From a virus, in the IMG/VR virus record IMGVR_UViG_3300047469_000089, positions 1 to 31,449 of that record: a stretch of DNA of 31,449 nucleotides; one strand, given 5' to 3'. Below the pieces are notes generated by a model. The model made no database searches. It saw nothing but the letters and a program-made list of their open reading frames with translations, and was not told where the DNA came from. Made by a program: the position numbers and the translations under genes. Below are positions 1 through 31,449 of the stretch, one piece after another; position 1 is the first letter of the stretch, and every line of letters begins with the position of its first letter.

Positions 1-117
1 GGTCTCAATACTGGATACGATAACTCGGCTTAATCGCATAACTTGAACCGCCGTATACGGATCCGTACGTACGGTGGTGTGAGAGGACGGCGGCTGTGAA
101 GCCGCCTCCTACTCGAT
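1..117 (+). mobile_element. 3' end of a group II intron (domains V and VI)
   Basis: Only the 3' end of the intron lies in the window; any reverse-transcriptase ORF would be to the left. Domain V is at 47-78: a 9-bp lower stem (47-55 with 70-78), a two-base bulge CG at 68-69, a 4-bp upper stem and a GATC tetraloop. The catalytic triad is CGC at 49-51, with the expected central G50.U75 wobble. Domain VI is at 81-114: a GGCGGC/GCCGCC upper stem and a lower stem with one bulged A at 111, the predicted branch point, seven bases from the intron end. The RNA ends in CTCGAT at 117. Known of the family: these are self-splicing retroelements. The interrupted exon is not recognised. 118-201 holds no clear gene, only the leader of the holin gene. 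Confidence 0.88.
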
Positions 118-201
118 TTCGGCTCCACCACACCCATCGCTCTGAGCTGGGAGTGCTGCTGGGGCTGATTCAATTCACGTCATGCCAACGGAGTCGAGCG
201 C

Positions 202-534
202 ATGGAGCTTCTCTACCGCCTGCTCGACAGGTTGGATACATGGTTCACCGCTGGACTGCTTGGGGCAATCGCTGCGAGCTGGTGGCACCGGGACGACCTG
301 GTAGACCGGAAAGCCTGGGTGATCTTCATTTTCTCGGGTGCTGCCTGCGCTCACTACCTGACAGGATTGGTCAGCACCTACTTGGGTGTGGTCGAGCCTC
401 GCAGCGTTGCCGGTATTGGTTTCTTGCTCGGCACCTTCGGCGGATCGCTGATCGCGGCAATCACCCGGGCCATTAAAGCCGCTGACCTCTGGGCATTCAT
501 CCGCCAGCGGTTCGGGGGAGGCAATCCACCATGA
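202..534 (+). CDS. holin-like three-helix membrane protein
   Basis: A 110-residue protein with three predicted membrane segments at about residues 14-28, 38-62 and 69-91, and a charged, glycine-rich C-terminus. The size, topology and position just ahead of a second membrane protein and the spanin genes match a class I holin, which forms inner-membrane holes that trigger lysis. A GGAG lies 11 bases before the ATG. Its stop overlaps the next start as ATGA (531-534), implying translational coupling. The endolysin is not adjacent but lies at 27531. I recognise it as holin-like by topology and context, not by a diagnostic motif, so it could instead be the antiholin of the pair. Confidence 0.65.
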   Translation: MELLYRLLDRLDTWFTAGLLGAIAASWWHRDDLVDRKAWVIFIFSGAACAHYLTGLVSTYLGVVEPRSVAGIGFLLGTFGGSLIAAITRAIKAADLWAFIRQRFGGGNPP

Positions 535-875
535 ACTACGAATTGATCAACTCCATCGCGGTCGGCCTGATTTCGTTGTGGGCGACCTGGTGTGTACTGA
601 GCGGGAAGGTGAGGGACGGCATCCTCGGCAAGCTGATCTACTCGACGATCGCCATCAGTGGTTTCGTGGTGATGGTTCGGAGCCAGAACATCTTCTTCGG
701 CCCGACCACAGCTGGGCTGACGCTGCATGTGTCCTTGGCTCTTGCCGGCGCCCGCCACATCTTCATGGTCACGTACTGGCAGCCGGTGAAAGCCTGGCTC
801 TGCCGAGCGCTGAACTGTGAGCACTGCATGACCTGCGACAAGGTTGGCAAGGCATCGGAGAGGAAGACCCCATGA
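531..875 (+). CDS. second holin/antiholin-like membrane protein
   Basis: A 114-residue membrane protein with hydrophobic segments at about 9-24, 34-50 and 60-82. The C-terminal tail is cysteine-rich (CEHCMTC near residues 96-102) and basic. It starts inside the stop of the upstream holin-like gene and overlaps the spanin gene by four bases (872-875), so the three genes are translationally coupled. Paired small membrane proteins in phage lysis cassettes are usually a holin and its antagonist or a pinholin. The cysteine cluster could be cytoplasmic and redox- or metal-responsive, but that is speculation. Which of the two proteins makes the hole cannot be told from sequence alone. Confidence 0.6.
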   Translation: MNYELINSIAVGLISLWATWCVLSGKVRDGILGKLIYSTIAISGFVVMVRSQNIFFGPTTAGLTLHVSLALAGARHIFMVTYWQPVKAWLCRALNCEHCMTCDKVGKASERKTP

Positions 876-1369
876 CTCTTCTTCGGATGGTCCCGATGTG
901 GTTGTGGGTTGTCCTGGCTTTGCTGGCATCCATCGGCTACCTCTCATGGCGATTGGATAGCGTGAAGGCTGATCGCGCACTCGTAGTGGCCGAGCGAGAC
1001 ACGGCCAATGCTCGGGTGACTTCCCTCGGCAACACGCTGCGCCTGCAGCGCCAAATCACTGATGACATCAACCGAGTCTCCGACGATGCGAAAGCCAAGG
1101 CTGAACACGTTACGGCTGCCGTCGCTATTGCTGATGGCCGCGCTCGCAGCCTGCAGCAGCAAATCACCGACCTCATCGCCGCCCGAAAGTCCTGTACTGC
1201 CGAGGTTGCCAGCGGAGGCAAGGCAAGAGCCGACCTTACCGTTCTGCTCGCCGACCTGCGTAGAAGCGCTGACGAAACAGCGGGAAGCCTGGCAGCAGCG
1301 CTTGATCGAAGCCGAATAGCGGGCTTTGCGTGTGAGGCTGCCTACTTGGCTGCACAGAAGAACAGGTAA
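872..1369 (+). CDS. Rz-like inner-membrane spanin (DUF2514-like)
   Basis: A 165-residue protein with an N-terminal signal anchor (about residues 7-24, MWLWVVLALLASIGYLSW), then a long alanine- and charge-rich periplasmic helix of about 110 residues predicted to be coiled coil. This is the architecture of i-spanins, which span the periplasm with a partner outer-membrane lipoprotein and fuse the two membranes at the last step of lysis. It resembles the DUF2514 proteins of Pseudomonas prophages. A second spanin gene is nested inside it in another frame. The start overlaps the previous stop by four bases. Confidence 0.75.
   Translation: MTLLRMVPMWLWVVLALLASIGYLSWRLDSVKADRALVVAERDTANARVTSLGNTLRLQRQITDDINRVSDDAKAKAEHVTAAVAIADGRARSLQQQITDLIAARKSCTAEVASGGKARADLTVLLADLRRSADETAGSLAAALDRSRIAGFACEAAYLAAQKNR
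1086..1319 (+). CDS. Rz1-like outer-membrane lipoprotein spanin, nested in the Rz gene
   Basis: A 77-residue ORF lying entirely within the Rz-like gene in the +1 frame. From the ATG at 1086 it reads as a basic n-region (MRKPRLNTLRLP), a hydrophobic stretch and a lipobox LAAC with the acylated cysteine at residue 23, followed by a proline/serine-rich tail. That is the layout of Rz1 o-spanins. An upstream in-frame ATG at 1062 would add eight residues ahead of the signal peptide and is less natural. No strong ribosome-binding site precedes either start, as is common for embedded genes. Function inferred: it pairs with the Rz-like protein to disrupt the outer membrane. Confidence 0.75.
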   Translation: MRKPRLNTLRLPSLLLMAALAACSSKSPTSSPPESPVLPRLPAEARQEPTLPFCSPTCVEALTKQREAWQQRLIEAE

Positions 1370-1371
1370 TC

Positions 1372-1407
1372 CGCGACACGTTTCGCGAATTAGCAAATTG
1401 TGTCGCG
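1372..1407 (+). promoter_or_regulatory. 8-bp stem-loop ahead of a small gene
   Basis: CGCGACAC (1372-1379) pairs with GTGTCGCG (1400-1407) around a 20-base loop that itself contains the palindrome TTCGCGAA. It lies between the spanin stop and the ribosome-binding site (GGAG near 1412) of the next gene. No U-tract follows, so it is more likely an mRNA structure or processing site than a terminator. Confidence 0.4.
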
Positions 1408-1421
1408 ACATTGGAGTGAGT

Positions 1422-1610
1422 ATGACCAACATCACCCGACTGCATCACGCATTGCCACTGAGTCCGGCGATCGAGAAAGCGATCAACGAAATGGACGAGA
1501 GCCTGCGCAAGGCTATTGATGACGCCAAGGCTGCCGGAATGCCGCAGGGGCTGGTCGTTGCATTGCTTCATGGCCAGGCTCATTCGCAGACCGCGATCAT
1601 GGTTAGCTGA
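1422..1610 (+). CDS. small conserved phage protein, unknown function
   Basis: A 62-residue soluble protein beginning MTNITRLHHALPLSPAIEKA, with a predicted amphipathic helix in its middle (AIEKAINEMDESLRKAIDDA). The start at 1422 is chosen over upstream in-frame codons because GGAG lies about seven bases before it. It directly abuts the next gene: its TGA ends at 1610 and the next ATG begins at 1611. Similar short proteins are common near the lysis genes of Pseudomonas prophages, but I know of no assigned role. No membrane segment or catalytic motif is visible. Confidence 0.6.
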   Translation: MTNITRLHHALPLSPAIEKAINEMDESLRKAIDDAKAAGMPQGLVVALLHGQAHSQTAIMVS

Positions 1611-1865
1611 ATGACCATCAAGGTTCTGGAGTTTAAGCGTGAGGGGTGGCGTGACACCGTCCGGTCACTGCGCAAGATCGCCGATGACCTTGAGTCGGGC
1701 GAGCGTGAAGCCTGCTCGGTCGGTGTGATCGGCATGCGTACCGAGAGCGGTCGCATCGATGTGTTCGGGTTTGGCCCTATGGCTGACGACATGCAGTCGC
1801 TTGCGCTGTTCCGGTTGGGCGAACAGAAGCTGATCGAAATCATTCTGGAAGACGCGGAAGGGTAG
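1611..1865 (+). CDS. small phage protein, unknown function
   Basis: An 84-residue soluble, acidic protein. It has an N-terminal basic strand (MTIKVLEFKREGW), a helical segment around residues 17-33 (RSLRKIADDLESGEREA) and a beta-rich part near residues 37-55 (VGVIGMRTESGRIDVFGFG). It begins immediately after the stop of the previous gene with no spacer and no independent ribosome-binding site, so it is probably translated by re-initiation. I do not recognise its family. It ends just before an intergenic promoter-like region, so it may close the lysis-associated transcription block. Confidence 0.55.
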   Translation: MTIKVLEFKREGWRDTVRSLRKIADDLESGEREACSVGVIGMRTESGRIDVFGFGPMADDMQSLALFRLGEQKLIEIILEDAEG

Positions 1866-1894
1866 GTGTGCCACAGCGGAGTGCCGCGCATAGG

Positions 1895-1922
1895 TTGACG
1901 CTTGAGTGCCGTAAGATATAGC
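1895..1922 (+). promoter_or_regulatory. candidate sigma70 promoter for the membrane protein gene
   Basis: TTGACG at 1895-1900 is separated by 16 bases from TATAGC at 1917-1922. The site sits in the 92-bp gap upstream of the membrane protein gene at 1958, one of the few real intergenic gaps in this otherwise overlapping region. It would allow expression of that gene independently of late transcription. Confidence 0.45.
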
Positions 1923-1957
1923 GAGGGCAATACTGCCTAACCTAATGGAAGACGGAT

Positions 1958-2371
1958 ATGGGAACGGATCAGCGAAGTGTCTTGGTGCATCAAAGCCACA
2001 GCGAAGAAATGGGGCAGTTTGATCGCTTCGTGTTGGGGGCGACACTGGCCGGCTGCGCTTACCTAGGGCAAACGATTCCTTACGGCCATGTTGGAATGAA
2101 CGTTTCGACGCTATTCCTTTGCTCGCTTTTTATCTTGGGCATGAGTTCATTTTTTGGATTCAAGCGAATCGAAGTTGTATTGAGGGCACGCAGGGCGAAT
2201 AGCAATTTTCTTCATCTTCATGAGACGAATAGACTGTTTGAAGCAGGCTTGGCTAGGGAGGAGCTGGAGAGAGTAGCTGCCCGTACTGAAGCCTACTATC
2301 GATTGAGAAATTGGACCTTGATGCTTGGCTTCGTTGTCTACGTTATGACGAAAGTACTGGCGACTTACTAA
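1958..2371 (+). CDS. three-helix membrane protein, likely accessory (moron)
   Basis: A 137-residue protein with hydrophobic segments at about residues 24-42, 48-68 and 117-135. Between the second and third helices is a charged cytoplasmic-type loop (about 70-115) rich in Arg and Glu. GGAAG precedes the ATG by about ten bases. Compared with its neighbours the gene is richer in A/T and uses codons less typical of the late operon, and it has its own candidate promoter. These are the signs of a moron, a gene added to the phage for the lysogen's benefit. I do not recognise a family. Superinfection exclusion is a reasonable guess for a small membrane protein here, but nothing in the sequence proves it. 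Confidence 0.65.
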   Translation: MGTDQRSVLVHQSHSEEMGQFDRFVLGATLAGCAYLGQTIPYGHVGMNVSTLFLCSLFILGMSSFFGFKRIEVVLRARRANSNFLHLHETNRLFEAGLAREELERVAARTEAYYRLRNWTLMLGFVVYVMTKVLATY

Positions 2372-2414
2372 TGGTTGCAGGTGTTAATCGCCAAGCTCTT
2401 GCCGTGGAGAATTC

Positions 2415-3038
2415 ATGGAAAGGCCATTACCTCCGGCGGAGCTGCTTGAGATTTCCGAGCTATCCGGCTTCGGCATCCGGCTGACTCCAGCTCCTGAAGT
2501 TTGGGAGTGGTTCCAAGCCGAGATCCTCGCTGACACCGGCAGCATCCACAACGAAGACCATGCCCATCTACTGGATGCAGACATCCGGATCATGTGGGCG
2601 TCGTCAAGTTTCGAGAAGCAGGGCCGCACAGTCCTCGGCCAGACTGAACAGGTAGCGTTCCGCGCTGGTGGCTGGCAGAAGGCTCGGATGGAGCAGCAGA
2701 TGGTAGATTGGTTCGGCGATGTGCCGGCTTACATTATCACTCTGGCTGCCGACTACTGCGCCCAGTGTTCCGACGCTGACTTCTGCGCGCTGGTCGAGCA
2801 TGAGCTCTATCACATTGCCCAGGCCAAAGATCAGTACGGCGCACCCAAGTTCACACGGGAAGGATTGCCCAAGCTTGAGATGCGTGGCCACGATGTCGAA
2901 GAGTTCGTCGGTGTAGTCCGCCGCTACGGTGCGAGCCCTGACGTTCAAGCGTTGGTGGATGCTGCAAACAAACCTGCTGAGGTGGGGAAATTGAACATAT
3001 CGAGGGCCTGCGGAACCTGTCTGCTCAAGTCGGCCTGA
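2415..3038 (+). CDS. putative phage metallopeptidase (HExxH)
   Basis: A 207-residue protein with a zinc-binding signature HELYH at residues 129-133 (preceded by LVE) and a further candidate ligand His159 in RGHDVEEFV. It resembles the 'putative phage metallopeptidase' family found beside terminase genes. Paired cysteines (Cys115/118 and CGTC near the C-terminus) could bind a second metal or form disulfides. GGAG lies about nine bases before the ATG. The gene ends 31 bases ahead of the small-terminase candidate. The substrate is unknown; roles in head maturation or in clearing a host protein are both possible. The active site looks intact. Confidence 0.72.
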   Translation: MERPLPPAELLEISELSGFGIRLTPAPEVWEWFQAEILADTGSIHNEDHAHLLDADIRIMWASSSFEKQGRTVLGQTEQVAFRAGGWQKARMEQQMVDWFGDVPAYIITLAADYCAQCSDADFCALVEHELYHIAQAKDQYGAPKFTREGLPKLEMRGHDVEEFVGVVRRYGASPDVQALVDAANKPAEVGKLNISRACGTCLLKSA

Positions 3039-3069
3039 TTCTGGACAGGCTCTGGACGGATGAGAACTT

Positions 3070-3531
3070 ATGGCAGCCCTGAAAAATGAGGTGAAGAGCT
3101 TCATCGTTCAGGCTCTGGCGTGCTTTGACACACCTTCTCAGGTGGTTGAATCCGTCAAGAACGAATTCGGCGTTGTGTTGAGCCGCCAACAGGTGGAAAC
3201 ACACGACCCAACCAAGACGTCCGGCAAGGGGCTGGCATTGAAGTGGCAAACCCTGTTCCACGACACGCGCAAGCGCTTCCGCGAAGAGACTGCTGAGATC
3301 CCGATCGCCAACCGTGCCTTCCGGCTCCGCGCTATGAACCGCTTCGTGGAGAAGGCTGAGACGATGAAGAACATCGGCCTGGCCATGCAGATTCTGGAGC
3401 AGGCCGCGAAAGAAACCGGCGACATGTACGTCAACCGCCACCGCAAAGACGAGCCGGACGACGAGCCGGCAATCCCGGCCCGCATTCAAGTAGATGTGGT
3501 GGATGCGAGGAAGCCGAATGCCGAGCCTTAA
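3070..3531 (+). CDS. small terminase subunit candidate (DUF2280-like)
   Basis: A 153-residue protein whose N-terminal part (about residues 10-45) looks like a helix-turn-helix (DTPSQVVESVKNEFG...SRQQVETH), followed by a long helical, charged central region (about 60-115) and an acidic, proline-containing tail. Size, domain order and position immediately before the large terminase gene match a small terminase, the DNA-recognition component that presents the viral genome to the packaging motor. It corresponds to the DUF2280 proteins of Pseudomonas and related prophages. Its last 14 bases overlap the large terminase start, so the subunits are co-translated. Confidence 0.72.
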   Translation: MAALKNEVKSFIVQALACFDTPSQVVESVKNEFGVVLSRQQVETHDPTKTSGKGLALKWQTLFHDTRKRFREETAEIPIANRAFRLRAMNRFVEKAETMKNIGLAMQILEQAAKETGDMYVNRHRKDEPDDEPAIPARIQVDVVDARKPNAEP

Positions 3532-4819
3532 TGTTCCGCAGGCTCACTTCCTCACGCTGCCTCACAAATTCCGCGCATTCGTTGCAGGGTTCGGCTCAGG
3601 AAAGACCTGGGTGGGATGCTCCGCGCTGTGCAAGCACTTCATGGAGTGGCCCGGCGTCAACGCTGGTTACTTCGCACCGACTTACCCGCAGATCCGGGAC
3701 ATCTTTTATCCGACCATGGATGAGGTGGCCTATGACTGGGGGCTGAAGACCAAGATCAATCAGGCGAACCATGAGGTTCACATTTACAGCGGCCGGCAGT
3801 ATCGCGGCACTGTGATTTGCCGGTCGATGGAAAAACCGCAGACCATCGTAGGCTTCAAGATCGGTCACGCCCTAGTGGATGAGCTGGACGTGCTGACGTC
3901 GATTAAGGCTCAGCAGGCTTGGCGCAAGATCATTGCCCGGATGCGCTACAACCTGCCGGGGTTGAAGAACGGTGTTGACGTAACCACGACACCGGAAGGA
4001 TTCAAGTTCGTCTTCTTGCAGTTCGTGAAGCAGCTTCGCGATAAGCCGAAGCTGAACGAGATGTACGGCCTTGTGCAGGCGAGCACGTTCGACAACGAAC
4101 TGAATCTGCCCGACGACTACATCTCTTCGCTGATGGAGTCGTACCCCGAGCAGCTGATCCGGGCTTATCTCAACGGCCAGTTCGTCAACCTGACGTCTGG
4201 CTCGATCTACCACGCCTACGACCGCAAGCTGAATCAGTGCTTCGACACTGTGCAGCCGGGCGAGCCCCTGTTCATCGGCATGGACTTCAACGTAGGCAAG
4301 ATGGCGGCGATCACTCATGTCAAACGCGATCAGGGTCTGCCCCGTGCAGTCGATGAGTTGATGGATGGCTACGACACGCCGGACATGATCCGCCGCATCA
4401 AGGAGCGCTACTGGGAGCACACCGGCAACGACTACAAGAAGACCTGCGAGATCCGGATTTACCCGGACGCATCTGGTGATTCGCGCAAGTCGGTCAACGC
4501 CAGCGTCACCGATATCGCCATGCTCAAGCAGGCGGGCTTCACAGTCATCGCGCCGGCGGCTAACCCGCCAGTCAAGGATCGGATCAACGCCATGAACGCC
4601 ATGTTCTGCAACGCGCAGGGTGAGCGGCGTTACCTGGTCAACCCGTTCACATGCCCGACCTATGCCGACGGCCTCGAACAGCAAATCTGGGCGCCCAACG
4701 GGGAGCCGGACAAGAGCCAAGGGAACGACCACGCCAACGATGGCGGCGGTTACTTCATCCATCGCGAGTACCCGATCATTAAACCGGTCACCTCAATGAA
4801 AATGGGAGTCGCCCGATGA
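3518..4819 (+). CDS. large terminase subunit (packaging ATPase-nuclease)
   Basis: A 433-residue terminase. The ATPase domain carries a Walker A motif GFGSGKT at residues 24-30 and a Walker B motif ALVDE at 118-122. The C-terminal RNase H-like nuclease shows acidic candidates Asp256 (FIGMDFN), Asp317 (YPDAS) and Asp404/Asp408 (NDHAND). The start at 3518 is preferred over an in-frame ATG at 3494 because GAGGAA lies upstream and Walker A is then at the usual distance from the N-terminus. It overlaps the portal gene as ATGA. Known of the family: it translocates DNA into the prohead and cuts the concatemer. All key residues appear present. Confidence 0.95.
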   Translation: MPSLNVPQAHFLTLPHKFRAFVAGFGSGKTWVGCSALCKHFMEWPGVNAGYFAPTYPQIRDIFYPTMDEVAYDWGLKTKINQANHEVHIYSGRQYRGTVICRSMEKPQTIVGFKIGHALVDELDVLTSIKAQQAWRKIIARMRYNLPGLKNGVDVTTTPEGFKFVFLQFVKQLRDKPKLNEMYGLVQASTFDNELNLPDDYISSLMESYPEQLIRAYLNGQFVNLTSGSIYHAYDRKLNQCFDTVQPGEPLFIGMDFNVGKMAAITHVKRDQGLPRAVDELMDGYDTPDMIRRIKERYWEHTGNDYKKTCEIRIYPDASGDSRKSVNASVTDIAMLKQAGFTVIAPAANPPVKDRINAMNAMFCNAQGERRYLVNPFTCPTYADGLEQQIWAPNGEPDKSQGNDHANDGGGYFIHREYPIIKPVTSMKMGVAR

Positions 4820-6276
4820 CGGACGTCACTTTTACCCGCCCCGAGTACACAGCGGCGCGATACCGCTGGCGCTTGGTGCGCGACGTCTGCAAAGGCTCGG
4901 AAACCATCAAGGCTGCCGGTGATTATTATCTGCCGCGGCCGAATGCATCGGACACCAGCCAGGACAACAAGGATCGTTACGACGCGTACAAAAAGCGCGC
5001 CGTGTTCTACAACGCCACGGGTCGGACGAAGCACAGTCTGGTTGGGGCGGTGTTCCGCACCTGGCCGACGCTGACCGTTCCCGGCGCTCTCGACTACGTA
5101 TCGAAGGACATCGACGGGCAGGGCGTCAGCATCTACCAGCAGTCGCAATCGGTCATCGGGCACCTGCTCGAAGTCGGCCGTCACGGGCTTCTGGTGGATT
5201 ACGCGGCCGTCGTGGCCGGCTCGGTGAGCAAGGCAGACGAACAAGCAGGTCGGGCCCGGGCGAACATCGCCAGCTATCCGGCCGAGGCGATCATCAATTG
5301 GAAGACGCGCCAAGTCGGCGGCCTGCATCTGCTGTGCCTTGTCGTTCTGCGCGAGACGGTCGATGTCGACACCGACGACGGCTTTGGTAGCGAGCAGGTT
5401 GTTCAATACCGGGTGCTGCGCCTGGATGCCGCCGGCGTCTACACGCAGGAGGTGTGGGAAGAGGGTTCCAGCCAAACGGCAATGACCATCGCGCCCTTCA
5501 CTCCACTGAATGGCCTCGGCCAACCGTGGCGCGTGATCCCGTTCCAATTCCTGGGCAGCGAGAACAACGACACCAGCATCGACGACTCGCCGCTGTACGA
5601 TATGGCTGAAGTCAACATTGGCCATTACCGTAACAGTGCTGACTACGAAGAGGCGGCCTACCTGGTGGGCCAGCCTCAGCCATGGATGGCCGGCCTTGAT
5701 GAGCAGTGGCGCGATCACATGGAGAAGGGTGGCATCTTCCTCGGCTCCCGTGCGCCTTGGCTGCTTCCGGTCAATGGTTCGTGTGGCGTCTGGCAGGCTC
5801 AACCGAACACCGTGGCCAAAGAGGCAATGGACGGCAAGAAAGAGGACATGGTGTCGCTCGGCGCCCGACTGATTGAGCGCGGCAGCGCGGTGAAGACCGC
5901 GACTCAGGCCGACAACGACAGCGCCGCGGAGCACAGCGTTCTTTCGCTGGTGGTGAGTAACGTCAGCGAGGCCTACAGCCAGTGCCTGGTCTGGATGGCG
6001 GAGTTCGTGAGCGCTCCCGGCGAAACCCTCTACAAGCTCAATCAGGACTTCAGCCAGATCACCCTGGACGCAACGATCCTTTCCGCACTGTTCAATGCAG
6101 TGCAGGGCGGCAAGCTGCCGGCGGGCGATTTCTGGCAGTACCTGCGCGATCGCGGGGTGATCGATCCCGAGAAGACAGACGACCAGATCCGCGACGAACT
6201 GGAAACCGAAAGCCCTGGGCCTGCCCTGGACGACACCGAGGTAGTTCCGAATGGCAGCCAACCAGGCAATCCTTGA
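4816..6276 (+). CDS. portal protein (DUF4055 family)
   Basis: A 486-residue protein of the DUF4055 portal type. It has an N-terminal alpha/beta region, the conserved block around residues 235-300 (TPLNGLG...IPFQFLGSEN...SPLYDMAEVNIGHYRNSADYEE) and a helical C-terminal part ending in an acidic, proline-rich tail. Portals form a twelve-subunit ring at one head vertex through which DNA enters and to which the tail connectors bind. It lies between terminase and the Mu-F-like head protein, the standard order. The start overlaps the terminase stop by four bases, and the last 26 bases overlap the next gene. Confidence 0.9.
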   Translation: MTDVTFTRPEYTAARYRWRLVRDVCKGSETIKAAGDYYLPRPNASDTSQDNKDRYDAYKKRAVFYNATGRTKHSLVGAVFRTWPTLTVPGALDYVSKDIDGQGVSIYQQSQSVIGHLLEVGRHGLLVDYAAVVAGSVSKADEQAGRARANIASYPAEAIINWKTRQVGGLHLLCLVVLRETVDVDTDDGFGSEQVVQYRVLRLDAAGVYTQEVWEEGSSQTAMTIAPFTPLNGLGQPWRVIPFQFLGSENNDTSIDDSPLYDMAEVNIGHYRNSADYEEAAYLVGQPQPWMAGLDEQWRDHMEKGGIFLGSRAPWLLPVNGSCGVWQAQPNTVAKEAMDGKKEDMVSLGARLIERGSAVKTATQADNDSAAEHSVLSLVVSNVSEAYSQCLVWMAEFVSAPGETLYKLNQDFSQITLDATILSALFNAVQGGKLPAGDFWQYLRDRGVIDPEKTDDQIRDELETESPGPALDDTEVVPNGSQPGNP

Positions 6277-7339
6277 TGCCACGATTCGGCACGCCGTTTT
6301 CCTCGAGCAGTTGAAGTCGGGGGAGGTCGCCAAATTCGGACCTTTCCTCAAGGAGATTGACCGCTCGATTCGTGAGCGGCTGACCCGGACTGACCTGACG
6401 GATTACACCATCGTCAGGCTGGAGCGGTTGCTGAGTGAAGTGGACAGCCTTCTGCTGGGCATCTTCAACCGCTACAGCGACAAGCTGAACCTCGACCTGA
6501 TCGACATCGCCAACTATGAGGCCGAGTTTGAAGCGACCAGCCTGACCCGGGCGGCACCGGTGGGCGTCTCGTTTGATGCGGCGGTGCCAGGTGCTGCTGC
6601 AATCAGGACGGCAATCCTCGGCAACCCGCTCAGCGTGCGAGGTGCTGACGGCGGCAAACTGCTCAAGACGTTCATTGATGGCTTCACCGCCACCGAGCGG
6701 CAACGCCTCACAGGTGCGATCCGGCAGGGCTTCTTCGAAGGCCAAACCAACTTCCAGATCATCAAGAACATTCGCGGTACCAAGGCGCTCCAGTACAACG
6801 ACGGTATTCTGGCCACGACCAACCGGAACGCTGGTGCCGTGGTGCGAACGGCGGTTCAGCACGTCGCCACCCAAGCACGTATGGAGACGCTGAAAGAGAA
6901 TTCCGATGTCGTGCAGGCGGTGGAGTGGGTCAGCACCCTTGATACGAAGACCACCAGCCAGTGCCGGTCGCTCGACAAGCAGCGCTTCAAATTGACGGAA
7001 GGACCGAGGCCGCCGATTCACATCAATTGCCGCTCGACGGTGGTGGCGGTCACTCGCTTCAGCGCGCTGTTCGCCAAGGACGCCACGCGCGCCTCCATCG
7101 GTGATGGCGGCGCCCAGCAGGTCAGGGCGGACCTCAGCTATTACGACTGGCTCAAGCAGCAGCCGGCGGCGTTTCAGGACAAGGCCATTGGCCCGGTCCG
7201 CGCGAAGCTCTTTCGCGAAGGCGGCCTGACCATCGAACGATTCTCCGAGCTGCAGCTTGATCGCAACTTTGCGCCGCTGACACTGAAGCAAATGAAGGCT
7301 CTTGAGCCTCTGGCGTTCGGGCGGGCGGGCATTAAGTAG
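6251..7339 (+). CDS. minor head protein (phage Mu gpF / SPP1 gp7 family)
   Basis: A 362-residue head morphogenesis protein. The diagnostic block lies at about residues 225-265: a tryptophan-containing strand, then TLDTKTTSQCRSLDKQRF and PPIHINCRSTV, the Cys/His-containing signature of the Mu gpF/SPP1 gp7 family. The N-terminal half is helical. Such proteins bind the portal and are carried in the head in a few copies. A GAGG precedes the ATG inside the end of the portal gene. The following 77 bases contain only the leader of an unrelated small gene. Confidence 0.88.
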   Translation: MAANQAILDATIRHAVFLEQLKSGEVAKFGPFLKEIDRSIRERLTRTDLTDYTIVRLERLLSEVDSLLLGIFNRYSDKLNLDLIDIANYEAEFEATSLTRAAPVGVSFDAAVPGAAAIRTAILGNPLSVRGADGGKLLKTFIDGFTATERQRLTGAIRQGFFEGQTNFQIIKNIRGTKALQYNDGILATTNRNAGAVVRTAVQHVATQARMETLKENSDVVQAVEWVSTLDTKTTSQCRSLDKQRFKLTEGPRPPIHINCRSTVVAVTRFSALFAKDATRASIGDGGAQQVRADLSYYDWLKQQPAAFQDKAIGPVRAKLFREGGLTIERFSELQLDRNFAPLTLKQMKALEPLAFGRAGIK

Positions 7340-7416
7340 GGAAAAAGGGACGGCAGAAAGAGTTGTGCTGGCATTGTGATATTCATAGACTCCGCGCTCC
7401 ATAAAAGGAGAATCAT

Positions 7417-7644
7417 GTGGACGTAAATATTGATGCAAGCAAGGTATCCGCTGAAGAACTGGCAGCAGTGATCGGAGCGAACCCTAACTCCGAAATCAGA
7501 ATCAACATCACACAGCATGCTGTGACTCAGCTAAGAGCGCTGGCAGACGCCATCGAGTCTGGTGAGAAAAAACTGCAAAAAGCTGAAATTGTCAGCAACC
7601 CAGAAATCCATCCTCTTTTCGCGTACCAATTCATCGCGGATTGA
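7417..7644 (+). CDS. small unknown protein with GTG start
   Basis: A 75-residue soluble protein starting at GTG 7417, supported by AAGGAG about six bases upstream. The nearby ATG at 7415 opens only a three-codon frame and overlaps this start. The sequence is helical around residues 8-20 and 32-56 (QHAVTQLRALADAIESGEKK). It interrupts the usual head-gene order between the Mu-F-like protein and the scaffold, its base composition is less GC-rich, and it is followed by two hairpins with U-tracts. This suggests an accessory insertion. I do not recognise a family. Confidence 0.55.
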   Translation: MDVNIDASKVSAEELAAVIGANPNSEIRINITQHAVTQLRALADAIESGEKKLQKAEIVSNPEIHPLFAYQFIAD

Positions 7645-7687
7645 AGACGAGGTTTTAGCTGGCCCGATTCTGGGCAGTGACGCAACA

Positions 7688-7717
7688 CAAAACCCTGGCA
7701 TCCGCTGGGGTTTTTTT
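7688..7717 (+). terminator. intrinsic terminator after the small accessory gene
   Basis: An AACCC/GGGTT-type stem (about 7691-7695 with 7708-7712) and an 11-12 base loop lead into a run of seven T residues at 7711-7717. It lies 44 bases after the stop of the 75-residue gene. Confidence 0.6.
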
Positions 7718-7736
7718 ATGCCTACGACTTACATCG

Positions 7737-7760
7737 GCCTCGTCAATGACGGGGCTTTTT
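7737..7760 (+). terminator. second tandem hairpin with T-tract before the scaffold gene
   Basis: GCCTCGTC (7737-7744) pairs with GACGGGGC (7748-7755) around AAT, including one G.U pair, followed by TTTTT at 7756-7760. It lies 46 bases before the scaffold ATG, so late transcription must read through it. Confidence 0.6.
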
Positions 7761-7806
7761 CATATCTGCGGGCAGGGCCTGCAAATCGTCTCCGGGAGAC
7801 AAACAA

Positions 7807-8526
7807 ATGGGCTTGAAGTATCTGCTGGACACTCTGGATGGCGTCGATGACTCCGTTAAAACGCTCTACGTCGAGAAGGACGGCAAGTTTGTCCTCGGTA
7901 TTGAAGGCCTGCCGCAACCAGAAGACGTGTCCGGCCTGAAGTCGAAGGTTGAAGAACTGCTCGGTGAGAAGAAAGCCGCCGAGAAAGCTCGCAAGGACGC
8001 CGAGGATCAGGCTCGTCTCGAGCGCGAAGAAGCTGCTCGCAAGTCCGGCAACGTCGAAGAGCTCGAAAAGTCCTGGTCCGAAAAGTACACCCGCCGCGAA
8101 GCTGAGCTGAACGGCATGCTGGAGCAGGAGCGTGGAACGCTGAGCACTCAGATCCGAGATCTGACCGTGGGTCGTACCGCTACTGATATCGCGTCTGCCC
8201 TGGCAATCCCGGGCAGCGCAGAAGCCCTGTTGCCTCATATCGAGCGCCGCTTGAGTGTCGAACAGCGCGACGGGAAGCCTGTGGTTGTCGTGCTCGACAA
8301 GCAGGGCAAGCTCTCCGCATCCACGCTGGACGAGCTGAAAGCAGAATTTGCAAACAACACGGCGTTCGCGCCGTTGATTGCGGGTAGCAAAGCATCTGGC
8401 GGCGGGGCCGGGGGTGCTGGAAATGGCGGTGGGGCCGCTTTGAAACGCTCTGAAATGACGTCCGTAGCTAAGCGTGAGTTCATCACTGCCAACGGCCAGG
8501 ATGCGTACCTGAAATTGCCTAAATAA
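7807..8526 (+). CDS. scaffold-like head assembly protein
   Basis: A 239-residue protein immediately before the major capsid gene, where scaffolds usually lie. Residues about 40-115 form a strongly charged predicted coiled coil (GEKKAAEKARKDAEDQARLE). A smaller globular part follows (about 120-180), then a glycine-rich linker (GGGAGGAGNGGG, about 201-212) and a short basic C-terminus that could contact capsid protein. Known of such proteins: they guide capsid assembly and are lost before DNA fills the head. No protease domain is visible. GGAG-ACAAACAA precedes the ATG. Confidence 0.72.
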   Translation: MGLKYLLDTLDGVDDSVKTLYVEKDGKFVLGIEGLPQPEDVSGLKSKVEELLGEKKAAEKARKDAEDQARLEREEAARKSGNVEELEKSWSEKYTRREAELNGMLEQERGTLSTQIRDLTVGRTATDIASALAIPGSAEALLPHIERRLSVEQRDGKPVVVVLDKQGKLSASTLDELKAEFANNTAFAPLIAGSKASGGGAGGAGNGGGAALKRSEMTSVAKREFITANGQDAYLKLPK

Positions 8527-8537
8527 TGGAGTAACCC

Positions 8538-9485
8538 ATGGCGACTACCGTCAACTCGGACATGATCGTTTATAACGATCTTGCCCAAACCGCTTACCTG
8601 GAGCGCATCCAGGACGTAATGGACATCTTCAACGGCTCGTCCAATGGCGCCATCATCCTCGACAACGAGCTGATCGAGGGCGACCTGCGCAAGCGTGCTT
8701 TCTACAAGCTCGGCGGCTCGATCGCTCACCGTGATGTGAACTCGGTTGCCACCATTGCCGGCCAGAAGATCGGTTCCGGCGAGATGGTTGGCGTGAAGGT
8801 GCCGTTCAAATACGGTCCTTACGAAACCACCGAAGAGGCGTTCAAGCGCCGCGCGCGCTCGCCGGAAGAGTTTTCCGAGCTGGTCGGCCAGGACTATGCC
8901 GACGCGGTACTCGAGGGCTACATCCAATACGCCATGGCCGCCCTGAAGGCTTCCATCGGTGCGAACGCCAACATGGTCGCCACAGCCAGCTTCGCCACCG
9001 ACGGCAAGAAGGCGCTGACCAAAGGCATGCGCAAGTTCGGTGACCGCTTCGGCCGCATCGCGCTGTGGACCATGGACTCGGCGACCTACTTCGATATGGT
9101 CGACCAGGCCATCACTGAGAAGGTCTACGAAGAGGCGGGCGTGGTCATCTACGGCGGTCAGCCGGGCACGATGGGCAAACCCGTTTTGGTGTCCGACACC
9201 ATCCCGGCCGAGACCATTTTCGGGTTGCAGGCCGGTGCAGTGAAGATCACCGAGTCTCAGGCTCCGGGTTTCCGTTCCTACAACATCGACAACCAGGAAA
9301 ACTTGGCGATGGGGTTCCGCGCCGAAGGCACCTTCAACATGGACCTGCTCGGCTACAGCTGGAAAGACTCGACTGGTGGTATCAACCCCAACCTGGCAGC
9401 TATTGGTGCCGGTGCCAACTGGTCCAAGTACGCGACTAGCGACAAGGTCACGGCCGGTGTCCTGATCGATCTGTCCGCGCCTTAA
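8538..9485 (+). CDS. major capsid protein
   Basis: A 315-residue protein following the scaffold gene with a strong ribosome-binding site (TGGAGTAA before the ATG). Length, gene order and composition fit an HK97-fold major capsid protein without an N-terminal delta domain. It has a helical N-terminal arm, a central region with YGGQPGTMGKPVLVSD near residues 210-225, and a C-terminal beta-rich part (NLAMGFRAEGTFNMDLLGYSW). The codon use is very GC-biased, as expected of the most highly expressed late gene. The fold is inferred from context and general similarity. Confidence 0.88.
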   Translation: MATTVNSDMIVYNDLAQTAYLERIQDVMDIFNGSSNGAIILDNELIEGDLRKRAFYKLGGSIAHRDVNSVATIAGQKIGSGEMVGVKVPFKYGPYETTEEAFKRRARSPEEFSELVGQDYADAVLEGYIQYAMAALKASIGANANMVATASFATDGKKALTKGMRKFGDRFGRIALWTMDSATYFDMVDQAITEKVYEEAGVVIYGGQPGTMGKPVLVSDTIPAETIFGLQAGAVKITESQAPGFRSYNIDNQENLAMGFRAEGTFNMDLLGYSWKDSTGGINPNLAAIGAGANWSKYATSDKVTAGVLIDLSAP

Positions 9486-9502
9486 TTGGCTCAATCATCG
9501 CG

Positions 9503-9522
9503 GGCGGCCTGCAATGGTCGCC
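9503..9522 (+). promoter_or_regulatory. stem-loop between capsid and following gene
   Basis: GGCGGCC (9503-9509) pairs with GGTCGCC (9516-9522) with one G.U pair and a six-base loop. Only a short TT follows before the ribosome-binding site GGAG, so it may modulate message stability or capsid read-through rather than terminate strongly. Confidence 0.4.
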
Positions 9523-9534
9523 TTGGAGATATTC

Positions 9535-10107
9535 ATGGAACTTATCTATTCCACTCAAAGCTCCGGCTTTGATCCGGAAAAGCGCTATCGCAACCCAGAG
9601 CACTTCGAGCGACCAGAAGCGGGCGTGACCGGTGTTGTTGTGGTTGGCGACTGGCTAAACGTGGTTGATGCCTACGAGAATGTCGGCGTCGAAGTGACGC
9701 TGAAGGAAGTCGAACAACGCCTTGTGCTGGTTGCGGGTGCTGGTAGTAACCAGGCTGAACTGGAAGAGCTGATCGGCAAGCTGCGCGCCGAAAGCGATAC
9801 GGTCCGCGCTGTCATTGATGGGCTTGAGGCTGGCGAAATTGAAAAGCCGGGAGCCGGCGAGCTCGCAATCCGCCTGTTTCATTCGCTCGACGCTATCCGT
9901 CTTCAGATGGCTGAGCTGGCTGGTGCACGCGATGATCTCGCAGTGGAAAACGAGACGCTGCGCAACGAGCTCGCTGAGCTGAAGGCGGGCGAGGGCATGG
10001 AAGTCGAAGCCCTGAAGGTTAAACTCGACGCTGCTGGCGTGACTTACCGGGCCAACGCCTCGAAAGAATCCTTGGAAAAGCTCGTCGCTGATATGCCCAA
10101 GGCGTGA
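9535..10107 (+). CDS. capsid-associated protein with C-terminal HeH/SAP-like domain
   Basis: A 190-residue protein directly after the capsid gene. The N-terminal third is beta-rich (about residues 28-65). The middle (about 70-150) is predicted coiled coil rich in Glu, Leu and Ala. The last 35 residues (VEALKVKLDAAGVTYRANAS onward) resemble a HeH/SAP-type helix-extended-helix module, which in other proteins binds DNA. The ATG at 9535 is chosen because GGAG lies eight bases upstream; an ATG at 9514 lacks one. It may link capsid to DNA or decorate the head, but that role is inferred. Confidence 0.62.
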   Translation: MELIYSTQSSGFDPEKRYRNPEHFERPEAGVTGVVVVGDWLNVVDAYENVGVEVTLKEVEQRLVLVAGAGSNQAELEELIGKLRAESDTVRAVIDGLEAGEIEKPGAGELAIRLFHSLDAIRLQMAELAGARDDLAVENETLRNELAELKAGEGMEVEALKVKLDAAGVTYRANASKESLEKLVADMPKA

Positions 10108-10169
10108 TACTGCTGGCTACCGGTTACCCGACGGCCAATCATTCAAAACTCAATCCAGCGAGTTGATCC

Positions 10170-10673
10170 ATGACACTCATCATCGAGGACGGCACCGGCA
10201 AGCCAGACGCCGAAAGCTACGCGAGCGCCGCGGACCTGGTCATGTACGCCGGCAAGTTTGGCGTGACCATCCCTGCGGACGAGCCAGCACAGGAAGCACT
10301 GCTTCGCCGGTCCGCCTTGGCGATGGATGGCATGACTTGGAAGGGGCGCAAAATGGACAGCGATCAGGCTTTAGCCTGGCCGCGCCGAGGGGTTGAGCTG
10401 GACTGCCAGATCAAGCCCGACAACTACCTGCCGGCGCGCATTCAATACGGCCAGATGGCGCTGGCCGCCGAGATTCATCAGGACGACATCGATCCGGTGG
10501 AGAAGCGCAAAGGCGCAATCACCCTGGAGCGAGTCGAAGGCGCGGTAACTCGCGAATACGCGACGATTTCCAACACCAGCGGCCGACTGTTACCGGCGGC
10601 GCCTGATCGGCCGAGTGCCACGCAGTTTGCGGATTACTTGCAGAGGCGCGGCTTGTTTGCTGTTCGGGCCTAG
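10170..10673 (+). CDS. head-tail connector-type protein (DnaT-like annotation family)
   Basis: A 167-residue protein with the pattern of the family labelled 'putative DnaT-like ssDNA-binding protein' in phage genomes: an N-terminal EDGTGKPDAESYAS stretch, ALRRS-like helices, and a WPRRGVELD motif near residues 69-77. Despite that label, proteins of this size in this position usually act as the first head-tail adaptor below the portal. It sits between the capsid genes and the tail-completion genes. A weak GAG lies about twelve bases before the ATG. The adaptor role rests on gene order. Confidence 0.65.
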   Translation: MTLIIEDGTGKPDAESYASAADLVMYAGKFGVTIPADEPAQEALLRRSALAMDGMTWKGRKMDSDQALAWPRRGVELDCQIKPDNYLPARIQYGQMALAAEIHQDDIDPVEKRKGAITLERVEGAVTREYATISNTSGRLLPAAPDRPSATQFADYLQRRGLFAVRA

Positions 10674-10686
10674 TGATAGCTTTGCG

Positions 10687-10700
10687 CCTCTAATTAGAGG
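10687..10700. promoter_or_regulatory. perfect palindrome overlapping a ribosome-binding site
   Basis: CCTCTAATTAGAGG is a perfect 14-bp palindrome. Its right arm supplies the AGAGG of the Shine-Dalgarno sequence AGAGGAG (10695-10701) for the gene at 10709. A stem of five pairs with an AATT loop would hide that sequence in the mRNA. As DNA it could also be an operator. Confidence 0.5.
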
Positions 10701-10708
10701 AGTCGTGT

Positions 10709-10936
10709 ATGAAGTTCAAATCGGACGAAGAGAGGGTTGCATGGGATGGTTATGCGAAGACAGCTCTCATTGAATTGATGGCGCCTGCGCCTAAATCCTC
10801 AAGAAAGGATCAAAGCCAAGCTTTTCTGGCTAGCTGGTATGGATCCGGACCCATACCTAAGCCGAAGTCTCTCGAGAAACAGGCGGCTGAAATTGCTGAC
10901 GGTCTCCTGAAATTACGTCGCGCTCGCGAAAACTAA
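10709..10936 (+). CDS. small basic unknown protein in the connector region
   Basis: A 75-residue basic protein (MKFKSDEERVAWDGYAKTAL) with helices at both ends and a proline-rich middle (GSGPIPKPKS). Its strong ribosome-binding site AGAGGAG is embedded in a perfect palindrome. It lies between two connector genes and is not part of the standard connector set, so it may be an accessory gene. Base composition is lower in GC than its neighbours. I do not recognise a family. It has no membrane segment or cysteine. Confidence 0.6.
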   Translation: MKFKSDEERVAWDGYAKTALIELMAPAPKSSRKDQSQAFLASWYGSGPIPKPKSLEKQAAEIADGLLKLRRAREN

Positions 10937-10969
10937 TAACCGACGATCCAGATAAACTTCGGAGCCTCC

Positions 10970-11338
10970 ATGGCCTTCTACGACGAAATGGCCGTGATGG
11001 CTCTGGAGATGATCACAGAGTTCGGCCAGCCCGTGATCATCCGGGCAATCACCGTCGGCGAGTACGATCCGGACGCCGGTAGTGCGCCATCTGACACCAT
11101 CATCGAGCAGACCGCCCAAGGCATCCTGCTCGACTTCACCGGTCAAGAATTCCAGAACAACAGCCTCATCAAGCAGGGCGACAAGAAGCTCAAGATCGCC
11201 GCGCAGGGGCTTGCGTGGGTGCCGGATTTGTTGAACAAGGTCATCGTTCAAGGTCGCACCTGGTCAATCGTTCCGCCGCTGAAAGAGATCAACCCAGCCG
11301 GCACGCCGATCCTGTACGAATTGCAGGTTCGATCGTGA
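10970..11338 (+). CDS. head-tail stopper/adaptor-like protein
   Basis: A 122-residue, mostly beta protein (FGQPVIIRAITVGEYDPDAG near residues 18-37; QGRTWSIVPPLKEINPAGTP near 94-113). Size, predicted fold and position between the first connector and an HK97 gp10-like protein fit a head-closure stopper, which seals the portal after packaging. GGAG precedes the ATG by about six bases. The stop overlaps the next GTG start as GTGA. No sequence motif settles the assignment, so it rests on synteny. Confidence 0.58.
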   Translation: MAFYDEMAVMALEMITEFGQPVIIRAITVGEYDPDAGSAPSDTIIEQTAQGILLDFTGQEFQNNSLIKQGDKKLKIAAQGLAWVPDLLNKVIVQGRTWSIVPPLKEINPAGTPILYELQVRS

Positions 11339-11991
11339 GCCGCGCCGACGCCGGCCAGTCCGGCAGCTTCGCCTTGAGTCTCGCCGAGTTCGCAGCCCGG
11401 GCTACTGAAGCCATCGACGCCAGTCTGCGTGAGATCATCATTGAGGTCGGTAGCAGCGTCATCCGCATGTCTCCAGTGGGAAACCCTGAGATCTGGGCGG
11501 CGAACGTCGCTCACCGGGCCGGCAACAAGGCCTTGGCCGACGCTTATGACGATCATGTTGAAGTCAGAAACGTCATCACCGCACTGACTCCGAGCAATTT
11601 CACCAAGGCTGGCAAGCTGAAGCGCAACGTAAAGTACGCCAAGCCGCTGACCAAAACCGAGCGGGACCAGAACTTCAACGTGAACGGTCTGGTCGCCGGC
11701 AAGGATTACGTCGGCGGGAGGTTCCGAGCGAATTGGCACCTGTCGATCGATGTGGTTGAGAACGTTACCTTTGACGAGGTCGACCCGAGCGGCCAGGAGA
11801 CGATTGCTGCACTGGTCTCGGCAGTCAGCGACTTCACCGCCGGCCAGACTGCCTACCTCATTAACAACCTGCCGTACGCCATCCCGCTCGAGTTCGGGCA
11901 TTCGAACCAGGCGCCGGGTGGCATGGTCCGCATCACCGTGGCCCGCTTCCAGCAGATCGTGCAGGAGGCCATCAGGAACAACCAGATATGA
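11335..11991 (+). CDS. HK97 gp10-like tail completion protein
   Basis: A 218-residue protein started at the GTG of 11335, coupled to the upstream stop (GTGA). An ATG-started reading of the same frame from 11215 would overlap the upstream gene by 124 bases and is rejected. The N-terminal part is helical (SLAEFAARATEAIDASLREI). The C-terminal part has the family-like sequence PYAIPLEFGHSNQAPGGMVR near residues 180-199, typical of gp10 neck proteins that join connector and tail. The stop overlaps the next start as ATGA. Confidence 0.7.
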   Translation: MSRADAGQSGSFALSLAEFAARATEAIDASLREIIIEVGSSVIRMSPVGNPEIWAANVAHRAGNKALADAYDDHVEVRNVITALTPSNFTKAGKLKRNVKYAKPLTKTERDQNFNVNGLVAGKDYVGGRFRANWHLSIDVVENVTFDEVDPSGQETIAALVSAVSDFTAGQTAYLINNLPYAIPLEFGHSNQAPGGMVRITVARFQQIVQEAIRNNQI

Positions 11992-12404
11992 GCCACAACA
12001 TCATCGCCTCGATCTATGAGGCCAAGCTGATCAACTGGGCGAAAGCCTTGCCGGTACCGCTAAAGGTCGTCGTCGAGAACGAGGCCTATACACCTGTGAA
12101 CGGCGCGACCTTCCTCAAAGCGTTCACGCTGCCAGCGGACACCGCGAGCAACACGCTCGGCGGTGACCACAAGCTGTACACCGGCGTGTTTCAGGTCAGC
12201 ATCGTGACGCCATCGGGCAAGTACCGTGGCGCGGCTGGTGCACTGGCCGACCAGATCGCCGTGTTGTTCCCGCTGTACGAGCGGAACACCAAGGGTGCGC
12301 TGACCGTCGTGACGATGACACCAGTTGACCCGGGCCCCGGCATTCCAGACGACACGACCTTCACTGTGCCGGTTTCGTTCTTGTACCGAGCCGACACCAA
12401 CTGA
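11988..12404 (+). CDS. tail terminator-like protein (DUF4128-like)
   Basis: A 138-residue protein with an N-terminal helix (ASIYEAKLINWAKAL), a central strand pair (LYTGVFQVSIVT near residues 63-74) and a C-terminal beta region (DTTFTVPVSFLYR). This matches small tail terminator proteins of the DUF4128 type, which cap the tail tube when it reaches full length and dock it to the head. It lies directly upstream of the tail tube gene, the expected position, and overlaps the previous stop by four bases. Confidence 0.68.
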   Translation: MSHNIIASIYEAKLINWAKALPVPLKVVVENEAYTPVNGATFLKAFTLPADTASNTLGGDHKLYTGVFQVSIVTPSGKYRGAAGALADQIAVLFPLYERNTKGALTVVTMTPVDPGPGIPDDTTFTVPVSFLYRADTN

Positions 12405-12425
12405 ATTAGCCCGTTGGGCAAACCC

Positions 12426-12449
12426 AGAACCCGCCATTGAGCGGGTTCT
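12426..12449 (+). terminator. strong hairpin before the tail tube gene (possible attenuator)
   Basis: AGAACCCGC (12426-12434) and GCGGGTTCT (12441-12449) form a perfect 9-bp stem with loop CATTGA. Only a broken T-run (GTCATTT) follows, so termination is probably partial. The same CCCGC-CATyGA-GCGGG core recurs at 27492. Confidence 0.55.
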
Positions 12450-12474
12450 GTCATTTCTGCAAAGAGGAAAACCC

Positions 12475-13122
12475 ATGAGCGTCAAGATTCCCAACGGCAC
12501 TACGTTCGAGATCGCTGCTACTTTCGGTGCGCCGAAACCCTTTACTGTCATCACTAACGCCAAGCCTCCGGTGCTGACCGCTGCCGCCCACGGCCTGGCC
12601 GATGGCGACGTGATCGTAATTGATTCCGCCTGGGCGAAGCTGAACGGTCGACCGGCTCGCGTGGTCGACTCCGAAATCGGCACCTTCGCGGCTGAAGGCG
12701 TCGATACCACCAGCGTGAAGAACTACCCGGCCGGTTCTGGTGCGGGCACTGTCCGTGCGGCTTCTGGCTGGACGCAGCTCGCGCAGATCACTGAGCCAGC
12801 TGCCAACGGCGGCGAACAGCAATTCCTCACGTACGGCTTCCTCGAAGACGAAGATGACCGTCAACTGCCCACCACCAAGTCGGCCAGCAGCATGACGCTG
12901 CCGGTTGCTGATGATCCGGCTCAAGCGTACGTCGCGATTGTCGAGGCTGCCGACGAAGACAAAGAGCCGCGCCTGGTCCGCGCAAACCTCCCGGGCGGCG
13001 CGACCATCTACTACTACGCGTACGTGTCGATCACCGCGACCCCGACGCTGAGTCGCAACAACATCATGACGCGGACCATCACTCTGTCGTTCGCCTCCCG
13101 CCCAACTCGCTACAACGCCTAA
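12475..13122 (+). CDS. major tail tube protein
   Basis: A 215-residue, beta-rich protein at the position of the lambda V gene, between the tail terminator and the tail assembly chaperones. The ATG at 12475 is chosen because AGAGG lies eight bases upstream, and the longer in-frame extension would run through the previous gene and the hairpin. The sequence has the pattern of tail tube proteins: a glycine/threonine-rich body, an immunoglobulin-like middle and a C-terminal strand series (RNNIMTRTITLSFASRPTRY). These form stacked hexameric rings around the tape measure. Confidence 0.8.
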   Translation: MSVKIPNGTTFEIAATFGAPKPFTVITNAKPPVLTAAAHGLADGDVIVIDSAWAKLNGRPARVVDSEIGTFAAEGVDTTSVKNYPAGSGAGTVRAASGWTQLAQITEPAANGGEQQFLTYGFLEDEDDRQLPTTKSASSMTLPVADDPAQAYVAIVEAADEDKEPRLVRANLPGGATIYYYAYVSITATPTLSRNNIMTRTITLSFASRPTRYNA

Positions 13123-13131
13123 GGGGTTCCC

Positions 13132-13515
13132 ATGGCAAAGTTTTCCATCGCGCCAAAGCCGACGTTCACTGTCGACGTGGCCATCCCGCAGGTTGGCGAC
13201 AAGCCGGCAATGGTGCCGTTCACGTTCAAGTACCGCGACCGCACCGCACTGGCTGAACTGTTCGACTCCTGGAAGGCAAAAGCGGAAGCCCTCGGCGAAC
13301 GCTTCAAAGGAACGGAGCCGACCCTTGTGGAGATCACTGCAGCCGAAGTCGAGCAAGGCGTCGATCAGATTAAAGATCTGGTCGTGTCTTGGGGTTTTGG
13401 CGACAAGCTCAATGATGAGTCGATCACTGCCCTGGTGAAGAGCTGCGTTGGTGTTTCGGAGGTTGTGGTGAAGGCCTACAGCGAAGCCTTCGGCAACGCT
13501 CGCCTGGGAAACTGA
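13132..13515 (+). CDS. tail assembly chaperone, short form (lambda gpG analogue)
   Basis: A 127-residue protein with a beta-rich N-terminus (FTVDVAIPQVGDKPAMVPFT), then helical segments. It corresponds to the phage tail assembly chaperones encoded between tube and tape measure. Its last sense codons are GGA AAC within a GGGAAAC slippery heptamer directly before the TGA at 13513, so a fraction of ribosomes should shift into the -1 frame and make a longer protein. Known in lambda: the short form coats the tape measure and the extended form recruits tube protein. Confidence 0.82.
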   Translation: MAKFSIAPKPTFTVDVAIPQVGDKPAMVPFTFKYRDRTALAELFDSWKAKAEALGERFKGTEPTLVEITAAEVEQGVDQIKDLVVSWGFGDKLNDESITALVKSCVGVSEVVVKAYSEAFGNARLGN

Positions 13516-13835
13516 CCGCCGCTGCCCGTGCGCTCTATGAGTCTGACGGTTCCGCTGAACAGATGGCGATGTTCGGCTTCTCGCCAGAGGACTACGACGA
13601 AACCTTCGAAGTTTGGCCTGACAACTGGAAGGCCTTCCTTGTCATGGACTCGATGGGTACTCAGTGGCGCACGGGCGCGTGCGGCGCAACCGGCCTTGAT
13701 TACGGCGTTTTGCCAAACGTGATGAAGCTCGTCGGCATTCCGGCGAAGGATCGCCCAAGCGTGTTTCAGGACATCCGCGTAATGGAATCGGAAGCCATCG
13801 CGGTTATGGCCGAAGCCCGTGACAACAGCCCGTGA
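13132..13835 (+). CDS. tail assembly chaperone, -1 frameshift fusion (lambda gpGT analogue, DUF1799 extension)
   Basis: A predicted 234-residue fusion made by a -1 slip at 13506-13512. The first 127 residues are the short chaperone; the next 107 read LTAAARALYESDGSAEQMAM and continue into a DUF1799-like domain (FGFSPEDYDETFEVWPDNW). The extension has no good start of its own: its first in-frame ATG at 13554 lies inside the conserved domain start and lacks a ribosome-binding site. It ends at TGA 13833, just before the tape measure gene, exactly as gpT does in lambda-like phages. Confidence 0.85.
13506..13512 (+). promoter_or_regulatory. programmed -1 ribosomal frameshift site
   Basis: GGGAAAC fits the X-XXY-YYZ heptamer in the zero frame (ctG GGA AAC) and is followed at once by the TGA of the short chaperone. 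Downstream the -1 frame stays open for 107 codons with protein-like sequence. Lambda uses the closely similar GGGAAAG at the same place. Confidence 0.88.
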
Positions 13836-13843
13836 AGACGGGC
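13828..13843 (+). promoter_or_regulatory. hairpin at the end of the chaperone extension
   Basis: GCCCGT (13828-13833) pairs with ACGGGC (13838-13843) around GAAG. It overlaps the stop codon of the extension and lies 19 bases before the tape measure start. There is no U-tract, so it is more likely an RNA stability or ribosome-release element than a terminator. Confidence 0.4.
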
Positions 13844-13862
13844 ACTTATTCAAGGTGAGTCG

Positions 13863-16800
13863 ATGAACATTGCAGAACTCGGCATCAAGGTCGACTCCGC
13901 TGATGCTGCCCAGGCTGCGACCGATCTCGACAAGCTGACCAAGGCTGGTGATCGCGCTGAGCAATCCGCTGTCGGCCTGATGAAAGAGATGGAAGCGCTG
14001 GAGAAGTCGCTGTCGAAAGGCGCGACCACCACGCAGGAACTGGCCAAGCAGCGCGAGAGTCTGGCGAAACTCACCAAGACCGGCGCTTATGGAGAGGCTG
14101 AGTTCAGCAAGATCACCGCACAACTCGATAAGCAGCAGGTGGCCCTGGCCAAGTCGACGCTGGATGAGCAGAAGGCCCTGAATAGCCTGCTCGGCGCAAT
14201 CGACCCGGCACGCGCGGCCATGGGCAAGCTCGACACTCAAGTCGAGCAGTTGGGCAAGCACCTCGACGCCGGCCGGATCAGCCAGGACCAATACAACGCG
14301 GCCTTGGGCAAGATTGACGGCAACTATGCGGCGCTGGAGAAAACTGCCACCGGATTTGATCGGCTGAAGCTCGGCACCCGCCAGGCGCAGGAAAACGTCG
14401 TACAGCTCGGCAATGCGCTGTCTTCGGGCGACTGGGGTAGCGGTGTGCGTGCCGTGGCTCAGCTTGGGGCCGGCGCTGGCGCGGGTGCTGCGGGATTACT
14501 CGCCATCCTCGCGCCGCTCGCGTTGGCCACCGCAGCCGTGGGCGGACTCGCATACGCTTTTTATAAGGGGAGCGAAGAGCAGGATAGTTACAACAAATCG
14601 CTGATTCTCACCGGCAACTACGCCGGCGTGAGTGCCGGGCAACTGGGCGATATGGCGCGCCAGGTGAGTGCCACTGTCGGCACCACCGGCCAGGCTGCCG
14701 AGGTCCTGGCTCTGTTAGCTGGCAACGGGAAGATCGCCGGCGAGAGCTTCGCCGGGATAACTCAAGCCGCCGTGTCGATGCAGGAAGCCACCGGCAAGGC
14801 AGTGAGCGAGACGGTAGCCGAGTTCTCCAAGCTGGCCGACGACCCGGTCAAGGCCTCGGCCGCACTGAATGAGCAGTATCACTACCTTACGGCGTCGGTT
14901 TATTCGCAGATCGCCGCCTTGGAAGAGCAGGGCGACCATGCAGGTGCCGTGAAGCTGGCGACCGAACAGTACGCGGACGCGATCAACGAGCGTACGCCGA
15001 AAATCCTTGAAAACCTGAGCTTCTGGGAAAAGGGTTACAACGCTGTCGCCCGGGCTGCGGATGGCCTGAAGAACATCGGCCGGCCAGATATCGATGCTGA
15101 TATAGAGCAGGCCCGGCGCAATCTCGCATCGGCCCAATCCGGCGATGTCGGCTTGTTCCAAAGCCAGAAAGAGATGGTTGAGGTCTACAGCAACCAGCTC
15201 AACATGCTGGAGGATCAGAAGGCCGCGGCGGCCGACATTGCCAAATACGACGGTGAGCAGGCAAAGGCACAGCAAAGCGCAGTTGTCGCGATGGCGAAAG
15301 TTGATGCACTGACAAAGTCTTCTTGGACGAATGAGCAAAAGCGCGCAGATGCGCTGAAGGAATATCGCCGACAACTCGACGATATCCGTAAGGCTGACCC
15401 CAAGGATAAGCGTCTTGATCAGTCAGTCGTTGACAAGAACCTGGCGAACATCAACGACAAGTTCAAGGATCCGAAGGCCGCCGCTGGTAGCGTTGACACC
15501 ACCGGCTTCAACAACGCGAAGAACGCACTGGCCGAGACCCTGGCCTACTACAAAAACGCGGACAAGGAGCTCGAAGCATCGCAGCGGGCTGGAGTGATCA
15601 GTCAAGCCAGCTACACCGAGCAACGTGTCAGCCTGCTGAAGCAGCAAGCCGAAGAAGTTGCCCAGGGCTACCAGTCGGAAATTGATGCGCTCGAAGCGGC
15701 CAAGACCAAGAAGGGCGCGACTGCGGCTCAGGTCATTCAGATCGATCAGAAGATCGCCGATGCCCGCAGCTCCATGGTCAAGGCGCAGCAGGATAGCGAC
15801 AGCGAACTGTCGATCATCGCCACCAACGAAGAAGGGCGCCTGCGCAAGCAGACTCTGGCGGTCAGCACGTACACCAGCGCACTGCAGCAACAGGTCGCGA
15901 CGCTTCGGCAGCAGGGTTTGCGTGCGGCTTCTGGCCTTGGCCAGGGTGATCGGCAGCGTGGGCTGACGGATCAGCAGAACGGCATCGACGATCGCTTCAA
16001 CCAGCAGAGCCTTGAACTGGCCAACCAGTACGGTGATGGCTCGCGAGGCATGAGCCTTGACGAGTACACCCAGAAGCTGGCGGCACTGAAAACCACCCAG
16101 CAGGATCTGCACGACACCGTGCAATCCAACTACGACGAGATGACCGCTGCCCAAGGTGACTGGAGCGCTGGCGCATCGTCGGCGTGGCAGAACTACCTGG
16201 AGTCGGCGCGGGACGTCGCCGGGCAGACCAAAAGCCTGTTCAGTAACGCCTTCAGCTCGATGGAAGACGCAATCGTCAACTTCGCCATGACTGGGAAGGC
16301 CTCGTTCGGTGATTTCGCGAAGTCGATCATTGCCGACATGGCGCGCATTGCTACTCGGCAGGCCAGTTCGGCGCTGCTGGGCAGCTTGGTCGGTGCCGCC
16401 ACCAGTTATTTCACTGGCAGTGGTACCGCCGCTTCGGCGGGATCTACACAGGCAGGCTACAGCGGCGACCTTTCGGGCTTTACGCCGGTGGCCAGTGCCA
16501 AAGGTAATGTCTTCGACACTCCCGGCCTGAGCGCCTACTCGAACAGCGTGGTTAGCTCTCCGACCATCTTCCCGTTCGCCAAGGGCGCAGGACTGATGGG
16601 CGAGGCCGGACCGGAGGCGATCATGCCGCTGACCCGGACTTCCGGCGGTCAGCTGGGCGTGCGAGCACTGAGCGGTGGCAGCGGTGGATCAAACATCAGT
16701 ATCAACGCACCGGTCACCGTAGCGATTCCGGATCGCAGCTCTGAAGGGATGCAGATCGACCAGCAGGCACTGTCGCAAAACCTCCAGACGCAGATGAAGG

Positions 16801-16877
16801 CAGCGGCAGAGAGAGCTGTTGCCGAGTCCTGGCGCGCTGGCGGTGTCAGTTTCCGCAACGTTAACGGGAGGGCCTGA
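13863..16877 (+). CDS. tail tape measure protein
   Basis: A 1004-residue protein, the longest but one in the window. The N-terminal 190 residues and about 400-640 are predicted long helices and coiled coils rich in Ala, Gln and Lys. A hydrophobic segment at about residues 200-236 (GLLAILAPLALATAAVGGLA) may insert in the host membrane during DNA entry. The C-terminal part (about 770-960) resembles the lambda-family tape measure C-terminal domain, with GLMGEAGPEAIMPLTRT near residues 915-931. The protein fixes tail length; at roughly 0.15 nm per residue it would give a tail near 150 nm. AGGTGA precedes the ATG. Confidence 0.93.
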   Translation: MNIAELGIKVDSADAAQAATDLDKLTKAGDRAEQSAVGLMKEMEALEKSLSKGATTTQELAKQRESLAKLTKTGAYGEAEFSKITAQLDKQQVALAKSTLDEQKALNSLLGAIDPARAAMGKLDTQVEQLGKHLDAGRISQDQYNAALGKIDGNYAALEKTATGFDRLKLGTRQAQENVVQLGNALSSGDWGSGVRAVAQLGAGAGAGAAGLLAILAPLALATAAVGGLAYAFYKGSEEQDSYNKSLILTGNYAGVSAGQLGDMARQVSATVGTTGQAAEVLALLAGNGKIAGESFAGITQAAVSMQEATGKAVSETVAEFSKLADDPVKASAALNEQYHYLTASVYSQIAALEEQGDHAGAVKLATEQYADAINERTPKILENLSFWEKGYNAVARAADGLKNIGRPDIDADIEQARRNLASAQSGDVGLFQSQKEMVEVYSNQLNMLEDQKAAAADIAKYDGEQAKAQQSAVVAMAKVDALTKSSWTNEQKRADALKEYRRQLDDIRKADPKDKRLDQSVVDKNLANINDKFKDPKAAAGSVDTTGFNNAKNALAETLAYYKNADKELEASQRAGVISQASYTEQRVSLLKQQAEEVAQGYQSEIDALEAAKTKKGATAAQVIQIDQKIADARSSMVKAQQDSDSELSIIATNEEGRLRKQTLAVSTYTSALQQQVATLRQQGLRAASGLGQGDRQRGLTDQQNGIDDRFNQQSLELANQYGDGSRGMSLDEYTQKLAALKTTQQDLHDTVQSNYDEMTAAQGDWSAGASSAWQNYLESARDVAGQTKSLFSNAFSSMEDAIVNFAMTGKASFGDFAKSIIADMARIATRQASSALLGSLVGAATSYFTGSGTAASAGSTQAGYSGDLSGFTPVASAKGNVFDTPGLSAYSNSVVSSPTIFPFAKGAGLMGEAGPEAIMPLTRTSGGQLGVRALSGGSGGSNISINAPVTVAIPDRSSEGMQIDQQALSQNLQTQMKAAAERAVAESWRAGGVSFRNVNGRA

Positions 16878-17215
16878 TGGCGATCGAGACGTTCACTTGG
16901 CCAACGCAGCACGGCGACTCACCCGAGATTACCTATCGGGTGCGCACCGCGCAGTTTGGTGACGGCTACAAACAGGAGTCCGGCGACGGGCCGAACAACA
17001 AGGTTGACGCTTACCCGGTTACCTACAGCGGCTCACAAGCGCGCGTAACGGAAATAATGGCGTTCCTCGATCGGCACGCCGGAGCCAAGGCTTTCGCCTG
17101 GACAACGCCGCTCGGCCAGCTCGGACTGTTCACCTGCAAAAATCCCGTCCCTACTCCGGTGGGCGGCGGTGTATTCAAACTCACGGCCACCTTTAACCGA
17201 GCTTTCCAGCCATAA
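16877..17215 (+). CDS. minor tail protein (lambda gpM family)
   Basis: A 112-residue protein whose pattern is that of the phage minor tail protein family: an N-terminal FTWPTQHGDSPEITYRVRTA, then QFGDGYKQ, and a C-terminal strand ending TATFNRAFQP. These proteins sit at the tail tip and help initiate tail assembly in lambda. It begins inside the tape measure stop (TGATG at 16875-16879), as expected for coupled translation, and is followed by the L and K homologues in the lambda order. Confidence 0.9.
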   Translation: MAIETFTWPTQHGDSPEITYRVRTAQFGDGYKQESGDGPNNKVDAYPVTYSGSQARVTEIMAFLDRHAGAKAFAWTTPLGQLGLFTCKNPVPTPVGGGVFKLTATFNRAFQP

Positions 17216-17224
17216 GGAACACCC

Positions 17225-17974
17225 ATGCCGCTGATCAGTGACATCCAGGTTCTAGAGCCTGGCAGCGAAGTGCTGCTCTTTGAATTGGACGGCTCGGACT
17301 ACGGGGCGGATGTGCTGCGCTTCCACGGGCACGCTATTCCGCATACACCGGCCGAGATCATTGCCGCCGGTGGCGATGCGGAGCTGTTGCCGGCCAAGGC
17401 CATTTGGTGGCAGGGCAACGAGTACGGGGCTTGGCCGATGCAGATCGACGGCATCGAGGCTAACGGCGACGGCACAGCGGTACGGCCTTCGCTGTCAGTC
17501 GGCAATGTTAACGGACGCATCACTGCGCTGTGCTTGGCATTCGACGATCTGCTCGAGTTCAAGCTGACCATGCGCCACACCTTGGGCACGTACCTGGATG
17601 CGCAGAACTTTCCGGCCGGCAACCCAACGGCTGACCCAACCCAAGAGACGATTGAGGTCTGGTACATCGACCAGAAAGCGAACGAGGACGGGGAGACGGT
17701 CAGTTGGGAGCTGGCCAGCCCGGGCGACGTCGGTGGTGAATCCATTGGCCGGCAGGCGACCACCTTGTGCCACTGGTGCCTCACGGGTGGTTACCGGGGG
17801 CCGAACTGCGGTTACGTCGGGCCATACGTCACTAAGGACGGTGTCGTTACTGATAACCCTGAGCTGGATGAATGTGATGCCACGCTGGGCCGAGGGTGCA
17901 TCCCGCGCTTCGGTGAGGGCAACCAGCTGCCGTTTGGTGGCTTCCCTGCTGTTTCCCTGATAGCTCGGAGTTGA
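17225..17974 (+). CDS. minor tail protein with Fe-S cysteines (lambda gpL family)
   Basis: A 249-residue gpL homologue. The N-terminal domain is beta-rich. The C-terminal domain carries cysteines at residues 182, 185, 195, 217 and 225 in a CHWC...NC...DEC...GC pattern. Lambda gpL binds an iron-sulfur cluster in this domain, and four of these cysteines are the likely ligands. The protein forms part of the tail tip hub and cooperates with gpM, gpK, gpI and gpJ. An AAGGAA lies seven bases before the ATG. The gene ends three bases before the K homologue. Confidence 0.92.
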   Translation: MPLISDIQVLEPGSEVLLFELDGSDYGADVLRFHGHAIPHTPAEIIAAGGDAELLPAKAIWWQGNEYGAWPMQIDGIEANGDGTAVRPSLSVGNVNGRITALCLAFDDLLEFKLTMRHTLGTYLDAQNFPAGNPTADPTQETIEVWYIDQKANEDGETVSWELASPGDVGGESIGRQATTLCHWCLTGGYRGPNCGYVGPYVTKDGVVTDNPELDECDATLGRGCIPRFGEGNQLPFGGFPAVSLIARS

Positions 17975-17976
17975 TC

Positions 17977-18741
17977 ATGCGCAAGCACATCTTGAGCGCG
18001 ATCCTGGATCACGCAGCCAGCGAGTACCCGAAAGAGTGCTGCGGTCTGCTGCTGGGGATTGGCCGCAAACAGCAGTATTACCCGTGCCGAAATATCTCGA
18101 CCGAGCCGAACGAAGAGTTTCGGATCGATCCAGAGGAATACGCTGCGGCCGAGGACATCGGCGAAGTGATCGGCATCGTTCATTCGCATCCGGACGCCAC
18201 CAGCCGGCCTTCGCCGCGCGACCTCGCGATGTGCGAGGCGACCGCGATGCCGTGGCACATCCTCAGTTGGCCAGAGGGCGACATGCGAACCGTGATGCCG
18301 ACTGGCGATGTCCCTTTGTTGAAGCGACCTTTCGTGCACGGTGCCTGGGATTGTTGGCAGGTCTGCGCCGACTGGTACAAGCGCGAGTGGGATCTTGAAT
18401 TCGAAGCCTTCAAGCGCGCTGATGGTTGGTGGGAAAGCATCGAAAACACCAGTTTGTACGAGGCGAACTACGAGGCGGCAGGCTTCTACAAGGTCGATCA
18501 GCCGAGGCGCGGTGACATGGTCGTCATGGAAGTGGGGCGGACGGTTTACCCGAACCACGCAGGGATTTTCCTCGGCACCAATCCAGCGCTACCTGACGAG
18601 GACTCGGCCACCTTCGGCCCCGGGCCTTTCCTGTTGCACCATCTATATGGGCGCCCGAGCGAGATCATCGTCTTCGGTGGCCCATGGCTGGACCGAACAC
18701 GCCTGATCCTCAGGCACAAAAATGCACAACCAACCACATGA
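17977..18741 (+). CDS. tail assembly peptidase, JAMM plus NlpC/P60 (lambda gpK family)
   Basis: A 254-residue two-domain protein. The N-terminal JAMM metalloprotease domain shows the ligand set HSH at residues 69-71 with Ser79 and Asp82 (HxH-x7-S-x2-D). The C-terminal NlpC/P60 domain has the catalytic cysteine at 126 (WDCWQVC) and histidine at 194 (NHAGIFLG). Both active sites look intact. Known of the family: gpK acts at the tail tip and probably cuts peptidoglycan cross-links during entry. The ATG at 17977 is preferred over TTG 17971 because GGAG lies six bases before it. It is followed by an island of unrelated genes. Confidence 0.92.
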   Translation: MRKHILSAILDHAASEYPKECCGLLLGIGRKQQYYPCRNISTEPNEEFRIDPEEYAAAEDIGEVIGIVHSHPDATSRPSPRDLAMCEATAMPWHILSWPEGDMRTVMPTGDVPLLKRPFVHGAWDCWQVCADWYKREWDLEFEAFKRADGWWESIENTSLYEANYEAAGFYKVDQPRRGDMVVMEVGRTVYPNHAGIFLGTNPALPDEDSATFGPGPFLLHHLYGRPSEIIVFGGPWLDRTRLILRHKNAQPTT

Positions 18742-18766
18742 TGCGGCCTGTCCGCGGGAGACAAAC

Positions 18767-18940
18767 ATGGAAAGCGCGATTCAGTCAGCAGCGAAAACCG
18801 CCAGCGGTGAATCCACCTGGCGGCTTTCGAAGAACGGCACCGTTGAAATTAATTGCGAGTTTTGTCTGCGTGGAGCATCTGCTGAAGCTGTGCCAAATCT
18901 GTTTTCAAAAGGTTTAGCGGCCATTCGTAAGCTGTTTTAG
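18767..18940 (+). CDS. uncertain short ORF at the island boundary
   Basis: A 57-codon ORF with a good initiation site (GGGAG-ACAAAC-ATG, very like the one before the scaffold gene at 7807). Its last 92 bases overlap the 3' end of a better supported leftward gene, and a leftward terminator lies within it. It contains CEFC near residues 30-33 and no recognisable domain. One reading is that this is the surviving start of a tail-operon gene cut when the leftward genes were inserted. Another is that only the initiation region is old and the ORF is chance. Confidence 0.3.
   Translation: MESAIQSAAKTASGESTWRLSKNGTVEINCEFCLRGASAEAVPNLFSKGLAAIRKLF
18794..18823 (-). terminator. leftward intrinsic terminator
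   Basis: On the minus strand CCGCCAG (18823-18817) pairs with CTGGCGG (18804-18798) around a 12-base loop and runs into TTTTCG. It lies 26 bases beyond the stop of the leftward 82-residue gene. Confidence 0.6.
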
Positions 18941-19097
18941 CAGCGCCAGTTTCGCAGCCCTTCGCGGGATTGTCTGTGAAGTATTGAGCGGCTTTAGTGA
19001 GCGCGTCGCCATCAAAGCCAGGCGTTGCTCGAATGGTCGCAGACATCGAGACAAGCGCCATCAGCACACCTTGTTCGAAAGGGGATAGCTGTTCCAT
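18849..19097 (-). CDS. small unknown protein, leftward accessory gene
   Basis: An 82-residue soluble protein (MEQLSPFEQGVLMALVSMSA) with predicted helices at about residues 5-22, 30-40 and 55-75. A strong ribosome-binding site, GGAGG, lies six bases before the ATG on the minus strand. It is transcribed against the surrounding tail operon and has terminators on both sides. It follows the leftward membrane protein gene in the same direction. I do not recognise a family. The orientation and flanking terminators mark it as an inserted accessory gene. Confidence 0.65.
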   Translation of the reverse strand: MEQLSPFEQGVLMALVSMSATIRATPGFDGDALTKAAQYFTDNPAKGCETGAAKTAYEWPLNLLKTDLAQLQQMLHADKTRN

Positions 19098-19112
19098 GTG
19101 ACCTCCAGGTCA

Positions 19113-19133
19113 TAAAAGCGCCGAAATTGGCGC
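19113..19133 (-). terminator. leftward terminator between two accessory genes
   Basis: On the minus strand GCGCC-AATTTC-GGCGC is followed by TTTTAT. It sits just before the ribosome-binding site of the 82-residue gene, repeating the 'terminator directly before Shine-Dalgarno' arrangement of the rightward late operon. Confidence 0.6.
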
Positions 19134-19193
19134 AATCCCAGTCCTTGGGCTTGCAGGCAAAGGGCTGGGAAATCCTTAAAAATGGCGGGCTCC

Positions 19194-19637
19194 TCAACTG
19201 GATTTAGAATCCCAGCCTGTTACTTCGTCGTTCTCGACAGTAATGCGCAGCCCGTATCGGTTCGCACCCTGATGGCGATACTTCCAAATATCACGAGTCT
19301 TGGTTTTCAGAAGTTTGCGATCGGTGGCGGTTGGATGACCGAGAGCGTCGGCGAGCTGTTCCGATGTTTGACCGATCCAGATCGTCTTTTTGAGTATTTT
19401 TTGGACGATAACTTCGTCCTCATATTTTTCCCGCAGATAGCGTAAACGTGCCCGCTTCTTTAACCATTTATTAAGGAATAGGAGCAGCAAAAATCCGGCT
19501 ACAGCCAGGGCCGGGATCTGCCAACCAACGGTTTTGTTCATCTTGTCGAAAAGATAGATCGGCACTCCGATGACGAGCGCGATCATGAACAGCCACCCAG
19601 TCATCTCTTTCTCAGCCTTCGAAACCCGCTTCGCCAT
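19194..19637 (-). CDS. two-helix membrane protein with BamE/DUF2845-like C-terminal domain
   Basis: A 147-residue protein with membrane helices at about residues 13-31 and 38-58 followed by a basic stretch (KWLKKRARLRYLREKY), giving a hairpin with both ends probably cytoplasmic. The C-terminal 65 residues (IWIGQTSEQLADALGHPTAT, then IWKYRHQGANRYGLRI) resemble the small alpha/beta fold of SmpA/BamE and DUF2845 proteins. AAGGAC precedes the ATG on the minus strand. It is transcribed opposite to the tail operon. A membrane-anchored domain of this type expressed from a prophage suggests an envelope function such as superinfection exclusion, which is inferred. Confidence 0.68.
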   Translation of the reverse strand: MAKRVSKAEKEMTGWLFMIALVIGVPIYLFDKMNKTVGWQIPALAVAGFLLLLFLNKWLKKRARLRYLREKYEDEVIVQKILKKTIWIGQTSEQLADALGHPTATDRKLLKTKTRDIWKYRHQGANRYGLRITVENDEVTGWDSKSS

Positions 19638-19720
19638 GTCCTTGTCCCTATGAGCGGCCGATTGATAGCCGAAAGCTACTACTTTGAGTCGGACGGGCGT
19701 TACTGGGGATTCGTACAGGC

Positions 19721-19751
19721 TAGCGTTACGCTTCGGTGGTGTTAGATTGCC
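19721..19751 (+). promoter_or_regulatory. candidate extended -10 promoter of the acidic gene
   Basis: TG-T-TAGATT at 19740-19748 fits an extended -10 element, followed by GCCACC. The 31-base block matches 18 of 31 positions of a similar block upstream of the lipoprotein gene (20021-20051), with 11 of the last 14 identical. A strong -35 is not evident. CGGTGG/CCACCG also makes a dyad around the -10 element. Confidence 0.42.
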
Positions 19752-19785
19752 ACCGCTGAAAAAACGAAAACTGGAGAGTTTCTGA

Positions 19786-19992
19786 ATGTACGATTTTGAA
19801 GATGACGATGACCGTACGGACTGGGAAAAGGCTCGGGATGATGCCGCAAAGGAACATCTCGATAAGGTGGTCCCCGGCGTTCCCTATGAAGATGTGCCTG
19901 ATGAATTGTGGGATGAAGCTGATCAGGTTGCTCGCGATGTAGTTGGCCCTAATCCAGATGAGCGAACAGACGATTCTGGAGAAGAAGAGTAA
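19786..19992 (+). CDS. highly acidic small protein, possible DNA mimic
   Basis: A 68-residue protein with 17 Asp and 10 Glu (about 40% acidic) against few basic residues, for a strongly negative net charge. It starts MYDFEDDDDRTDW and ends in an acidic tail (DDSGEEE), with helices likely at about 13-28 and 39-53. GGAG lies about nine bases before the ATG. It is a self-contained unit: candidate promoter upstream and a perfect terminator downstream. Small, very acidic phage proteins often mimic DNA and block restriction or other defence enzymes; that role is only a hypothesis here. I do not recognise a family. Confidence 0.7.
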   Translation: MYDFEDDDDRTDWEKARDDAAKEHLDKVVPGVPYEDVPDELWDEADQVARDVVGPNPDERTDDSGEEE

Positions 19993-19993
19993 G

Positions 19994-20023
19994 AAAAAGC
20001 CCAGCCCACCCGCTGGGCTTTTT
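19994..20023. terminator. perfect bidirectional intrinsic terminator
   Basis: AAAAAGCCCAGC (19994-20005) and GCTGGGCTTTTT (20012-20023) form a perfect 12-bp stem around CCACCC, with a T-tract on both strands. It ends the acidic gene, and its T-tract begins the candidate promoter block of the next gene. Confidence 0.85.
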
Positions 20024-20051
20024 CGTTTCTGGGGGCCAGTGCTACATTGCC
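20021..20051 (+). promoter_or_regulatory. candidate extended -10 promoter of the lipoprotein gene
   Basis: TG-C-TACATT at 20040-20048 is an extended -10 match, followed by GCCCGCC. The block resembles the one ahead of the acidic gene (19721-19751). The lipoprotein ATG lies 28 bases beyond it. Confidence 0.45.
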
Positions 20052-20075
20052 CGCCTTTCCACAGGAGTGACCTGC

Positions 20076-20498
20076 ATGAAATTATTCGTAGGAGCGTTGG
20101 CTATTGCGTTGTTGGCGGGGTGTTCGACATCACCCACGCCATCGAGTGAGGCGAAGCAGGCTCCGCCAAGTCAGTTGACTGCCTACCAGCAGAAGCCTTC
20201 AGGATCGTTCGGAGTGCTGCAGGTGATCCGCGACTCAGGACATACGGGTAGCTTGTGCTCGATGGCTGTATTTATTGAAGGCAGACAGGTAGCTCGACTT
20301 GATGCCGGGCAAAAAGGATCGTTCTATCTTCCCCCCGGAGCTGTATCGGTGGGGGCCGCTTATACGGGCTCCGGGATCTGCTCGATGGGCGCTGACCGGG
20401 TAGAGCGAGAAGCGACCGTGAAAGATGGGGCAGTGAAGAAATACAGAGTTTTCACCGGCGGTGATGGGCAGATAGACATTCTCCCTACAACGCTTTGA
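20076..20498 (+). CDS. accessory lipoprotein, possible superinfection exclusion factor
   Basis: A 140-residue lipoprotein. Signal peptide MKLFVGALAIALLAGC places the acylated Cys at residue 16 in the lipobox LAGC. A serine/proline/glutamine-rich linker follows to about residue 45, then a beta-rich domain (FIEGRQVARLDAGQKGSFYL near residues 72-90) reminiscent of DUF2846-type lipoproteins. Two CSM motifs (LCSM, ICSM) may form a disulfide. The ATG at 20076 is chosen because AGGAG lies eight bases upstream. The gene has its own candidate promoter and terminator. Phage lipoproteins near tail genes, such as Cor of phi80 and N15, block receptor use by other phages; that role is inferred by analogy. 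Confidence 0.75.
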   Translation: MKLFVGALAIALLAGCSTSPTPSSEAKQAPPSQLTAYQQKPSGSFGVLQVIRDSGHTGSLCSMAVFIEGRQVARLDAGQKGSFYLPPGAVSVGAAYTGSGICSMGADRVEREATVKDGAVKKYRVFTGGDGQIDILPTTL

Positions 20499-20503
20499 AC
20501 ATG

Positions 20504-20524
20504 ACCGCCTCCGGGCGGTTTTTT
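20504..20524 (+). terminator. intrinsic terminator between lipoprotein and tail I genes
   Basis: ACCGCC (20504-20509) and GGCGGT (20514-20519) with a TCCG loop are followed by a T-run. It lies just 18 bases ahead of the tail I start, so late transcription must pass it. Confidence 0.8.
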
Positions 20525-20541
20525 ATTGCCCGGAGAATGGC

Positions 20542-21150
20542 ATGTGCTCAGCTATCACTTACACCCCGACAACGACGGTAATGCTTTCAGGTTCGCTGGC
20601 TAAAAAATTCTTCCGCAGCAAGCCATATCTTCTGGATGGTGGTTCTGCTGGGGAGGTGTTCCGCGCGCTCAATGCAACGATCCAGGGATTTGCCGAAGAA
20701 ATAAAGCGCCTTGAGCGTCTTGGATTGAAGTTCGCGATCTTTCGCAACCGTAAGAATGTCGGTATGGATGGATTCGATCTCAGCGGCACAAGAGAAATCC
20801 GAATTGTGCCGGTGATCGGTGGCAGTAAACGCGCCGGGGGCTTGCAGACGATCATCGGCACGATAATGATTGCCGCCGCTTACGTGCTTTCGTTCACACC
20901 ATTCGCAGCGGCATCCCCTTTTCTGTATGCGGCCGGTACGGCCAGTGTTGCTGGCGGCGTGATCCAGATGCTCAGCCCCCAGCAGGGCGGCTTGTCGCAA
21001 AGCGCATCCCCTGAGAACTCGCCGTCATATGCTTTCGGCAGCGCCAAAAACACCACCGCCAGCGGCAACCCGGTCCCGATCTGCATCGGTGATCGCCGGT
21101 GGGGCGGCATGATCATTTCCGCATCGATCCTTGCCGAAGACAAAGCGTAA
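20542..21150 (+). CDS. tail assembly protein (lambda gpI family)
   Basis: A 202-residue homologue of lambda tail protein I. The N-terminal domain (about residues 10-95) has the ubiquitin-like pattern of this family, ending in REIRIVPVIGGSKRAGG. A hydrophobic, alanine-rich stretch follows (about 100-140: IIGTIMIAAAYVLSFTPFAA), and the C-terminus has the conserved GNPVPICIGDRRWGG. In lambda it acts in tip assembly and leaves the finished tail. Here it is separated from its usual K neighbour by 1.8 kb of accessory genes, but the gene itself is intact. GGAG lies nine bases before the ATG. Confidence 0.92.
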   Translation: MCSAITYTPTTTVMLSGSLAKKFFRSKPYLLDGGSAGEVFRALNATIQGFAEEIKRLERLGLKFAIFRNRKNVGMDGFDLSGTREIRIVPVIGGSKRAGGLQTIIGTIMIAAAYVLSFTPFAAASPFLYAAGTASVAGGVIQMLSPQQGGLSQSASPENSPSYAFGSAKNTTASGNPVPICIGDRRWGGMIISASILAEDKA

Positions 21151-21169
21151 ACCGCACGCAACAAGCAGG

Positions 21170-21192
21170 CCGCCCATGAGGCGGTTTTTTTT
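21170..21192 (+). terminator. intrinsic terminator between tail I and J genes
   Basis: CCGCC (21170-21174) pairs with GGCGG (21180-21184) around CATGA, followed by eight T residues. It lies directly before the ribosome-binding site (GGAGG) of the J gene. Confidence 0.78.
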
Positions 21193-21207
21193 CGCCTGGA
21201 GGAAAGT

Positions 21208-24200
21208 ATGGGCGCAGCACAGATGACCGATATCCACGGCGCGAAGGGCGGGGAAAGCAAGCCGAAGTCGCCGACCGAGGCCAGCGATAGCCTGCGCTCG
21301 ACCAACCTGGCCAAACTGCTGATCGCCGTGGGCGAGGGTGAGTTCGACGAGGTCCCGACGGACTACAGTATTTTCCTCGACAACACCCCGATCAGGGATG
21401 CGAGCGGTAACTACAACTTCCCCAATGTGAAGTGGGACTGGCGATCGGGTTCCGTCGACCAAACCTATATCCCTGGCATTCCATCGGTCGAAAACGAAAC
21501 CACGCTCAACGTCGAATTGCGCAGCGATGCGCCCTGGGTGCGCTCGATCAGCAACATTCAGCTTTCAGCCGTGCGTGTGCGCCTGGCCTGGCCTGCATTG
21601 CAGCGCCAAGACGATGAAGGCAACATTGGTGGATACCGCATCGATTACGCGATTGATGTGGCCACGGACGGCGGCGCCTATCAGCAGGTGCTGGTCGACG
21701 CCGTGGACGGCAAGACCACCACGCGTTACGAGCGCTCGCCTCGCATCAACCTGCCGGACGCCACCACCGGCTGGCAGATCCGCGTCCGCCGTCTGACGCC
21801 GAACCAGAACAGCAACAAGATCGCCGACACCATGCTGATCGCCGGCTACACCGAGGTGATCGACGCCAAGCTGCGCTACCCGAACACCGCGCTGCTCTAC
21901 ATCGAGTTCGACGCCGAGCAGTTCACCAACATTCCAGCCGTCACCGTGAAGTGCCGCGCGCGCAGGTGGCAGGTGCCGAGCAATTACGACCCGATCGCGC
22001 GAACCTACACCGGGACTTGGGACGGCTCAATGAAGCAGGCCTGGACCAATAACCCGGCCTGGATCACGTACGGCATCTGCACTGAAGACCGCTTCGGCCT
22101 GGGCAAGCGCATCAAGTCGTTTATGGTCGACAAGTGGGAGCTCTATCGGATTGCGCAATACGCTGACCAGCTGGTGCCGAATGGCCTTGGCGGCGTAGAG
22201 CCACGGTTCCTCTGCGACATGAACCTGCAAGGCAAGGCAGATGCGTGGTCGCTGCTGCGCGACATCGCTGGCATTTATCGTGGTATGACCTACTGGGCTC
22301 AGGGCCAGCTGGTGATGCAGGCGGATATGCCGCGCGCGCAGGACTTCGACTATGTCTTCACCCGGGCCAACGTCATCGACGGGAAGTTTTCGTATGGCAG
22401 TGCCTCGGCCAAGACCCGTTACACCCGGGCCTTGGTCAGCTACGACAACCCGGTCAACAACTACGACACCGACGTTATCCCGTTCGCGGATCTGGACCTG
22501 CAGCGCCGATTGGGTGACAAGCCGACTGAGCTGAGTGCCATCGGCTGCACGCGAGCGTCCGAAGCTCAACGTCGTGGCAAATGGGCGATCCTGAGCAACA
22601 ATCAGGACCGCACTGTTTCGTTCAAGACTGGCATGGAGGGCGTGATCCCGCTTCCTGGTCACATCATCCCGATAGCAGATTCGCTGCTGGCTGGCCGCGA
22701 GGTCGGCGGGCGCATCTCTGCCGCCGCTGGCCGTGTCGTGACGCTGGACCGTGACACCCAAGCCAAGGCTGGTGATCGCCTGATTATCAACTTGCCGGGC
22801 GGGCGGGCCGAAGGGCGCACCGTGCAGAGCGTGAACGGCCGCGCTGTGACCGTCACCACCAATTACAGCGAGGCACCGCTGCCGCAGTTGCAATGGGCGC
22901 TGGACGCCGATGATCTGGCGATCCCGCTCTATCGCGTACTGCGGACCAAGCGCACAGCCGAGGGTGACTTCGAGATCAGTGCGCTGCAGTACGACCCGAG
23001 CAAGTTCGCTTACATCGACACCGGCGCACGCCTGGAAGAGCGGCCGATCAGTGTGATTCCGATCACCGTCGTTCCAGCGCCGGCAAGCGTCACCGTTACA
23101 TCAAACTCGGTGGTGTCCCAGGGCATCGCCGTGGCCACCATGACCATTACTTGGCCGGCGGTTGCTGGCGCAGTCGGCTACGACGTGGAGTGGCGCAAGG
23201 ACAGCGGCAATTGGATCAAGCTGCAGCGCAGTGGCATGACCAGTGTCGACGTGGTGGGCATTTACGCCGGGGCCTACGTGGCGCGCGTGCGGGCAGTCAG
23301 CGCCTTCGACATCTCATCGATCTGGCGCAACTCGATCCTGACTTACCTCAAGGGCAAAGAGGGCCTTCCACCGGCGCTCAGCTATCTGACGGCCGCGCCG
23401 CTGCTGTTCGGTATCTACCTGAAGTGGGGCTTCCCGGCTGGCGCAGAGGACACCCAGCGGACAGAGATCTGGCACGGCCCGACGACCAGTCTGGAGGCCG
23501 CGACCAAGCTGACAGACCTGTCGTACCCGCAAAGCGACTTCTCGATGCTGGGCTTGCGCGCAGGCGTGACGCTCTACTTCTGGGGGCGCCTGGTGGATCG
23601 GATCGGCAACATCGGCCCGTGGTACCCGATTGGCATGGGTGTGCAGGGTCAATCGAGCGCCGACGCCGCTGCGATCTTGGAGATGATCTCCGGGCAGATC
23701 GGCGAAACCGAACTTGGTCAGGACCTGCTGGACGAGATCAACAAAATCCCGGGCCTTCAGGATCAGATCGATGCGCTGGACGGACTGAAGGGCTACGACC
23801 CCGAACTGCCTTACGCCAAGGGGCAGTTGATCGTCGAAGGCGGTCACATCTATCAGGCCGTGCTGCCTGTTCCGCTCAATACGCCACCGCCAAACCTGAC
23901 GTACTGGGCAGACGTGGGCGGCCTTCTCGAGACAGCCAATGGTCTGGCCGAACAAGTGGCTATCCATACCACGGAGATCATCGAACTCGACGGGGTGGTC
24001 ACTGCCCAGGCTACAGCCTTTCAGGCTCTGCGGGCATCATCCCGTGACGACAACGGCGAAGGGGATCTGGCGGATGCGCTGAAGGGCTGGACCAGCACCG
24101 CCGCGATCGCTTCGGAATCAAAGGTTCGCACCTCTGAAAACGAAGCGATGGCGCAGCGGATCACTACCTTCGACGCCGCCATTGGCGAGAACACAGCGAA

Positions 24201-24771
24201 CATCACCGAACTGGAACAGGTGGTGGCCACGAACGAGTCTGCGACGGCCACGAAGATCGATCAGCTGAATGTTTCGGTGGGACAAAACACCGCCTCGATT
24301 CAGCAGACGTCGACGGCCTACGCCGACACCGCCGGCAAGCTGAACACAATGTGGTCAGTGAAGATGCAGGTCACGGCAGGCGGGCAGTACGTCGCAGCCG
24401 GGATCGGCTTGGGCATCGAGAACACCGGTGCCGGTCTGCAAAGCCAGTTCCTGGTGAGTGCTGATCGCTTCGCCATCGTCAACACCATCGCCGGCGGTGC
24501 CATCTCGGTTCCGTTTGCGGTGCAGGGTGGCCAGGTGTTCATGAACTCGGCGTTTATCGCGGACGGCACCATCACCAACGCCAAGATCGGCAGCTACATC
24601 AGCTCGACCAACTACATCGCCGGCCAGCAAGGCTGGATTCTCAATAAAGACGGAACGCTTGAAATCAACGGCATCGTCCCCGGTCAGGGGAGGCTGGTGA
24701 TCAACTCGCTGAACGTCTCTGTTTACGACGCCAACAACGTGTTGCGTGTCCGGCTCGGCTACCTGGGGTGA
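21208..24771 (+). CDS. tail tip host-specificity protein (lambda gpJ family)
   Basis: A 1187-residue protein, the largest in the window. The N-terminal 600 residues follow the lambda J/phage-tail_3 pattern that builds the hub of the tail tip. A fibronectin type III-like domain lies at about 620-712 (TITWPAVAGAVGYDVEWRKD). A short module near 860-905 (YDPELPYAKGQLIVEGGHIY) resembles the small carbohydrate-binding modules of chitinases. From about 985 a coiled-coil stretch with repeating EN..I pattern leads to a DUF1983-like C-terminal domain, the usual receptor-binding end. GGAGG lies six bases before the ATG. Codon use matches the core late genes. Confidence 0.95.
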   Translation: MGAAQMTDIHGAKGGESKPKSPTEASDSLRSTNLAKLLIAVGEGEFDEVPTDYSIFLDNTPIRDASGNYNFPNVKWDWRSGSVDQTYIPGIPSVENETTLNVELRSDAPWVRSISNIQLSAVRVRLAWPALQRQDDEGNIGGYRIDYAIDVATDGGAYQQVLVDAVDGKTTTRYERSPRINLPDATTGWQIRVRRLTPNQNSNKIADTMLIAGYTEVIDAKLRYPNTALLYIEFDAEQFTNIPAVTVKCRARRWQVPSNYDPIARTYTGTWDGSMKQAWTNNPAWITYGICTEDRFGLGKRIKSFMVDKWELYRIAQYADQLVPNGLGGVEPRFLCDMNLQGKADAWSLLRDIAGIYRGMTYWAQGQLVMQADMPRAQDFDYVFTRANVIDGKFSYGSASAKTRYTRALVSYDNPVNNYDTDVIPFADLDLQRRLGDKPTELSAIGCTRASEAQRRGKWAILSNNQDRTVSFKTGMEGVIPLPGHIIPIADSLLAGREVGGRISAAAGRVVTLDRDTQAKAGDRLIINLPGGRAEGRTVQSVNGRAVTVTTNYSEAPLPQLQWALDADDLAIPLYRVLRTKRTAEGDFEISALQYDPSKFAYIDTGARLEERPISVIPITVVPAPASVTVTSNSVVSQGIAVATMTITWPAVAGAVGYDVEWRKDSGNWIKLQRSGMTSVDVVGIYAGAYVARVRAVSAFDISSIWRNSILTYLKGKEGLPPALSYLTAAPLLFGIYLKWGFPAGAEDTQRTEIWHGPTTSLEAATKLTDLSYPQSDFSMLGLRAGVTLYFWGRLVDRIGNIGPWYPIGMGVQGQSSADAAAILEMISGQIGETELGQDLLDEINKIPGLQDQIDALDGLKGYDPELPYAKGQLIVEGGHIYQAVLPVPLNTPPPNLTYWADVGGLLETANGLAEQVAIHTTEIIELDGVVTAQATAFQALRASSRDDNGEGDLADALKGWTSTAAIASESKVRTSENEAMAQRITTFDAAIGENTANITELEQVVATNESATATKIDQLNVSVGQNTASIQQTSTAYADTAGKLNTMWSVKMQVTAGGQYVAAGIGLGIENTGAGLQSQFLVSADRFAIVNTIAGGAISVPFAVQGGQVFMNSAFIADGTITNAKIGSYISSTNYIAGQQGWILNKDGTLEINGIVPGQGRLVINSLNVSVYDANNVLRVRLGYLG

Positions 24772-24774
24772 ACT

Positions 24775-25131
24775 ATGGCTTCATTTGGCTTGCGTGTTTT
24801 TGATGGAAGCGGTGGCCTATCCATGGACACCAACAGCTTCACCTACCAGGTGATCTGGCAGGGCGTGATCGACTTCAGTGGAGTCGCGCCCGACTACACG
24901 CTGAGCATTCCGGGCTTCAACCCGGCCAACTGCGTGTTCATGATCATTCCTACCAGAGCACAGGATGTGCAGTCATCCGAAACCGACGGGAGCGGGAACC
25001 AAAAGTCCTATCCGTTCGTCACGACGGCGGTGGGCCAGGTGGTTGTCAGGCGAAAAAACCCATCTGCAAGTGCTTCCACTATCGGCTCAGCGGTTGCCGC
25101 CAAGGCCTACGCGATCAGGTACTCGACATGA
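24775..25131 (+). CDS. tail tip accessory protein, unknown family
   Basis: A 118-residue, beta-rich protein starting MASFGLRVFDGSGGLSMDTN. Such short proteins of similar opening sequence follow gpJ in many siphophages; I suspect a DUF6453-type protein but cannot confirm it. The start lies three bases after the J stop with GGGGTG as weak ribosome-binding site, so translation is probably coupled. The stop overlaps the next ATG (ATGA at 25128). It is likely a structural or fibre-docking component of the tail tip. Confidence 0.65.
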   Translation: MASFGLRVFDGSGGLSMDTNSFTYQVIWQGVIDFSGVAPDYTLSIPGFNPANCVFMIIPTRAQDVQSSETDGSGNQKSYPFVTTAVGQVVVRRKNPSASASTIGSAVAAKAYAIRYST

Positions 25132-25787
25132 GTTTTGGTTTTCAGAGCATCAACGACAATGCATTTGTTCAGATTGACGCCGAGGCCCCCAGACTTTGCA
25201 TGCTCACCAAAGGGTCGTATTCGGGGACTACCAATGCGACGGGGGTGTTTGCCAGAGCGATCACGAGCCAGGACCCGCCGCTAGTGTTCATTCGCCCGGA
25301 TCCGGGGGCGATCCAGGTTCCGATATCGGTGTGGTTCACCGGCGGGCCGGGAAACTGGACCGGGTTCACAATGAAGGCATCCAACGTCAACGCAACGTTA
25401 AGCGGCCAGTATTTCGCGGCCGCCTGGGCGTCCATGGGCACGGCAGCCTATGGACTGCGGTTGTGGGACCAGAACGCGGCGCTTGTTTACGACAGTGGCG
25501 CCCCGGCGGTGGTGGTCACTTTCGCCGCTGGCAACTGGACGTACCTCGGAACAGAGCAACTTACCGCCGGCCGCCGGTATTTCTGGGGAATTAACAAGGC
25601 GCTCGGTTCAGGCGAGTACGTATCCCTGAACCCATTCACCATGAACTGCCATAACGATGGGACTGGGGGCGGTTGCGCTTTGGGCGTCGATTACGCCAAC
25701 GGCCGCATCATGATGTACAGCCTCGCATTCACAGCCTGGACTGACCAAGGTCACCGTCCATTCCTCTGCGCCAAATTACTGGCCTGA
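25128..25787 (+). CDS. distal tail protein, unknown function
   Basis: A 219-residue protein opening MSFGFQSINDNAFVQIDAEA, similar in style to its upstream neighbour (MASFGLRVFD...), which suggests that both dock at the tip in a related way. It is rich in Gly, Thr, Trp and aromatic residues and predicted all-beta (TGGPGNWTGFTMKASNVNAT near 71-90), as in receptor-facing tail proteins. Its start overlaps the previous stop. It lies between tip and fibre genes. I do not recognise a family. Confidence 0.62.
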   Translation: MSFGFQSINDNAFVQIDAEAPRLCMLTKGSYSGTTNATGVFARAITSQDPPLVFIRPDPGAIQVPISVWFTGGPGNWTGFTMKASNVNATLSGQYFAAAWASMGTAAYGLRLWDQNAALVYDSGAPAVVVTFAAGNWTYLGTEQLTAGRRYFWGINKALGSGEYVSLNPFTMNCHNDGTGGGCALGVDYANGRIMMYSLAFTAWTDQGHRPFLCAKLLA

Positions 25788-25826
25788 CTTCTTCCGCTTC
25801 GCACACATTCATTCTGGAGATACTCA

Positions 25827-26771
25827 ATGCCCTGGTACAAATCAGGAACGGTCTCTGTCGTCCTAAATTCGAACGCCGTGATCGGTGCGGTTACAGCATT
25901 CATTGCCAACAGCCGTGTCGGTGATGCGTTTCGCGGGCCTGACGGCGCCTGGTACGAAGTGACCAACATTGCCAGCGACACGGCCTTGTCGATCTCGCCG
26001 AACTACCAAGGCGCAACCACCGCGGCCGGGGCCTACGCGCTTGCTCCGATGCAGGGCTACGTCAAGGATTCGGCCGACGCACTGCGGGCCTTGGTCAATC
26101 AGTACGGCGCGAAGCTGGCTGCACTGGGCACCACCGGCAACTACGACGTGCTGCCAGCGAGCAAGGGCGGCACGGGAATCTCTGATCTGTCCGTATTCAT
26201 CCAGACCCTGCTGAATGATCAGGATGCTGCGGCAGGTCGCGGTACCTTGGTCGCTGCTCGCAGCGGTCCGAACAGCGACATCACTTCTCTGGCTGGGCTT
26301 ACGACTGCATTGAGCTTAGTGCAAGGCGGTACTGGCGTTACTTCAATCGCCGCGCTGCTGTCTGCGCTGCAAGCGGTCGGTGCATATGCCAAAGGCAATA
26401 TTCTCGGAACGGTTTCGCAAGCTGGCGGGGTGCCTACTGGGGCCGTCATCGAAAGGGGCAGTAACGCGCAGGGGGAGTTCGTCAAGTTCGCTGACGGGAC
26501 GATGATTTGCACTTACTCGGGGACGGTGAACTACAGCCTCACCAGCCAGTACGGCAACAACTACATTGCGGCGGGATCGTGGAATTTTCCTGCGCAGTTT
26601 GTTGCCAGCCCCAACCCCTGGGGGGCTGCATTCCTCAGTGGCAGGGTCACTTATTTAGCAGCAGCACTCACAAGTTCGAGCTCTTGGAACTTCTCGGTTG
26701 TTGACCCGAACGGAACGCAGGCCTCGGGCTTGTATGTGGTCAAACTTACCGCTATCGGGAGATGGTACTAA
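25827..26771 (+). CDS. tail fibre protein
   Basis: A 314-residue fibre. The N-terminal 75 residues (MPWYKSGTVSVVLNSNAVIG) form a compact tail-binding domain common in Pseudomonas phage fibres. The shaft follows, with the repeats SKGGTGISDLS (near 113) and VQGGTGVTSIAAL (near 165). The C-terminal 110 residues (KFADGTMICTYSGTVNYSLT) are beta-rich and probably bind the receptor. GGAG lies before the ATG after a 39-base gap. The stop overlaps the next start (TAATG). Two assembly-protein candidates follow it, the usual arrangement. Confidence 0.82.
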   Translation: MPWYKSGTVSVVLNSNAVIGAVTAFIANSRVGDAFRGPDGAWYEVTNIASDTALSISPNYQGATTAAGAYALAPMQGYVKDSADALRALVNQYGAKLAALGTTGNYDVLPASKGGTGISDLSVFIQTLLNDQDAAAGRGTLVAARSGPNSDITSLAGLTTALSLVQGGTGVTSIAALLSALQAVGAYAKGNILGTVSQAGGVPTGAVIERGSNAQGEFVKFADGTMICTYSGTVNYSLTSQYGNNYIAAGSWNFPAQFVASPNPWGAAFLSGRVTYLAAALTSSSSWNFSVVDPNGTQASGLYVVKLTAIGRWY

Positions 26772-27106
26772 TGAGAATCAAGCTATTGCCGCAGAGACGT
26801 GAGGATACCCTTATCGTCAAGAAAACAGGCCATGTCCTAACGATCAATGGCGAGGACTTCGATTTCTCGTCAATGACGGAAGGCGCCACGTTGCCACGCG
26901 CTGCGATCGTCTCTGAATGGTTCTCGGGTGATGTTGAGATGATTAATTCAGAGCTGATCGTCTCGTTACTGCTTCCGCTGCCGGCTAATTACAGCCCGGA
27001 GCAGGCGTTCCCGGTGCCGTTGGAAAATGTGCCGGATGGCCCTGTGGAGTTTCCTGGTCCATTGCCGGGACCGGTAACCGAAACGGAAGCGGAGGGAGAG
27101 GCATGA
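26771..27106 (+). CDS. fibre-associated protein, unknown function
   Basis: A 111-residue protein (MRIKLLPQRREDTLIVKKTG) with a beta-rich N-terminal two-thirds (VLTINGEDFDFSSMTEGATL) and a proline-rich acidic C-terminus (PVPLENVPDGPVEFPGPLPG). The start at 26771 is chosen because it overlaps the fibre stop and has GGGAG nine bases upstream; an in-frame ATG at 26762 would lie inside the fibre gene. Short proteins of this kind sit between fibre and fibre-assembly genes in Pseudomonas prophages. The stop overlaps the next start as ATGA. The role is unknown. Confidence 0.65.
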   Translation: MRIKLLPQRREDTLIVKKTGHVLTINGEDFDFSSMTEGATLPRAAIVSEWFSGDVEMINSELIVSLLLPLPANYSPEQAFPVPLENVPDGPVEFPGPLPGPVTETEAEGEA

Positions 27107-27468
27107 ACATCGACTGGTCGCTACTCATCACCAAAGCTATGAAGGACGCTGCTGCTCAAGCAGCTCAACTGGTTGCAGCCAAAGCGGAGTTGTCAGCCAG
27201 AAACATAAAAGCGCTGGCGCAGATTGCCCGTATCCAGGAGCGCATAGACACGATCGGGTTTGGCATCGAAGTAGGCGAAGCGACCGAGGAAGATGAGGCA
27301 GAGCAGGCCGCGCTGCTGATCAATCTCAAAGCGTGGAAAACCTACAAGTTCGCACTGGGCAAAGTCACCGTGCAGCCGACCTGGTACGCCGCGCCGGTTT
27401 GGCCAGTTGAGCCCGTGGTGCCGGTAATCGTGGCCGACCCCCAAACTGTGGCCGCCGACCTGATCTGA
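27103..27468 (+). CDS. tail fibre assembly-like protein
   Basis: A 121-residue protein with an N-terminal start MNIDWSLLITKAMKDAAAQA, a central helical region (about 35-75) and a C-terminal WKTYKFALGKVTVQPTWYAA, then a Val/Pro-rich tail. The last pattern is shared with phage tail fibre assembly chaperones, which help fold fibres but are not in the virion. Position after the fibre gene agrees. It overlaps the previous gene by four bases and is followed by a terminator. Confidence 0.68.
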   Translation: MNIDWSLLITKAMKDAAAQAAQLVAAKAELSARNIKALAQIARIQERIDTIGFGIEVGEATEEDEAEQAALLINLKAWKTYKFALGKVTVQPTWYAAPVWPVEPVVPVIVADPQTVAADLI

Positions 27469-27491
27469 CGCGCCACCGCAGCACAACGCAA

Positions 27492-27515
27492 CCCGCCATC
27501 GAGCGGGATTTTTTT
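27492..27515 (+). terminator. intrinsic terminator before the endolysin gene
   Basis: CCCGC (27492-27496) pairs with GCGGG (27503-27507) around CATCGA, followed by A and seven T. It is the same hairpin core as at 12426 but with a full T-tract. The endolysin start is only 16 bases further on. Confidence 0.8.
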
Positions 27516-27530
27516 GTCTGGAGAAAAGTG

Positions 27531-28070
27531 ATGCCTGTCAATAAGCTACAACTTTTGCAGATTCTCCCGAACGCCGGCTATAGAGCCGGCGTCTTTGCAC
27601 CGCTCCTCAATACGGCGATGGGGCGGTTCCAAATCATCGGGACGGAGCGCGTTGCTGCATTCATCGCGCAGATCGGTCACGAGTCCGGTCAACTTCGCTA
27701 TGTTCGCGAAATCTGGGGGCCCACTCCGGCGCAGATCAGGTACGAGGGACGTACCGATTTAGGTAACACCTTAACCGGCGACGGCTTCAAGTACCGCGGG
27801 CGGGGGCTTATTCAAATCACGGGCCGTACCAACTATGCTGAATGCGGCGAAACGCTAGGCGTGGACCTAACTAGCCAGCCGGAGTTACTAGAGCAGCCGC
27901 AATACGCTTGCCTGTCAGCTGCATGGTTCTGGGCAAGTAAAGGGCTTAACACTTTGGCTGATGCAGGAAAGTTCGAAACGATCACCCGCCGGATAAATGG
28001 CGGGCTCAATGGGCAACAGGATCGGCTGAAGCTATGGGCGGAAGCTTCGGCCGTGCTAATGACGCGCTAA
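27531..28070 (+). CDS. endolysin, glycoside hydrolase family 19
   Basis: A 179-residue GH19 (chitinase-like) lysozyme that cleaves peptidoglycan glycan strands. Catalytic Glu candidates are Glu51 in the motif GHESG and Glu60 in YVREIW. The family signature YRGRGLIQITGRTNY lies near residues 85-99, and WFWASKGLN near 130-138. There is no signal peptide, so export depends on the holins at 202-875. ATG 27531 is preferred over GTG 27528 because GGAG is then eight bases upstream. It ends the rightward late block and converges with a leftward gene 18 bases away. Confidence 0.92.
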   Translation: MPVNKLQLLQILPNAGYRAGVFAPLLNTAMGRFQIIGTERVAAFIAQIGHESGQLRYVREIWGPTPAQIRYEGRTDLGNTLTGDGFKYRGRGLIQITGRTNYAECGETLGVDLTSQPELLEQPQYACLSAAWFWASKGLNTLADAGKFETITRRINGGLNGQQDRLKLWAEASAVLMTR

Positions 28071-28088
28071 TTGGAATACGTCGGCCGT

Positions 28089-28409
28089 CTAAGCGCTTTG
28101 TTTATATTTTACCTTCATCGTGACCGTTCCCTCAGCCCCCGCCTTCATCGAAATATTTACACCTTCTATCGGCGCTTTAAAGTTTAAGCCAGCTTCGTGA
28201 CTCATGGTGATTTCCATCTCATCTACACCTGAGTCTTTCCCCTCCCGGATTACCTTGGCGGCTGCTTCTGCCTGATTTTCGGGAGTTGCCACGGCACCAC
28301 CAAAAGCATCCAAGCCTTTGCGCATCAGCCAACCTACAGGGTTGAACATTGCAACCTGTTTTAGTGTATTTCGTAGCGTCGCGGGGTCTGTCAGATCGTA
28401 ATTTTTCAT
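28089..28409 (-). CDS. small conserved protein at the prophage right end, unknown
   Basis: A 106-residue soluble protein. The N-terminal half (MKNYDLTDPATLRNTLKQVA, then FNPVGWLMRKGLDAFG) is helical. The C-terminal half is beta-rich with alternating acidic and hydrophobic residues (DEMEITMSHEAGLNFKAPIE). The ATG at 28409 is chosen over an extension to 28502 because AGAGG lies eight bases before it, and the extension would cross a 33-bp dyad that is probably regulatory. It is transcribed toward the endolysin gene. I do not recognise a family. Confidence 0.62.
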   Translation of the reverse strand: MKNYDLTDPATLRNTLKQVAMFNPVGWLMRKGLDAFGGAVATPENQAEAAAKVIREGKDSGVDEMEITMSHEAGLNFKAPIEGVNISMKAGAEGTVTMKVKYKQSA

Positions 28410-28429
28410 GTGCGGCCTCTGAGTTATGC

Positions 28430-28462
28430 CTAATGTATCTGCACGGTTGCAGGGAACATTAG
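28430..28462. promoter_or_regulatory. 33-bp two-part dyad upstream of a leftward gene
   Basis: CTAATGT (28430-28436) pairs with ACATTAG (28456-28462), and inside it CTGCA (28439-28443) pairs with TGCAG (28448-28452) around CGGT. It lies 20 bases upstream of the leftward start at 28409, where an operator or RNA leader would be. A TACATT -10-like hexamer lies in it on the minus strand. Confidence 0.5.
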
Positions 28463-28635
28463 CCCACAGTAAGGGTAAGCGAGTGTTCGCGGAGGACGCC
28501 AAACAGACGCTGAAGCTCGGGCACTACGTATTCTTCAAGGATGCACCGTGATGACGCCGGTGACCAAGGGTTGATTGCGCTGGCTGCTTGTCAGGCGTAC
28601 GTCCGGGAGGTCACTGTTGGGAGGTTCATTGACAG

Positions 28636-28656
28636 TTCTGCTGTTGAACAGCAGAA
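28636..28656. repeat. 21-bp perfect palindrome
   Basis: TTCTGCTGTT (28636-28645) and AACAGCAGAA (28647-28656) flank a single G. It lies 12 bases beyond the stop of the leftward 87-residue gene and has no T-tract on either strand. It could be a protein-binding site or an RNA 3' hairpin. The rest of 28463-28635 shows no convincing gene. Confidence 0.5.
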
Positions 28657-28667
28657 GTCGGATGGGG

Positions 28668-28931
28668 TCAATGAGTTGCCGAGGACCTGGGTACTGGGAC
28701 GTGATCAAATTTTGAAATCTCTTTGATCCAGAAGCGACGATACTTAGTTTGGTCTGGCGATAGCGGTTTGTGATTTGACCAGGGATGCTCAGTTTTCAAG
28801 CTGGCGCGGTACACCTCCCACTCCTTCTCCTCGGCCACTTCCTTGGCCCTTTTCTCATCATCGAACCAGCCAAGTACGTAAACTTCGCCCTGATCCATAC
28901 CGTGCTCGATCAGTAGATAGATATCTTTCAT
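28668..28931 (-). CDS. small charged protein, unknown function
   Basis: An 87-residue, strongly charged soluble protein (MKDIYLLIEHGMDQGEVYVL, then GWFDDEKRAKEVAEEKEWEV). It is predicted alpha/beta with an aromatic-rich C-terminal half (QTKYRRFWIKEISKFDH). The ATG at 28931 is preferred over an upstream GTG because the family-like strand begins there, though only a weak GAG precedes it. It lies downstream of the SRAP gene in the same direction but after a hairpin, so it may or may not belong to the SOS cassette. I do not recognise a family. Confidence 0.58.
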   Translation of the reverse strand: MKDIYLLIEHGMDQGEVYVLGWFDDEKRAKEVAEEKEWEVYRASLKTEHPWSNHKPLSPDQTKYRRFWIKEISKFDHVPVPRSSATH

Positions 28932-28957
28932 AAGCTTGAACTCGCTACTACACGTTC

Positions 28958-28978
28958 TAAAATCCCCTGATGTTGGGG
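28958..28978 (-). terminator. weak leftward hairpin between SRAP and the next gene
   Basis: On the minus strand CCCC (28978-28975) and GGGG (28967-28964) with a seven-base loop lead into ATTTTA. The short stem suggests partial termination. The 145-bp gap around it holds no gene. Confidence 0.4.
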
Positions 28979-29075
28979 CATTGTTTTGACTATCGGCAGG
29001 CACTATCGGGTATTGAGTATTGTCGATGAACGGCGCGACGTCGATCTTGAGTCTGATCGCCTAGCCCATTGCCGA

Positions 29076-29768
29076 TCATCCTGCGTTATCGTTCAAAGGG
29101 GTGATGAGTTCCTGCCTCTGATTCCGCACGTTGCCCACCGCGTTGTCAACCTTGAACCACTCGAAGGCCTCAATAGGCTCTCCCTCGAGAAGCACCATTT
29201 GCTCGGCGCGTTCTTTCGGAGTGGCCGGGTCAAGCCATTCGCGAGCGAGTTCGGGCGACAGTGCCACCGGGCGGCGATCATGAATGTCCACCATACCTCC
29301 GGCGCTGTCGGCGGTGATGATGACAAAGCCGTCATGCTCGCCTGGCTCATGTTCGCCGATTGGATACTGGCCAATAGCAGCACAGAGGATCGGCGTCCGG
29401 TCGCGGTGGCGAATCAGGTAGGGTTGTTTCTTCGGACCGCCTTCATAAACCCACTCAAACCAGTTGTCGATCGCGATGATTGCTCGGTGCGGCCATATTG
29501 CTTTGAAGAATGGGCCATGGGCGATCTTTTCGACTCGAGCATTGATCGGCGCGGCGCGGTCTTTGGCCCAGTGCGGGCGCCAACCCCAACGAACCATGTC
29601 AGCGCGCAGGTATTCACCATCACGGTGAAATAGGGCGAGCTGAGTGGTCGGCGCGGCGTTATAGCGCTCGAAAGGCTCGTCACCGGCATAGTTGATCAGT
29701 GCGTTGGGGATGCTGAGCGCCGCGACGAAGTCATGAATGCCCCGGTACTGTGAAAGGCGTCCGCACAT
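29076..29768 (-). CDS. SRAP domain abasic-site crosslinking protein (YedK/HMCES family)
   Basis: A 230-residue SRAP protein. Cys2 in the N-terminal MCGR is the catalytic residue, exposed after removal of Met, that forms a thiazolidine link with abasic sites in single-stranded DNA. Other family motifs are NAAPTTQ near residues 37-43, RWGWRPHWAK near 60-69, INARVEK near 75-81, NWFEWV near 101-106, and the C-terminal VDIHDRRP near 160-167 with the active His. All look intact. GAGGG precedes the ATG. It lies 28 bases after a coiled-coil gene that follows a LexA box, so it is probably induced with the SOS response. The protein shields damaged DNA during replication. Confidence 0.92.
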   Translation of the reverse strand: MCGRLSQYRGIHDFVAALSIPNALINYAGDEPFERYNAAPTTQLALFHRDGEYLRADMVRWGWRPHWAKDRAAPINARVEKIAHGPFFKAIWPHRAIIAIDNWFEWVYEGGPKKQPYLIRHRDRTPILCAAIGQYPIGEHEPGEHDGFVIITADSAGGMVDIHDRRPVALSPELAREWLDPATPKERAEQMVLLEGEPIEAFEWFKVDNAVGNVRNQRQELITPLNDNAG

Positions 29769-29796
29769 GGCTAAACCCTCAATCTGAATACTGAGC

Positions 29797-30147
29797 TTAG
29801 ATGATCGTCTTTGAGTCAGGGGTCAGGCCATCCAGTAACCCGCGCAGCCGGTCAGCTTCCCGCTTGTAGCCTCTCGCTGCTATGTCGAGGTCGTACAACT
29901 CCTTGCGGACTTTTGCGAGCTTCCCGGATCGCTCCCGAAGATTGCTCATTGCTTCGTCACGCTGCGTGGAGGTCTCGTCGTACATTTTCACCAGGCCGAA
30001 GATGTTCTCCCGCGCGGTGCGCAGTTGCAGGGTCAGTTCCTGGACTTCGTTTTCCAGCATCAGTTTGTAATGGGTGATGGTTTCCAATTCGGTCGGGCAT
30101 CCAAGCCAGTCGCTGGTATCTTCGATGTCGAGGGGGTCCACGGTCAT
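29797..30147 (-). CDS. coiled-coil protein of the SOS cassette
   Basis: A 116-residue acidic, helical protein, first gene behind the LexA box. Residues about 24-105 are predicted coiled coil with regular heptads (YKLMLENEVQELTLQLRTAR; RERSGKLAKVRKELYDLDIA). The N-terminus (MTVDPLDIEDTSDWLGCPTE) is acidic and may be disordered. AAGG lies close before the ATG. It probably shares a transcript with the SRAP gene 28 bases downstream. I do not recognise a family; a partner or regulator of the SRAP protein is a reasonable inference from gene order. Confidence 0.65.
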   Translation of the reverse strand: MTVDPLDIEDTSDWLGCPTELETITHYKLMLENEVQELTLQLRTARENIFGLVKMYDETSTQRDEAMSNLRERSGKLAKVRKELYDLDIAARGYKREADRLRGLLDGLTPDSKTII

Positions 30148-30159
30148 GCCTTATTTGCA

Positions 30160-30175
30160 CTGTTCGGATATACAG
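30160..30175. promoter_or_regulatory. LexA (SOS) box
   Basis: CTGTTCGGATATACAG is a full CTG-N10-CAG match to the gammaproteobacterial LexA operator. It lies 12 bases upstream of the leftward coiled-coil/SRAP cassette, where bound LexA would block the promoter. Confidence 0.8.
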
Positions 30176-30240
30176 TAATCGAGGCGCAGGGGTCGGGCGA
30201 GGGTGAGGCGACGAGCTGTAGGATTTTTAGTGGTGTGCAG

Positions 30241-30263
30241 TCGGCAGGACGCCGGAGAAGGGT
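30241..30263 (+). repeat. 23-bp direct repeat, copy 1
   Basis: The sequence beginning TCGGCAGGACGCCGGAGAAG matches 22 of 23 bases with copy 2 at 31250-31272 in the same orientation. It contains the inverted repeat CGGC-AGGAC-GCCG. Confidence 0.75.
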
Positions 30264-30269
30264 GGACTA

Positions 30270-30285
30270 CTGTAGGAATATACAA
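30270..30285. promoter_or_regulatory. degenerate LexA-like box
   Basis: CTGTAGGAATATACAA matches CTGT-N8-ACAG except for the last base and shares the ATATACA half with the perfect box 110 bp away. It may be a weak second operator or a remnant. Confidence 0.3.
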
Positions 30286-30310
30286 CGCTAAGTTATTGAT
30301 TCTTATAGGG

Positions 30311-30363
30311 TGATGTGACGGTTTTTCAAGTGATAGAAAAGCTCCTATTTTCCTTTCACATCA
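30311..30363 (+). promoter_or_regulatory. structured leader with nested inverted repeats
   Basis: TGATGTGA (30311-30318) is complementary to TCACATCA (30356-30363), and inside it GAAAA (30336-30340) can pair with TTTTC (30348-30352). It lies in the otherwise gene-free stretch 30286-30421. It could be a paired operator or part of an untranslated RNA. Confidence 0.4.
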
Positions 30364-30421
30364 ATAGGTTACAGTCGGCTCCCGGTCACCTAGACATGGT
30401 GGGTAGGAGAAGCTGAAGGCT

Positions 30422-30556
30422 GTGTCGTGGTACTACAAGAACGACCAGCAAATGAACGAAGTCCACGACGTGGACAGCGTATTTTTTCTCTGTAATCATG
30501 TAGTTAACTTCCTAACGAGAAGCCGGCTCGATCGATTCCGGTCGTGTCTCATATAA
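30422..30556 (+). CDS. possible 44-residue protein (GTG start)
   Basis: A 44-codon ORF starting at GTG 30422, with GAAGG and AGGAG upstream. It reads MSWYYKNDQQMNEVHDVDSV and then a hydrophobic and basic C-terminus (FFLCNHVVNFLTRSRLDRF). It includes the palindrome GTCCACGACGTGGAC (30461-30475). It ends 12 bases before the next small ORF, in the same direction. No family is recognised. The gene is plausible because of the two ribosome-binding-like sequences and the shared direction, but short enough to be chance. Confidence 0.35.
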   Translation: MSWYYKNDQQMNEVHDVDSVFFLCNHVVNFLTRSRLDRFRSCLI

Positions 30557-30568
30557 AGGTATCTGAGA

Positions 30569-30664
30569 ATGAGCGTACTCATCGTTTCTCTTGTTGCTTT
30601 GGCGACTGCGTGGGGTCTGTGGAACGTCGTTAGCTGGATTTACGATAAAATCTGCGGCCAGTAA
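30569..30664 (+). CDS. 31-residue single-helix membrane microprotein
   Basis: A 31-residue ORF, MSVLIVSLVALATAWGLWNV then VSWIYDKICGQ, forming one clear transmembrane helix (residues 3-23) with a short polar C-terminus. AAAGG lies 9-13 bases before the ATG. A strong rightward terminator follows at 30713, giving a compact transcription unit with the 44-residue ORF. Membrane microproteins in prophages include toxins and regulators of envelope proteins; either is possible here. The strongly membrane-like composition in the single open frame supports a real gene. Confidence 0.5.
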   Translation: MSVLIVSLVALATAWGLWNVVSWIYDKICGQ

Positions 30665-30679
30665 ACGTAAGGCGTTGTA

Positions 30680-30695
30680 GGCCGACTTGCCGGCC
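30680..30695. repeat. small hairpin before the terminator
   Basis: GGCCG-ACTTGC-CGGCC (30680-30695), a perfect 5-bp stem 16 bases after the microprotein stop. Without a T-tract it may be a 3' stabilising structure. Confidence 0.4.
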
Positions 30696-30712
30696 ATAAC
30701 TGCAAGAATTCG

Positions 30713-30738
30713 AAGGCCCCTTTTTGGGGCCTTTTTTT
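30713..30738 (+). terminator. strong rightward intrinsic terminator
   Basis: AAGGCCCC (30713-30720) and GGGGCCTT (30726-30733) with a TTTTT loop run into TTTTT. It closes the small rightward unit 30422-30664. Confidence 0.85.
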
Positions 30739-30782
30739 ATGAGCGCTAAGTTTTCTCTTAAATTTTATTGGTGTGACGAGCG

Positions 30783-30804
30783 CGCATCCGGCTGGTTGGA
30801 TGCG
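30783..30804. repeat. hairpin in a gene-free stretch
   Basis: CGCATCC (30783-30789) pairs with GGATGCG (30798-30804) around GGCTGGTT. The stretch 30739-30980 has no convincing gene; an 87-codon leftward ORF across it would include the terminator and is rejected. Confidence 0.45.
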
Positions 30805-30936
30805 TGGGGGCGTGTTGCGCAAAACCTCCCCCGCAAGCCACGGATTACCGTTTGCATAAGCACAAAAAAGCGGATGTTTTGCCACCCTTAAAAGTAGTCG
30901 CACTCGTTATAAAACAACAGCTTAGGTCGCTACAGT

Positions 30937-30957
30937 CCCCAGCATGGGGTGCTGGGG
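30937..30957 (-). terminator. strong hairpin after the leftward 69-residue gene
   Basis: CCCCAGCA (30937-30944) and TGCTGGGG (30950-30957) form a perfect 8-bp stem around TGGGG, 23 bases beyond the leftward stop. No clear T-tract follows on the minus strand, so it is a likely 3' end or processing hairpin rather than a textbook terminator. Confidence 0.45.
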
Positions 30958-30980
30958 CTTAGCGTGGCGATCGATTGCTG

Positions 30981-31190
30981 TCATTCGGGTGTCATCAGCA
31001 CCGCGAGCGTAAGCTTGATGAACTCCTCGTTCTTGTCGATGGTGTCCAAGGCTCCGCGCACGTTGTCTGCGACGTCAGCCGAGCCGCGGGCCTCGACCCA
31101 ATTGGAAAGCTCCAGGATGGCGGCCTCCAAGGCGAGTTGGTTTTCGTTGATCTTGTACAGCAGGGAGGGGAGTAAGTCTGAATGTGGCAT
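30981..31190 (-). CDS. small conserved phage protein near the attachment end, unknown
   Basis: A 69-residue acidic helical protein (MPHSDLLPSLLYKINENQLA), predicted as three helices. The ATG at 31190 is chosen because GAGGAA lies seven bases before it on the minus strand. It is the last gene before the tRNA and points away from it. Comparable short helical proteins are frequent at this end of Pseudomonas prophages, with no assigned role. It is not a recognisable excisionase: there is no winged-helix or basic DNA-binding signature. Confidence 0.6.
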   Translation of the reverse strand: MPHSDLLPSLLYKINENQLALEAAILELSNWVEARGSADVADNVRGALDTIDKNEEFIKLTLAVLMTPE

Positions 31191-31249
31191 CGCGATTCCT
31201 CGTTTTTGAGGACAGCGTAGCATCGCGTTACATGAAGGATATTTAACGA

Positions 31250-31272
31250 TCGGCAGGACGCCGGAGGAGGGT
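31250..31272 (+). repeat. 23-bp direct repeat, copy 2
   Basis: Second copy of the repeat at 30241-30263, differing at one base (GGAGGAG for GGAGAAG). It lies about 120 bp from the tRNA and 60 bases upstream of the leftward 69-residue gene. Confidence 0.75.
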
Positions 31273-31285
31273 AAAAGGGGGTTAG

Positions 31286-31304
31286 TTCTGGAACACTTCC
31301 AGAA
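31286..31304. promoter_or_regulatory. perfect palindrome with short flanking repeat, candidate recombination arm
   Basis: TTCTGGAACACTTCCAGAA is an 8-bp perfect inverted repeat around CAC. TGGAACAC occurs inside it (31289-31296) and again at 31311-31318, 22 bp apart or two helical turns. Lying about 80-110 bp from the tRNA end, these could bind integrase or an accessory factor. Confidence 0.4.
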
Positions 31305-31354
31305 TAGTTATGGAACACATGCCGAGTGGCGCTGGCTTCTTCAAACCCCAGAAA

Positions 31355-31386
31355 CGACAAAGCCCTGAATAATCAGGGCTTTGTCG
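31355..31386. terminator. tRNA transcription terminator
   Basis: CGACAAAGCCCTGA (31355-31368) and TCAGGGCTTTGTCG (31373-31386) form a perfect 14-bp stem around ATAA. It lies ten bases beyond the tRNA 3' end and probably ends tRNA transcription on the minus strand. Confidence 0.75.
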
Positions 31387-31395
31387 GTACAAATA

Positions 31396-31449
31396 TGGCG
31401 GAGGCGATGGGATTCGAACTCATGGACCTGTTACAGTCGACGGTTTTCA
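31396..31449 (-). tRNA. tRNA-Ser(UGA), 3' part only
   Basis: The minus strand reads from the anticodon TGA (TGAAAACCG) through a long class II variable arm (ACTGTAACAGG), a TTCGAAT T-loop and the acceptor CGCCTCC-G-CCA. It aligns closely with the 3' half of E. coli serT. CCA is encoded (31396-31398). The 5' half is outside the window. The T-stem ATGAG/CCCAT has an A.C mismatch at pair 52:62. The 3' end faces the prophage, as at a tRNA attachment site. Confidence 0.88.

Follow-up and report, generated by a model that had tools for sequence, protein, structure and literature searches.

A probable LexA-controlled cassette with an exchangeable first gene and an optional SRAP gene in Pseudomonas prophages

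The window analysed here is an IMG/VR-type virus record of 31,449 bases and covers the right-hand part of a lambdoid prophage of Pseudomonas. The record is a fragment (31.4 kb, without the early region), and the repressor of the same phage, thus, lies outside it. Its last genes point leftwards: a small gene (30981-31223) and then, behind a LexA box, a gene for a coiled-coil protein (hereafter CC) and a gene of the SRAP (YedK/HMCES) family. The box (CTGTATATCCGAACAG; 30160-30175, minus strand, as are all parts of the cassette) ends 12 nt before the CC start, with the spacer at 30148-30159. The open reading frame (ORF) of CC, 116 amino acids long with an ATG start, occupies 29797-30147, and the SRAP ORF, of 230 amino acids and also with an ATG start, 29076-29768. 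The gap of 28 nt between them (29769-29796) has an identical length in close relatives. Re-reading of the ORFs returned the coordinates of the first-pass annotation for the box, the 12-nt spacer, CC, the 28-nt gap and SRAP, and the perfect CTG-N10-CAG that it had placed 12 bases before a coiled-coil gene is indeed present at 30160-30175. The leftward SRAP end of the cassette faces an endolysin gene (27528-28070). Two further genes were considered as parts of the cassette and rejected: the gene at 28668-29003 has relatives in just three of the fetched loci, and that at 28089-28409 has relatives in none. Right at the beginning of the record (46-117, plus strand) we noted a match to the Rfam group II intron family (RF00029, 50 bits, above the gathering score).

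A search of phage records revealed that the record end resembles a tRNA-Ser gene; ARAGORN found no complete tRNA in the window. We infer that the tRNA-Ser-like stretch is probably the attachment site. An integrase gene adjoins CC in phage PseuP_222, and a tRNA lies about 210-530 nt from CC in four other loci (L144, L150, L169 and L170). As part of the overall explanation that we favour, and with the same fair degree of probability, the cassette would sit at the right prophage edge, flanked by the lysis genes and the attachment site. The same region of the window holds a conserved non-coding element (30240-30403, minus strand; CCCACCATGTC..AGGTGACC ... CTATAAGAATCAATAACTTAGCGTTGTATATTCCTACAGTAGT ... 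CCGGCGTCCTGCCGACCG), which is common to many Pseudomonas prophages at a varying distance from CC. It contains a near-LexA site, which is a perfect CTG-N10-CAG in L174, L059, L047 and L244. A 23-nt direct repeat (30241-30263 and 31250-31272, 96% identical, about 1 kb apart) flanks the small gene at 30981-31223. A hydrophobic 31-aa ORF (MSVLIVSLVALATAWGLWNVVSWIYDKICGQ; 30570-30665, plus strand), for which we found no convincing relative among the fetched loci, is followed shortly by a terminator-like hairpin (30712-30734).

The SRAP gene had been described as an intact YedK/HMCES gene, and this description stands. The protein matches Pfam PF02586 over its full length (residues 1-214; 154.3 bits against a cut-off of 27.1), as well as PHROG 1599, and YedK structures at E of about 1e-50. 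The active site of YedK consists of Cys2, Asn75, Glu105 and His160, with Cys2 being the residue that crosslinks abasic sites (PMC9436759). Alignment to YedK showed that all four residues are kept in the window's protein (Cys2, Asn76, Glu105 and His163), and they were invariant in 136 distinct relatives, except for one H163Q. In L121, L123 and L127 a 150-aa protein with Cys2 and an IHDRWP segment is found behind CC (two distinct CC loci); its SRAP match is marginal (E 0.006, below the Pfam cut-off), and it is possibly a shortened SRAP.

CC is acidic (pI 4.8; family median 5.0). AlphaFold2 modelled it as one helix with high confidence (residues 20-108) and its N-terminus with low confidence, and the protein would probably form a coiled-coil dimer or oligomer. 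The most conserved part of the family alignment is a nearly invariant N-terminal motif, DPxxIEDTSDWLGxPTxLE. No real match to CC was found in Pfam, PHROGs, NCBIfam or the PDB sequences, and a profile of the family run against the PDB sequences returned generic coiled coils only. When 84,980 species were scanned, each represented by one genome, CC turned up in Pseudomonas only, although distant relatives elsewhere could escape the single short peptide pattern that served as query. Of 199 Pseudomonas genomes sampled, 43 have relatives by profile search (E <= 1e-10). By these sequence comparisons, CC is a conserved, LexA-boxed family of Pseudomonas prophages that is absent from the family libraries searched. 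Thus, the coiled-coil partner that the first-pass annotation called unknown now has a family, a LexA box and an N-terminal motif. The DWLGxPTxL part of the motif faintly resembles the FtsZ tail DYLDIPAFL, a likeness that a helix cap explains equally well; it makes division one candidate target of CC.

A bare CTG-N10-CAG occurs 13 times in the window, where 10.9±3.0 matches are expected, and at least 13 were seen in 29 of 100 shuffles; by itself, the pattern is at chance level in the window. We built an SOS matrix from six boxes of one related Pseudomonas chromosome, three of which precede recognisable genes (lexA, a yebG-like gene and an SplB-like radical-SAM gene). In a scan with this matrix the site at 30160-30175 ranked first in the window, and none of 40 shuffled windows reached its score. 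Furthermore, in viral and chromosomal loci alike, the box was found 12-16 nt before CC wherever upstream DNA is available, in 116 of 116 distinct loci (two extra rows with odd box offsets are truncated genes and stand outside the 116). As a background rate, CTGT-N9-CAG lies within 45 nt upstream of about 1.3% of all ATG and GTG codons in the CC loci. Because the box in the 116 loci might be shared by descent, we examined 20 divergent CC homologues found by protein profile only. All 20 have a box, which in most of them has a different and more palindromic core (for example, CTGTATGCACATACAG), suggesting that LexA control is very probably a property of the family. The SOS control of the cassette that had been proposed earlier is supported by this conservation and by the top matrix score, and we regard it as very likely. 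More than 100 related prophages keep the same LexA switch, with the first gene sometimes swapped and the second sometimes absent.

The phylogenetic footprint of the CC loci showed that conservation extends about 40 nt upstream of the box, giving an extended promoter of the form GCTCGTCGCC-N4-CCTCGCC-N~13-GCCTCGATTA-LexA box (30160-30217, minus strand). Alignment of the CC promoters with those of another operon revealed the extended element also before an unrelated gene for a 242-aa protein; it was absent before the host SOS boxes examined. Scanning of viral contigs with the pattern CTCGATTACTGT-N9-CAG, without protein guidance, returned 80 loci, in which the box precedes CC (56), the 242-aa gene (14), a UmuD-like gene (4), another coiled-coil gene (1) or unrelated genes (5). 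A pattern scan with the longer promoter gave zero matches, probably because its spacing was too strict. The 242-aa protein (phrog_19595), which has a C-terminal CxxC...CxxC and replaces CC before SRAP (for example, at L002:2249-2974), has no Pfam match; its fold was modelled with middling confidence and had no PDB match at E <= 0.001. The UmuD-like genes, which also have CTCGATTACTGT-boxes upstream, are preceded in L206, L237, L256 and L259 by a long near-palindrome of the type CTCGATTACTGTATGTGCATACAGTAATTCGAG. In L242 the ORF directly behind the same LexA box (minus strand, next to the promoter match at 13696-13719) encodes a different coiled-coil protein (MDTTPEASEWPDEFTREEMLEQQ...) and is perhaps a third kind of first gene.

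CC is small, LexA-boxed and located outside the immunity region of the prophage, which recalls the antirepressors of the Gifsy phages (PMC3121763). By analogy with Tum, AntC, GfoA/GftA or PP3901, CC might act as an antirepressor or induction factor, produced upon SOS to inactivate the repressor and so induce the prophage. A Pseudomonas precedent exists in PP3901, a LexA-regulated gene of a P. putida prophage that is reportedly needed for induction of prophage genes by DNA damage (Abella 2007, as cited in PMC4595014). However, in searches for S24 and HTH domains that covered 50 records, an S24-domain protein, typically the CI repressor, was encoded in 37 of the 40 long CC-bearing records, usually in one frame with an HTH domain, whereas antirepressors of the Gifsy type pair with non-cleavable repressors that lack S24. 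With a self-cleaving repressor in 37 of 40 records, a separate antirepressor would not be required, though the argument is limited by the record holding PP3901, which also encodes an S24 protein, and the window's own repressor lies beyond the record. PP3901, which we located through published primers, proved to be a DUF1654 protein (phrog_2707). It gave no alignment with CC, and CC has no Pfam match above the cut-off. A gene of the PP3901 family is already present in 19 of the 40 CC-bearing records. These DUF1654 genes are LexA-boxed in all eight CC-bearing cases read (10 of the 10 loci read, L341-L350), which gives many of these prophages a second LexA-boxed unit apart from the CC cassette. 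Since the S24 and DUF1654 counts oppose an antirepressor role, yet the PP3901 record also has S24, we regard this role as disfavoured and rather unlikely, while keeping it under consideration.

The two genes had also been taken for a two-gene unit. The LexA-CC-SRAP arrangement indeed recurs in prophages, but an obligate unit is not supported, CC occurring about as often without SRAP as with it. Among distinct CC loci, the next gene is SRAP in 94, the short SRAP-like protein in 2 and neither in 94, and among distinct loci of the 242-aa gene 35 have SRAP and 10 lack it; part of the set was retrieved via SRAP, which inflates the share of CC loci that have it. Since the collections are also redundant, these counts are not population frequencies. 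In the promoter-led set, which involved no selection for SRAP, SRAP was absent in 37 of 56 CC loci. The dN/dS of CC was about 0.12 with SRAP and 0.13 without, as estimated from small samples (10 and 6 sequences, some with dS >1), suggesting similar purifying selection in both settings. In the CC loci that lack SRAP, a search for a conserved gene downstream of CC found none; the recurrent ORFs there look antisense to the convergent lysis genes. In the SRAP tree, most forks of which are weakly supported, the partner label changes 11 times by parsimony, and at least five changes are forced by supported branches. The window's SRAP is nested among 14 that belong to the 242-aa type (97% local support), its close relatives standing behind the unrelated 242-aa gene and the same promoter. 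Judged from the tree, partners have been exchanged repeatedly between SRAP and the first genes. The locus counts, the similar constraint and the label changes together argue for separable modules behind a common switch.

CC and SRAP could alternatively be obligate partners, with the coiled coil recruiting SRAP to forks or SSB, or holding SRAP-DNA crosslinks together. The pair is conserved, CC and SRAP lying 2-94 nt apart in most CC loci that have SRAP, and the 28-nt gap is exact in ten close relatives (the window, L006, L014, L021, L022, L033, L055, L058, L064 and L090). Yet CC stands alone, under similar constraint, in 94 distinct loci, and L093 has a lone CC about 89% identical to that of the window. 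SRAP, in turn, is found behind the unrelated 242-aa gene, and partner exchange is frequent. These observations make an obligate partnership improbable.

Starting from what was read in the sequences (the box and its conservation, the modularity and the integrity of SRAP), we favour, as reasonably probable, a LexA-repressed modular accessory ('moron') cassette that combines SRAP as a shield of abasic sites with CC as a separate SOS effector. LexA binding, induction, the chemistry of the window's SRAP and all action of CC are predicted steps. DNA damage would activate RecA, LexA would be cleaved and the cassette would be expressed. This expression would be independent of the phage repressor, and the cassette would, therefore, be on during the SOS window with or without excision of the prophage. 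SRAP would cover abasic sites in single-stranded DNA as a covalent crosslink through Cys2, and the crosslink would keep phage and host DNA from breaking during replication. CC would act as an SOS effector in its own right rather than as an obligate SRAP subunit, its dimer or oligomer probably presenting the N-terminal IEDTSDWLGxPTxLE segment to a partner protein; as the likeliest target we would guess a host protein that works in SOS, replication or division. In this modular design, a single extended LexA promoter would drive a first gene that can be exchanged (CC or the 242-aa protein) and, optionally, SRAP. Tentatively, CC may even be the first member of a new class of LexA-controlled phage effectors that occurs in Pseudomonas prophages only. 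It would use the N-terminal segment as a docking peptide and, during the SOS window, reprogram a process of the host, be it division, RecA or replication, while SRAP would be an additional shield for DNA. We prefer such a host-directed SOS effector over an antirepressor by elimination.

Two other explanations start from SRAP. The cassette may serve in counter-defence, SRAP shielding abasic sites that base-removing immune glycosylases make in phage DNA. The chemistry of SRAP is established and base-removing defences, such as Brig1, exist (PMC11078745). However, LexA control couples expression to damage of the lysogen and not to infection, and deletion of E. coli YedK left plaque counts of T4 with Brig1 unchanged (PMC11078745), a result that neither supports nor excludes a role of a phage-encoded copy; we give this explanation a slim chance. 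Slimmer still is the chance that SRAP is an autoproteolytic damage sensor and a switch for phage lysis, as proposed in 2013 on the basis of SOS neighbourhoods (PMC3765255), given that later biochemistry of YedK assigns Cys2 to crosslinking of abasic sites (PMC9436759) and that SRAP is optional in these prophages. Finally, the bare pattern is as frequent in the window as chance predicts, but the conserved position in 116 of 116 and 20 of 20 loci and the best SOS-matrix score in the window make it barely credible that this CTG-N10-CAG is accidental and that the genes lie outside SOS control.

The presence of SRAP in SOS and prophage settings is already known. The CC family, its LexA control and the exchangeable first gene were not found in the literature searched, which comprised open-licence papers only and makes such absence weak evidence of novelty. 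While the chemistry of SRAP is established, its role in bacteria and phages is poorly understood. A SRAP gene that is LexA-switched, optional and moved between unrelated first genes offers natural pairs with and without SRAP, in which its benefit to the phage can be tested. CC is widespread, LexA-boxed and without an assigned function, and so marks a definite gap in the picture of the SOS response in Pseudomonas lysogens.

Among known systems, Tum of phage 186, AntC of N15 and GfoA/GftA/GfhA of the Gifsy phages are, like CC, small LexA-controlled prophage ORFs outside the immunity region; this likeness is drawn from gene size, control and position, and, in contrast, most CC-bearing records encode S24 proteins. 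PP3901 (DUF1654) is likewise a small LexA-boxed Pseudomonas prophage gene, and its family co-occurs with CC in 19 of 40 records, but the sequences are unrelated and the DUF1654 gene of CC-bearing records lies near the S24 gene and not with CC. The second gene of the cassette agrees with the SRAP/YedK-HMCES family (PF02586; phage copies include SPbeta YoqW) in its full-length match, its Cys2, Asn, Glu and His residues and its SOS context. A1S_2014, the SRAP of the Acinetobacter baumannii prophage CP9, is among the genes induced by mitomycin C (PMC3978071). It is a prophage SRAP like that of the window and serves as a precedent for induction by DNA damage, but it adjoins umuC, and Acinetobacter lacks LexA. 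SRAP genes in SOS neighbourhoods and temperate phages were noted in 2013, when the sensor role was proposed, and the contexts described then were UmuDC, ImuAB-DnaE2, DinB, Ku-ligase and related repair genes (PMC3765255). Among the SRAP loci that we read upstream, a translesion polymerase neighbour was seen in L069 and L080, where a single LexA box separates SRAP from the divergently oriented umuD-umuC. The window's ORFs around SRAP include no translesion polymerase gene, and, unlike in the contexts of 2013, SRAP is here the second gene behind CC or the 242-aa protein, under a shared extended LexA promoter and without a polymerase.
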